From assembly GCA_001606155.1 (NCBI GenBank), contig LODT01000001.1:1337371-1401370 (forward strand): a DNA stretch of 64,000 nt, in the 5' to 3' direction. Under the pieces are notes generated by a model. It made no database searches. It had not been told where the DNA came from and worked only from the letters and a program-made list of their open reading frames with translations. The DNA is from Tieghemostelium lacteum. Its lineage: Eukaryota > Evosea > Eumycetozoa > Dictyosteliales > Raperosteliaceae. A program made the position numbers and the translations under genes. This document shows positions 1 through 64,000 of the stretch, piece by piece; the stretch's first letter is position 1; the number at the start of each line of letters is the position of its first letter.

Positions 1-1
1 A

Positions 2-2963
2 GAGGAGTTAAACTCATATTTATTGATAATCAAAGATAGTAGTGATCATTGTGAATTCAATGAATTTTTATTTAAAAGTATAATAATAATATCAGATAAT
101 AGGAGATATAATAATAATAAGTTTTCAAGTAACCTTAATCATAATGATATATCAAAAGAGATTGAAAGTAATGTCAGATATCAGAGTTTTATTACTGATA
201 TTGTAACGAATCAAATAGAGAACTATGATAATATTCTATGTCACAAAGCTGATAAAGTATATCTACACACACTATTGAGTTTTATTCTATCGAATGGACA
301 TCTCTATAGACTATATGCACATTCACATTTCTCTTTGATTAGTGATATTCTGATTCAAGATATATTTATAGTATTTTCACCAAACAGTAATCAATTTATT
401 CAGATTTCAGGTACACCAGTACTAGATCTTAGAACTCCAAATATTACTAAACCAACTACCAATCACAATAATAATAATAATAGTAAATTGAAGAATGGTA
501 ATATTAAATTTAAGAATAATAGTAAAACAATAGAAATAGTTGATTTTAAATCAATTAAATTACATCAACATTTATTTTATTCAAAATGTAAATCAAAATT
601 GAATCCATTCTATTTTATAAATACTTTAAAAGTGAATTCTAAAAGAAGTAGTAGGAAATTAATTTGGTATATATTTAGTTGTAATTTCCAGTGTTTTTCA
701 AAATCACATCCACCTCCTAGTAACATTAGAATAGATAATGGATTTCTTCCAATGGTTTCATTGTTTACTAAGGTATTAAGTAATTTAAAATCTATACCAT
801 ATGGTGCTATTTTAAATTCAATGGTTATACAATATAAACAAAAACTACCAAGTTCTCAATCACAGTCGTCGTCATCGAGAACATCATCACAGAGTCTAAG
901 GAATAAAATAGAGTCACTAATTCACAAAAATATAGCAATGAATGTAGTTTGTAATTGGTTAGTAACTATAACTATGAAACTATTTGACAATAGAGATGAG
1001 GTTTGGGGATGTTTGCATAATGAAAAACAAATGTTTCATCAAGTTTCTTTATTTATTAGAATGTCAAAGTACCAGGAAATGTCAATTGATGGAATTTTAC
1101 AAGGATTTCAATTGGAAAAGTTCTTTGGTGGTAGATACAACTCAGTAGTAGTTGCTAAATTTCTGTGGTGGTTATTTGAGTGTATATACACTCCATTAAT
1201 TATAAACTATTTCTATAGGACTGAAACTGGTGTTGGCTCAGGTTATTATCTAAAGAGTGACTGGTTCCAACTAGAATCATTGCAAATGGAGCAATATTCA
1301 CTACACTTTAACGAGATACCATGTGATGAAAAACACATTTCACTCAATAGATCTTTTGGTCCAATTTCATTGAGATTTGTTCCAAAAAATTCTCAAATGA
1401 GACCAATATTGAATTCTTCAAAGAAGGAAAAACAAATACTGGTCTCAACGTCAGGTTACTCATTCAAGAGTTTGACATTTTCAAAATCAGTAAATTGGGA
1501 ACTCTCTAGAGCCATTCTTCCAGTTTTAAATTATGAGATTAAAAATCAACCTCATTTACTAGGATACTCTGTAATGTCTAAAACTAAACTTTTACATGAC
1601 TTTATTGGTATTAAAGACGAGTTTATGAAATTGAAAATGGAGGGTGTTGATGTATGTTTTCAAGTTTTAGACATACAGAAATGTTATGATAATATCCAAC
1701 AAGATAAGCTTTTAAGTGTATTAAAGAAACATGTTTTTCAATCTGATAAATACACTCTGAATAGATTGGCAGCAATAGAGACTAGTAAGTCTATAATATG
1801 CAAGATTATAGCTCAGTCTAATTCCAGTAGAGATTCTCCAACTTTACAGCAGATTGTTAAAAGAAATTTTCCAGTAAAAGATATTAAGAATGGTTTGGTG
1901 GTTCAAGTTCAGAAATATCCAATAATGCAAATTACCAAGCAGGCATTGGAAAATAGATTGTTTAATGAATTTCTAAAGGGTAATTTGGTGGAACTTAATC
2001 ATACATTTTATCAAATGTCAATGGGTATACCACAGGGATCCAATATCTCAACAATTCTGTGTTGTCTCTATCTAGGTGATTTTGATAACCATGTTCTCAG
2101 TCCAAAATTCCAAAAAGAAAATACATTTAATTATGTTGGTAGATTTATTGATGACTATCTACAGATTACAACATCAGTTCAGAATCTAAATACCTTACAG
2201 TATTTGTTGACTAGTCAAAATAACAATGATTACAATCTCAGTTGTAACAGTGGAAAATCTAAAAACTACATTAGCCAACATTCCAATAGAGGTTGTATAG
2301 TAAAAGATGGAAACTATTTTATTCCATGGTGTGGATTTTTAATCAATGTTCATACATTGGAATTCCAATTTGATTATTCTAGAATCAAACATATGAAACA
2401 ATTATTCATATCCATTCCTCACCCAAATAGCTGGAAGAAATCTTTATTAAAGTTTTTAGAACATCACAGTTGTATAGATTTAATATTATTACATTCTAAA
2501 CTGAATAGTAAAAATACCATTATAGTTAATATCTATCAATCACTCCTCTTTATATCCATTAAATTTGTATCTTGGGTATTACAATTCGATTCCCAATTCT
2601 CATTAGGATTATCAGCTTTAACTAAACAATTACATAGTAGGTTACCTATTAACATATGCATAGATATACATTTTAAATATTCATATTAACAATATTAATT
2701 TAAAAGGGGTAATACTTAATTTTTTAAAAGTATTTTTTACTAAATATGATAGATATTTAAAGTCAGTACAAATATATTGGGGAACTTTGAAATTAATGTT
2801 TTTCAAAGCAATATTAACAATACTAAAAAGAAAAAATACACAATTTCAAAATTTAATTTTGTTATTTGAAAACTATTTAAAAACTAATATACATCAATTA
2901 AATTTCTATGATATATTAAATAATAAAAATATTCATGAGGATATATTTAAAATTGATTATTAA
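2..2963 (+). CDS. tert: Telomerase reverse transcriptase, 5'-truncated by window edge, two exons seen
   Basis: Catalytic subunit of telomerase, which copies an RNA template onto chromosome ends. The frame is open from base 2, so the N-terminus lies outside the window. Visible in order: end of the TEN-like domain (about 250-450), a CP-like segment (about 565-680), the T motif (about 990-1130), FLWWLFECIYTPLI (about 1160), motif 1/2 SLRFVPKNSQMRPI (about 1366), motif A with Asp codon 1670, motif B MGIPQGSNIST (about 2022), motif C RFIDDYLQ with the Asp pair at 2150-2155, and motif E WCGFLIN (about 2328). All three catalytic aspartates are present. The long frame stops at 2689, but a GTAGGT donor at 2637 joins in phase to 2731-2963. 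That exon encodes a typical TERT tail (YWGTLKLMFFKAIL, then LKRKNTQF). Inferred exons: <2..2636 and 2731..2963. Tail-to-tail with the next gene. Confidence 0.93.
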
Positions 2964-3001
2964 AGTTAAAAAATATTATATTATTATTACTATTTATTTA
3001 T

Positions 3002-3766
3002 TTAAATTAATGCAAATTTCTTTAGTGAAGTAATAACAGCATCAATAGAATCTACTTTAACACCACCAGTTCTCTTTGGAGGTTCTTCAACGGAGATTGT
3101 TTTTAGATTGGTATTGGTATCAACACCGAGTTCTTGTGGTGTTAAAACTTGTAATTCAGCTTTTTTAGATTTCATAATATTTTGTAATTTTGCATATCTT
3201 GGTTCATTTAGACGAAGATCACATGTAATGATTGCTGGTAATTTCATTGATAGAGTTTCAAGACCACCATCAATTTCTCTGGTTACTTTAACAGAGTTTG
3301 GTGAGGATTTGTCAATATCAACTTTACTGGCAAATGTAGCTTGTGGCCAATTCAAAAGACCAGCTAACATTTGACCAGTTTGATTTGAGTCATCATCAAT
3401 TGCTTGTTTACCTAGAATGACAAGATTTGGTTTCTCTTTATCTACTAGTTTCTTTAAGAGTTTTGCTACTGCTAATGGCTGTAAATCTGTTGTTCCACCG
3501 TCTACATGAATACCTTTATCAGCACCCATTGCAATTGAACCTCTGATTGTCTCTTGACATGTTTTAGGTCCCATTGATACTGCAACAACTTCAGTTGCAA
3601 TACCTTTTTCTTTTAATCTGATTGCTTCTTCAACTGCAATCTCATCAAATGGATTCATACTCATCTTTACGCCATTTGTTTCAACTCCACTCTTATCACC
3701 TTTAACTCTAATTTTTACAGCATAATCTACTACTCTCTTAATTGGTACTAATACTTTAAATGACAT
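3002..3766 (-). CDS. etfb: Electron transfer flavoprotein beta subunit
   Basis: 254 residues, the normal length for ETF beta. With the alpha subunit it carries electrons from mitochondrial acyl-CoA and other dehydrogenases to ETF-ubiquinone oxidoreductase. The N-terminus [18 protein letters not shown] and the ETF-beta signature region ([19 protein letters not shown], then [12 protein letters not shown]) are diagnostic. [12 protein letters not shown] and [15 protein letters not shown] fit the AMP-binding fold. The start is ATG at 3764-3766. No cleavable mitochondrial presequence is evident, as is usual for this subunit. Single exon. Its 3' end is 38 bp from the TERT stop on the opposite strand. 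Confidence 0.95.
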
Positions 3767-3910
3767 TGTATATTATGTGTTTATTCTGAAGATGAACTTC
3801 TAAATTTACAAAATAAAAAAAAAAAAAATTTAAAAAAACACTTTACAATGATTTACAGGTGCACAAAGGGTTTTGTTTATTTACAAATTTGAAGAATTTA
3901 ATGATTAAAA

Positions 3911-6607
3911 TTATTTCTGTTTTTGATATTGTTGAAATATTTCTTTAAACTCATCAGTATGTTTCATGTTATTTAAATATTTATCTAGATCCAATTCAGC
4001 ATCATTTTCATTAAAACTAGTTGGAATATCTATATCTTCTAAAAGTTCATTTAATTCTGGATTAGAATCAACACCCAATTTCATATTTAATTCTTTTAAT
4101 TGTTCAATATCATCATTATCAAAGTTCTCATCTTTTAATAGATCAGGATTCTTAATGTATTCTGAAAATAATTGATTGAAATTCATATTACTATCCTTAC
4201 TACTACTATTACTTTTATAAGTAACTTCATCTTCATCCCTATATCTATATACCCCATCATCTCTATTGAATTGTGATTCTAAATTACTAATTCTACTAGA
4301 TCCCATATGTCTACGTACACTATCTTCATCAAAATTCAATTTCTGTGCTGTCTCTAAGAAATCTTTCATTTGATTATGATCAACATTACCTGATCCACTA
4401 TTACTACTACTATTGTTACTATATTTACTATTACTATTACTACTACTACTACTACTACTATTATTATTAATAATATTTTGAGTTGCTTTTGAAGTTGACA
4501 TTTTTTCTAAGATTTTCATAACATCATCTTCATTGTCTAAATTGAGACTTTCCAACTCTCGATCAGTAACACCATATTCTTCATCTTCATCAAAGTCATC
4601 CAACTCCATATTATTAAATTTCTTTAGGTTATCTTGAAATTCTTTTTCTTCATTCTCCAAATCCATCATGGACATGTTAAAGTATTCTTCAGGATTACCT
4701 TTCATTGCATTTTTGAATTGTGGTAATAAATCATTAAAACGTGCATCCAATTCCTTTACAGTGTCTTTTGGCATCTCATCTACAAGATTAGATAATTTAG
4801 ACATATAATCACTAAATATTTCATTTTCCTCATTTTTACCTTTACCCAAAAGTTCCTCGGAATGGAATTTAGCCCACTTGTCAATGGCACCTTGACTTAC
4901 AGGTTCACCATACTCATCCGTTGGTGTCTCTATATTACCATCTTGCCATACCACCTTCTCAGGAATACCCGAGTGAGCGTTAATCAATCTCTTTTCACGA
5001 TCAATAAGTTTTTCAGTTTCCGATTGAGCATACTTTTGAGAAGACTCTGACAACAATCTATCAAATTGATTTAAAACATCTGATAATGGTTCATTCTTTG
5101 AGAATACATCTAGATGTTCTCCTCCTTGTTCTTGCAGTTCTTCAATATACTTTCTATTTAGATATTCTTCACGTTCAGGTAACTTTTCAGTCATATCAAA
5201 TCTCTGATTTTCACCATCATCTTCGTCATCAAATCTCATAATTTCATCATCATCGTCGTCATTTTCCATTTTTGCAACTTCCAATTCATCAAAATCTCTT
5301 TCACCATTAACTATATTACCACTGATTGGACTGGTTTTTTGAATTTCCATTTCCTGGTCCTGTACAGTACCGCTACTAACTCCTCTTTCTAAAAGTTCAT
5401 TAGGATCTTGATTATCATCTACATTTAACATATCATCAAGAGAGAAGTCCTTTTCTTTAAATCTATTTTTTAAAATTTCTTTTTGTATTTCAATATCACG
5501 TTGTTCTTCGAGTTTTCTAATTTCACTGTAATCCAATTCCTTGTTATCATCTTCATCCTCTTCATCAATATCACCCAAATCCACATCCAATTTCTCTTTA
5601 ATTTGTTGTTTTAGTTCTGGAGTTATAGTCTCAGTTAGATACTTAAATTGTTCAGTTTTACCCAAAGCATCTGTTAGAATAGTTCCATAGTTCTCCATCA
5701 ACTCTGATAATTCCTCTGTTCTACCATTTTCATTCAGTACCCTAACCATAGCCATACCAATATCCACATTTATAGGATGACTCTTTGGATATAATGTACC
5801 CATGATCTTAAATGCCTGTTTTAGGTAAGGTTCAGCTTCTTTATATTTACCTTCCTCTACTAAATACTCTGAATAGTTACTATAAGAAACACCCAAAAGT
5901 TCATCTTTAAGCCACATATTCTTATTTCTCTTAAAAACCGTTGGATTGAATTGATAGAATTCCTTCCAATACACTTCCAACAAATCGATACTTTGTTTAC
6001 ATTTCATTAAAGCTTCATCATATCTCTCCAATCTCACTAGAGACTCTGCTGAATTATTTAAAAGAATTGCATAATCTCTTAAATCAATCTTTGATCTATC
6101 CGACACAAACACACATCTAGTATGTACCAAAGCCCTATTAAAAGACTCCAAAGCCTCTTTCCAACGTTGATTCTCTTGATGTGTAAAACCAATAGCACTC
6201 AAAGCTTTTCCTAATTTAACCTCTTTATCAATTAAATCAGGGTCTGTTAACTTTCTCTGTGATGACACAGGAACTAGAAAATCCAGAGTACTATCAGTCT
6301 CATATGGTGGAGGTCTTGGTACAAAAGGCTCTTGTTTTGATGGATCATATAAATTAAAATTCAAATTTTCTTCTTTTTCAATACTAGTTGAATAAAATGA
6401 TTTTAATCTATTATTTATGCTATTACTATTGTTATTATTATTATTCCATATTAATGTACTTTTTGATTTGGTATTGTTATTGTAGTTGTAAATTGATGAT
6501 AATCCAATATTCTTTAATGAATTTATAGTATAATTCAAACAAACATTACTTGTTGGTTTATATTTAAATAAATTTAAATATTTACTGTTACAAAGTAGTT
6601 TATTCAT
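3911..6607 (-). CDS. Large acidic TPR protein, probably mitochondrial
   Basis: 898 residues, not assigned to a named family. Residues 1-75 are basic, rich in Asn/Ser and poor in acids, ending near RLKSFYSTS, which resembles a mitochondrial targeting sequence. Residues about 125-305 contain helical pairs of TPR type (ALSAIGFTHQENQRWKEALE, then YSEYLVEEGKYKEAEPYLKQ). The remaining 550 residues are strongly acidic and low in complexity, with runs of Asp/Glu and a poly-Ser/Asn tract near residue 710. Single exon with ATG start at 6605-6607. It is divergent from the ESF2-like gene, sharing 115 bp of intergenic DNA. Mitochondrial location is an inference from the N-terminus only. Confidence 0.8.
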   Translation of the reverse strand: MNKLLCNSKYLNLFKYKPTSNVCLNYTINSLKNIGLSSIYNYNNNTKSKSTLIWNNNNNNSNSINNRLKSFYSTSIEKEENLNFNLYDPSKQEPFVPRPPPYETDSTLDFLVPVSSQRKLTDPDLIDKEVKLGKALSAIGFTHQENQRWKEALESFNRALVHTRCVFVSDRSKIDLRDYAILLNNSAESLVRLERYDEALMKCKQSIDLLEVYWKEFYQFNPTVFKRNKNMWLKDELLGVSYSNYSEYLVEEGKYKEAEPYLKQAFKIMGTLYPKSHPINVDIGMAMVRVLNENGRTEELSELMENYGTILTDALGKTEQFKYLTETITPELKQQIKEKLDVDLGDIDEEDEDDNKELDYSEIRKLEEQRDIEIQKEILKNRFKEKDFSLDDMLNVDDNQDPNELLERGVSSGTVQDQEMEIQKTSPISGNIVNGERDFDELEVAKMENDDDDDEIMRFDDEDDGENQRFDMTEKLPEREEYLNRKYIEELQEQGGEHLDVFSKNEPLSDVLNQFDRLLSESSQKYAQSETEKLIDREKRLINAHSGIPEKVVWQDGNIETPTDEYGEPVSQGAIDKWAKFHSEELLGKGKNEENEIFSDYMSKLSNLVDEMPKDTVKELDARFNDLLPQFKNAMKGNPEEYFNMSMMDLENEEKEFQDNLKKFNNMELDDFDEDEEYGVTDRELESLNLDNEDDVMKILEKMSTSKATQNIINNNSSSSSSSNSNSKYSNNSSSNSGSGNVDHNQMKDFLETAQKLNFDEDSVRRHMGSSRISNLESQFNRDDGVYRYRDEDEVTYKSNSSSKDSNMNFNQLFSEYIKNPDLLKDENFDNDDIEQLKELNMKLGVDSNPELNELLEDIDIPTSFNENDAELDLDKYLNNMKHTDEFKEIFQQYQKQK

Positions 6608-6722
6608 TTACTTTGACTCAAAAGATGTAAAAAATAAAAAAAAAAAACAAATCAATCAAAACCCTTCTTTCGGTCGGTTTTTTGAATTTTTAATACACAT
6701 TTTGATAACTTTCAACCACACA

Positions 6723-7493
6723 ATGAATAAAAATAAAAATCAAAAAAGAAAGTTTGAAGATATATATAAAGAAGAAATAGAAGATGAAGAAATAGTAGAA
6801 GATGATAAAGAGGTAGATGAAGATGAAGAGGAAGAATATAATAATGATAATATAGAGGAAAATGATGAAGAAGAAATAAATGAAGATGACGACGAAAATA
6901 CAGACGATAAACCAAAACAACCTAAAAAAGTTATAAATATACAACCAATGTCTAAAGATAGAATATTGAAATTAAAAGAAGAGAATGAAAATAAAGGTGT
7001 AATATATATGTCAAGTATACCTGCAAAAATGCAACCAGCAAAACTTAAACATTTACTATTGAAACATGGTAATGTAACTAGAATGCACTTGATAAAAGCA
7101 AATGTAGATAGAAAAGCATTCAGAAACGATATGTTTAAAGAAGGTTGGATAGAGTTTGATGACAAACGTGTAGCTAGAAAAATTGCAAATACATTAAATT
7201 CTGAACCTATGGGTGGAAAACTTCGTGATATTCATCGTGATTGTTTGTGGAATCTTAGATATCTACCAAAATTCAAGTGGCATCATTTACTAGATAAATT
7301 AGTAACTAAACGTGTGGAAAGAGATAAAAGACTACGTCTTGAATTAACTAAAGTCAGAAAAGACAATTCTGAGCTCTTTGAAGAATTGGAGAAATCTAAA
7401 CACATTAATATGAAACCAAATGCCTCTGAAAAACAAAGACCAGTTCTCAGAACATTTAAACAAAGAAAAACTCATGATGAAAAAGATCTCTAA
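6723..7493 (+). CDS. Pre-rRNA processing factor ESF2/ABT1-like
   Basis: 256 residues from the first ATG at 6723; the frame extends 21 bases upstream but only from a TTG. The first 75 residues are almost entirely Asp/Glu/Lys/Asn. They are followed by the ESF2/ABT1 core: GVIYMSSIPAKMQPAKLKHL, an RRM-like fold, then FRNDMFKEGWIEFDDKRVAR and IHRDCLWNLRYLPKFKWHHL, which are hallmarks of this family. Known role of the family: assembly of the small-subunit processome and 18S rRNA maturation in the nucleolus (yeast Esf2 works with the helicase Dbp8). The last 60 residues are basic and likely coiled. The acidic N-terminus is longer than usual but common in dictyostelid proteins. Confidence 0.92.
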   Translation: MNKNKNQKRKFEDIYKEEIEDEEIVEDDKEVDEDEEEEYNNDNIEENDEEEINEDDDENTDDKPKQPKKVINIQPMSKDRILKLKEENENKGVIYMSSIPAKMQPAKLKHLLLKHGNVTRMHLIKANVDRKAFRNDMFKEGWIEFDDKRVARKIANTLNSEPMGGKLRDIHRDCLWNLRYLPKFKWHHLLDKLVTKRVERDKRLRLELTKVRKDNSELFEELEKSKHINMKPNASEKQRPVLRTFKQRKTHDEKDL

Positions 7494-7627
7494 TAAATTT
7501 CATTTATTACATTTCAAAAATTATTTATTTAATTATTTTACTAAAATAATTTTCATTGAATTTCTTTTATAATAATAATTTGATCAAGATTTTTAAAAAT
7601 CAAAAATTAAAAATCAAACAATTAATT

Positions 7628-9631
7628 ATGACTTATTTAACACAATTTCAAAATTATTATAATAGTTTTTTTAATGTTATTGCAGAGAATGTAAAAACAG
7701 TTTATATGCCACCTGGTGTTATTAGAGTTCTATTAAACTATTTAATAGAACTAGATTATAAAGTTTCTAGAGGAATACGTGGTGATAGAAATGGTGATAT
7801 AAGTCAAATTTTAAAGTTATCTTTAGTTTGTAAAGAATGGTGTCCTGCTGTAGCCATGTTACACTATAGAAAAGTTAGAATTGAATCTCCAGAGGATTTA
7901 ATTTATATAGAAAATCTGAAAGCTAATGGTATATGGGGTGGTCATAAATTCAATTTTCAATCACTGGAGATATATATACCATTTCTGACAAAAGAGTACC
8001 TTGATGACAACGATTTCCATAAGCATAGTACACCTAAACAAGAATATCTAAAGTTATTATCCAAGGTGGAATCTATAGGTCATTATGAAAACGTGTCTGT
8101 TAAATTCAATTACAATCATTCTTTGTGTGAGTTTATAGAGTACTATAGATTGTCAAAAGTGGCTCTAAGTGAACCTCACCAATTACAGTTTTATAAGTAT
8201 ATTGAAGCTATATTAGTAAAGATGAATATGAAGTATATTGATATGGAACTAGACCCATTTCAAACTTATCACAATTTAGTAGATTTCAATACATTTTGTA
8301 AATGTAATCAATTGGTTAGACTTAATCTAATGAATCAGAGTTTATGCTATATAAACTTAGAATGTGTTGCACAACAACTAAAGTCATCATTAGTGTATCT
8401 GAAATTGAATAATACAAAATTGTGTATCCAGACTCTTGGTAAATTCCTTCTGAATCAAAATACAGTACTAGAGAGTCTATTCATTAATTTTAATAATATA
8501 AAGGATATGGGCTCAAAGATACTGGTTGGGTATCTCTATGAAATGACATCATTGACTGAACTATCATGTTCTAATAATAACATTACTGATGGATCTTTGA
8601 ATGAATGGTCAGAATATCTAAGTAGTAATACAAGTTTACAGAGTTTAGATATATCACTTAACCAAATGAATGCTAGTGTTCTAGTTAAAAGTCTATCAGA
8701 ACACTCTGGTATAAAGTATCTTAATATCAGTCAAATGATGGAATCTAAGAATCATGAAGATCTCCAAATGGGCCTAACAAAAACCAATTTATTGTCACTT
8801 AATATCAGTGGATTATCATTTAGTAATTTTCAAGAATCAATCTATTTCTCTAAACATTTAAAAGTTTTAGATATCAGTTATAGTCAAGTAATGAATTTAC
8901 ATCTACTAGAAATATCAATTAAACAATTGGTAGTAGTTGAACATGTAAATTTAATCCAATGCCTGAACCCCTCAAGATATGAACCTGATGAAATGGCACC
9001 ATTCTTAAACGCTCTATTCCTAACTTCACCATCCCTCAAGAGGGTAAATCTATCATTATGTGGATTACAAACTTTAGATGGTAAAGTTATTGCAAATTGT
9101 CTAAAATTCAACAAAAGTTCATGTGAGTCATTAATACTAGCTTCTAATATCTTATTAAGTGCTGGTTCAAGATACATTTTCAAAGCATTAAAGTATAATA
9201 CTAAAATCAAGGAAATTGATTTACAAGGAAACAAAATCTATCCAAAAGATGAAAAGGATAAATGGCCATTCATATTCGAATCCAATACCTTAACCACTCT
9301 GAACCTATCCGGAAATATCTTAAACTTCAAATCAGATATTGATTTTACTAAATTTATAGAGGCACTAAGAAAACTAAATAATTTAAAGTCACTTTCCATT
9401 CTAATATGGCATAGCTCAAGCAAAAATTTCTCAGATCTATTGGTAGAAACATTTTCAAAATTTAAATCCCTTCATTATTTAACATTAGGGTAAGTCTTAC
9501 AAATAATGAAATTATAAATTATAATATTTTATATTAATAGTTAATTATAATATAGAACTCGTTTACCAAAGGATATGGATAAAAGATTACAAGAAAGGTT
9601 AAGTAAATATTTTTATTGTTCAGATTATTAA
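7628..9631 (+). CDS. F-box-like leucine-rich repeat protein, two exons
   Basis: The first ATG in frame is at 7628; upstream only a TTG is available. An F-box-like segment (LKLSLVCKEWCPAVAMLHYR, residues about 60-80) is followed by many LRRs of the ribonuclease-inhibitor type (SLVYLKLNNTKL, LTELSCSNNNITDG, LQSLDISLNQM, IKEIDLQGNKI). The long frame runs into a stop at 9491, but GTAAGT at 9490 and TATAG at 9555 define a 66-bp intron. The phase-matched second exon, 9556-9631, adds TRLPKDMDKRLQERLSKYFY and a short end. Inferred exons: 7628..9489 and 9556..9631, 645 residues. The likely role is substrate recognition in an SCF-type ubiquitin ligase, but the F-box is weak and this is inference. Confidence 0.82.
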
Positions 9632-9998
9632 AAAGAAGAAGTTCAGTAGTTACTATAATTTCATTTTCTTGGAAAAATTTTTTAATATGGAAATTTAGAT
9701 TAAATTTCAATTAAATAAACAAAACGTAATTGTTGTATATGTCTTCTCTGGAACCAACACACCGAAGGAAAAAAAGAAATCTTAAAAGATGCATCCAAAG
9801 TGTCACGTTTTTTAATTTTTTCTTTTTTTTTCGATAATCAAACTCATTCAAAGTGTTAAATTCTCTGAGATTTTTTTTTTTTTTCAAATTAAATACCAAA
9901 AACAACAACTCATCTTTTAGAACAACAATATTTATTTGATTTCATTTTTCAAATAATATTAATTTATTTATATATATTCTAGAAAAAAAGAATAAAAG
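9632..9998. other. Intergenic, upstream region of ABCC gene
   Basis: 367 bp with A/T homopolymers (T runs near 9815-9885). A less AT-rich patch at about 9735-9810 may be 5' UTR or promoter of the transporter gene. I see no supported gene here; the one minus-strand open frame is low complexity. Confidence 0.5.
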
Positions 9999-12900
9999 AT
10001 GTTTTGTGGTGAAAATGTTCCATTTCATGTATGGAACAAAGGGGACTTTACAATGTGTTTTGAAGACAGTGTTGTAATGACAATTCCCGCCATGTTCCTA
10101 CTTGTATTCGGACTCAAAAGACTCTATGATCTCGAAACTAAAAAACCAGATCTTTTCACCTTCACTCAACTCAAAAGAGATTTCCAAACATGGAAAAAAT
10201 CAATTCAACTAGAGGTTATAGTATCACTGTTATTAGTTGCATGGAAAGTGCTTTTCATGGTAATCTCCATTTCAGTCTATCACTCACTCCCCTATATCCT
10301 CGTTTACAGTATAGTCACCTTCCTTCAATGGCTTATTGCCTTTTGTCTCATGTATCTAGAATTAAAAAAAGGTGAATCACGTTCATGGGAAATTCGTATC
10401 TTTTGGCTTCTAGCCTTCATAACTGCTACCATAAAACTAAGAACCCTAACTCTAGGTATTTTTGGTGTATGTATAAATATTTAAACTTTAACTATAAATC
10501 CTTAATTTTTGGTATTAATATCTTCTAAATTTATAATGAATTTTAGCAAACAGATACAGTTGTATCATTTTTAGAGTATTTTTCATTTATTGGAGGATAT
10601 TGTTTGATTTTGATATTGTCAGTTACAGGTGTATTGTTTTTCGATCCTGGATTATATGAGAATCTAGGTGAAGGTGCAGGTATAATGAAAGAAGAGAATG
10701 CTAATATATTCAGTAGATTTACATTTTGGTGGATGAATTCTGTATTATTACAAGGATACAAGAAATCATTGGAAATTCAAGATGTACCACGTCTGACAAA
10801 GATTGATGAGTCTAATTTATTGTCTGAGAAATTTGAAAAGGCATGGGAGAAACAATTGGAAAAACCAAATCCATCACTACCATGGGCTTTAGCAGAGGCT
10901 TTTGGACCACATTTCTACATCAGTGCAATTTTCAAAATTATACAAGATTCATTGATATTCGTTGGACCTATACTGTTGTCAAAGGTTATCTCCTTTGTGA
11001 CTGTTGGTCAACATGGTGGAGGTGGTTCGACATATGATGGTCTACTATATGTCTTTTTGTATTTTATAACACCTGTTATTCAATCTCTTGCACTTCACCA
11101 GTATTTCCATAGATGTTTCAGAGTTGGTATGTGGTTGAGATCAGCTGTTGTTACTAGTGTCTATAAAAAGTCACTTAGAACCTCATTGAGAGAGGGTACA
11201 ACTATAGGTGAAATTGTCAATCTCATGTCTGTCGATGCTCAAAAGTTTATGGATTTGTGTCCTTATTTACATATGATTTGGTCAGCTGTCTTACAGATTG
11301 CTGTTGCACTTATACTGTTATATCTTCAGTTGGGTCCTGCAGTATTCGCAGGTTTGGCAGTCATGTTAATCATGATTCCAATTAATTTGATCATAGGTCG
11401 TGTTGCAAAATCCAAGCAAACCCAATCCATGCAACTCAAAGACAAGCGTATTAAAGCTGTCAATGAAGTACTAAATGGCATCAAAGTTATCAAACTTTAC
11501 AGTTGGGAACAAAGTTTCATGAAACATGTCAAAGAAATTAGAGATTCTGAATTAAAAGTAATGACTATTATCAAGTATATTCAAGGTATTGGTTTGATTT
11601 TGTGGTCCATGTCACCAATTTTTGTCAGTATTTCAACATTTACAGTATTCATTTTAAGTGGAAATACATTAACTGCTGCTATTGCATTCCCATGTCTATC
11701 TCTATTCAATGTCATGCAATTCCCAATTAATATGTTACCATCTGTCATCTCTGGTATCATTGAGGCATCTGTATCAGTTCAACGTCTACAAAAGTTCCTT
11801 TTGAAACCAGACTTGAATCCAAATACAGTTCAGAAAGAAATTAAAGAACCTGGTGTAGCTGTAAAGATTGAAAATGCAGATTTACAATGGGAACATGGTA
11901 AACCATGTCTCCAAGGAATTAATCTAAAAGTAAACAAGGGTGAATTGATTGCAGTTGTAGGTCGTGTAGGATCTGGTAAATCATCTCTTGTCAGTGCTCT
12001 AATTGGTGATTTAGAGAAAAAATCTGGATCCCTTGCTATTAGTGGTTCCATTGCCCTTGTAACTCAACAAGCTTGGATTCAGAATGAAACTCTTCAGAAT
12101 AATGTAGTATTTGCAAGTCAATTTAATCAAGAGAAATACGATAAAGTTGTGGAAGCTTGTTGTCTAGTTCCTGATATCAAGATCCTTCCAGGTGGTAACC
12201 AAACTGAGATTGGTGAGAAAGGTATAAATCTTTCAGGTGGTCAGAAACAAAGAGTATCATTAGCTAGATCAGTATATAATGATGCTGATATCTATCTATT
12301 TGATGATCCATTATCTGCTGTCGATGCACATGTTGGTAAATCAATCTTTAAAGATGTCATTTCCAATCAAACTGGTCTATTGAAAGATAAAACTAGAATT
12401 TTAGTAACTCACGCTGTTCATTATCTACCCTATGTTGACAGAATTGTAATGATGAAAAATGGTAAAATTGTTGAAACTGGCACTTTTGATGAACTAATGA
12501 ATAATAATGGTTCATTTGCCAAATTAATGTCACATGAAAGTAAAGAACAACTACATCAAGATGAAGAACAACAATCATCTGCTATTGCAACCCCAACTTT
12601 AAGTTCCTCAGGTAAAAATTTAGAAATTCCATTAAATAATAGTAATAATAATAATAATATAACAACTACAACTAGTACAAGTACAACTAAAATATTAAAG
12701 AATTCAACAGATTCAAATAGTAGTAAGAAAGAAACTTCTTCTGAAGAGAAATTAGAAGAAGTTGAAGAGGATCTTGATGAGGATTCTAAATTGATTGATC
12801 AAGCTATTGTAGTTGATGGTGAAGGTACAACTAAAGGTGATGATGAACATCATGATGATATGGAAGAGATTTTAATTGATAAACATGAAGATCAGTACAA

Positions 12901-14872
12901 TGAAAGTGAAGAAATTGAAAAATCACCAAAGAACAAATTTGATAAATTAATGAAAAAACCATTGGGTATACTTAGGAATTTACCATCAAATATCAAATTG
13001 AGATCAGTTAGTAGTCCAGTACTCAGACAACAACAACAACAAACTGATAAATCAAAGATTATTGCAAATGAGGCTAGACAAGAAGGTAAAGTCTCTTTGG
13101 CTGTATATTTCAGTTATTTCAAGGCTATTGGACCATATATCAGTACATTTATTATATTCTTCTTTGTTGCCACTCAGGTATTGTCTATTTTGGCAAATTG
13201 GTGGCTTAGTGTATGGTCAGATAATTCATCGACTGATTCTGGTAGTTCAAGTACTCCAATTGGAGAAAACCGTTCTAAATACTATTTGGGTATCTATGTT
13301 GCATTTTCAATGGCTGCCATTGCAAGTACATTCTTTAGATCATTTGGTATGGTTATTGGATCAATTAAAGGGTCACAGTTATTCCATGAAAAGATGTTTG
13401 AGTCTGTTATTAGATCGCCAATGTCATTCTTTGATACCACTCCAATTGGTAGAATTCTAAATCGTTTCTCAAAGGATCAATTGACTATTGATGAATCTAT
13501 TAATAGAACATTAGGTATGTTTTTGAATACTTTCTGTCAGGTATTTGGTAGTATTTTAGTTATTGCTTTGGTATCTCCATTCATTATCATTGCATTGATT
13601 CCTGTTGGTGCATTGTTCTATTTCATTCAGAAATACTATCTTAACAGCAGTAGAGAACTCACTCGTTTGGAAGGTATCAGTCGTTCACCAATCTATGCAC
13701 ATTTCTCTGAGACACTTGCTGGTGTAGCTACTATTCGTGCCTATGGTGAATCCAATAGATTTATTTCAGAAAATGAAAGATTACTAGACGACAATCAAAA
13801 ATGTTATTACATTAATATCAGTGCAAATCGTTGGTTGGCTTTACGTTTGGAATTCCTTGGTGCTTGTATTGTAACCTCTACTGTATTGTATACTGTATTG
13901 AGTGCACATCATATCGCAGCTGGTACTGCTGGTTTAGTTATCACCTATGCTTTGGCTATCACTTCGAATATGAATTGGATGGTTAGAATGTCTTGTGATT
14001 TAGAAAACTCTGTAGTTTCCGTTGAGAGAATTCAAGAGTACTGTCAATTGACTCCTGAAGCCGCTTTGATTGTTCCAAAAGATAAAAAAATTGAAAAATC
14101 TTGGCCTGCTCAAGGTGGTGTACAATTCAAGAATCTATGGCTCAAGTATCGTGAGGGTCTTGATCCAGTTCTAAGAGGTGTTGATTGTAACATTCAACCT
14201 AAACAAAAGGTTGGTATTGTAGGTAGAACTGGTGCTGGTAAGAGTTCACTCACCCAAGCTTTATTCCGTTTAGTTGAACCATCTCAAGGTACTATCGTTA
14301 TCGATGGTCAAGATATCAAAGATCTAGGTTTACATACACTAAGATCAAGATTATCTATCATTCCACAAGATCCAGTACTCTTTGCTGGTACAGTTCGTTC
14401 CAATTTAGATCCATTCAAGAACTACACTGATCTTCAAATTTGGGAGGCTTTAGAGAGAGCACATCTCAAGAAGGCCATTAAGGATTTAGATAGTGGTTTG
14501 GATAGTAATGTAATGGAAAATGGAGAGAATTTCTCTGTTGGTCAAAGACAATTACTTTGTATGTCTAGAGCATTACTAAAGAAAGCTAAAATCATTATTT
14601 TGGATGAAGCAACTTCCTCTATTGATATTGAAAATGATGCTCTCATTCAAAATACCATCAGAACTGAGTTTACAGATTGCACCGTTTTAACTATTGCTCA
14701 TCGTATCAATACTATAGCTACTTCTGATTTAGTTATGGTTATGGATAAAGGTGAATTGGTAGAATTTGATAGTCCAGATAATCTCTATGCTGATCAAGGT
14801 TCCATTTATCATTCTCTAGTTAAACGTTCTGAAGTTTCTGGTGATGATGATGAAGAAAATGAAAAACATTGA
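9999..14872 (+). CDS. ABC transporter, ABCC/MRP subfamily, full-length type with TMD0
   Basis: Two exons, 9999..10466 and 10547..14872, joined in phase 0 by GTATGT...TTTTAG; about 1597 residues. The first exon supplies an MRP1-like TMD0 (FCGENVPFHVWN, then FTMCFEDSVVMTIPAMFLL). Two six-helix membrane domains and two nucleotide-binding domains follow. NBD1: GRVGSGKSS (residue about 626), LSGGQKQRVSLARS, Walker B YLFDDP with Asp instead of Glu, as usual in ABCC NBD1. NBD2: GRTGAGKSS (about 1380), FSVGQRQLLCMSRA, ILDEATSSID. Between the halves, about 12,540-13,070, lies a long acidic Asn/Ser/Glu linker. The family exports glutathione conjugates and other organic anions across plasma or organelle membranes; the substrate here is unknown. 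Start is ATG 9999. Confidence 0.94.
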
Positions 14873-15098
14873 TTTTAAAATAAAACTAGTACAATATATT
14901 TGTATATTTTAAATGTGAAAAAACTCATTCATAAATTGTATCCGAGAGTACAACAGAAACAAGAAATTATTAATTAAACTGGAAAAAAAATGTAAAGAAA
15001 CTAGGGAAAGAACAGAATACCAGAATTGAAAACAAGAGGTAATATGGGTTTATATTATAACTTGGAAATTTAAGTTATTTTTGTTTGTATAGTACAAT

Positions 15099-18000
15099 TT
15101 ATGTTCTAAGTGCTTTTAATTTTTCATTTAATAAGGAATTGGTTTTCTTGATTTTAATTTGTTGTCTAACTAGGAAAACTGCACCACCAACTAAGAGAGC
15201 ACCACCAACTCCACCAAGTACACCACCAATAATAGCACCTTTGTTTGATGATTTTGGAGGGTCAATACATTCAGTGGTTAAATGTTGAGCTTCAGAAGCT
15301 TCAAATACTTGGAAATCATATTGGAAAGATGCAGAGTAAATTAGATAATCAGATGGATAATTTACTAGAATTCTAGAACTATTAGCACTACCAGTTGGAT
15401 CATCATCTGGGTCTATAGGATTCGATTGAATTAATATATATTCATTGTTCAATAGAGATGTTGATGGGAATCTTGTATAGTAGGTTACTTGTTCTTTAGT
15501 CCATGTCATCCAACGTGCGCTAGTGTCAGTTCCAGTTGGATATGCGTATTCGGGATCAGATGGGCAAGGTTCTGGTGAATCAAATGCCATTTTGAATGCT
15601 AAATTTGCAACTGGATTTACAGTTTGATAACTTACTAAATAAGTGTAACTTTGGCTTGGGTAGGTAACCTTACTTCCTGAGAGGTTGTCACTTCCCTGTT
15701 GAGGATTATATCTCATTTGAGCTTTAACAGTCTTTCCTGAGAATGTCCATGTAAAAATCCAAGTGTTATTCGATGGTTCATAAACTGAACTTGACCATGT
15801 ACTTATAATAGTTTCAGCCTCGTTTTCAATTATACTGTATAGATAGGCATTTAGACTAACTTCAGTGTTGATTGTGCTACTTAATTGCAGTACTGGTGAT
15901 GTCAATCCACTTGTTGCTAGTGAACTGATTTGTGATGTTGAACCTTCCGAACATGAAGGTCCGAATGAATTACTGCATACACATGACCCTATACCAACAT
16001 CACATTGACCTGCACCTGAAGAGGCCCCACATGCATTTGGACATACTTGAGTATCAATAAATTGGAATAACTGATTATCTTGTGATTCTCGACCGTTTAC
16101 AGTAACTTTAAGGTTCATAGCAGATTCACTGTAAGGGGTCGAAGGGAATTGACATATAATCATAGAATGATTGACAAATGTCACTGGACATGAAATAGAA
16201 GCACCAATTTGTACAGTTACTTTACTAACCTCTTTCCAAAAGTCCATTCCATAGATGGTGAGATCAGAGCTAGTGTCAGGTGTGAGAGCAGATGCACCAG
16301 TTACCAATGGTGCTTTGTAAAAGAATTTTGGTGATGATGAGGAATTGGATTCTAGACCTTTGACATTAACGACTACTGGAGTGTCACTAGTAATACCTTC
16401 AACAAAAAGACAAGAGAATTTAAGGAATGGATCTATAACTTGAATATTGGTACATGGTATACCGTATATACGTACTGAGCTACCTGTTACAGCTGTATTA
16501 GTACGAAATAGTTCTTCACCTGTGATAGTGACTCTACCTCCCAATGTGGAAATGGAAGATACATGAGTTACAATGGGCTCTTTGTATGTAAATGTAGTTT
16601 GGAAAGTTGGTAGAGATGGTACAAAGAGTTTTAATGTCATTATTCCTGATCCCTGAATAAGTGGATTGATACACTCTATTTGGTCAACAACTGATGTTAG
16701 ACTGCATCCCATTGATGTTTGGTCACCAACTGAATTTCTAAGAATGATTTGAAAGGTATCTCCAAAATCTTTACCTAAAATGGTAAGGGTTTCAGATAGA
16801 GCTCCTATAGGGTTTGGAGATATGGAATTTATCTTTGGTGAACATGAACGAGTTCCATTAGGACCAAAGTAATTTGTAAATGTGTTATTGGAGAACAGGT
16901 AACTTGGTGGCAGTGTATTAGTGTCTTCCAAAGCAGTTTGAGAACAACACATAAAAGCACTTGGTAGAGCACCGTCTAAACTAGTGTTTCTTACATGGAA
17001 AAACTGTAATCCACCATCGAGGATATTAGATGGAACTTGACCATCCAAATTTGTATTTTCAGCAGACAAGGTCTGTAAATGACTATTGGATCCAAAAGTG
17101 GTGGAAAAGCTAAATGTCAAGGCAGTTTTACTGACATTTAGGTATATCAATGATGGCATAATTAGGAATTGTTCGTCCATTGTGCCTGTCAATCCAAGGT
17201 TAAATAATTTTAAATATTCTAAATTTGTCCAAGTTGCTGAACTGTACAGTGGAAATACTGAACTTCCGCTAATAGCTACATTGGAGAGTCCTAGAGTTGT
17301 CAATGAAGCTGGTGCTTGAACAAAGTTACTAAAGGTCACTGAAAATGGTGCTGGCGCATCTAAATAAAAGTATTGAAGTTGAGTTGCATTGGTAAAAGGT
17401 GATGCTAAAAGTGATCCAGTTGGCGCATTAAACACTCTCAAATTGAAGTGTAATAGCTGATTAGTGAACATGTAGTCTAAAGAAGTCCCAATAGTCAATG
17501 TAGTCAAAGGTTTTTGAATAATTGTTACATTTTGCAATAAGGCAGTACTGTTAAATGTTGGTAATACTCCTCTTGCATTTTCTATATAAACCTTTACCAA
17601 TGAGTTCATTGGATAATTCTTTTGTGTTGATCCAAAGTTATATGAGCTAGAATCAGAATCAGACTGCAATATAAGTTCTTGTAGTGAAACTAAACCAGTA
17701 AGAGTTGTCAAAGTACTCAAATCAAAAGCAGCATTTATAATTGTTAACTTTTTCATGTATTTCAGTTCATCAAATTTATTGGTAGGATCACCAAAATTGA
17801 TAGCAACTAAAATTACCTCTATGGCATTATTACCAGATTCATCACAAGTTATCAATGAACCAAGTGCTGTATAACTACCACATTTTGGATTTTGTAAATA
17901 GTCTCTATTAATCCATGTGAATCCTAAATTACTTGCTATATTTCTCAATTGTGCTCCTATCATGTGATATCATATTTTAATATTAATATTCAAAATATGC

Positions 18001-18113
18001 AAAGATATTTATCTATAAAAATTTTTTTTATTTTTACCTTGATTATATGTTAAACCTAAAACTTGATTGAATGACAAAAAAGTAATTATACAATACAATA
18101 GTAGAAATTTCAT
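15099..18113 (-). CDS. LRR-IPT/TIG-EGF type I membrane protein, two exons
   Basis: Exon 1 (18113..18038) encodes a signal peptide (MKFLLLYCIITFLSFNQVLG). A GTAAAA donor and TAG acceptor join it in phase to exon 2 (17956..15099), giving 977 residues. The ectodomain has irregular leucine-rich repeats (residues about 40-360), then at least two IPT/TIG Ig-like domains (INSISPNPIGALSETLTILG; THVSSISTLGGRVTITGEEL). An EGF-like module follows (CPNACGASSGAGQCDVG, then CVCSNSFGPSC), then a beta-rich region. The C-terminus has a glycine-rich membrane helix (GAIIGGVLGGVGGALLVGGA) with a basic tail of about 25 residues. This resembles dictyostelid IPT/EGF adhesion proteins such as the Tgr group, but membership is not shown. 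It is probably a cell-surface receptor or adhesion protein. Convergent with the ABCC gene. Confidence 0.88.
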
Positions 18114-18283
18114 TGTAATTATTGTTATTGTTGTTATTATTTGAAATTGAATAAAATAAAAAAAAAAAAAATTGAGGTCCACCACTGGACCAAATCGTTG
18201 TAAAATATCTTGATTGTTTTTTCCCATTTTCATTTTGATTTTTTTTTTTTTGTGTTTTTTATTTATATACTCTTTTAGACCAG

Positions 18284-18763
18284 TTACTTTACAAGTGTAT
18301 GAGGGTACTTTTTAGGATTATAGGTATCAAAACACCCAATCAATATCTCGGCCATGGAATTTGAATTTTTGTTTTGAAAATTTTGTTTAAGAGTAGAGTT
18401 TTTAGAGAGTGTGCTAGGGAAGTAATCTTTAGACAATGTATAAAATTTAGTTTTTTGATCAACAGGTGTCTCTTCGTCAGGTATCGATTCAAATTCTAGA
18501 GAGCTATTATATTTCTTTGCCAATTTCTTATTTTGAGTATTATTGTATCTTCCCCAAGTACTGGTTTTAGCTCTCTTCAAATGTAACAGTGGAGATGGAG
18601 GTGGTTTACTAATACTATCATCTTTATCATAACTATAAACATTATTACTATTACCACTACTATTTAAATCTTTAGTATTTGTATTAAATGTTACACCATG
18701 ATGTAGGTTTTCACTAGATTTCTTTGATGGAACTATATTTATTGATATATTAAATATTTTCAT
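18284..18763 (-). CDS. Unknown small serine/asparagine-rich protein
   Basis: 159 residues, ATG at 18761-18763, single exon. No family recognised. It is Ser/Asn/Lys-rich and mostly disordered in appearance, without signal peptide or membrane segment. A PPPSP motif and the basic stretch LKRAKTSTWGRY could be a phosphorylation or docking region; this is only a suggestion. The N-terminal MKIFNISINIVPSKK is the only clearly hydrophobic part. It lies 171 bp upstream of the IPT/EGF gene on the same strand. The reading frame has ordinary codon use for the window, so I take it as real. Confidence 0.6.
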   Translation of the reverse strand: MKIFNISINIVPSKKSSENLHHGVTFNTNTKDLNSSGNSNNVYSYDKDDSISKPPPSPLLHLKRAKTSTWGRYNNTQNKKLAKKYNSSLEFESIPDEETPVDQKTKFYTLSKDYFPSTLSKNSTLKQNFQNKNSNSMAEILIGCFDTYNPKKYPHTLVK

Positions 18764-19218
18764 TTTTTTGGTTTATATTAATATCTTTTAGATTATAATA
18801 ATAATGATTTTAAAATAAATAAATAAATAATCGATTTCTAATATCTATAAAATATATATAAAGCTGGTTTGTAAATAGAAACAATTAATTTTAATAAAAT
18901 GCACAATTAAAGAAAAAAACAAATTAAATACATTTAAACACCTAATATCCAACGTTTTTTTTTAAAATATTTATTTAATACTAATTCTAAATACTCTTTA
19001 ACCCCATTTTGGAATCTATCTTTTCTCACAGTGATAAAAAAACTCACATTCTCACTCTCTATCCCCCACAAACAAATCACTAAAAACACACAAAATTATT
19101 CAAAAATACTTATGATTAACACTTTAATGGGGGTTGTTTACTAAATATTAACAAAATGAATATTTTCTGTTGGATATTATAATCCATTATTATAATAACC
19201 AAAATTGTTTTTTTTTGA
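18764..19218. other. Intergenic, 455 bp, no gene seen
   Basis: Very AT-rich, with a C-rich patch (CTCTATCCCCCAC, about 19058-19070) and T runs. It lies upstream of the small unknown gene and downstream of the ankyrin-like gene. Nothing codes here on either strand that I can support. Confidence 0.5.
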
Positions 19219-21738
19219 TTATTTATTTACATTAACACTTGGAAAACATATTGATTTTTGTTGTAAAAATCTATTGTATTTCTCAAGATTTTGAACTGTG
19301 ATTTCATTAGTAGCCAATCTAGAGGTATTGAATATAAACTGTGAGATATTTTCAATGTAGATAAAGGACTCCAGTGTATCAGATTTACAGAGTAGTTCAA
19401 AAACAAATTTATGATTTTGTTTCCAATCGTCAGGGAAATAAGGTAAAAATAATTTCATAGTATCTATATGGTATCTAGAATAGGTGAATATATCTTGAAT
19501 TTCGTGAAATGGTAGTTTAAAGTTACTTGGTTGACTGTTTAGAATGAATTTACAAATACTTAGAAATTTGTAACTTGACAATTTGAGGTGATGTAAAGAA
19601 TCTGGTTTAAATTTATCGTGTATACCGTCATTGGGGTAAGAGAGGAGATGAACATTCATCAGACTAATTGGATCATTTGGAAAAAGTCCTGATGATAGGT
19701 AAGATTCCAGAACGGAGTTTAGATAGTTACCAGGCTTGTTATATACATTTAGTCTGTCAATGATATAGGAAATCAATGGATAATCACAAATCTTAAAGAG
19801 ATAGTCAAGTTTAAGTAAGGTACCTCTATCGAATTCTATTGAACCTTTACTATCGAGGAACTTTAGCATTGGTAATGGGTTATCTTTAATCTTGCATTTC
19901 TGTGCTAGAGTTCGTAGATCCAAAGGATTGTGTGTAAAAACCCACGGTTTATGGTCGTATAAATACTGGTACCATTCAAGAGTACCATTAGAATATATAC
20001 TTGATAGCAGGTGGCTATGAGGTTGATTGGTTTCCAACATGAATTTAAAAATCTCGAATGATGTTATACTGTTAAGTCCATAAGGACAAGCATCCTTTCG
20101 TATATTGTTATATACAAATTGAAAAACATCCCAATTTCCATTGATTGCTGCTAGTGATAGATGATTACCATATTTCTCATTACCATTAGCTATGTAGTCA
20201 TATGTAGGATCATAGAATGATTCTAGAGTGACACCAAGTACCGACATGGTAGTTTCAATGAGTTTGAATTTACCTTTTGCTAACATGAACTTGTAACAAT
20301 ATTCATTGTTTTTAAAGAGTCTGTAGATGAAACCTTCAATATTTGGTAATGTCTCTCGAAATAGTAAAACTACTTCATCTTGAGTTAAAGGATTTCTCTG
20401 AAAGTTGTCCATTAGATAATAAAATGCATCAATGGATTTATAAAAACAAGTTTTTATAAGATCTTTGTTATTGTATTTACTAGGATTGACTTCAACCATT
20501 ATCTTTACTACCTCCCATTTGGTACCATTGTATCCTGTTGTGTTAAAATAATGTAATAGCATTGGTTCTGGTAGTAGTCTTAGAAATTCATAGGCATTTG
20601 AGTTGAGTTCAATCATATTGGAAATGAGTGATTTTTGTTTTTCTTCTGGTGCTTGACAGAGGATTTGCAAGCCATCGTAATTGTGAATAATGTGTCGGAA
20701 TACCGTCAACTTATTCTTTATAACCATAGTCATTAGATGAGGTATTTGTAAATATTTTTTAAGGAATTGGTTGTGTAGTAAACCAAGAGGTTTAACTAAG
20801 ATATCAAGTAGATAATCAAATACCTCTGGTGACTTTGAATAGGATACTATAAATGGTAGATTTATAGTTGCAATGAATTGGTCTTGTAGGTCTATACGTG
20901 ATAGTAGATATTCGATAACTGGCAGTTGGTTCATTAGAACACCAAGTCTCAATAGTTCACTAGGAAATATAACAATATCTCTACAATTTTCATACAAGAA
21001 CTCAGCAACTACCAATGGTATTCTATCAATATATGCATTCTTTAGACACATTGAAAACATGTATTCATCTCTATAGTTTCTCCATAGATATTCTAACATT
21101 TCTACATTAGCATTACTAATCAACAATGGTAATACCTTAGACATTACCGGTGTGTGAAGACTCTTTAATTGTTGAAATTCATTTAAAGGCGTTGATAATA
21201 CATTATTACTATTACTACTACTACTATTGTTACTATTGAAAGGTGGAGGTGGTATTATAGATAAAACATCATCAATTACAGTTTCTGGTATTTCAACATT
21301 ACTTTTATGTAGATATAATATCAACTTTGGTAAATACTGTTTAAATTGATTTAAAATCACTTGGTTACCACTGGATACTATTGTCTTGTAGTAACTTATA
21401 ATCTTTCTAGTATGTTCATTTACATTGAATATATGGTCACTGTACAATAGTGGTTCATGTCTATAAATATAATCAATCAATTCCAAATCTAAACATTCTA
21501 GAAATGAACTATCCTTTACAAAATAGATGGTATTATATAATAGATGTTGTTGTGACAGCTGAAACTTTAATTTTAACAGATTAAAATGTTCATAATGGCA
21601 CATCCATTGTACATCATTAACATCATTAAATTTCCTAGACCTGTTATTTTGATTGCATGATAATATCTTTTTCCACAGATATTTATTTCTAAAGATAGAT
21701 TTATAAAATATGTCATCTCCTATGCAATCATTATTCAT
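19219..21738 (-). CDS. Ankyrin-like dictyostelid family protein
   Basis: 839 residues, single exon, ATG at 21736-21738. The N-terminus FYKSIFRNKYLWKKIL resembles the F-box-like leader seen in expanded dictyostelid ankyrin families. The body is made of repeated helical pairs spaced at roughly 30-35 residues with degenerate ankyrin features (GNHLSLAAINGNWDVFQFVY; SPEVFDYLLDIL; LTVFRHIIHNYDGL). There is no signal peptide or membrane helix. Such families are large and lineage-specific, and individual functions are unknown. A poly-Asn/Ser insertion lies at about residue 165. The family call rests on repeat pattern only and needs a profile search. Confidence 0.75.
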   Translation of the reverse strand: MNNDCIGDDIFYKSIFRNKYLWKKILSCNQNNRSRKFNDVNDVQWMCHYEHFNLLKLKFQLSQQHLLYNTIYFVKDSSFLECLDLELIDYIYRHEPLLYSDHIFNVNEHTRKIISYYKTIVSSGNQVILNQFKQYLPKLILYLHKSNVEIPETVIDDVLSIIPPPPFNSNNSSSSNSNNVLSTPLNEFQQLKSLHTPVMSKVLPLLISNANVEMLEYLWRNYRDEYMFSMCLKNAYIDRIPLVVAEFLYENCRDIVIFPSELLRLGVLMNQLPVIEYLLSRIDLQDQFIATINLPFIVSYSKSPEVFDYLLDILVKPLGLLHNQFLKKYLQIPHLMTMVIKNKLTVFRHIIHNYDGLQILCQAPEEKQKSLISNMIELNSNAYEFLRLLPEPMLLHYFNTTGYNGTKWEVVKIMVEVNPSKYNNKDLIKTCFYKSIDAFYYLMDNFQRNPLTQDEVVLLFRETLPNIEGFIYRLFKNNEYCYKFMLAKGKFKLIETTMSVLGVTLESFYDPTYDYIANGNEKYGNHLSLAAINGNWDVFQFVYNNIRKDACPYGLNSITSFEIFKFMLETNQPHSHLLSSIYSNGTLEWYQYLYDHKPWVFTHNPLDLRTLAQKCKIKDNPLPMLKFLDSKGSIEFDRGTLLKLDYLFKICDYPLISYIIDRLNVYNKPGNYLNSVLESYLSSGLFPNDPISLMNVHLLSYPNDGIHDKFKPDSLHHLKLSSYKFLSICKFILNSQPSNFKLPFHEIQDIFTYSRYHIDTMKLFLPYFPDDWKQNHKFVFELLCKSDTLESFIYIENISQFIFNTSRLATNEITVQNLEKYNRFLQQKSICFPSVNVNK

Positions 21739-22089
21739 TTTGTGCTTTTATAAAAAACTCAAACACCCACATTTTTTTTAAATTTCAATTTTATCGAATG
21801 AAAAGAAATTTTCGGATCTAAATGACATAATTTATATCTATTTATTAATTTTTATTTAATCTAAATATGTTTTAGAATCTTTGTTATTATTACATGCAAA
21901 AGCATATAATTTTCTTTTTTTTTAATACGAAGCAGCTTTTAATTAGACTTTTTAAGAATTTTATAATAAATTAAAATTATTTTTATAATTTTTAATTATG
22001 AGTAAACCTTGTATATATTACATTAAAAACCATTTCCAATTTTTACTCTAGTTCATTATTCATTAATCGAAAAACAATATTTCACAATT
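21739..22089. promoter_or_regulatory. Divergent intergenic region, ankyrin-like / desaturase
   Basis: 351 bp between divergent genes, so it must contain both promoters. It is extremely AT-rich with T and A homopolymers. A CTCTAGTTCATTATTCATT stretch about 40-60 bp before the desaturase ATG may be near its transcription start. No defined operator motif recognised. Confidence 0.5.
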
Positions 22090-23305
22090 ATGGTAGAATT
22101 AAATACCAATATAAATCAAAAAGAAAACGAAGAAAGAAATTTTGAAATTTCAAATTTTACAATTAAAGAAATAAGAGATGCAATTCCAAACCATTGTTTT
22201 GAACGTGATACATTACGTTCCATGTGCTTTGTGGTTCATGATTTTATATTAATTTCAATTTTATTTTATTTGGCAACTTTTATAAATACATTTCAATGGT
22301 TACCAGTAAGAATAGTATTGTGGGTTATTTATTGGATTTTTCAAGGTATTGTTGGTACTGGAGTTTGGGTTCTAGCCCATGAATGTGGTCACGGTGGTTT
22401 CAGTTCTATTAAAGTTTGTATAAATAATATTACTACAAAAATCCATAATTTATATTAATTTTATTAAAATATTAAAAAATTAGATTGTTAATACAATAAT
22501 GGGATTGATTATGCATTCATTTTTGTTGGTACCATACCATTCATGGAGAATTTCACATGCACACCATCATAAAAATTCGGGATCTATGGAGAATGAGGTT
22601 GTTTATATTCCATTGACTAGAAAAGAATATGGATTGCCCTCAAAGAATGAAGACCCCGAAGGTGATGGTCCACATAATATATTTGAAGATTCTCCAATTC
22701 GAACTATGATAGGTATTGTTAAAATGTTGCTTTTAGGATGGCCAGCTTATGTTCTTGTCAATGCAACTGGTAGAAAATATCCAGAGAAGTGGACCAGTCA
22801 TTTTAACCCTTACAGTTTATTACATACTAAAAAACAATTTTGGGATGTTGTCTTATCAGTTGTTGGAATTAGTGTAACCATTTCATTTTTAGTTTATTTT
22901 AGCAATTTATATGGTTCAGCAACTGTAATTAACTTCTATGTAATTCCATATCTATTTGTTAATGCTTGGTTGGTTATGATAACTTATCTCCATCATCACG
23001 ATCCTAAACTCCCACGTTACAGAGAAGGAATATGGAATTTCCAAAGAGGTGCTTTATTGACTATTGACAGATCTTTTGGTATTTTAAATTATTTCCATCA
23101 CAATATTTCAGACACACATGTCGTACATCATTTATTCTCAACAATGCCACATTACCATGCCAAAGAAGCAACTCAACATATTAAAAAACTTCTTGGAAAA
23201 CATTATTTTTCCGATAACACACCAATTGCAAAAGCACTCTGGAGATCAAGGAGAGATTGTAGATTTGTAGAGGATGAAGGTGATATACTATTTTTTAAAA
23301 AATAA
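22090..23305 (+). CDS. FAD2-type (delta-12/omega-6 class) fatty acid desaturase, two exons
   Basis: Exons 22090..22413 and 22484..23305, with a 70-bp intron (GTTTGT...AATTAG) in phase 0, give 381 residues, the normal size for membrane acyl-lipid desaturases. Three histidine boxes bind the di-iron centre: HECGHGG (near 22378), HAHHH (near 22558) and HVVHH (near 23120). The stretch across the splice (GFSSIK, then IVNTIMGLIMHSFLLVPYHS) matches the FAD2 pattern FS...D..G...HS.LLVPY.S, which supports the join. There is no fused cytochrome b5 domain, unlike delta-5 front-end desaturases. The likely site is the ER membrane, inserting a double bond into oleoyl-type chains; regiospecificity cannot be read from sequence. 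Four hydrophobic spans are visible. Confidence 0.92.
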
Positions 23306-23917
23306 AATTTATCTATTCATAATTTATACTATCATTGGTTGCACGGATTAATCATTGTTGTTGAAGGTGTGGTCATAAAAGTTTCTGGACTTATTTGCTC
23401 ATGAAAAGCCGAAGAGTTGCCTGATAATAACCTGACTGTATAAGTAATTAATTTCTTGCTCAGGATGAGTTACAGAGGTGCTAAATTGTTACAGTTGAAT
23501 ATCATATTCTTGCATTATATTATTCAAAAAATATATTTTGTAAATACTATAACGTAATTTAAATTAAAATCTGAGAACTTAATTGATTAGGGCTTTTCAA
23601 TTTTATAATATTTTATGAATTGAAAAAAAAAAAATAAAAAAAAAAAATGATATCAAACAATAAAATTTTATTATTCAATTCAAATTTGAATTTTTTATAT
23701 CTATTCCAAAATTTTCATAGAAACTTGGTATAAATCAATAGAATTCTATGCAATATTATTTTTTTTGTAAATTCTAACTCGAAGATATCTGAAAAGTTGT
23801 GTGTTAAAAAAACTACCAATTTTTTATTTTTTACAAGTTTGAAATTGTTAATATAAAAAGTTTATGCAAATTTATTTGCAATGTAATTAAATAAATTTTT
23901 TTAATAAATTGTTTACA
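23306..23917 (+). other. Intergenic, with a base-composition island that may be a non-coding RNA
   Basis: 612 bp. Most is AT-rich, but about 23335-23520 is clearly less so and contains self-complementary pieces (CTCAGGATGAG; CTGTA with TACAG), an ATAATA that could serve as an H box, and a terminal ACA. No open frame explains it. An H/ACA-like RNA is one possibility, not established. The last 200 bp repeat the upstream flank of the second FG-GAP gene. Strand is unproven. Confidence 0.25.
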
Positions 23918-26007
23918 ATGAAAGAACTTTTTTATTTACTTATTATTTTTGTATGGATATCGTCCGTTAATTGTTTCCCTAGTTCTATATCTCAACTAAA
24001 TAATACAAATAGTGTTGCAATAACCAGTAATTATGAAGGATATGTTGAAGGAAGTTGTGACATTAATGGAGATGGTTACCAAGTAAGTCTTATAGTAGAG
24101 ATTTTTAGTAAATATAATTTTAATTTTATGATAACTAATACAAAGTCATGATTAAATAGGATCTAATTGAAATATACGATAAAGGATATATTGTATATTT
24201 TGGTAATAACACTAGATTTGGTAATAATAGACCAATTAATGTTTCATTGGCCAATGGTATCAATGGTTTTAGAATTGAGTTTATTTATCCAGAAAGATTA
24301 CCAGTTTGCGGAGATTTTAATGGTGATGGTTTTGATGATATTGCTATACCTACTTCTAGACCTAGAGATGGTGTAATCTATGCAATTTATGGTAAAAAAG
24401 GACCATTTGATGCTAATATAACATTAAATGGAACTAATGGTTTTACAATTACTGGTAGTAACAACCAAGCCCTTGGTATTACAAGAGCAATTTGTGATAT
24501 AAATGGCGATGGTGTCAAAGATTTAATATTCGGTACTAAATCCCCATTCTATGATTATCTTGCTTTTAATAATCCATCAAAGAAAATCTATATATTATAT
24601 GGTTTGAAAAATGGTGCCAAATATCCAACATATTCCGGTGGTAAATTTAACCAAACTACAATTGAAACAAGTAATGGTCAAATTGGGTTCTATATGGATA
24701 CGGATAGTATGAGTATGTTTTGTGGTGATATTAATAATGATGGATATGATGATCTATTATTACTAAATCCTACTTCCAGAATAATATTTGGTAGACCTTC
24801 CTTTCCTTTACTAGCCAATGGTTCCTATGCACCAAATTATAATGGAACTGATGGGTTTTATATTCCAAGTGTAGAGCCTTACATCCAGAGATATAGATTG
24901 GCTAGTTTTGGTGATTTCAATGGCGATGGTTTAACTGATCTTGCAATATCCAATTCCAATGCCACCGCCTATGAGGTTTATGTGATTCTAGGTCAAAATT
25001 CTGATTTTAAATGGAATTCTACTTTTGATTCCAAAAGTCGTGATTCAACCCAAGTCATTTCATTTGTGAAAGGTTCTGGAAATACATCCTATGAATGTTA
25101 TTCTGTTTCTCTTGGTGACTTGAATGGCGATGGAATTGATGATTTACAATGTTTATCAACACGTGATAATCTAGTATGGGGTGTATATGGTTCCACTGTA
25201 CCATTCCCACCTGTTGTAACTCTAAATGAATCGTCATCTATATTGAATAATCAATGTAGTGGTTTTAAATTCCAAGGTGCAAATCAAGTAAATATTGCAA
25301 ATTCAGATTTCAATAATGATGGTATTCAAGATTTGTTTCTTACCAAAGATAATCTACTCTATGGTATCTATGGTGAGCGAAAGAGTGTTGTTGCAAATTT
25401 GAATATCAAATCAACTTTTATTCCTTACAATAAAAGTGGTGTTTATTATTTCTTGAATAATAATTTTCAACCAAATTCAACTGGTACTTGTCACATTCAA
25501 ACTTTGAATGTTAAGGTAATGAATAGACCTAAGAATGGTGATTTATTGGATTTCATTCCACCTGCATCTTCAAATATCAAAGTCACAAGAAAATCAGCAA
25601 CTGAAATTATGATTCATAATGTTGACCATTCTATGGAATTTTTAAGTCAATTATCACTCATTTCATTCACAACAAAATCAAATTCCAATATTAAAATTTC
25701 ATTGTCTTCCAAAGGAGTTATTAATTCAATTATTGAAATTAATGCTATAGCTCCTTGTGTTTGTTATAGTAACAGCAGTTGTGCTGGAAATTATCAATGT
25801 GTACCCAATGGTGTGACATACCAAAACCAAGATTGTAAAACCTATGGATGTTCTTTAGGTTTTGAATGTGTTGGTACAAAATGTCAATTAAAATCAAGAT
25901 GTGACACATGTTATGGTTTGGGATGTGTTGATAATGAAAAATGTGAATACCTTTTAGATTTTAGCCATCCTTGTACTCTATACCCATTTTGTGTTCATCA
26001 AGAATAA
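23918..26007 (+). CDS. Secreted seven-repeat FG-GAP (integrin-alpha-like propeller) protein 1
   Basis: Exons 23918..24082 and 24160..26007 (GTAAGT...AATAG, phase 0), 670 residues. The start is ATG 23918, after an unused in-frame TTG. The signal peptide is MKELFYLLIIFVWISSVNC. Seven Asp-rich calcium loops follow in series (CDINGDGYQ-DL, GDFNGDGFDDIA, CDINGDGVKDLI, GDINNDGYDDLL, GDFNGDGLTDLA, GDLNGDGIDDLQ, SDFNNDGIQDLF). This is the count of a seven-bladed integrin-alpha-type propeller. The last 110 residues are cysteine-rich (about 16 Cys, CVCYSNSSCAGNYQC and so on). There is no C-terminal membrane helix, so it is probably secreted or bound through a partner. The intron splits the first calcium loop just before its DL. 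Tandem paralogue at 28,054. Confidence 0.88.
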
Positions 26008-26162
26008 AAGCCATCTCAAATCAAAATTTGTTGAACTGATAACACATGAAATATTGTAAATAATTTGACACGATAATTAAAAATATTAATTTTAGAGAGA
26101 GGAATATTATTTATAATACAATATGCAAAAAAATAGTTGAAAAATACACCAATCTAGAGTAT

Positions 26163-26950
26163 TTGGTTTTTATTTGGATTCATTACCTAATTGGGCAATA
26201 GAAAGTTGAATTGGCATTTCGAGGTGAAGAGTCTCTCGGATCCATTTCTTTCTATCCTTAAAATCTTCTATACCTTGATTCTTTGGCCAATCCCATGTAT
26301 ATTTTATCACCTGGTCCGATTGGTTTTATCTAACACCCTTTAAAACCAGCAGAATTTAACCAATATTCAAAAAGATCTGTAAGATAGGAATATTCTCTTG
26401 CCAATCTCATAGTGTGGTTTGTTTGGATTCTTGTTGATTCCAAAGCCATTAAATACACAATTGTGCCATGTACCCATCACATCCTCTATAGAGTATTGTT
26501 CAAATTGTTGAAGATTGTCCTTATTAACTCTGTTGCAAGTGGTTCAGTCCTGGTGTGATATGCATTTCATCGAATACTGAAAAATCTACAACTGGTTTTT
26601 GTTTACTAGATTTTGTCAATCGAGAGAATAGACCATTCCTTTTGTTTGGTTGATATCTGGTAGTATTCTATAGCTGGTGAGTAGTCTATAATTGTAGAAG
26701 AATGAAGTATCACAAATATACCAAGTTTTGTAGTTGCCATTCAGAGATTTATGAGAAAGTTCGTAGATGTAATAAAGGTAATTTCATCTATTTAGCTAAA
26801 TAAAGGATTATCCCATTTGCCTTGGAAATTCTGAATATACAGTTCCAATCTCTTTAAAAATCTTTGCTCTACTACTGAGTATTCTTTTCTATTCTGCATC
26901 AACTTCGTTATGAAGGAAGGTGTCAATATCTATATTCTCATCGCCCTTAA
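26163..26950 (-). pseudogene. Decayed unknown gene on the minus strand
   Basis: On the reverse strand, good-looking coding segments alternate between frames and are broken by stops: DENIDIDTFLHNEVDAE, FKEIGTVYSEFP, NGNYKTWYICDTSFFYNYR, VVDFSVFDEMHITPGL, VNKDNLQQFEQYSIEDVMG. It ends with WDWPKNQGIEDF, then PIQLSIAQLGNESK and a stop at about 26166. The order is consistent with one protein of about 260 or more residues now carrying at least five frameshifts or stops. I do not recognise the family; a transposase remnant is possible. It sits between the two FG-GAP paralogues, so it was probably carried or trapped there during the duplication. Confidence 0.6.
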
Positions 26951-27159
26951 AAAGATAAATTATAATTTATAGCTGGATTAACATTTCTATATATCATTAT
27001 AAAGTGTATGAACCATTATATTTTTTTAATATCTACTTGTATAGAGCTTGAGAAATATATATTGTTATCACTTGATTATCTTTATTTAAATAAACTATTT
27101 ATTAGTTGTTTAGTGTTTTTTTTTAAGTTTAAATAATTTCTTGTTTTTTATTATATTAA

Positions 27160-28010
27160 ATCGAATATACTAGTTAGTTTTATATTACATCAATATCATT
27201 ATAGGTATAGTTATTGTTTGACCTACTATAGATCATATTGTTTAATATGGTTAATAGTACAAATGGTTTTAGTATTGAAAATCAAGCTAATCGTAAAATA
27301 AATAATGATAGTTTAATGTTGTGACAACTTCTGTCATTGCTTCTGTAAGCTAATATAAACGACATGTTGTTATGTAGATTCCAATTTCAAAACAAATCAA
27401 TAGTAAATGGAAATTTTATTCACTTCAAGAAATTGTAAATTGAAGACATTGAAAAATTGTGTGTTTAAAAAACATATTTTTACAAGTTTGAAATTGCTAA
27501 AGTATTCCAAATTTATCATAGAAACTTGGTATAAATTTCAATTTAATTAATAATTAATTAAAATATTAACATAATTATTTTTTTTGTAAATTTGAATTCA
27601 AAGAAAGTGGTATATAGTAATTTTGACAAATTAATATTGTTGTTTTACACTAGTTGTGTATAATATTAAAACGAATATAAATTTATATTACATCAATATG
27701 GAATATTTTATTCTAGGCACAGTATTGGTAATAATAGACCATATGGTTTAATACGGTTAATATTACAAATGGTTTTAATGAATTTCTAAATGCACCTCAG
27801 AAATATCCGGAAACTTCTGTAATAGAGGCTGTAATATATTATAAACGACATGTTGTTATAAAAAAGTATGTAGATTCCAATTTCAAAAAAAATCAAAAGT
27901 AAATGGAAATTTTATTCACTTCAAGAAATTGTAAATTGAAGACATTGAAAAGTTGTGTGTTTAAAAAACATATTTTTTACAAGTTTGAAATTGTTAAAGT
28001 ATAAAAAGTT
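27160..28010 (+). repeat. Two diverged direct repeats with FG-GAP gene relics
   Basis: About 27160-27500 and 27650-28010 are diverged copies of each other: both contain an AACGACATGTTGTTAT block and an ATTCACTTCAAGAAATTGTA block in the same order. Their 3' ends resemble the DNA immediately upstream of both FG-GAP genes (ACAAGTTTGAAATTG). Inside each is a remnant of FG-GAP coding DNA (TTGGTAATAATAGACCA at about 27725; ACAAATGGTTTTA at 27257 and 27765). They look like the remains of further tandem copies of the FG-GAP unit. No open gene remains. Confidence 0.7.
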
Positions 28011-28053
28011 TATATAAATTTATTTTGCAATATAATTAAATAAATTGTTTACA

Positions 28054-30077
28054 ATGAAAAGACTGTTTTGTTTATTTATTATTTTGGTATGGATTTCTTC
28101 CATACATTGTTTCCCTAGTTCTATTTCTCAACTAAATAATACAAATAGTGTAGCAATAACCAGTAATTATACTGGATATGTTGAAGGAAGTTGTGACATT
28201 AATGGAGATGGATACCAAGTATGTATTTATAGTAGAGATTGTTATTAAAAATCTAATTTTAATTTTAAGATAACTAATTCAATATCATGATTAAATAGGA
28301 TCTAATTGAAATATACGATAATGGATATATTGTATATTTTGGTACTAACACTAGATTTGGTAATAATAGACCAATTAATGTTTCAATGGCTAATGGTATC
28401 AATGGATTTAGAATTGAATTTACATTTCCAGAAAGATTACCAGTTTGTGGTGATTTTAATGGTGATGGTATTGATGATATTGCTTTATCAAATGGTGTAA
28501 TCTATGCAATTTATGGTAAAAAAGGACCATTTGATGCTGTTATAACATTAAATGGAACCAATGGTTTTACAATTACTGGTGAAAATAACCAAGCCCTTGG
28601 TTTTTCTAGAGCCATTTGTGATATGAATGGTGATGGTGTTAAAGATTTAATATTCAGTTCTAGAGCAAAGAAAATCTATGTCTTATATGGTTTGAAAAAT
28701 GGTGCCAAATATCCAACTTATTCCGGTGGTAAATTTAACTACACTTCAATTGAAACTAGTAACGGTCAAACTGGGTTCTATATGGATACTGAGAGTTTAA
28801 CTATGTTTTGTGGTGATATTAATAATGATGGATATGAAGATCTGGTATTAATAAAGCCCACACGAATAATATTTGGTAAACCTTCCTTTCCTTTACTAAC
28901 CAATGGTTCCTATGTACCAACTTTTAATGGAACTGATAACAGTGGATTTTATATTCCAAGTGTGGATCCTTACGCCCAGAGATATAGATTGGCTAGTTTT
29001 GGTGATTTCAATGGCGATGGGTTAAAAGATCTTGCTTTATCCAATTTTAATAGCACTGCCTATAAAGTTTATGTGATTCTAGGTCAAAATTCGGATTTTA
29101 AATGGACTTCCAAATTTGATAAAGTAATTTCATTTGTTAAAGGTTCTGGAAGTACATCATTTGAATGTTATTCTGTCTCTCTAGGTGACTTGAATGGCGA
29201 TGGAATTGGTGATTTACAATGTTTATCATCCCTTGATAATCTAGTATGGGGTGTATATGGATCTACTGTACCATTCCCTCCTGTTGTAACTCTAAATGAT
29301 ACGTCATCTATATTGGATAATCATTGTACTGGTTTTAAATTCCAAGGTGCAAATCAAGTAAATATTGCAAATTCAGATTTCAATAATGATGGTATTCAAG
29401 ATTTGTTTCTTACCAAAGATAATCTACTCTATGGTATCTATGGTGAGCGAAATAATGTTGTTGCAAATTTGAATATCAAATCAAAATTTATTCCTTACAA
29501 TCAAAGTGGTGTTTATTATTTCTTGAATAATAATTTTCAACCAAATTCAACTGGTTCTTGTCAGATTCAAAATTTGAATGTTAAAGTAATGAATAGACCT
29601 AAGAATGGTGATTTATTGGATTTCATTCCACCTGCATCTTCAAAAATCAATGTCACAAGAAAATCAGCAACTGAAATCATGATTCATAATAATGGCCTAA
29701 CTGGGGATTTTTTAAGTCAATTATCACTCATTTCATTCACAACAAAATCAAATTCCAATACTAGAATTTTATTGTCTTCCCAAGATGTTATTAATTCAAC
29801 TATTGAAATTAATGCTATAGCTCCTTGTGTTTGTTATAGTAATAGCAGTTGTGCTGGAGATTATCAATGTGTACCCAATGGTGTGACATACCAAAACGAA
29901 GATTGTAAAACCTATGGATGTTCTTTTGGTTTTGAATGTGTTGGTACAAAATGTCAATTAAAATCAGGATGTGACACATGTGAAGATATGAATTGTGTTA
30001 ATTATGAAAAATGTGAACATATTTTAGATTTTAGCCATCCTTGTATTCAGTTCCCATATTGTGTTCATAAAGAATAA
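28054..30077 (+). CDS. Secreted seven-repeat FG-GAP (integrin-alpha-like propeller) protein 2
   Basis: Tandem paralogue of the gene at 23,918. Exons 28054..28218 and 28299..30077 (GTATGT...AATAG, phase 0), 647 residues, with ATG start 28054 and signal peptide MKRLFCLFIILVWISSIHC. It has the same seven calcium loops, the same intron position inside the first loop and the same cysteine-rich C-terminus (CVCYSNSSCAGDYQC to CVHKE). It is shorter because of small deletions (for example after DDIALSNG and in the fifth blade). Nucleotide identity is very uneven. About 120 bp around 25261/29332 appear identical, including synonymous sites, which suggests recent gene conversion. No membrane anchor. The role is inferred as an extracellular adhesion or matrix protein. 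Confidence 0.88.
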
Positions 30078-30478
30078 TACTATCCATTCAAATCAAAATT
30101 TTTTGAACAGATAACATGCAGTTTCTTTGTTTCAGTTGGGAAAGAAAATAAAAAATTTGGATTTTTATTTTTAGTATTATCATTCTATTAAATTAATATA
30201 ACATTAAATTAAGATAAAACATGCACGAAAACCATGAATTATTTAAATTGGTTTCACAAATAAATTATTCAGAATCCAGGTTTAACTTTTCAAAAGCCAA
30301 AGTGATGCCTATATATTAAACTTAAATCGAAAGAACTCTATGATTTTAAAATAGCTACTAACTTGGAAAGTCATCCCATCCTGTCTATATTCACACTTTC
30401 TCAATTCAAAAAAAAGAACTAAACAGACACAATTGTTTTTTTTTTTGGTTTTATTTTTATATACTATTATATACCCCT
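30078..30478. other. Convergent intergenic, 401 bp, no gene seen
   Basis: This holds the 3' flanks of the second FG-GAP gene and of the P1 gene. A somewhat less AT-rich patch lies at about 30275-30400 but has no frame, no repeat with the rest of the window and no RNA motif that I can support. Confidence 0.45.
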
Positions 30479-31269
30479 TTAATCGAAGAGAGACATACCC
30501 TAAAATTTAAAAAAGAATATTAATAAACTTGGTTTAAAATAACACATCCTATAAAAAAAATACATACCATATCTTCATCAGATTCTTCTTTCTTTTCTTC
30601 TTTCTTTGGAGCAGTTTTGGCAGCAGCTTCAGTTGGTTTGGCAGCAGTGGTGGTAGCAGCAGTGGTGGTGGCAGCTGGAGTAGCAGCAACACTTGATCCA
30701 CCAGCATTCAAGAGTAAATCTTCAATGTTGGTTTTGGCCAAAAGACGAGCGTACAAACCTGGCCAATGAGAGGCAACGGTAACACCAGCAGCTTCTAAGA
30801 TGGTTTTGATTTTAGCATCGGTAATTTCGATTTTATCGTCTTGGAGTAATAAACCAGAGTAAATGCAAGCTAATTCTATATTTTTCAAATGATAGATGAA
30901 TATAATCTTGATAATTAATATTTTTGAAACTTCTCCCTTTGTTTATATCATAATCCCTCCTCTCCTCCTAATCAGTATCCAAAATTATGAACAATATTAC
31001 TATTTGAATATTGATTTTCATTCAAACTTTTGCTATTGAGAATTATAATGAATTCCACTGATATAGTAATTTTCAAAATAATATTCTAATAAATTGTCTG
31101 TGTTATCCAAATTCTATGATAAATCAAAATAGTGTGAAATTGATGTTTTTTTTTTTTTTGATTGTTAAATTCTCTCTTTATGATAAAACTGTTTAAACGC
31201 CTGATTTAAATTGATGGAGGGAAGATAAGATAATTAAAGTAAAAACATGAAATTACCTTGTTGTTCCAT
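30479..31269 (-). CDS. rplP1: 60S acidic ribosomal protein P1, three exons
   Basis: Rebuilt as exons 31269..31257 (MEQQ plus one base), 30875..30568 and 30499..30479; 113 residues, normal for P1. Both introns have GTA donors and AG acceptors and the phases agree. Exon 2 gives ELACIYSGLLLQDDKIEIT, WPGLYARLLAKTNIEDLLLN, an Ala/Thr hinge and the acidic KKEEKKEESDEDM. The tiny last exon supplies GMSLFD, completing the conserved P-protein tail that binds elongation factors. P1/P2 pairs form the stalk of the large subunit. Without the outer exons the gene would lack both its start and its functional tail. The 381-bp first intron is long for this window. Divergent from the PHD/SPOC gene. Confidence 0.95.
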
Positions 31270-31700
31270 TGTATATGTCTGTATCGTTTTGCGAAAAAAA
31301 AAAAAATTTTTGAGAGTGTAAAAAAAATTTGATGATTTACCGAAATTTTATGTAAAAGATTTGTAATTAAAAATTTTTTTTTTATATTTTTATCAAAATG
31401 AACAAAACATAGAATGAGATCAAATATAATAAATTTATCAAATATCTCAACTTTTATTCTTTTAAATTAAATTAGTTTAATGTACGATGAATTTTACTTT
31501 AAAATTTTTTATTTTTTTACTAGTTAAAATGGGTGGGATATTTAATTTAATATAAATGTGTGTTTTAATGTGTGTTCATTTAATATATTTAAAATGATTG
31601 ATCTGAATGAAATAAAAATTTTTTTTTTGAGTTAGAGTCAAATTAAGCTTTTAAACTTATTTAATTTTTTTACTTAATTAATGATTCCATATAGTTGAGT
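31270..31700. promoter_or_regulatory. Divergent promoter region, P1 / PHD-SPOC gene
   Basis: 431 bp of very AT-rich DNA with several A and T homopolymers of 8-12 bases (for example 31293-31305, 31374-31382 and 31619-31628), as typical of dictyostelid promoters. It must hold the start sites of a ribosomal protein gene and of the PHD/SPOC gene. No recognised factor site. Confidence 0.5.
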
Positions 31701-31944
31701 ATGGATGTCTTAGTATCTCAAGATGAAGATACTTCACTATTTAACCAACCTACTAGTAGCACAAATAATACCAATAACAGTACTATCGAAGATTTAATGA
31801 TGGGGACACAAGTATCTATTGATATCGATAACACTGATACAACTAATAACAATAACAACAATGATAATTCAATTATTGCAACGACTATACCACTATCATT
31901 TGATAATGATAATGAATCAACTGACAATAATTCAAATATCCAAA

Positions 31945-32006
<62 letters not shown>

Positions 32007-33945
32007 AAAATGTTAATTGACCATTTACAAAAATTAAATGTTGATCATCAAATTCAAGATCAATCACAACAACAACAACAACCACCAAGGCAACTAGACC
32101 AACCACAACAACTACCATCAGAGCAACTAGAACAACCACAACAATCAGAACAAAAATCACTAACAGAACAATCGAAGCAGCAACAAACAGAACAACTCCA
32201 AGTACAGGAAAATCTCAGCGAAAAACTCCAAGAATTTGTTGAGAATAAACAAAATAGTAACGATGATATAAATTTAGATATACCACCATCACCAATACTT
32301 CCGCATCATTCACCTGATGATATTAATAATGTTAATAATAATATTACATCAGATCAGGAATTAGAAAAAATAATAATAACAACAACAACAACAACAACCG
32401 AACCAATTACAACGGACTCTAAAAATCAAGTTGAGGGTTTTAAAGATAAATTAGAAGAAAGTTTAGAGGATATAAGTCAATTGAATGAAAATAATGATGT
32501 TGTTGAAGTTAATTCTACTATGACTGTAGACACATCAGTTGTTAGCTCACAGTTGTACTGTTTTTGTCAACAGATGGAATATGGATTTATGTTACGTTGT
32601 GATCATTGTTCTGAATGGTATCATGGTGATTGTGTTGGTATAGTTCAAATGAATGCCCTTAAAATGCCAAGTTTTTTTTGTCAACCTTGTCAAGTGCAAT
32701 TAGGATGCACAATTTATGGTACTCCTAATGACAATACAAATACTTCTAATCCCAATAATAATAATAATAATAATAATAACAATAATAGGAGTAAAAAACC
32801 TCTAGCTGTTTGTGCAATTGTAAATAATCCACCACCAAAAAGATTATTGTTACCTAATTGTAGAGTTTTTATACCCTATGATGAACATAATGAAAATTCA
32901 TTATATCGACGTTTTAAACCACCCAACTCTATACCAAAATCAATTAGAACTATCAGTAAGAGGGTACCACTAAATTTGAATTTTGATTTCACTTTTCCTT
33001 ATGTCGGTAACTTACCTTCTATTAACAATCAAGATACGTCTATGGATATTAGTAGTGATGTTTCTCTGATACTTAATAATGATACAAAGAAGGATACTGA
33101 TGAAGTTCAAGCTGATTTAACTTCTAGTATATTTGATAACACTAATCAACAACAACAAAAAAAAGTTATTTTAAATTCAATAAGATCTCATATGAAACCT
33201 TATATTGAAACTTCAAAACCCACACCAACTAAACCCAAACCAAAAACAAAATCACCAAAAAAATCAACAAAAAGAAAGAAAAGGGGGCAAATGACAGTCA
33301 ATGAAGATGTTGATAGTGATACTTTAAGTAATGAATTAAGTGATGATGATTATATATCTGAAGAAGAGGTAGATAAAGATGAAAACGATATTGAAACTGT
33401 ACAGAAAAAACCAAAGAAACCAAAGATAAAACTGAAAAAATCTCAAAAGATGTTTATAGATAATAAAATATCAAAATCTAAATCACCTACCACTAAAGTT
33501 CAACAACAAAAGACAAATAGTCCAACTGTTAAATCCACATCTCCTAGTAAAAAAAGACCTATAGAAGGTAAACCACTTGATGATATCCAATCTTCATCAT
33601 TAACAACTAGTGTAAATACACAAACAACTGATTCAACACCTGTTGACTCAACTTCAAAACTTGTTGATTCAACTTCAACAATAACAACAACAATAAATAC
33701 TGAACCAACTTCAAAACCTGTTGATTCAACTACAACAATACCACCTGAACCTACCAAAACAGATAATAACAACAACCAAAACGAAATACCAACTAAAAAG
33801 TTGAAATTAGATACACAATATCAAGAACAGAGTAGTTATAAAGCACTGTTTCCTCTAAAAAGAAAACCATCATCTTCTCAATCAACCTTCTTACAGAATA
33901 AAGGTGTTATTAAGTTAACACCTGTTAAATATAATCCCAATAGAG

Positions 33946-33987
<42 letters not shown>

Positions 33988-36900
33988 GTAGTACTAGTAG
34001 TGGAACTAGTGGTTATACATCAAGTAGTTCAGAAGTACATGTACCTTTAATAGCACCAGTACCAACTAGTACAGTACCTTCTAAACCAGCAGTAAAAAGA
34101 ACAAAGTCTATTAACAATATCAGAGACAGTGAAAGTAGAGTAGCTGTTAAGACATTGATTAGTGATGCTCTTTTAATTGGTTTTGAACCAAGTCAATTAG
34201 ATGATATTTTAAAGAGAATTGAACAATATAATAACGATATCTCAAATAGTACTACTCAAATGGATACAGTTAATATCCATAAACCAATTTTCATTCCAAA
34301 TCTTTTATTTTTGAATTCACTATTAAAACATCCCACAACTACTGAATATAATAACAGTAAAAATCAGCAAATACAATCAAAAACTTCACAACTATCAAAT
34401 GAAACAACAACTAATTCCACAACACATGAAAATATGCAAGTAGATGAAAACAATTCAATAGTAAATGGTAATATCTACTTTATAAAAATACTTTAAATTT
34501 TATATTAATACTTCTTTAAAATATAGAATCAAGTAGCAGTTCTCAAATTAATAATATCATAGTAAATAATCAAGATCAACAAACTATTCATAATTCAAAT
34601 TCACAGCCACTACCATCACCAACTATTGTTTCTGTAGAGTTAAATGATAATATAGAAACGACAACACAAGATAGTATACAAGTTGATGATAGCAATAAGA
34701 TTAACTATGTTGTAAATTTAAATGGTAATATCTACCTTATTTTAAATTAGTTTAAATTTAATATTAATACCTTTTATATAGATTTAATTAGCAGTGATAC
34801 TTCCAATAGCAATGTTTCTAGAGTATTAAATGACAATAGTACAGAAACACCAACAACTACAACTATACCTATAAATAATGATAGAATGAATGTTGGAGAT
34901 GAAAACAATAATAACAACATCAATATCAATCCAACAAATACTTTAGTTGAAAATAATGTTTGTAAAGATCAACAAATTATTATTAATACCTCTTCAATTT
35001 CACAACAATCATCATCATTACCAACTATTGATTCAATTGAAACAGCAACAACATCTACAGCTAAAGGAGATATGCATGCTGATTACAATAACAACAACCT
35101 GAACAATCTGAACAACAACAACAACAACACCACCAACGACAATATCAACTCTATTGGTATAGAATCAAGTAGTTACAGTGATACTGTAGCTAAAAATAAG
35201 GTTGAAGAGGAGCTATTTACTTTACCATCTCTAGATATAACTGGTGTTGCAAATGAAAATATAGTAACAATTGAAACACCTATTACTACATTAGATGTTT
35301 TAGAAATTTGTACAGAAATTATTTATTCCATCATTGATAGTATAGTATATAAAGATAATATTCAGTATACTTTTATTGATATACCTACTATTTCAACAAC
35401 TACACGCACAACTACAACAACAACAACAACAACAACATCAATAATTGAATGTGTACCTCTACCAAAACCATTACCAAAAAGACAACTCTCATTGATTACA
35501 GAGAAAGTTAAAATCGATCAATTAGCCTATGCAATTGAATCTGAATTATATACTACCTTTTCTGGTTCATCAACACTTTCAATTACAAGAGAATATTCTA
35601 TAAGGTATGTTAATTTTTTTCGAAAAACAATAATATTTATTGTATATTAAGTATAGTTGTAATTGTATCATTTAGAGCTAGAAGTTTATGTTTTAATATA
35701 AAAACAAATGTAGATCTTAGAGAAAAGATACTGACAAGTAGATTGTCACCACAGAGATTGGTTAAGATGTCAATTGACGATTTATCAAGTCAATCTATAA
35801 AAGATATAAAAAATGCATTGGCTGAGAAAACAACTAGAGATATTATTATTCAACCACTGAATATCACTAAAGAAATATCTGCCAAAATGGATGATGATAA
35901 TCAATCAAAATATATTGAATTTATGATTACTACTAAACCTATTGTACTTGGTAGTGTAATGAATGATGGTAACACTAATCTAATGAAATGTGATTCACCA
36001 ACTTCATCAACACCATCACCAACATTTCCAACACCTCTATTACCATCTTTATCAACTACTGATCAACAGACTATAGATAATAGTGATTCAAAAGTAGTAC
36101 AACAACAGTGTGAAATTGGATCTACTACATCATCAGCTACTACACCATTACTACTACAACAAGAAGAAGATATATCAATTATACATGACGCTGAATGGGA
36201 ATTTAATTTTACAAATCCACCTCCATTAACTACTACAACTACTACAACAACTACTACTAGTGTAGGCGTACTTGATCATAGACCAGTTGAATTGCCACCT
36301 TCACCTTGCTTTTCAACATCGTCTCATGCAAGTTCAGTACATAGTGATCGTCAGGGTACTACTAGTACTGGCAACCAAAGTACACAGAAAACTATTCATT
36401 TATTACCTGATCCTATATATAGTAACATTCAAATTAGTATAACTGTTGATCTTGCAAAGAAAAAGACATTTACAAGTGACTGGTTGTATATGTGTGGGTA
36501 TAGTCACTATGTGAAAAATAGAGATACTATTGATCCTTTACCTAGTCAATTGAGATTTGGAAAAGTAATTCCATTAGACAGAGTACTCAAATACTTTTCA
36601 GAGATTGATTACTCACTATCACGAACTAAAGTATGTTTCTATCTCTCACCAAAGACACAATACGATTGCGAGAGTAGTGATATTGTCTATAACATGTTGT
36701 CATCTTCTAAATGGGGTGTTGGTATAAAGGATTGCTCATATGGTAACTCAATGTATATTGTACCAGTTGCAAACTCTAAACTTGATGATTCATGCTACAG
36801 TTTAGAACAAAATGTTGCCATGAAACCAACACTCTCACAAAATTCAAAGGCACTGGTTTGTGTCTGTATAGTACCTCGTGATCCGTCTCATCAAAAGAAA

Positions 36901-37851
36901 CAGACTACTGATGTTCCATTCAACATCTTTAAAAGAATGGATCAAAGTGATGAAATTGAAGGACACAATAACATTGATCAGGTACACTCTATCATTGATA
37001 CATCAGTTGACATGTCAATAGACACCAAATCCAAAGACTCCAATATCATAGCATTAGAATCGCACAATACTCATTTGGAATTTGGTGAGAAACCAAAAGA
37101 TGATAACCACTCCTATTCTTATAATTCACATTATAATGAGCCCAATCACCAACAACAACAACCTAAACCATATCAGTATTACAATAGACATTATGATAGA
37201 CATTATGATAAACAGGAACCAAAATATTCTTATAAAAAACCACAATATAAAAGACCTGGAGGACCAAATAGAGACCATTTATATCCTAGTTCCCAAGAAT
37301 CAAATTATCATGATAGACACCTAAATAGACCAACACATAGAAATGAGCCAGTTACTGAGAAACAACATTCCCCACCTTTAAAAAATGAATCAATCTATCA
37401 TCCACAACAACCTGAACAACAACAACAACCTGAACAACAACAACAGCAGCAGTCACAGCAGCAACAAACACCACAACACCAAGTTCCACCTCAAGGATAT
37501 TATCAACCAGGATACTATCCACATACCCAATCTCCACCTCAGGGATATTATAATTATTACCCAACTCAAGATTATTATCCACCACACCCATATACATCCC
37601 CACCATATCATCAGCCACCTACACAACTACAACAAACACAATTTCATACATCAAATTACTCATATCCACCCCAAAGTCATTATCCACCCCAAAGCTATTA
37701 TCCACCCCAAAACTATTATCCACCCCAAAACTATTATCCACCCCAAAGCTATTATCCACCACCTTATACATACCCACCATATCATCTACCACCAACACAA
37801 CCAACAACACAACAAACACCATCAACAGTACCAAATTCACATAATTATTAA
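31701..37851 (+). CDS. PHD - TFIIS-like - SPOC protein (Bye1/DIDO/PHF3 type), four exons
   Basis: Exons 31701..34467, 34527..34724, 34782..35604 and 35676..37851 all agree in phase and give 1987 residues. The start is ATG 31701 (the frame also offers an upstream TTG). Domains: (GAT)20-encoded poly-Asp at residues 83-102; PHD finger about 286-333 (CFCQQMEYGFMLRCDHCSEW, then CQPC); Lys-rich linker about 500-620; TFIIS-like domain about 1230-1330, crossing the last intron (YSIR-ARSLCFNIKTNVDLRE, then LVKMSIDDL); SPOC domain about 1504-1660; Pro/Tyr/Gln-rich tail. Known relatives bind RNA polymerase II through the TFIIS-like domain, methylated H3K4 through PHD and the phosphorylated Pol II tail through SPOC, so the role is probably nuclear transcription elongation. 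Exon 2 is a symmetric 198-bp exon between two related introns. A broken copy lies at 55.9-57.5 kb. Confidence 0.9.
31947..32006 (+). repeat. (GAT)20 triplet repeat encoding poly-Asp
   Basis: Twenty uninterrupted GAT codons inside the PHD/SPOC gene. Such pure codon repeats are usually variable in length between strains. Confidence 0.95.
33948..33987 (+). repeat. (AAT)n triplet repeat encoding poly-Asn
   Basis: Thirteen nearly pure AAT codons in the PHD/SPOC gene. The pseudogene copy at about 56140 keeps only a short, interrupted version of this tract. Confidence 0.85.
37672..37761 (+). repeat. Five tandem 18-bp units encoding QxYYPP hexapeptides
   Basis: Units of the form CAAARYTATTATCCACCC repeat five times in frame near the C-terminus of the PHD/SPOC protein. 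They give a Pol II CTD-like or prion-like Tyr/Pro/Gln repeat (Q-N/S-Y-Y-P-P). The first unit has His in place of the first Tyr. Confidence 0.9.
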
Positions 37852-38023
37852 TTTTTTAATATTTTTTTACAATCTAAAAGCCATTAATCAAAATCTGCCA
37901 ACATCTTTATTAAAATTTTTATTTTTGCCTTTTCAAATTTTAATTGACATCATAAAAAAAAAAATTAACGAACATTATCTGCCATAATTGTGATAAATAA
38001 GCTTCTTAAAAGAAATAGATAAA

Positions 38024-40087
38024 ATGAAAAAATTATTAATTTTAATAATTTTATCATTGTTTTTGATAAGTGGGATCGAATGTGTATTTCCAAATACTAT
38101 AGCAGAAGTTACCAATTCTTCACATGGTATTTCTTTTGATAATCCAAGTACGGGTCCATTTACTACTATTAAATGCGATATAAATGGAGATGGTTTCCTG
38201 GATTTTATTTATACTACATCGACAACAATTTATGTATATTTTGGACCATTTACAACATTTTTATATGCATACAATTCACTGAATGGAACAAATGGTTTTA
38301 CGATTTTAAATTCAAAAACTAAAATTGCATGTAAAGATATAAACAATGATGGTTTTGATGATTTGATGTTATCACAAGATACAAATAGCTCTAATAGAGC
38401 TATACTAATCTATGGCACAAATCAAGGATATCCTGCATCTGCTTTTGATCCTATTAGTTATATTACATCTTCTCCAGGTGTTGTTGGATTTTATGTTCCA
38501 GGTGAAGCTGGTACAGGTCAGATGTTAGGTTCAAGCAAATGCAATGGTGATTTTAATGGAGATGGTATTTATGATTTTGCATTTGGTTCAAATATTGGTT
38601 CAGTGACACCTTCCACTGGTACTCCAGTAACCTATGTTTTATATGGTTTGGCAAATGGAAAATTCCCAACTGATGCTAATGGAATTTTTGATACCACTAC
38701 TTTAAATGGAAATAATGGTTTTAAAATTAATACCAACACCTTTTATCTGGGATGTGGTGATGTTAATAGTGATGGTTTGGATGATATCATTATAAACTTA
38801 GATCAAGTAAATGTCTACATATTCTTTGGTACATCCACGCCATATCCAAATGGGGTATTTACACCAACATTTAATGGAATAGATTCATTCAAAATCATTC
38901 AAAGTGGTTCCAGTATATTTACAAATATTTTAAATCTTTTTGGTGTTGGTGATTTTAATGGTGATGGACTAAATGATTTATCATTTTCAGCTAAAAAGTC
39001 AGGTGGTGATAATGTGGTCTATGTAATGTATGGAATGTTAAGCTATCAACCAACATATATCTTTCCAACTTATATAAATGGTACAACTGGTACTCAATTT
39101 ACTATTATAGGTAACTCAAACAGTTTATGCACTGAAAACTTCCTGAGAGATGTCAATGGTGATGGTATTGCTGATTTAACTTGTTCTGGAGCCACCTACA
39201 AAGTGTGGTCTGTTTTTGGAAGACTTTCACCATTTCCAGCAACAAATAACCTGGTAGTTTCTACTGACCCAAACACATTTTTTGATAGATGTGTAGGATT
39301 TTATATACCTGATTCAATTCCGCCATATTATTATGGTGATTTTAACTCTGATTCAATTATTGATTTACAAGTTGCTACCACTTCCTCTGATGCAGTTGTA
39401 ATGTATGGCACTAAATTCTTTGATATCTCATCATCATTGGATTTAACTATTGAAAAAGTCTATAATCAAACTGATTATCTTCCATACAATAGTACATCTA
39501 CCCAAAGTAATGGTACATGTCCAATTTCATTTTTCACTGTCACCATTGAAGATCAAAATTCTGGTGATACTCTTGAATTTGAAAATCCAAATCCATCATT
39601 AGCCGGTATTAAGTCAAATGCCTCCAATACCACAATAACAGTATATTCCATTGACCCTAAATCAACTGTATTTTTCAGTAGTGTACTACCTCTAATTAAA
39701 TTAAAATCAGCCAACAGTACACAAAATTCAACCATTTCAATCACACTCGGTGGGCAGACATTTGACATCTTATATACTGCTGCTACAATCCCTACAAACA
39801 CCTCCACTACAACATCTTCTACTACAACTACTTCTACTACAACTACTTCTACTACATCTCCATTACCACAAAGTTCAGAATCCGTTGATAATAATGAAGG
39901 CAAAAGTAAGAGTAAAGTTGGTGTAATTGTTGGACCAATTGTTGCAGGAGTTGCAGTTGCATCCTTGCTAATATTTGGAGCATTCTTCATCAATAAGAAA
40001 AAGAAAGCCAAGAAACCACTCGAAAATCAAGTTTCAATGACACAAATCTTCACTGGTGGTAAAATTGAAACTATTGATAAATTCTAA
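38024..40087 (+). CDS. Membrane-anchored seven-repeat FG-GAP protein 3
   Basis: 687 residues, single exon, ATG 38024. Signal peptide MKKLLILIILSLFLISGIEC. Seven calcium-loop motifs: CDINGDGFLDF, KDINNDGFDDLM, GDFNGDGIYDFA, GDVNSDGLDDII, GDFNGDGLNDLS, RDVNGDGIADLT and a degenerate DFNSDSIIDLQ. A beta-rich region follows, then a Thr/Ser stalk (about residues 585-615). A membrane helix (VGVIVGPIVAGVAVASLLIF) and a basic cytoplasmic tail of about 35 residues end it. Unlike the two paralogues at 24 and 28 kb, it has a membrane anchor, no cysteine-rich tail and no intron in the first loop. The architecture is that of an integrin-alpha-like surface protein, though without a recognisable GFFKR motif. 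Function inferred. Confidence 0.88.
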   Translation: MKKLLILIILSLFLISGIECVFPNTIAEVTNSSHGISFDNPSTGPFTTIKCDINGDGFLDFIYTTSTTIYVYFGPFTTFLYAYNSLNGTNGFTILNSKTKIACKDINNDGFDDLMLSQDTNSSNRAILIYGTNQGYPASAFDPISYITSSPGVVGFYVPGEAGTGQMLGSSKCNGDFNGDGIYDFAFGSNIGSVTPSTGTPVTYVLYGLANGKFPTDANGIFDTTTLNGNNGFKINTNTFYLGCGDVNSDGLDDIIINLDQVNVYIFFGTSTPYPNGVFTPTFNGIDSFKIIQSGSSIFTNILNLFGVGDFNGDGLNDLSFSAKKSGGDNVVYVMYGMLSYQPTYIFPTYINGTTGTQFTIIGNSNSLCTENFLRDVNGDGIADLTCSGATYKVWSVFGRLSPFPATNNLVVSTDPNTFFDRCVGFYIPDSIPPYYYGDFNSDSIIDLQVATTSSDAVVMYGTKFFDISSSLDLTIEKVYNQTDYLPYNSTSTQSNGTCPISFFTVTIEDQNSGDTLEFENPNPSLAGIKSNASNTTITVYSIDPKSTVFFSSVLPLIKLKSANSTQNSTISITLGGQTFDILYTAATIPTNTSTTTSSTTTTSTTTTSTTSPLPQSSESVDNNEGKSKSKVGVIVGPIVAGVAVASLLIFGAFFINKKKKAKKPLENQVSMTQIFTGGKIETIDKF

Positions 40088-40269
40088 AAAACAATTTGTA
40101 AAGCTTAATTAATCTCATAGGAAAATTTTAAAAGTTGATAGACTGAATTAGTTGATCAACTATTAATTAATAAATTTATTATATTTATTTTTAGAGGATA
40201 TAAATTTGAAATCATTTATGAGAGAGTAAGGTAGATATTAATGATATTGTTAAATGTGAAATTTTATTT

Positions 40270-41646
40270 TTAGAGACCTGGATTTGAGGTTGAAAATAGA
40301 GTATTCATATCTAATTGAATCCATTGATTTTCATAAGCTGCTGTAATGGATTTTGGATTTGGTAATGGCCAAAGAGATGGTTGGAATGTAGAGGCAACCG
40401 AAATGTAGACTGTATTAGCTTCAAAATCATAGATGGCAGCATGGAGATCACCAGTTTGGAATTGGGCAACCAAGTTGATGAGAGCCTGGGCATTGATTTG
40501 ACCATAGTATTCAGAAATTAGACTGGGCATACAAGGATCAGAGTTTGGTTGAGTGTGTTTATCTACATAGACGATATCGTTAAAGAAAGGATGTTCAGGA
40601 GACTGTGGTGCATAACCAGGGAATGGAGTATCATCGTCAAAGACTCTTACAACATCATGAGAATATTCAACAACTACAGCTTGGCTTGACTCATTACTTC
40701 CAACACCAAGGAAAATGGAGCATGTTCTTTGAGTATTATAAATTCTATTTAAAACTTCATCGATACTGGTATCATATTGTAACATGTTTCTAAGATTGAA
40801 ATAAAATGGAATACCTTCGTATGAATAAGTACCGTTATATTTAATCCAAACTTTTTGACTGACACCAACTCTTTGACTGTACCCAGTAAGTGCACCAATA
40901 TACCCACTCCATGATAATATAGAGAATACATGACCATTACCAGCCTCTGGATGGTATACTATAAAAGTTGGTACTGATACCAATGGGTTATCCAAACCCC
41001 AGTCTAAAGCCCTCAATTGAATGAGGCCTCCATTGGGAGTGGCTTCACCCCATGCACCCAAAATTGAGCAATGTGCCTTAACCAATTCTGGGAACATGTG
41101 TAATCTGATAATCATCTGATAATCCAATCCAGAGCCATCAGAAAGTCCTTTTAACTCTTCATAAAACTCTGCGGCTGTATAAGGTTTAGTAACTAATGCA
41201 ATATAGTCAAGAGCAAAATTTACACCAAAATCCTCAATCATTTTAATAATAAAATCTGGAAGGATATTGATAAAAGCTGGTAGATTCTTTCCAATAGCTT
41301 CTTCGGCATAACTTAAGAATTGAGGGTACATGACATTCATTTGTTCTTTAAGAAGTTGACCATGTGCATAACCCATTTGGTATGGTGTACCGTAGACATG
41401 CAGTAAATTGACTGTAGTATTTTGACTTCCAACTTTATATAACAAACCATTGTCAACTTGTGTAACAAATTCTGGTGTTTCATTCCATATAATGTTACTA
41501 TTAACACTTCCTTTACAATTGTGTTTTGGATCTTCACTACTAGATGTTGATCCTTCTGATGATGGATGCCATTCTACTTCATTTTCCATTAATATTACAT
41601 TTTTAATCACGAAAATGATTAATAAACAGATAATTTGGTATTTCAT
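40270..41646 (-). CDS. Secreted C45-type Ntn hydrolase (acyltransferase/ceramidase-like)
   Basis: 458 residues from ATG at 41646; the frame runs further upstream only from a TTG and across the promoter. A signal peptide is visible (MKYQIICLLIIFVIKNVIL). The core matches the acyl-CoA:6-aminopenicillanate acyltransferase/peptidase C45 fold. GTPYQMGYAHGQLLKEQM is followed by the candidate nucleophile Cys in VKAHCSILGAWGEATPNGGL, then LRALDWGLDN and the late strand AAIYDFEANTVYISVA. Such precursors usually cleave themselves before the nucleophilic Cys. D. discoideum has related proteins named dcd1 (acid-ceramidase-like); I think this is one of that group, but the substrate is not known. Convergent with FG-GAP gene 3 and probably lysosomal or secreted. 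Confidence 0.85.
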   Translation of the reverse strand: MKYQIICLLIIFVIKNVILMENEVEWHPSSEGSTSSSEDPKHNCKGSVNSNIIWNETPEFVTQVDNGLLYKVGSQNTTVNLLHVYGTPYQMGYAHGQLLKEQMNVMYPQFLSYAEEAIGKNLPAFINILPDFIIKMIEDFGVNFALDYIALVTKPYTAAEFYEELKGLSDGSGLDYQMIIRLHMFPELVKAHCSILGAWGEATPNGGLIQLRALDWGLDNPLVSVPTFIVYHPEAGNGHVFSILSWSGYIGALTGYSQRVGVSQKVWIKYNGTYSYEGIPFYFNLRNMLQYDTSIDEVLNRIYNTQRTCSIFLGVGSNESSQAVVVEYSHDVVRVFDDDTPFPGYAPQSPEHPFFNDIVYVDKHTQPNSDPCMPSLISEYYGQINAQALINLVAQFQTGDLHAAIYDFEANTVYISVASTFQPSLWPLPNPKSITAAYENQWIQLDMNTLFSTSNPGL

Positions 41647-41862
41647 GATTTTTTTGATGATGTGGTGTTTTCGCAAAACGATATTATCTGAATGGCGATT
41701 ATTATTAGTAAACAAAAAAAAAAAAAAATAATCAAACTCGAAAAAAAATAATTAAATTTCAAATCAAAACCATTGAAAATAGAAGTATAATAAAGTGGAA
41801 CCCAATTCAATGATATTTATAAAATTTAAAAAATATCTAGGTTGATTGAATAAATTTTTTAT

Positions 41863-42759
41863 TTAAATATCTTTTTCTCTTTTGTGTTTCCGCTCTAAAT
41901 ATCTTTCTCTTGCGGCTTGAATAGATTTGTCGTCATTTCTTCTTGCCATAAATATATTTTTATTATTACTTTCTTTTTCTTCTTTATTATCTCTTTGTTG
42001 TTGTGGTTGTTCTTTTCTATTACTAAATCCAGGTCTATTAATATTATCATAATTACCTCTATATACATCTTTTTTTATAATATTTGTAGACTCTTTTGTA
42101 GATTGGAATTTAGTTGTTGTTATATTTTGTTGATTAGTTCTTGATTGAGATGATGGTTCATCTTTATTATACACATCATTGTACAAATTTTTTTGAAATG
42201 ATTGAAAAGTTTTTGAATTTAATTGTTGTTTTTCTTCTAGTTGATCTAATCTATCCTGTTCCTCACGTTCTTTTTTATCTCTTTCAAGCTTCTCTCGATA
42301 GGAATCAGTTATATATGACTCTTTATCTTTATATTTATCCGCATCTATATCTCTTTCTTTTTGCATTTGTTTTTCTTTTAGTCTATCTAATTCTCTTTTC
42401 TTTTTCTGAGCAGATTCCACTAGAGATGCAATATATTTTGATTGTTTAGGTTCCTCTTTAGGTCTAGTAGATAATCCTGCTCTATGTTGTAATGCTTTTC
42501 TACTATTACCTCCATCCTGTTCTTTCATAGAATCATAAACAGAATCATATTCAAAAGCTGTTGGATCATCTTTTAAAGCATCGTTATAAGTTTTCTCTAA
42601 TTTTGTATTTTGTTTTTGTTTTAAAAGTTCAGCTATATGATTAGTTGGTCCAGATTCAATATCTACCTCATCCTCATCATTATCTTTAAATACTATTGCT
42701 TTTTTCTTTGCAGTAGGTAATTGTAAACCATATTTCCTAGGAACATTATCACTGGACAT
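41863..42759 (-). CDS. NSRP1/CCDC55-like nuclear speckle splicing regulator
   Basis: 298 residues from ATG 42757-42759; a longer frame upstream is just a T/A tract and is not counted. The N-terminus PRKYGLQLPTAKKKAIVFKD, the block DPTAFEYDSVYDSM and the coiled region YIASLVESAQKKKRELDRL are characteristic of the NSRP1 (DUF2040) family. The C-terminal AARERYLERKHKREKD also matches. Members are nuclear and affect splice-site choice. The middle (residues about 185-270) is Gln/Asn-rich and disordered. It is divergent from the p24 gene with 165 bp between the starts, including a run of about 20 T at 42842-42863. Confidence 0.9.
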   Translation of the reverse strand: MSSDNVPRKYGLQLPTAKKKAIVFKDNDEDEVDIESGPTNHIAELLKQKQNTKLEKTYNDALKDDPTAFEYDSVYDSMKEQDGGNSRKALQHRAGLSTRPKEEPKQSKYIASLVESAQKKKRELDRLKEKQMQKERDIDADKYKDKESYITDSYREKLERDKKEREEQDRLDQLEEKQQLNSKTFQSFQKNLYNDVYNKDEPSSQSRTNQQNITTTKFQSTKESTNIIKKDVYRGNYDNINRPGFSNRKEQPQQQRDNKEEKESNNKNIFMARRNDDKSIQAARERYLERKHKREKDI

Positions 42760-42924
42760 TTTATTAAGTATATATAAATGAAAAAGGTAGAGGGGGATAG
42801 AGAAGTCGTTACGTCTTTGAAATTCAAAATGACTCAAAAAAAAATTTTTTTTTTTTTTTTTTTGAATTGAACAACACTCCAACATCAAATCATTTTTTTA
42901 AAAAGATTAGATAATATAGAAAAA

Positions 42925-43569
42925 ATGAATATTAAAGTTATAGGATTGATATTCACCATTCTATGTTGTATAGAATTTGGAAGAGGTATTTATTTTGAAC
43001 TTAATGGTGGTCAAACTAAATGTTTTTTAGAAGAGAATCCAAAAGATACACTCTTGTTGGGTAAATATCAATTAGAGGACTTGAATCCACCAACAGGTCA
43101 ACCAAATCAATTGGCACTCTCAGTAAGAGTAACCGATCCAGAGAAAAAAGAATTGTTATCCAAAACCATGGGTACAATAGGACGTTTTTCATTTACCACT
43201 CAAATTGGAGGTGAACACAAGATTTGTTTTTCAACTAATACCTCACGTTGGTTTGGACCATCTGTAAAGACAAGATTACATTTGGATTTGGAAACAGGTG
43301 CTGGTGCTAACGATTACGAAGATATCGCTAAAGTTGAACAATTGAACAGTATGGAAATCTCCATTCGTAGACTCAATGATAGAGTCAACCAAATCAGAAA
43401 AGAACAAAGTTATCAAAGAGGTCGTGAACAAACTTTCCGTAATACTTCTGAATCAACAAATTCACGTGTAATGTGGTGGTCACTTTTACAAGTTGTTGTT
43501 TTGGTAGCTACTGGTGTATGGCAAATGAGACATCTTAAATCTTTCTTTAAAGCAAAGAAATTAGTATAA
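42925..43569 (+). CDS. p24/TMED family cargo receptor
   Basis: 214 residues, the usual length for p24 proteins. Signal peptide (MNIKVIGLIFTILCCIEFGRG), a GOLD domain starting IYFELNGGQTKCFLEE with the paired cysteines (C33 and the one in HKICFST), a coiled coil (SMEISIRRLNDRVNQIRKEQ), one membrane helix (MWWSLLQVVVLVATGVW) and the short tail LKSFFKAKKLV. The tail has both a di-phenylalanine and a dilysine KKxx signal, binding COPII and COPI coats. It cycles between ER and Golgi and sorts cargo such as GPI-anchored proteins. It looks closest to the TMED4/9 (alpha) type because of the KKLV tail, which is tentative. Confidence 0.94.
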   Translation: MNIKVIGLIFTILCCIEFGRGIYFELNGGQTKCFLEENPKDTLLLGKYQLEDLNPPTGQPNQLALSVRVTDPEKKELLSKTMGTIGRFSFTTQIGGEHKICFSTNTSRWFGPSVKTRLHLDLETGAGANDYEDIAKVEQLNSMEISIRRLNDRVNQIRKEQSYQRGREQTFRNTSESTNSRVMWWSLLQVVVLVATGVWQMRHLKSFFKAKKLV

Positions 43570-43916
43570 ATTATCTATTCAATTTCATATAATTAGTATA
43601 ATAAAAAACCATAACAAAAATAGAATATATATTATACAACCCTCAACATGTTTTTATTCAAACTTTTAGTATATATATTAATTAAAAATTTAAGATTGAC
43701 TAATTTAATCTTTCAGATTTATATAAATCTTTAAGATTTATAATAATATCTAATAAATCTAATAGATTTAAAATATTTAAAAATCAAATCATCAGAAAAT
43801 GTGTGTTTGTTGTTATAAATTGAAGTGAATGTTGCTTTTTTTTTTTCAAATTAGTTTTATTGTGGTTCGCATATGACATTAGGTTGAATTTGGGAAAAAG
43901 AGGAATATAGAAAAAA
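43570..43916. other. Intergenic, 347 bp, upstream of UROD
   Basis: Highly AT-rich, with several AATCTTTAAGATTT-like short inverted pieces around 43690-43770 that could fold but have no partner or frame. The last 50 bp (GTGGTTCGCATATGACATTAG and on) is less AT-rich and is probably 5' UTR of the UROD gene. Confidence 0.45.
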
Positions 43917-44996
43917 ATGACAGAACAATTTCCAGTATTAAAGAATGACTTATTTTTAAGAGCTTGTAATGGTGAGGATGTTGAAAGAGTACCAGTTTGG
44001 ATAATGAGACAAGCTGGTAGATATCTACCAGAATTCAAATCAGTTCGTGCTGATAGCGATTTCTTTAAGGTTTGTCAGACCCCTGAACTTGCATGTACAG
44101 TTACTATACAACCAATTCTTAGATTTCCTTTAGATGCCGCTATTATATTCTCTGATATTTTGGTGATTCCTCAAGCTATGGGATTAGAGGTACAAATGAT
44201 TCCAGGTAAAGGTCCACATTTTCCTGATCCTATAAAAACAATTGACGATCTAAAAAGGGTGCAATTCCCAATATCGGTACAGGAGAAACTTGGATATGTA
44301 TTTGATGCAATTACACTTACAAGACATAAACTTGAAGGTAAAGTACCTCTTATTGGGTTCACAGGTGCACCTTGGACACTGTTTACCTACTGTATTGAAG
44401 GTGGAGGTGGAACAGATCTCAAAGAATCCAAACTCTGGTTACTTCAACATCCTCAAGAGTCACATAAATTCCTTCAAAAGCTTACAGATGTCGCAGTTGA
44501 TTACCTATGCGGTCAGATTAAAGCTGGTGCTCAAGCTGCTCAGGTTTTTGATTCTTGGTCTGGTGAATTATCTCCTCAAATGTTTGACGAATTTTGTCTT
44601 CCCTATCTCATTCAAATCTCACGTCGTGTTAAGGAGGTCTATCCTAATGTACCTTTAATTTGTTTTCCAAAAGGTTCCAATTTTGCTCTAAAGAAACTTG
44701 CAGAGCAATCAAGTTATAACGTATTAGGTGTCGATTGGACTATATCTCCTGAAGCCGCCAGAGAAATGGTAGGTCTTAAAGTCACCTTACAAGGTAACCT
44801 TGACCCTATCACCCTCTATGCAGGTAAAGATATCATTCATAAACAGGTTGAAACCATGATCAAAGGTTTTGGTACCAAAAGATATATTGCTAATCTAGGT
44901 CATGGTATGCAACCTCAAATGACTCCAGAAATGGCTGAATATTTTGTTTCAAGTGTTCATCAAATTTCTGAAGATTTAATTAAACATCAAAAATAA
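43917..44996 (+). CDS. hemE: Uroporphyrinogen decarboxylase
   Basis: 359 residues, normal length. It decarboxylates the four acetate side chains of uroporphyrinogen III to coproporphyrinogen III in cytosolic heme synthesis. Visible family landmarks: the substrate-binding VWIMRQAGRYLPEF, the catalytic Asp in IIFSDILVIPQAMGL, GFTGAPWTLFTYCIEGGG, FDSWSGELSP, LGVDWTISPE, LQGNLDP and ANLGHGMQPQMTPE. Single exon, ATG 43917. All expected active-site segments are intact, so the enzyme should be functional. Confidence 0.97.
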   Translation: MTEQFPVLKNDLFLRACNGEDVERVPVWIMRQAGRYLPEFKSVRADSDFFKVCQTPELACTVTIQPILRFPLDAAIIFSDILVIPQAMGLEVQMIPGKGPHFPDPIKTIDDLKRVQFPISVQEKLGYVFDAITLTRHKLEGKVPLIGFTGAPWTLFTYCIEGGGGTDLKESKLWLLQHPQESHKFLQKLTDVAVDYLCGQIKAGAQAAQVFDSWSGELSPQMFDEFCLPYLIQISRRVKEVYPNVPLICFPKGSNFALKKLAEQSSYNVLGVDWTISPEAAREMVGLKVTLQGNLDPITLYAGKDIIHKQVETMIKGFGTKRYIANLGHGMQPQMTPEMAEYFVSSVHQISEDLIKHQK

Positions 44997-45034
44997 ATTT
45001 AAATTATTTTTGCTGATTAAAATTTTTAGACAAC

Positions 45035-45230
45035 ATGTCAAGCAAAACTTGCACAATAAATCAGCTTACCTCAATCAACCATAAATCAAACATCCAACAC
45101 CCTCAACAGGTAAAAATTATACGCAAAGTAACTCTAAAATAAAGTTACGACTTTTTTAATGAATTTTCAGAATTCATCCAAAAAAATAGCTCTAAAAGGA
45201 GCTTTACTTCCTCATTGTCCAGAGGAATAA
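45035..45230 (+). CDS. Possible micro-gene, 44 residues, two exons
   Basis: ATG at 45035 opens 25 codons (MSSKTCTINQLTSINHKSNI and five more) ending at a CAG/GTAAAA donor. A 61-bp AT-rich intron ends in TTTTCAG at 45170, and the next 19 codons (NSSKKIALKGALLPHCPEE) run in the same phase to TAA at 45230. Both exons are markedly less AT-rich than the intron and flanks, as expected of coding DNA. No homologue is recognised, and there is no signal peptide. It could instead be an untranslated leader or non-coding transcript of the G-patch gene 169 bp downstream. The phase agreement alone could occur by chance about one time in three. Confidence 0.4.
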
Positions 45231-45398
45231 ATGTAAATTACCTCAGTCCAGATCTGACCAATTTATCATTTTGTTTATACCAAAATAAACATTTAAAAAA
45301 TTAATCAAGAAAACGATAAAAACGAAAACTTTTTTTTTTCTAAATTAAAACTTTAAAAGTAGTATTACCATTACAAAGACTATTTATAATTTCAGAAA

Positions 45399-46166
45399 AT
45401 GGAAGGAAATTCAGGTATTGATATAGGTATGAACCTATTAAAAAAGATGGGTTGGAAAGGTGCAGGTTTGGGTGCCAATCAAGATGGTACAACAGAAGTA
45501 ATCACAAATAAGAAAAAAGCAGATAACTATGGTCTTGGTCTTTCAGATGAAATGAAAAGACATTACTCATCAAATAACTGGGCAGGCAATAATGAAGCCT
45601 ATGATCAAATTTTACAACAATTAAATGATAATAATGAAAATAGCAAATCTAAAAATAGTGATGAATCAAGTAGTGAAAATGAAGCTACCAACAACAATAA
45701 CAAAAGAAAATTAAATAATGATAAATCAGATAAAAAAAAGAATATTAAAAAGATTAAAACTACTAAAAAGAGTGATTATTCTAGTAGTAGTAGTAGTGAA
45801 AGTGAAAGTGAATCTGAATCAGAATCTGAATCTGAATCAGAGAAAAAGAAATCAAAATCAAAAGCAAAATTAAGTGATAATAGTAGTGAAAGTGATAAAA
45901 ATAGTGATAGTGATTCTAGTAGCAGTAGTAGTGAGAGTGAAAATGAAAATTCATCATCTTCATCTTCATCATCTTCTGAAAGTGATTCTAGTAGCAGTAG
46001 TGAAAGTGAAGAAGAAGAAAAACCAAAAGTACAACCTGTTAAAAGATGGGCAGTTGCAAACACAAGATATCATAAATTATTAAAAGCAAAAAATGTAAAT
46101 AATTACAGTGAAGAAGAAATGAAAGAGATTTTAGGTATTAGAAAATTACCTACTGCAAATAAATAA
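45399..46166 (+). CDS. G-patch domain protein with acidic serine tract
   Basis: 255 residues, ATG 45399. A G-patch starts at residue 5 (GIDIGMNLLKKMGWKGAGLG). NNYGLGLS-like and HYSSNNWAGNNEAYDQILQQ segments follow, resembling the N-termini of GPATCH4/PINX1-type nucleolar proteins. G-patches bind and activate DEAH helicases. Residues about 85-210 are Ser/Asp/Glu/Lys repeats (likely phosphorylated). The C-terminus KRWAVANTRYHKLLKAKNVN, then YSEEEMKEILG, is ordered and probably conserved. The likely site is nucleus or nucleolus, by family inference. TTTCAG immediately before the ATG (45391-45396) could be the acceptor of a 5' UTR intron. Confidence 0.85.
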   Translation: MEGNSGIDIGMNLLKKMGWKGAGLGANQDGTTEVITNKKKADNYGLGLSDEMKRHYSSNNWAGNNEAYDQILQQLNDNNENSKSKNSDESSSENEATNNNNKRKLNNDKSDKKKNIKKIKTTKKSDYSSSSSSESESESESESESESEKKKSKSKAKLSDNSSESDKNSDSDSSSSSSESENENSSSSSSSSSESDSSSSSESEEEEKPKVQPVKRWAVANTRYHKLLKAKNVNNYSEEEMKEILGIRKLPTANK

Positions 46167-46205
46167 TTATAATAATATTGTATATTTTAGAATAAGATAA
46201 AAGGT

Positions 46206-47516
46206 TTAGTATGTTTTTATATCTTTGATAAATTGAAGTTTTTCATCTTGTGTGATTTTACATTGGTTTTCCCAGTTTTCTGGAATTAATTGTTGTGAGA
46301 TTCTAATAAATTCATCAAGAGGACACATGTTATCAACTTCTTTGGATTTGCATTCGGAGATGTGTGTTGGAGTTTGATTGTATATCACTTTAATGTAATG
46401 GTTATCAGTTGGTGATTTGGATGGTGTTTGAGGTTGAGTATCTTCAAATAATAGGAATTCCAATGACGATGATGTAATGGGATGATATTTATCTTCGTAC
46501 ATGTCATAGGCAACCAATAGAGATGTAAGTGAATGATCATGTGCTGAGTAATATGCAAGTTTTAGATCTTTAACTGATGGATCATTATTAAGTTTCAATT
46601 GTAGCTGATCTTGCATTTCTTTTATAAATCTACCAATAGCCAATTGTGATACACCATCTTTTCTATAAATTCCTTCAAATTTTGATTCTTTTGCAGATTC
46701 TTGATACATTCTATCAATAATGTCTTCTGTTATACCTTTGGGAATTGGTAAGCCATGGGTTTGTAAGGAATCAAATTCATGTACTAAATGAATATAACTT
46801 GTAACCTTTGGTCTATAAAATAGAGATTCACCATTTTCTTTACTTTTTTCTAAGATCTCTTCAAGTTGTTTAGTGAATTTATCCAACTGATTGTCTTTAT
46901 GATCTTTTAATACCAATGGATGATGTCTTGATAATTGACATAAGAAATGGTATCTCTCACAATCCACCAATTTTCTATTTAATGGAGGTGTCATAGTCTC
47001 ACTAACCAAAGGGTGAATTAAAAATGTGGAATGTGGTACTTTATCACTTTGATTAAAGTCACCACCGTATAAACCATGCATTAGTGATCTTGCTGAACTT
47101 ATAGTTCTTTCCTTATCAGTAGATCTCACATAAATCTCATTGGCATTGAAGTTAGGATTTAAGAATCCAAGTTTATCCATAAACAAAGTTCTATAAGATC
47201 TACCAAGATGCATTAGATCACTTACGCCGTTGACTGTCAATTGTCCAGTTTCACATTCCGTAGTCTGACTATTACTAAATAGGTTCTCTGTTGAATTACA
47301 GACCCACAGAGACATTGGATAGTGTCTAACCTCTGTAGTTCTTCTACCATGACGGGTCATTAACTGAACAAATTTTAATTTATACTTATCATTTGTGTAT
47401 TCATGATAAGGTATTTCAAATTTTCTCCATGATTCCATTAAAGGTGATTTCCAATTACCACCACTATCATCTTGACATTTAATTTCATTTTTAAAATATT
47501 TAAAGTAATTAAACAT
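46206..47516 (-). CDS. Histidine acid phosphatase family protein
   Basis: 436 residues, ATG 47514-47516. The phosphate pocket RHGRRTTEV supplies the nucleophilic His, and the proton-donor motif is in YYSAHDHSLTSLL. EIYVRSTDKERTISSA and GLYGGDF also match this branch of the histidine phosphatases. Cysteines in CNSTENLFSNSQTTEC and near CERYHFLC suggest disulphides, so a secreted or lysosomal enzyme would be expected. However, the annotated N-terminus (MFNYFKYFKNEIKCQDD) is not a signal peptide. A small upstream exon could be missing. D. discoideum counting factor 60 belongs to the same superfamily, but I cannot assign orthology. Confidence 0.85.
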   Translation of the reverse strand: MFNYFKYFKNEIKCQDDSGGNWKSPLMESWRKFEIPYHEYTNDKYKLKFVQLMTRHGRRTTEVRHYPMSLWVCNSTENLFSNSQTTECETGQLTVNGVSDLMHLGRSYRTLFMDKLGFLNPNFNANEIYVRSTDKERTISSARSLMHGLYGGDFNQSDKVPHSTFLIHPLVSETMTPPLNRKLVDCERYHFLCQLSRHHPLVLKDHKDNQLDKFTKQLEEILEKSKENGESLFYRPKVTSYIHLVHEFDSLQTHGLPIPKGITEDIIDRMYQESAKESKFEGIYRKDGVSQLAIGRFIKEMQDQLQLKLNNDPSVKDLKLAYYSAHDHSLTSLLVAYDMYEDKYHPITSSSLEFLLFEDTQPQTPSKSPTDNHYIKVIYNQTPTHISECKSKEVDNMCPLDEFIRISQQLIPENWENQCKITQDEKLQFIKDIKTY

Positions 47517-48013
47517 TCTTTCTATTAATTACTGTTTAGTAATAAAATATAGAACTATTATAATAATAATGATTGCACATTTTTTTATAAAAGAAATCAA
47601 AAGTGCAAATCATTCTATAAAATTTCACAAAATTAAAGTCAAATGATTAAATTTCACAAGATACAATCCAACTTTGAAATTTCAAATCTATGAGTCATAA
47701 TATGGGAAATATAAGTTTTAGATCAATTTATCAATTAATTGTTTGTTGATTTTTAGCCGTTGAGAATATTTGAATTTTGAAAAATATTTACTACTAAAAA
47801 AAATTTTTTCAAATTTATTTATTTATCTTTTACATTGTATTTATTTTGATTTATTAATTTTATAAATTAATCTAGATTTAGACTCAACCAATTTATTTAA
47901 AGTGATATTTAATTACTATTATTTTAAAATATAAAACAATTGTATAAATTTTATATATTATTTCCTCTCATTTCCCATCTCATATTTTTATAAACAAAGA
48001 ACATCAAATAATC
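47517..48013. promoter_or_regulatory. Divergent intergenic, 497 bp
   Basis: This lies between the divergent phosphatase and securin-like genes. It is very AT-rich with no frame. A CCTCTCATTTCCCATCTCAT stretch at about 47964-47983 lies just before the securin-like ATG and is likely near its transcription start. Nothing else is supported. Confidence 0.45.
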
Positions 48014-48671
48014 ATGATCTCAACTAGCAATTCACTAAGATTAAATGCTCTAGAAAAGGAAAACTCTGTACAGAATAGTATTTCAAAGAAATCAAGTTTA
48101 CAAATCAATGGTGCACCATTAAAACAAAAAGGTGCTCTAACTGGTGAAAGAAAAGCTTTAGGTGATGTAACCAATAGTAATACAAAATCAACAACTTCAA
48201 TCAAGAATAAGGATGTATCTTCAAAATTATTATTTGTACCTCAATCTACAACACCGCAAATCAAAGTATGTACACTTCAAACTTGTTCTATTATTTTAAA
48301 AAAAAAGGCGCAAAATATTAATATTATAATTTAAATTATAGAAAAAGGTTACATCAACTAATACACCAATTATTTTTGGTAGTACTACTACTGTATCATC
48401 AACTAAAAAGAAACAGTTACAAAATAATTTTGAAAATACAGTATTATCAGCACCTCCAAATCCTCTTAGAGTAAATTCTAAATTCTCTAACAAAACCATT
48501 GAAAATCTAGTAATGACACCATCAATGGACACACCAATAATCTGGAATGATGATAGTATCTCATTTGATGACAATGCAATTCAAGAATTAAATTTTGATT
48601 CCAATTTTGAACCCTCTGTCATTCAAGATAACTTTTCATTTTCAGATTACTATAATGATATGATAATATAA
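48014..48671 (+). CDS. Securin-like candidate APC/C substrate with KEN box and D-box, two exons
   Basis: Exons 48014..48265 and 48342..48671, GTATGT donor and TATAG acceptor, phase 0, 193 residues. Residues 15-17 are a KEN box (ALEKENSVQ). Residues 46-54 are a destruction box, RKALGDVTN (RxxL plus the downstream Asn). The rest is Ser/Thr/Asn-rich and looks disordered, with NPLRVNSKF near residue 125. The C-terminal part is acidic and hydrophobic (WNDDSISFDDNAIQELNFDS), and the last residues are YYNDMII. Short length, disorder, N-terminal KEN followed by an RKALG D-box and an acidic tail are the general plan of securins, which inhibit separase until anaphase. B-type cyclins also carry such D-boxes, but no cyclin fold is present. 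The securin role is inference. Confidence 0.7.
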
Positions 48672-48836
48672 ATTCCATTCCATAAATACATTATAATCAA
48701 TTTGTATATTTTCCCTCCCTCTCTCCCTTCCTCTTCCAACATTCTCGAGATTTCTATTTTATATATAATGTTTTTTTTAGAAATAAAAATATTATTATTA
48801 GCCTCAAATAGTCATATATATTGAATTGTTTGAAAT

Positions 48837-49478
48837 TTATTGCATTAGATCATAATCATCCAATTCACCTTTATATTCCATAACTTTCTTTCTCATTACA
48901 GAGGTATCTACCCAAGTCATAAAATCTTGAAATTTTCTAGTGACAATCAATGCAGGATCTTTAACAATTTCAGGACCTATTCTAATGTGGCCATGTCTCA
49001 GTAGAGAGACAGCATGTGGTAGATTTTGTGCAAATTTCATTCTAACTAACATTGTTGATATTCTTCTTCTACAAAATGCTGAAACTCCAATTTTTGTTAA
49101 TTCTGATGGTGTTGGTGTATCAATGATACCCATATTATAAAATTTCTCTGCTAATTCACCTGATAATTTATGTTTAACTGGATCTTTATCATCCAATTCT
49201 GATATAGCTGTAAGTAGTTTCTTTAATTGTGCACAAATCTTTAAATATCTAATATTATAATACATTAAAATTAATAAATATTCATTATATACCTTTATGT
49301 GAATTAAGATTTGATTATAAAACAATCTATTGAATACTTTAACATACTCTGAAAACTCTTCTTTTCCTGATAAACCATATCTACTAATAATTAACAAATC
49401 AGTTGGATTTTCTTTTTTATAATGTACAAAATTAACTTTTTTTAATAGTTTCTTTTCATGATATTTAAGATCTCTCAT
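48837..49478 (-). CDS. imp3: U3 snoRNP protein IMP3, two exons
   Basis: The open frame is uninterrupted for 213 codons, but an in-frame 99-bp intron (49337..49239, GTATTC...TTTAAAG) should be removed. This gives exons 49478..49338 and 49238..48837 and 180 residues, the family size. The splice restores the conserved alignment EEFSEYVK-ICAQLKKLLTA. Other landmarks: N-terminal MRDLKYHEKKLLKKVNF, an S4 RNA-binding domain (FCRRRISTMLVRMKFAQNLP, then HGHIRIGPEIVKDPALIVTR) and FMTWVDTSVMRKKVMEY, then DDYDL. IMP3 binds U3 snoRNA and helps it pair with pre-18S rRNA in the small-subunit processome. The intron has no stop and a length divisible by three, so it is easily missed. Confidence 0.92.
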   Translation of the reverse strand: MRDLKYHEKKLLKKVNFVHYKKENPTDLLIISRYGLSGKEEFSEYVKVFNRLFYNQILIHIKVYNEYLLILMYYNIRYLKICAQLKKLLTAISELDDKDPVKHKLSGELAEKFYNMGIIDTPTPSELTKIGVSAFCRRRISTMLVRMKFAQNLPHAVSLLRHGHIRIGPEIVKDPALIVTRKFQDFMTWVDTSVMRKKVMEYKGELDDYDLMQ

Positions 49479-49604
49479 TTTGTTTTATATTTGAATCAAT
49501 GAGATCTTTAAATTCAAGTGTAGGTGAGTAAAAATAAAAAAAATTAAAATTAATTTCTCGGTCGTTTTTTTTTGCGAACTGAATTTGTTGATGGGGTATG
49601 AAGT

Positions 49605-50654
49605 TTATATAAATTTATGAAATAGTTTATTGGTAGAATGTGCTACATCCAAAACAAATTCATAAGTTAAAAACATTATGCAAGAATTTGGTACTACTCT
49701 TGCAACATGAGGACCCACACCTTTAAATAGACCTCTTATACCTTCTTCTTTGACAATCAAAGCCATACCGGGTAATACATTTGTATATTTTATAGGAGCA
49801 CCAGGTGCCAATTGTTCTCTCATACGAGTTCTAATGACTTCATGAGGATAGGTTGTAACAGCTGCTACTAACTTACTGCTACCTGCCGACACTAGGTACT
49901 CAGTGGTCGTCAATGACTCGTAATCTGGATAGTTACACTCCCGTTTCTTTTCCAAAATGGATCTTTTCATTTTTTCATATAAAACAAATTGAAATGCAGA
50001 TTCTGAAACACCGATAATCGATGCACTAAGACCTTTAAAGAACCCAGTAGGACCCTCTTCACGAATGATATTGAGGCAACAGTGTAAATAGCCTCTGTAT
50101 CTTGTACCTTCGTTAAAATTCTTTAAATTGGTTTGTAATTGAAGACGTGTTTTTATAAGCCATATAGGGCTTGTAAGAATAGCCACTGCAACGCCTGCAC
50201 TCGATGCTGAGGTAGCCCACAGGATAGGGCCTTCTTGGTAGCCTAACTTCTCCATTATGGATTTTGTAAAACTATAAGTTGAAAAATGTATGGCTCTTGC
50301 AGGTACAACACCAAAGAGATGAGGTCCTAGTCCTTTCCAAAGTGCCTTTATACCCTCTCTTTTAGCTAGATGGTAGAGTGAGTAGGCAGATGCTGGAACA
50401 AACCTAGGTTTTCCAATATATAATAAATCTGAATTCTTTCCTTGTAATTGTGTTTTTATAACCTCTAACGGAGATGTTACAATAACTCCAACAGCTCCAC
50501 CTAATCCACCTGCTATAAAATGTAAAATTGCGTTTTTTGATCTTTCTTCTCTCGGCTGATGTTGAACTAGTTTTATAGGTTTATATATTTGATTATTGGT
50601 ATTATTAGGTTGATGTAAATTCTGTAATTGTAATAAATAAGTATATATAGACAT
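49605..50654 (-). CDS. Mitochondrial carrier, SLC25A33/36 (pyrimidine nucleotide) type
   Basis: 349 residues with the threefold carrier repeat. Signature motifs: SPLEVIKTQLQGK, SPIWLIKTRLQLQ and YPHEVIRTRMREQ. The SPIW variant in repeat 2 and the FIAGGLGGAVGVIVTSPLEV start point to the Rim2/SLC25A33/SLC25A36 group, which exchanges pyrimidine nucleotides across the inner mitochondrial membrane. Each repeat ends with the expected G-[LI]-x-x-x-G turn (LWKGLGPHL, FFKGLSASI, LFKGVGPHV). Residues 1-45 are a Gln/Asn-rich extension. Single exon, ATG 50652-50654. Substrate class inferred from motif similarity. Confidence 0.88.
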   Translation of the reverse strand: MSIYTYLLQLQNLHQPNNTNNQIYKPIKLVQHQPREERSKNAILHFIAGGLGGAVGVIVTSPLEVIKTQLQGKNSDLLYIGKPRFVPASAYSLYHLAKREGIKALWKGLGPHLFGVVPARAIHFSTYSFTKSIMEKLGYQEGPILWATSASSAGVAVAILTSPIWLIKTRLQLQTNLKNFNEGTRYRGYLHCCLNIIREEGPTGFFKGLSASIIGVSESAFQFVLYEKMKRSILEKKRECNYPDYESLTTTEYLVSAGSSKLVAAVTTYPHEVIRTRMREQLAPGAPIKYTNVLPGMALIVKEEGIRGLFKGVGPHVARVVPNSCIMFLTYEFVLDVAHSTNKLFHKFI

Positions 50655-50739
50655 TGATCACTAATTCTAGGACATATAATGTCTCTTTCTGGTTAAAATG
50701 TGAAAAATTAATAATTAATTTTTTTTGATTCGTTTCGGT

Positions 50740-51260
50740 GTTATAAATGTTCCCAGTTGGACAGCAAATTTTTATTGTTGGTTTTAATAATTTGATTATC
50801 TCAAATGTGTTGTAATATACAAATGCATTTTGAACATCAGTTAAAAAGATAAATTCAACATCTTTATACCGTAGATATGGGTTGAAAAATGTAAATGTTA
50901 AACAACTGATTGTAAAGTATCTAAACCTGCATCATTAGTCGCAGATCCTCCATCACCTATATAAATCTTCTTATATCTACCAACAGTTACAACGTGGTCA
51001 ATTAGTTGACCCCACCAGTAGGTTGTAGTATTCATGGGTGATCTTTGATTTACAGGTACCATTTCAATGACTGCATATCTCTCATTTTCATTGCTATTTG
51101 AAGAACTAGTATGTACATATTTTGATACCCTTAAACTCTCTAATAAACCTTCACCACCATCACTAATTGTCAATATTATATTTTCTCTATCATTATTTAA
51201 AAGCTGTTTAAATTTAGTGTACGTCTGATTACCTAATTCTGTTGAAGAAATAGAATCTAA
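50740..51260 (-). pseudogene. Glycerate kinase (GarK/GlxK-type) pseudogene
   Basis: The reverse strand carries a short open part (LDSISSTELGNQTYTKFKQ, then TISDGGEGLLESL, then IYIGDGGSATNDAGLDTLQS). It contains two hallmark glycerate 2-kinase motifs, SDGGEG and GGSATNDAG. The reading frame has no ATG at the proper start: the expected PDSFKGSLSA-like beginning is cut by a stop, leaving only DSISSTELG. It then stops at 50898. Just beyond, in another frame, EFIFLTDVQNAF resembles the next conserved DV-NPL motif. The family is about 370-400 residues, so this is a truncated, frameshifted relic. An in-frame micro-gene from ATG 51173 is possible but unlikely. Confidence 0.7.
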
Positions 51261-51471
51261 GAGTCATATGCAATCAAGTAATTCATTTTAGTTTTTATTA
51301 TTTATTCCCAAAGTTAACAAAATGTAAACATTATGATTTAAATTATGACATTTAATTGAATACCAAATATAGTCATCAGATCTAAAAATTTTAATCAAAA
51401 TTTTTAATTTTTTTTATCATTGTATATTTTTCTACAGTTAAATTACAATTGTATAGGTTATTCAATCAATA

Positions 51472-52260
51472 ATGAATCAATTAAATACTAAATCAATGAG
51501 AAAAGTTTATCAACAACAACAAATTAATCATCAACTTCAAAATCAATTTCAACATCTTCTACAACTTAAAAAACAACAACCTCTAAATAAAGAGGAACAA
51601 AAACAACTTCAACTACTACAGATTAAAATTGATCAAAAACAACAACTAGATGATTTTCTTCAATATCTAGAAGATAAATTAAAAGAAAAAAAATTAAAAA
51701 AAGTAATTAAAGTTGAAGAAAACTGGAAGGACACAGATTGGGCCAGTAACAATGATTTCCAGGAGGCATATAAAAGAATATACGGCTTCAAGAGAAATAA
51801 TAAGTGGGATTTGTTCTTCTGGCCAATTGTTTTGGTTTTGATACTATTTTGTTTTAATGGTATCAAGAAAGAGTTGAGTTTTAGTACTCAACAACAAGGA
51901 AGGGAATTAGCCCCAACAAAGTTTCTGGATTCAGTTCCAGAATATAGATACTACAAAGAAGTATCTTATGTTGTAGAAGATGAAGAAGTGGAAAAAGAAA
52001 AAGAAATTGGAATTGGTACATGGACTGCCAAGTACTCTTTTAGAAAATTATCTAAAGATGGCATTTTTCTTGTACCTGCCAGACCTGGTACTGAAGTATC
52101 AATTGTGCTGGTACAAGTACCCGAGCCAATGTATTTCTCTCCAGATACTGTTAATGAAATTGGTACTCATATGGTCTTGGTATCATTCAAAATGTGCAGA
52201 GGATTCAATCTTTCTAGACTATTGCTGAATATCTGGATTCAAATTTTAGAATTTTGGTAA
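51472..52260 (+). CDS. Unknown single-span membrane protein with N-terminal coiled coil; 3' end possibly damaged
   Basis: 262 residues from ATG 51472. Residues 1-85 are Gln/Lys/Leu-rich and should form a coiled coil. At about 115-135 there is a hydrophobic span (LFFWPIVLVLILFCFNGI), then a soluble region with GTWTAKYSFRKLSKDGIFLV. Its family is not recognised. The last 25 codons (LSRLLLNIWIQILEFW) look out of frame. In the -1 frame the DNA instead reads NVQRIQSF, a TAG, then TIAEYLDSNFRILVKFIN, followed by a plausible intron (52274-52332, GTAAGT...ATATAG) and YNTNRLYKILCITC. So the true C-terminus may have been lost by a frameshift plus a stop. Confidence 0.6.
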   Translation: MNQLNTKSMRKVYQQQQINHQLQNQFQHLLQLKKQQPLNKEEQKQLQLLQIKIDQKQQLDDFLQYLEDKLKEKKLKKVIKVEENWKDTDWASNNDFQEAYKRIYGFKRNNKWDLFFWPIVLVLILFCFNGIKKELSFSTQQQGRELAPTKFLDSVPEYRYYKEVSYVVEDEEVEKEKEIGIGTWTAKYSFRKLSKDGIFLVPARPGTEVSIVLVQVPEPMYFSPDTVNEIGTHMVLVSFKMCRGFNLSRLLLNIWIQILEFW

Positions 52261-53309
52261 AGTTCATTAATTGGTAAGTTCTCATTCAAATAGGAATCAT
52301 GTGTTGAAAGAATATTAATTTGATGTATATAGGTACAATACCAATCGGCTTTATAAGATCTTGTGTATTACATGTTAAAATTTCAAAATTTAAGTTTATT
52401 TATTATGTAATATTATATTAATTGTTTGGCAATTAGTTTTCAATTTACCATTTGGATATCTCAATTGTAATACTATAACACATACCATCTATTGTAATAG
52501 TACCAAAGTGTAATAATTTACTCACAACAAATAACTAGAGTGTGGATGTATATGTATGTCAATTAAAAATTGAATTAATCATATGCATCATGAAGCTCAA
52601 CTGAAATTAATATTTATTTATAAATTTAATGGGGTAGCTCAGGCTGATCCCAATCCATTATTTAATCAACTTAACAAACTTACCTAGTATCCAAATAATC
52701 AAACTTATCCACCAATTAACCTAGCTAGATCAATCATTCATCTAAATAAAATTCTCATATTAGATTATAATAGTTCATTATATTGAACTTTTTATCCACT
52801 AAAATATATTTATTTATTTAATTGTTATAATATTAAATATTCGTTTACATATTCACATATTAATAAATTTACATTTAAATTACTTAATATAAAATAAATC
52901 ATATCAAAAACTTCGAATTTATGAAATGGTTACCATAAGAACTAATGTATGTACCATTTCTTCTTGTAAAACTGAAATTCTAAAGTTCTACATATTTTGT
53001 TATGAAAGTGAAGAAAACAAGAAGGTCTTATGAGTAGGAGAAGAGGCATAGGAGGAAGAAACTTGGTATCCAATTAATACCTTTTGCATAGTCTCTCTTT
53101 ATTGAATATTTTCTAAACTATTCAAAGACTTTATGTATTAAATAAAATAAATATATATAACAAAAATTTAGAAATAAATAGTTTTTGTTTAATTATTTCT
53201 TTCAAAATTTTTTTTAAAAACTTTAATTATAATTACTTAAAAGGCTCAATATCCCAACATTATTGGATTGTTTATATATTTTATTAAATTTGTAAATAGT
53301 ATTGATATT
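52261..53309. other. Gene-poor AT-rich DNA with two small relics
   Basis: About 52582-52796 (+) reads as HHEAQLKLIFIYKFNGVAQA, then DPNPLFNQLNKLT, a stop, then YPPINLARSIIHLNK. It looks like a decayed coding fragment of unknown type. About 53000-53105 is a diverged match to 56688-56795 (both contain AGAAGGTCTTATGA and AGGAGAAGAGGCATA), so it is probably a fragment of the same LTR-type element. The remainder is A/T homopolymer-rich and holds nothing I can support. Confidence 0.4.
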
Positions 53310-53480
53310 CCTTCTTTACCAAATCTCTTCCATTCGACTACTCAAAGTTCACCATATCTAACACAATCTATATCTTCGAATCTACTCACCAATTCAAAAG
53401 CATAGTCAAACATCTCCAATTCAAAGATATCCTTCTTCAAAACACAACATCTACAAAAGTGAAATATAGAGATCGATAGC
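53310..53480 (+). mobile_element. Third, heavily decayed fragment of the non-LTR retroelement
   Basis: Same orientation as the copy at 54285. Shared words are ACCAAATCTCTTCCATT, GACTACTCAAA and CACCAATTCAAAA, and AACATCTACAA occurs in order. This corresponds to the reverse-transcriptase C-terminal zinc-knuckle region of the other copies, with many indels. The DNA after it (about 53538-53627) encodes VYVEAFTWTSNGKSCSGS in one frame, an unrelated relic. Confidence 0.55.
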
Positions 53481-54284
53481 ACACAAGTACTGTGAAGGAA
53501 AGGTGAAAAGAACTTTGAAAAAAGGTTTAAAAGTATTTGACACCGTTTATGTGGAAGCGTTTACATGGACCTCTAATGGAAAAAGTTGCTCTGGTTCAGC
53601 TATAGCAATTAAAAATGATCAAGAATAATCAAAAGTAAAGAAATTGTTTATAGTTTTACATTTTCATAATGATTCAAAAAAGAATGCAAAGACATAAAAA
53701 GAGTATAAGAATTTTAATTCAATAAAATTACTAATATTAAAAGTCTATTAAAATATGACAAGAATTCTTTTTTGAAGTCTTTACTTAAAAATTTGTTATA
53801 TATAATATAGTCTTGGTATTAAAACTGTAGTGAAATCTAATTTATTTTATCTTAAGATCTTATAAAAAGACTGTAATAAAGGAGGGTAAATACTCAAAAG
53901 GGATATTTAATGCCTTGCATCATCCTTATTTGGAAAATACTACCAAAGATTGAATTAACAGACTACAATCAAGGGATATAAGAATCATTGGACTATTTAT
54001 AATGAATGAAAGAAAAAATGTTTTGAAATCCTAATTATATTAAACAATAAAAACAGTGCTATCTATCCACCAATAATGGAGCTATTGTACTTAACTACAG
54101 TTATTCATTTTAGGATCCTAATAATCCAAGTCTTTGCAAATTGTAGATCAAAGTGAGCGTAATAGTCTCTTGAACTCTTTTTCAATTTTGCCTTATTAGG
54201 AGATCCTTCTTTTTAAATATAAAATTAATTAATTTAATAAATAAAGTATAAATCAAATTTGAGTTATTTTGGTGAATTCACCCC

Positions 54285-54996
54285 CTATCTTCAACCATTC
54301 AAAAGAGATAGGTCAACTCCCCTACAAAAACTTCTTTTCAATTAATGACAACCCTATCTTCCAAATCAACTAAAAAAAATTTACCACACAACACTACTAC
54401 CATCTGTATCTATAAATCAAATACAAAAAAGACCTATCCAAACAACCTCAAACCAATATTTACCAGCTCAAGGAAGGTAAATTTATTCCCCTTAAGTACC
54501 AATCAGCAAAGTTATAGATCCAAACCACCACAACATAATATTCCGTTACATCACCAAATCTCTTCCATTAGACTACTCAAACAAAAAATGCACCTTGTGC
54601 AACACAGTCTCTGAATCAATCTCCACCCGCATCTTTTTTGAATGCCAAACAACCACTACTGGATACACTCATCAATTCAAAAACACAATCAAATATTTCC
54701 AACTCAAAGATATTGAATGGACTCCTACTTCAATTCTCAACATCTACAATAGTAAATACCACATAATTCTAATTCTCATACACGGATACATCCAATTTAA
54801 TCAAAATACCTACCCTTAACCAAATCCTAAATATAATCCACCTAGAAAAAGAACTCCTTAAAGACAAAATCCTGCAGCTCCTAATAAACGGATCTAGACC
54901 ATACTCAAATTCAACAATACTTCAAAATATAAATAAAAAAAACAACTGATGTCGGCTTTGTGAGCCCTCTCAGTACAATTAAAATTTTTAAAAAAA
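54285..54996 (+). mobile_element. 5'-truncated non-LTR retrotransposon with 11-bp target-site duplication (copy A)
   Basis: Flanked by a perfect duplication GAATTCACCCC at 54274-54284 and 54997-55007. The 3' end is AATTTTTAAAAAAA, as expected of a poly(A)-type element. About 54585-54830 encodes the C-terminal zinc-binding end of a LINE-type ORF2 in broken frames (CTLCNTVSESIST, then FFECQTTTTGYTHQF). This is a C-x2-C...H-x-FFEC knuckle typical of non-LTR reverse transcriptase tails. Only the last 0.7 kb is present, the usual result of 5' truncation during target-primed reverse transcription. No active reverse transcriptase domain is present here. Confidence 0.82.
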
Positions 54997-55007
54997 GAAT
55001 TCACCCC

Positions 55008-55929
55008 TTTTGGTTGGTATCTGGAATCTTTAGTCTCCCATATAAGAGGCATACATCTTACAGACATCAAATTTATATAAAGGACCTTTATATCCATTCA
55101 CTCCACACCAATGGAACAGTCTATATGACTTTCTGCTATATCTTGTTATAACAGCTCTGAATGTATTGCCTGGTTCAGTGATAGAGACAACGTTAGACCT
55201 GCTCTAGGAATATCCAGTGTTCTACATTTTAAAATATTAAAATATCATCTATGCTTTTCTAAAATAGTCTTCATTTATTTCCTTCATTAATTAATCTGCT
55301 TTTCTATTTATATAAGTGTATTGAAGACTCGCAATTACTTTTATCTAAAACAAATTTGAAGTATCCACAATTAGAAAAAATCAGAGACTTTGAAGAAAAC
55401 AGGATGCAATAAAATAATACCATTCCATTCTGGATACAGTAGGTCAATTTAAAGTCTGTTAATGGAGATGGTCTGACAGAAAAGAAGCCAATAGTGTATT
55501 TGCATAGTAAAGGTGAACAACTATGTAGGCTTTGTAATTGCAAAGGATGAAAATATCCGGAACTTATGCATTTGTAAGATTCTTTTTATCTTGAGATCAC
55601 CAAGTTTATTCTGCCTAAGGTTGAAACCAAATACAAAATGAATAGCTTCAATGACTCTAGAAAACCTGAATATAATTAAAAATTTTCCATTTTATTAAAT
55701 GTTCTAGTAAAAATATTTTTGAATTTTTGGAATTCATTGGACAAATATATCAAAACTATAATAAAAAAATTATATATTTAAATATTTATGGTTACTGTGT
55801 TTTTGTATATAGTTTCGGTGTTTTTTTATTTTAGCTCTCTAGAAATACTCATACCAAAAATGAATGCAAATACTTCAAAAAGGTTAAACTAGAATTATTT
55901 AACCAAAATATTTTAAAAAGTTATACATC
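55008..55929. other. Gene-poor stretch between the element copies
   Basis: Short open frames only, none with recognisable content. About 55304-55543 on the minus strand has an ATG frame (80 codons) of mixed, uncertain composition. There is no clear repeat with other parts of the window. It is probably more decayed sequence, including the continuing 3' part of the PHD/SPOC pseudogene near 55900. Confidence 0.4.
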
Positions 55930-56218
55930 TCCCAGAAATAGTAGAATATCATCTGATTGCTTTGTTGAAAAGCAACTAACAGAGCATCACAAGTCAATGT
56001 CTAAACATCTACTCTACTTTCACTCTTATTTTGTTCATAGACTTTAATGACTGGTTTAGGAGGTAGTTTTGTTAAATGTACATTTAATTCTGAACTACTT
56101 GATGTATGACCACTAATCTAGTTCCATTATTCTACTATTATTATTACTCTCATCCTTTGGGATTTTATTTAACAAGTGTGGCTAAATAACACCTTTTTTC
56201 TATAATAAGGTTGATTTG

Positions 56219-57411
56219 TTTTTTTAAAAATTTTAATTATACTGAGGGGATTACAAATCCGACATCAGTTGCTTTTTTTATTTATATTTTGAAGTTTTGT
56301 TTATAAGTATTGTTGAATTTGAGTATGGAGAAATTGATTTTGTCTAGATGTAAGGAAAGAAACACACAATACTAACGAGATAAAGACTCCAGAAGATTTC
56401 TCTGAGGTTTCACAAGAAGAATTCGTAAAGAAGAAACGAATAAATAAGCTAGAGAAACTTCGAGAAGATGCCACATATATATTAGCCAAAAGATTCTAGA
56501 AGGCTCTAGAATCTTTACACAATTAATATAAATACTTAGTAAATAAATTAAATAAATATAGTTTTAAAATCATAAATAGAAACCTCTTCTTTCTTACAAT
56601 TGGTATCACCTGTTAGGTAGTGAGTTCGAGACTGATTGGGGATTGAAACAAGATTCCTATCAGAATCTCAGGATGGAGGGGAAGTGATGTAATGAAAGTG
56701 GAAGAAACCAGAAGGTCTTATGATAAGGAGAAGAGGCATAAGAGGATGATACCTAGTATCCGATTAGTCCCTTTTGCGTAGTGGTTATACATCTCCCTTT
56801 CTTACACTAGATCTCTATTTATTTGGAGTTGCAGGATTTTATCTTTAAGGAGTTCTTTTTCTAGGTGGATTATATTTAGGATTTGGTTAAGGGTAGGTAT
56901 TTTGATTAAATTGGATGTATCCGAGTATGAGAATGATGTCCATTTGTTCCAGATTGATTTGAAGGTGATGGCGATTATGTTGATTAGAATTATGTGATAT
57001 TTACTATTGTAGATGTTGAGAATTGAAGAAGGAGCCCATTCAATATCTTTGAGTTGGAAGTATTTGATTGTGTTTTAGAATTGATGAGTGTATTCAGTGG
57101 TGGTTGTTAGGCATTCAAAAAAGATGTGGGTGGAAATAGATTCAGAGACTGTGTTGCACAAGGTGCACTTTTTGTGGTCTAATGGAAGAGATTTGGTAAA
57201 GTAGCGGAAAATAATGTTGTGGTGGTTTGGATCTTTAACTTTGTTGATTGTTAGGAGTAATTTGGTACAGTTGATATGGGATTTTTTTTCCATTTTTAGT
57301 TGGGAAGGGGTGAGGGGTAGGATTATATATGGAGGAGGTTTGGTTGTATCTATTTGTAGAAGAGGAATAAATTCACCTTCCTTGGGTTGGTAAATATTGG
57401 TTTGAGGTTGG
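56219..57411 (-). mobile_element. Non-LTR retrotransposon fragment (copy B) inserted in the PHD/SPOC pseudogene
   Basis: Same element as copy A but on the opposite strand, with near-identical stretches (for example CTTAAAGAGATATTGAATGG-type words and the AACATCTACAATAGTAAATA block). It encodes CTLCNTVSESISTHIFFECL, then TTTTEYTHQF, in a partly open frame (57293-57075). It ends in the same AATTAAAATTTTTAAAAAAA at 56219. The flanking pseudogene bases CAATCAACC (57420-57412, reverse strand) and CAAATCAACC (56218-56209) are a nearly perfect target-site duplication. It is interrupted by the LTR-type insert at 56349-56806. Without the insert it is about 730 bp, 5'-truncated at a different point from copy A. 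Confidence 0.8.
56349..56806 (+). mobile_element. 458-bp LTR-type (TRIM-like or deleted) element with 5-bp target duplication
   Basis: Flanked by CTAGA at 56344-56348 and 56807-56811. The ends are TGTAAGGAAAG and CTTTCTTACA, that is TG...CA with short inverted repeats. Inside, 56349-56598 looks like a 250-bp 5' LTR ending TTTCTTACA. Next comes TTGGTATCACC at 56600, a typical primer-binding-site position and sequence start. A purine tract GGATGGAGGGGAAG at 56671-56684 then precedes a second TGTAATGAAAG...TTTCTTACA segment (56688-56806). The two LTR-like parts share only their ends, so internal deletion or a chimeric origin is likely. No protein is coded. Copia-type affinity is suggested by the PBS and is unproven. 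Orientation is inferred from PBS and purine tract. Confidence 0.6.
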
Positions 57412-57522
57412 GGTTGATTGGGATGGTTTTCTTTAGTATAGCTTTACTTGATATTGTGTATCTAATTTTAACTTTTTAGTGGTATTTCATTTTGTTGTTC
57501 TTATTATCCGTTTTGTCATAGA

Positions 57523-58644
57523 TATCAATCAGTTAATGATTAGTTGTAATTAAATTTCAATGAGTCTTTTCAAATTGAAAGGCAAAATAAAAGTATTAGA
57601 AATCTATCAATATTAGATATATTAAATTGAAATTATTATAAAATATTGGATGCAAATACTTCTTTTCGAATAACGATTTAGAAAGACTTTAAAAATATTT
57701 TCCAATTATATTTATATCTACTTTAAAATACCTATAGAGTCCAAATTATTTAATAATTCGATCAATTTTTATGATAGGATTATATATTTAAAATCATTTT
57801 CGGTTTGATATAAATTGGTAAATAAAGATTGGAATCAAAATGTAATAATAAAAATTGCAAATATTATAATAATATTATGGTATATTTATTAATATACTCT
57901 TAATATACTGTAAAATCAAATGTTCAACTGAATTCATTCATATTATTTGTATATTAAACTCCTTAACTTCATTATAATTCCATTATTTTATTTTAATTAG
58001 ATAGGATATTTTAAAATTATCCTTTATTCGGTTATTATTTGTAAATGGTTGATGACAAGAGAATGGATAGATTGGGTAATTACATTTTTACCGCATCAGT
58101 TTGTTTCTGTAAATATGTATAATAAATTAAAAATACAAATATATGTTTCTAAACTATATTTAATTCATTGAATAGTTTATTTTGTTTAAGTTGTAGTATA
58201 CTAAATTATTATTTATTTATTTGGCATGCCCAATAATACTCGAATTCTGTTTTTATCTTACTACTGCTACTTATATATATGTATTTACATTCATATATTG
58301 TTGATCTTTTAATATATTTAGAAACGGTATTTCAGTTAACAAAAGAAAAAAATACTAGAAATACAATAGAACTAGAAAAATTCAGTCATTAAATTAATTG
58401 TATACAAATACTAAAATTTAGAGTTTTTATAACATTTTTTTTGCTTAAACCCATAATTATGGAAACAGTTGTTGTGATATTATTGTTAATTTTAAAAGAA
58501 GTTGTAAGTGAAGCTAAAACATTTATAGTCTGATCACTATCAAATGATTTAATATCTAGTGCAGGTGTGGAAATTGAAATTATAAAATTTAAATTAATAT
58601 TTGTGTTTGATTTTATTTTTTTTTTTTTAATTACTTTTCAATAA
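57523..58644. other. AT-rich gene-free stretch with a DUSE-like motif
   Basis: No coding frame. ACCCATAA at 58449-58456 matches the upstream element (DUSE) that precedes many D. discoideum non-coding RNA genes by about 60 bp. The DNA from about 58500 to 58590 downstream is somewhat less AT-rich, but I cannot fold or name an RNA there. The motif is short and may occur by chance. Confidence 0.25.
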
Positions 58645-59995
58645 ATGGAAACTGTGATCAATAAATCATTCAATAAAAAGAGTACCATTTCAAATTATAT
58701 AAAAGATTTGAATACATTTAAACATGTTTTAAACTATTATCCAAATATTAAAAAAACACAAAGAGATGAATTACTGTCACCTAGATATCAGCATAATAGT
58801 AAAATTGATGAATTTATTAGAATAGCTAAATTCAATAAGAAAATTACTCAATATGATATTGCAACCATGGATATTAGTTCAAGTAAATATAGATATAGAT
58901 ATGTAATTAATTGGGAGATGGTTATTATTAATGACTAACACCTATTAAATGACTCAGTGATACACGATAAAAAAAGAAGAAAGAGTTGGTCAAAATCATT
59001 TAGGTTAATGGAAGTTGTATTAAATAGTGAACTTCTACCTGTGAAAAAGTATAATATAGATGAAATATCTACAAAATTACAAAATCTTTTGAAACCACAT
59101 AAAACTGTAGGTAATTTCAATAGAAATGATAAACTAAATATTGACATGACTTATAAAGTACATTAGATGCATTATATATGATGGTTGGTTATGGATTAGA
59201 GTTATATTAACAAATCATGATAATATAAATAAGTTTGATAAATATAAAAGTGAACTAGGAACTTTAATTGATATTGAAGAAAGTGAGTCATCTTCTGATG
59301 AAAAAGATACTAAATTAAGAGATGACAATGGACCTACTCACAGTGAAGTTAAATCAGAAAGAGATTCAAAAGAGTCTATAATGTATATTACACATAGACT
59401 AAATAGTAAATATTTTATAAAATCAAATAATATACATTTTAAAGATGATCATATAATTCAGTCATTGTCATTAGTGATGGGTTATAGAGATTTACAAATA
59501 ACTCCTATTGAGGAATCAGATTACTATGACTCAATTAAAGAGATTATTGTAGGTGATTCAAAGAATGATTTGTGTTCGTTATCTGAAAGTGTGGTATCTA
59601 AAACAATAAACAATTCAAAAGAAAATAGCACATCACCACCAAAACCTGAAAATTCTGTGAATAATAGACTACAATTTAAAAGAAATGTGCAAATTGAAAT
59701 TAATACAACTTTACAATTAGGTCATAGTTATATTTCAAAAAATAATAGTATACCTACCTCAACTAAAAAAGTACAAAAAACCCCAATAGAAGTAAAGAAA
59801 CAATTAAAATTCATAATTTCATTGAATGGTAATAATCCAATCCGAGGCTTAGAAAAATTGGTAGATTTAAAAAGGATTAAAGAACCATATCCTGAACATT
59901 TATCAGAATTGTACAACTCCAATAATTCAAAAATTAGTAATATAAAAATCAAAACTACTCTACCTTTTATATGCCCAAATAGTAATTTCAAATAA
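58645..59995 (+). pseudogene. Unknown gene broken by one stop and one frameshift
   Basis: From ATG 58645 a frame reads METVINKSFNKKSTISNYIK onward to a TAA at 58936-58938. The same frame continues without ATG (HLLNDSVIHDKKRRKSWSKS, and so on) to a TAG at 59164-59166. Directly there the reading shifts by one base into HIRCIIYDGWLWIRVIL, then KFDKYKSELGTLIDIEESES, which stays open to 59995. Together these would make about 450 residues, Lys/Ser/Asn-rich, with no family recognised, no signal peptide and no membrane helix. It is either a recent pseudogene or an intact gene with sequence errors at two places. No splice pair that cures both was found. Confidence 0.55.
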
Positions 59996-60084
59996 CTAAT
60001 TTTATTTGAAATATGTAAATAAACAAATATGTACAATGAAAATATATATTAATAGTGAAAAGAGTATATATACATTAATATACT

Positions 60085-61155
60085 CTATAAATTGGTGGTC
60101 AAAGATTGAATAATTGTTGAGATTGGTAATTTTTTTGCTCTGTAACCTTGTTGACCAGACCACATATTTGTATAATTGTGATTATTGGCTTTTTGTGAGA
60201 GAGATCTCATTGGTTTTGTGAGTTCATTCTGAACTGGGTATGGAAGTATATTGAGTGACTTTTGTTGATCAATAAGATTCATAAATTCATTTCTGATACC
60301 TCTAGCATAACGACCAGAAAATGAACGTGTAATACTAGTTGATCTGTCATTAGATTGAATCATTTGATCTTTATAAGATTCAATTGCAAGACTTTCATTT
60401 GAACATATAAATAAACTACCAATTTGAACACCAGCACATCCCATAGAGAGTAATGATTGTATAGCCTGACTATCACTGATAGCACCACTGGCAATAAGAG
60501 GAAGTTTACAAGATGATCCAAGAACCTCTGATACCAAAGCTAATAAGCCAACCTGAGGAATGGCATCATGTGTATTATCATCACCTTGAATAAAGCTACC
60601 TCTGTGACCACCTGCTTCCCATCCTTGAAGATGAATTAAATTTACCCCATCACTCTCAAGAATCAAAGCCTCTTCCAAACAAGTAGCAGTACCAATAAGT
60701 ATACTCTTTGGATTATGTTTCTTAATCTTCCCCATTAACTCTTTATCCAGTCTACCAAATGTAAAACTAATGATATCAATACCCTCTTCAAGAATTACAT
60801 CAATTTGTTCTCTATAACTATGAAATTTCATAGTTTCCATAGAATATTTCTCAATATCTACATTTTGAAATTCTTTTGGAATACCACTAGTCAAAATTGA
60901 TTTCATTGCTTCAAAATCCTCTTTAGAGTATTTTACATCACTACTGTTGGTGAATAAATTTACAGCAAATCTCTTGTCAGTCAATGTTTTGGTTTTCTTA
61001 ATAACATCACGAGTTTGTTCTTTACTCATTCCACCTAATGGTAATGAACCTAGAATACCACATTCACAACTACTAGCAACCATCTGTGGGCTTGTAACAC
61101 CTAACATTGGTGATTGAATTATAGGATATTTAATATTCAATATATTTCTAATCAT
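60085..61155 (-). CDS. Nitronate monooxygenase (2-nitropropane dioxygenase family)
   Basis: 356 residues, single exon, ATG 61153-61155. FMN-binding TIM barrel: YPIIQSPMLGVTSPQMVASS at the N-terminus, GILGSLPLGGMS, FAVNLFTN, the HLQGWEAGGHRGSF loop, LIASGAISDSQAIQSLLSMG and GCAGVQIGSLFICS, which bind flavin phosphate. Members oxidise alkyl nitronates such as propionate-3-nitronate to aldehydes or keto acids and nitrite, detoxifying them. The catalytic base His of the class is plausibly in GGHRG. No targeting signal is seen, so it is probably cytosolic. It is convergent with the broken gene and divergent from POLE2, with 194 bp between the starts. Confidence 0.92.
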   Translation of the reverse strand: MIRNILNIKYPIIQSPMLGVTSPQMVASSCECGILGSLPLGGMSKEQTRDVIKKTKTLTDKRFAVNLFTNSSDVKYSKEDFEAMKSILTSGIPKEFQNVDIEKYSMETMKFHSYREQIDVILEEGIDIISFTFGRLDKELMGKIKKHNPKSILIGTATCLEEALILESDGVNLIHLQGWEAGGHRGSFIQGDDNTHDAIPQVGLLALVSEVLGSSCKLPLIASGAISDSQAIQSLLSMGCAGVQIGSLFICSNESLAIESYKDQMIQSNDRSTSITRSFSGRYARGIRNEFMNLIDQQKSLNILPYPVQNELTKPMRSLSQKANNHNYTNMWSGQQGYRAKKLPISTIIQSLTTNL

Positions 61156-61349
61156 TCTAAATTATTACTTCAAAAAGTATTTAAAAAAAAAAATTAACTT
61201 TTAGACATTGTTTATAAATGATTTATTAAAATGTGATGATTGAAATGAATCAGAGTAGAAACTTATCAAACCGCCTTTTTTTTAAAAATTTTTATTTAGT
61301 AAAAACAACAACAAAGAAATAGAGATATACCACACATGATTGTAAAAAG

Positions 61350-63495
61350 ATGGATATTCAACTAAAAAAACATATAACCAAAGTATTTCTATTAAATGGG
61401 CTATCAGTGAAAGCTGATGCTATGAAATATCTATTGAAAATTTTAACAGAAAATAAAAATCAATTAACTATAATAGATGATATAATCAAGAATATTGATA
61501 AAACAACATGTATTTATACTTTATAGAATAATAGTTAGAGTAAATGTACATTTATTAATTGTATTTGTTGAAATTACAGTAAAAGGGAACTTTATAGATC
61601 AAATTATTATAGAAAAATCAATTAAAGAGATAAATGTAGCATCGGATAGTAATCTAATGGAAAAAGAGATATTTAAAGTTACTAATGCATTTGATATACC
61701 AAGCTATACATATGATCAAAACCAGAAATTATTTATAAAGTAGGTTTTTATAGAGATTAGATGTATATCTATTTTATTAGATATATTATATGATAAATCT
61801 GAATATTAAGATTTATAATGAAATATAGGAATGAAAAAGCAAATAAATCATTACATGGAGATGCAAAATCAAAATCAGAACTGTATAGAAAAAGATATCA
61901 AAATGTATTACAGAGAATTGAAAGACATGCATTCTTTGCAACACCTTCAATACCATCACAATCATTAAAGATGCAGTTTAATAGTATAACACCTTTGAGT
62001 TCATTGTTGGGAAATTCAGGTTCAAAGTATGTTTTAGGGACAATATCACAAATAACAGAGGGTAACTATTTTCTAGAAGATTTGAATACCAATGTTCCAT
62101 TAGACCTATCCAATGCCATATTTGAATATGGTCTAATTACAGAGAATTCAATAGTACAGGTTTATGGTGAATTTAGAGATGGTGCATTTGTAGCTGAAAA
62201 GATTGAGTTACCACCTATAGAACCTCGTGAGATTTCCATGCACTATCTACATGGAATCGATCTATTTGATGGATCCAATGATACAATTGGACAATCTAGT
62301 AGTGCAAGGTCACGTCAACTCAGAGAACAATACGAAAAATATGAAAAGGAAAAAGAAGATAACTCCATTCTCTATCTCTCTGATGTCTATCTTGACAATC
62401 CTAAAGTCATGGAGAAATTAAATGTCATGTTTATGGGATACTCACAAATCCCACCTTTTGCTATCATCATGATGGGCAATTTCACAGAGAACCCACTTCT
62501 CAATGGCAAACAGTACCAATTAAAAGCTTACTTTGATCAATTAGCATCCATCATTTGCAAATATCCACTAATTAGAGAGAATACTAGATTTGTGTTCGTG
62601 CCTGGTCCTACAGACCCTACAGGTTTGCATCTTAATATTTTACCAAAGTTCCCTATTCCCAATGTTTTTGTAAAAGATTTCCAATTACGTGTTCCACATA
62701 GCACCTTTACAACCAATCCCTGTAGAATTAGATATTGTACACAAGAAATTGTTATATTTCGTGACGATCTCCAAAATAGAATGAGAAGACATTCCATATT
62801 GGAACCATCATCACCAACCAACAAAGACAGTGACGATGAAATGGATGGTCAAAATTCTGAAATTCATATATCTCAACATGTTTGTATATCTTAGATTTAT
62901 CATAATTTATTAAAGATATAAATACTTATATCTATGTGTTTTTTTGAAAAAACTATAGATTTTAGGAACTATATTTAGTAACTCTCATCTTTGTAATTTA
63001 CCACTTGATATTAGACCTGTTTATTGGAATTATGATCATACATTATCATTGTATCCGTTACCTGATGTTCTAGTTATGGGTGATAAAGCAGACTCTTATA
63101 TTCATCAACTAGAAGGTACACACTGTGTCAGTATATCATCATTTTCAACCAACTTTTCATTTATACACTATACACCATCCGATAAAAATAATAATTTTTC
63201 TAATCTATCTGATGTCACAATGGACAATTTCAAAGACACCTCAGAAGATAAAGAAATGTCTGATGTTGTTGATGACAAAAATAGTATTGACAATGATAAC
63301 AATCTCCATATAGATGATAATAACAATAATAATTATAATAATAATAGTGAGGATGGGGAAGATGATGGTCAAGATTTAAATTCCAGCATCAATAGTGATC
63401 AAGATGATACTGACTCTAAAAATATAAAATCCAATCTGGATTTTAGTTTAGAGGATTCAGATTCAGAAGACGATAAGGAAACGATTGATTTATAA
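61350..63495 (+). CDS. pole2: DNA polymerase epsilon subunit 2 (POLE2/Dpb2), four exons
   Basis: Exons 61350..61509, 61580..61739, 61811..62879 and 62959..63495, all phase-consistent, 641 residues. Exon 1 gives the N-terminal helical domain ([20 protein letters not shown]). Exon 2 gives [19 protein letters not shown]. Exon 3 gives [18 protein letters not shown], an OB-type region ([15 protein letters not shown]), the inactive phosphoesterase core ([29 protein letters not shown]) and [20 protein letters not shown]. Exon 4 gives [20 protein letters not shown]. These all match POLE2 order. The subunit holds the leading-strand polymerase to CMG helicase in the nucleus. The last 110 residues are a nonconserved Asp/Asn/Ser tail. 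Only exons 3 and 4 show as long frames. Confidence 0.95.
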
Positions 63496-64000
63496 TAAAT
63501 TTTTGACTTCAAAAATCAACAACCTCAAATTTTTTTTTTTTTTTTTTACGATTTGATTGATCATTATTATAATTACAGCAAAAGATATCTGATCAAATAT
63601 CTATTTTATTTTATTTCCACATTTTTATTTTCTCCTCATTCCACATTAAACACAAAAATATATATCTCAATATATACATATAACCAATCACCTTACATCA
63701 CCACAATATCTTCAAAGTTGATTTATATATAATTAGTGTTTGTGTGCTTGTACTTTATTAATATTAATTTTATTTTTTTTTAAACTAAATCGGTTAGGAA
63801 GGCTAAATTTCGGAAGGACCTCCAAAAGGTGATTTTTTAAATTATTTTTTTTTTTTTTTTTTTTTTTAAGGTTAAATTTGAATCAATCGCAAAACACACA
63901 ATCACACAAAACACATTTAAATTACAATCACAATCTTTTTTTTTTATTATTATTGTTATGTATTTTTTTCAGAGATCAGTTATATAAATAATCGATTCAG
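63496..64000. other. Intergenic to window edge, no gene seen
   Basis: 505 bp with long T runs (63529-63547, 63847-63868). A denser patch at about 63785-63830 (GGAAGGCTAAATTTCGGAAG) is followed by GGTGATTTTTT and could be the 5' leader of a gene beyond the edge, with GT of GGTGAT as a donor. No ATG frame supports it within the window. Confidence 0.4.

Follow-up and report, generated by a model that had tools for sequence, protein, structure and literature searches.

A nested insertion in Tieghemostelium lacteum whose innermost element carries long terminal repeats of two families

The final 64 kb of contig C42 of Tieghemostelium lacteum (which we take to be a synonym of Dictyostelium lacteum) make up the whole stretch of DNA analysed here, hereafter the window; the genome comprises 23.33 Mb in 43 contigs. 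Close to the contig end is a repeat islet in which three layers are nested: a copy of part of a PHD/SPOC gene, an L1-like non-LTR retrotransposon (LINE) lying within it and, inside the LINE, a 458-bp element (56349-56806) of the long terminal repeat (LTR) type (Table 1). There is no open reading frame of 150 amino acids or more within 52261-59380 of the window. LINE pieces are also seen at 53305-53467, and a further, diverged piece (83%) of Y, the right LTR of the inner element, at 52998-53092. Genome-wide, the Rfam family Dicty_Class_I_RNA gives 15 matches, 14 of them above the cut-off, while 14 control genomes give none.

Table 1. Positions of the nested features, and of a neighbouring LINE copy, in the window
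Feature	Position	Strand	Remarks
Gene copy, 5' block	57412..57515	-	57447-57515 against gene 33755-33825; remainder matches more loosely up to CAATCAACC
Gene copy, 3' block	55942..56218	-	matches gene 33880-34211; stops in all three frames
5'-truncated non-LTR (L1-like) retrotransposon, 3' part, split by the inner element	56219..57410	-	genome matches; RT domain on a C23 copy
LINE target duplication, one copy, CAATCAACC	57412-57420		minus-strand sense
LINE target duplication, other copy, CAAATCAACC	56209-56218		minus-strand sense; one A extra
CTAGA, left copy of the 5-bp target duplication	56344..56348	.	single in 7/7 uninterrupted LINE copies
X, left LTR, 250 bp	56349..56598	+	94.4% against the 251-bp LTRs of intact Dl_Skipper-1 copies; contains an HSE-like motif and a TATA-like box
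AT dinucleotide, LTR to primer-binding site	56599..56600	+	
Primer-binding site (PBS) TGGTATCACCTG	56601..56612	+	complements the 3' end of tRNA-Met(CAT) plus CCA
INT, 87-bp internal region, including PBS and PPT	56601..56687	+	
Polypurine tract (PPT) region GATGGAGGGGAAGTGA	56672..56687	+	resembles the Skipper-1 PPT
Y, right LTR, 119 bp	56688..56806	+	nearest copy 99.2% identical
CTAGA, right copy of the target duplication	56807..56811	.	
Second, separate, related LINE copy	54285..54996	+	82% identical in the shared part

The source of the outermost layer is a region of the window with two large open reading frames, one with a PHD finger and one with a SPOC domain, which are taken to be one gene from their spacing and from an earlier sequence-only reading of this DNA. 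That reading had described two adjacent reverse-strand blocks as a decayed copy of the gene, and both blocks are indeed collinear with the source region 33755-34211: read in reverse, 57515-57447 matches 33755-33825 at 92%, and 56216-55942 matches 33880-34211 at 70%, gaps counted. Its prediction that removing 56349-56811 and then 56219-57420 would restore collinearity with the gene was likewise correct, as the joined LINE flanks reach local alignment scores of 271-293 against the gene (four cuts), compared with 210 for the unjoined sequence, in which one block only is aligned; the maximum in a control of 200 two-base-block shuffles was 44. At the cut scoring 288, 329 of 370 aligned positions are equal over 458 columns. 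The copy spans exon 1 only and, given the stops in all three frames of its larger block, is a pseudogene.

Decayed pieces of the gene are not confined to the window. A genome-wide search with 33000-37850 returned 76 matches, comprising the gene itself (1), the window copy (2), six further pieces at five places (on contigs C11, C18, C6 twice, C9 and C8) and 67 others that are crowded on few stretches of the query and are probably simple repeats. LINE, X or Y pieces are present in the same fetched locus at four of the five places, C6 being the exception. The fragments (source 33755-36494; loci L040, L041, L042, L045 and L046) come mostly from different parts of the gene, and those on C11, C18 and C6 retain sequence matching the presumed introns, so that they look like DNA-level copies. 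The neighbouring stretch 38000-42900 gave, besides itself, only five short matches of 33-56 bases genome-wide, and the upstream part of the gene (31500-33150) gave 32 besides itself, all in three query stretches, which we likewise read as probable simple repeats. Across the first 52.3 kb of the window, the PHD/SPOC gene was the only part that matched the loci examined, some of which had been chosen by this gene.

The second layer, the LINE, has an A-rich 3' end and is flanked, as had been claimed, by a duplication, CAATCAACC / CAAATCAACC; the PHD/SPOC gene itself has CAATCAACC at the insertion point, and the duplication is 8-9 bp long. The stretch 56219-57420, inner element included, has at least 124 matches in the genome. 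Over the longer part, LINE copies at seven compared loci have 86-97% identity, and all seven reach further 5', showing the window copy to be 5'-truncated. A copy on C23 gives a Pfam RVT_1 match, with LINE-1 ORF2 proteins as its best solved relatives. The longest copy has a 656-aa open frame with RVT_1, the longest open frame seen in this subfamily, for which no full-length copy was seen. Comparison with 54285-54996, suggested by the sequence-only reading, identified a related second LINE copy bounded by an exact 11-bp duplication, GAATTCACCCC (54274-54284 / 54997-55007). The layer thus combines an L1-like reverse transcriptase domain, 5' truncation, target-site duplications (TSDs) of variable length (8-9 and 11 bp) and an A-rich end.

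The third layer had been described as a TG...CA element between two CTAGA copies. The element is real and does lie between a CTAGA pair, but it is no simple LTR element, as its two LTRs are unlike. Overlooked in that description were the Skipper-1 identity of the left LTR as against the different 119-bp LTR on the right and, in the outer layer, the gene pieces found elsewhere. At the insertion site, 7/7 uninterrupted LINE copies compared have one CTAGA, versus two in the window; the second LINE copy of the window also has one CTAGA there, with different flanking bases. The fixed-length, short TSD, the empty site elsewhere, the TG...CA ends, the PBS just inside the left LTR and the PPT just inside the right LTR are all those of an LTR element; the LTRs themselves (250 bp versus 119 bp) are unlike except at their ends. 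The starts of X and Y have 10 of 11 bp in common (TGTAA-GAAAG). The border into the PBS, C(T/A)TTCTTACA-A(C/T)-TGGTATCACCTG, amounts to 24 bp common to X-type and Y-type elements with one or two mismatches, and the dinucleotide before the PBS is AC in two intact Skipper-1 copies and AT in the other two INT-bearing copies. Two other descriptions of the element were considered and rejected. It is not a single long solo LTR, since X and Y are also found separately, both of them with copies between TSDs, and a Y-INT-Y arrangement exists. Nor is Y a later solo insertion next to the PPT: no TSD surrounds Y, and the join from INT to Y is the same in all three copies.

The sequence of the left LTR, X, indicates that it belongs to Dl_Skipper-1. 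Contigs C18 and C9 each contain an intact LTR-retrotransposon copy that measures 4763 bp between the outer ends of its LTRs. In both, the 251-bp LTRs are identical, TSDs are present (TAAAA and CAAAT), and there is a single open frame of 1476 codons with a chromodomain. We identify these copies as Dl_Skipper-1 because their length, LTR length and number agree with Table 1 of PMC5006619, where this chromodomain Ty3/gypsy element (chromovirus) of D. lacteum is entered with 4763 bp, an LTR of 251 bp and two full-length copies; a passage in the text of PMC5006619 gives one intact copy. The window X is 5.6% different from the LTRs of the two intact copies, and the inner element, with its internal region of 87 bp, is without the gag-pol and chromodomain that both of them have. 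The Skipper-1 LTR contains TTCTAGAAGGTTCTAGAA, a perfect heat-shock-element pattern by the consensus (HSE-like motif), with a TATA-like box, TATAAAT, ~15 bp downstream; in X, TTCTAGAAGGTTCTAGAA occurs with one mismatch at 56494-56511. In the C9:135930 region (L011 1508-1757), a solo Skipper-1 LTR sits inside another Skipper-1 LTR, at the HSE-like motif, with the TSD AGAAG.

The right LTR and the internal region lead to another family. The inner element has at least 53 matches in the genome; among those listed, 11 are X pieces (four of them the LTRs of the two intact Skipper-1 copies), three contain INT (window, C17 and C19), 38 are stand-alone Y pieces and one represents the left LTR at C19. 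The existence of further genome copies of the LINE, X and Y supports the sequence-only reading. In the 48 loci examined, 18 copies of Y run end to end, 3 within INT-bearing elements and 15 standing alone. Exact 5-bp TSDs flank six of these 15 (none by the script's rule at the other nine; chance about 1 in 406 per pair, binomial P about 1e-12), which identifies Y as a true LTR. The nearest copy differs from the window Y at 1 of 119 positions, and INT is 100% identical in all three copies among the matches listed. The C17 copy of INT has a truncated X on its left and no matching flanks. The C19 copy is a Y-INT-Y element of ~306 bp, the sole one among the listed genome matches, where no complete Y-INT-Y was found, as its left Y is clipped by about 21 bases; it has short LTRs, a PBS and a PPT, no open reading frame and a length well under 1 kb. 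By these features, Y is the LTR of a tiny, non-autonomous, TRIM-like family distinct from X. A separate short LTR was considered for the left end of the C17 copy and rejected; the genome search gave no other match for the first 40 bases of this end, which makes a truncated X more likely. At C8:23393-23624 (L025 1396-1627), a Y LTR runs directly into the 3' half of an X LTR, and the flanks do not match.

A tRNA-Met(CAT) is encoded twice in the genome (C9:464982-465055 and C9:471589-471662), and the Skipper-1 PBS matches its 3' end plus CCA over 13 nt, the TRIM PBS over 12 nt; the A54-type T loop and the A1-U72 pair lead us to take this tRNA as the initiator. The PBS of D. discoideum DGLT-A has no matching tRNA according to the relevant passage of PMC5006619. 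That Y and INT themselves represent a tRNA or another known RNA was rejected, as ARAGORN called no tRNA in L016, L010 and L001 and no Rfam family passed, the only two matches being CRISPR repeats below gathering scores that are taken as chance. By eye, A-box-like (Y) and weak B-box-like (INT) stretches can be picked out in 56625-56800 of the window, probably by chance.

The order of the layers is fixed because their target duplications are nested, each younger TSD being made of the sequence of the older layer. The succession originally proposed, gene duplication, then LINE, then LTR-type insertion, is thereby confirmed. The gene copy is the most decayed of the three layers. The inner insertion looks young, given that INT is identical at two other loci and that Y is a single base from its nearest copy, and from this youth it would follow that the divergence of X from intact Skipper-1 predates the insertion.

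Normal reverse transcription yields two equal LTRs. The nest as a whole is, in our judgement, probably best explained, well short of certainty, by an X-INT-Y cDNA that arose through template switching between Skipper-1 and the TRIM-like element and that integrated as one unit into an already layered site. Part of the PHD/SPOC gene was duplicated, its copy decaying to a pseudogene, and the L1-like LINE then inserted into it in 5'-truncated form, presumably by target-primed reverse transcription. An LTR-type integrase would have placed the 458-bp cDNA into the LINE with a 5-bp duplication; of the two LTRs of this cDNA, the 5' one was of Skipper-1 type and the 3' one TRIM-like. For the cDNA, we infer a template-switch route: in a shared particle, Skipper-1-type plus-strand strong-stop DNA (or a nascent strand) would jump to a TRIM molecule at its PBS. 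X would then be the template of the left LTR, and the TRIM that of the remainder, including the right LTR. The switch point would have to lie in the 24-bp LTR/PBS border common to both types. The TRIM probably uses Skipper-1 proteins in trans, as suggested by its matching PBS core, its similar PPT and its want of coding capacity.

Two elements that recombined after integration would be left with flanks that differ, following an argument made in a section of PMC1950507; here the flanks are the same on both sides and belong to a single LINE copy, so that X-INT-Y most likely integrated whole. That an X-type left end is joined to INT and Y again at C17 also counts for a mixed cDNA. Several observations count against the switch. 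X is 5.6% from the intact Skipper-1 LTRs while INT is identical among its copies, which requires a diverged Skipper-1 LTR as donor. The AT before the PBS is of the TRIM type, and a simple transfer from an intact-like Skipper-1 would bring AC. Only one mixed copy, that of the window, has an intact TSD; at C17, X is truncated and the flanks form no duplication. The clipped left LTR of the C19 TRIM, which leaves no complete Y-INT-Y, and the nine of 15 stand-alone Y copies with no TSD by the script's rule are on the same side. Between the window and C17, X differs at several sites, and at one of these C17 has the state of the C8:23 copy and not that of the window; these differences hint at independent origins of the two. 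It is a tentative proposal that Skipper-1 and its miniature parasite repeatedly swap LTRs by intermolecular plus-strand transfer at their common PBS. If this were so, the parasite would carry a complete LTR of Skipper-1 together with the heat-shock-like promoter presumed to lie in it, and the retroelement genomes of compact protists may keep dated natural records of plus-strand transfer.

A different history would start from a normal Y-INT-Y TRIM inserted at CTAGA; X would later have taken the place of its left LTR, by gene conversion or by microhomology-mediated repair between the LTR ends. The resemblance of X and Y at their starts, and across the 24-bp border with the adjoining PBS, could have guided such an exchange, and copies of these elements crowd parts of some contigs, where conversion could be common. 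The conversion tract would, however, have to end exactly at the TG with ~11 bp of homology, the LINE flank is absent from known X copies, and a single integration explains the intact CTAGA pair more simply; we consider replacement unlikely. That X-INT-Y is a standing family structure, multiplying as a unit, is improbable: an X-type left end is found in two of the three INT-bearing copies, but ordinary reverse transcription yields like LTRs, a Y-INT-Y copy and at least 38 stand-alone Y matches exist, and the differing X parts of the window and C17 are weak evidence against one lineage. Slightly less probable still is that the assembly has fused two insertions into a chimera, for which the repeat-rich end of C42 and the division of the assembly into 43 contigs could speak; the flanks read as one LINE copy, so that two LINE copies would have to have been hit at an identical base, and at C17 the X-INT-Y order is seen again between different flanks. 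Three unrelated repeats lying side by side by chance, without nesting, can practically be dismissed, for although the islet contains several repeat fragments, this idea is contradicted by the collinearity, by both duplications and by the seven of seven empty sites.

The nesting itself is ordinary; the new point is the mixed-LTR copy, integrated in our preferred reading as one switched cDNA. LTR retrotransposons are dated as if their two LTRs had been the same when they inserted, a rule on which the annotation of solo and two-LTR copies also relies. The present copy, bounded by a TSD but with LTRs from two families, suggests that this rule can be broken in one step. A literature search on T. 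lacteum retrotransposons gave no paper, and none of the titles and abstract openings listed on TRIMs in Dictyostelium and on unlike or switched LTRs reports a dictyostelid TRIM or a mixed-LTR insertion of two families. Table 1 of PMC5006619 enters three LTR elements of D. lacteum, with LTRs of 251, 163 and 206 bp; a 119-bp LTR is not among these entries, from which Y is set apart by LTR length only. The mixed copy also links a non-autonomous miniature element, without a matching entry by LTR length in that published table of dictyostelid retrotransposons, to a probable helper.

Among known systems, the window element is like Dl_Skipper-1, as described in the consulted portion of PMC5006619, in its left LTR (94.4%), PBS core and similar PPT, and unlike it in having no coding region and a right LTR that is not of Skipper-1. 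The short LTRs, the PBS and PPT with almost nothing between them and the lack of an open reading frame recall Cassandra, as far as it is described in the excerpt of PMC7215508. The LINE has the L1-like reverse transcriptase, 5' truncation and A-rich 3' end of the dictyostelid TRE and other L1-like retrotransposons in the same portion of PMC5006619; its family is Dl_TRE5-A or another, the likeness to TRE families being one of features and not of sequences. The Triticeae template-switch insertions of Sabot and Schulman (2007; PMC1950507, in the section cited above) offer the same argument for integration as one unit from an intact 5-bp TSD, but they have three LTRs of which the outer ones are alike, in contrast to the two unlike LTRs here. 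In favour of the switch, an equivalent transfer has been proposed for HIV-1 proviruses with asymmetric LTRs, where according to PMC9278108 plus-strand strong-stop DNA anneals to the PBS of a second template; they too have unlike LTRs in one integrated copy, but those LTRs differ by deletions within one virus, whereas here they come from two element families.
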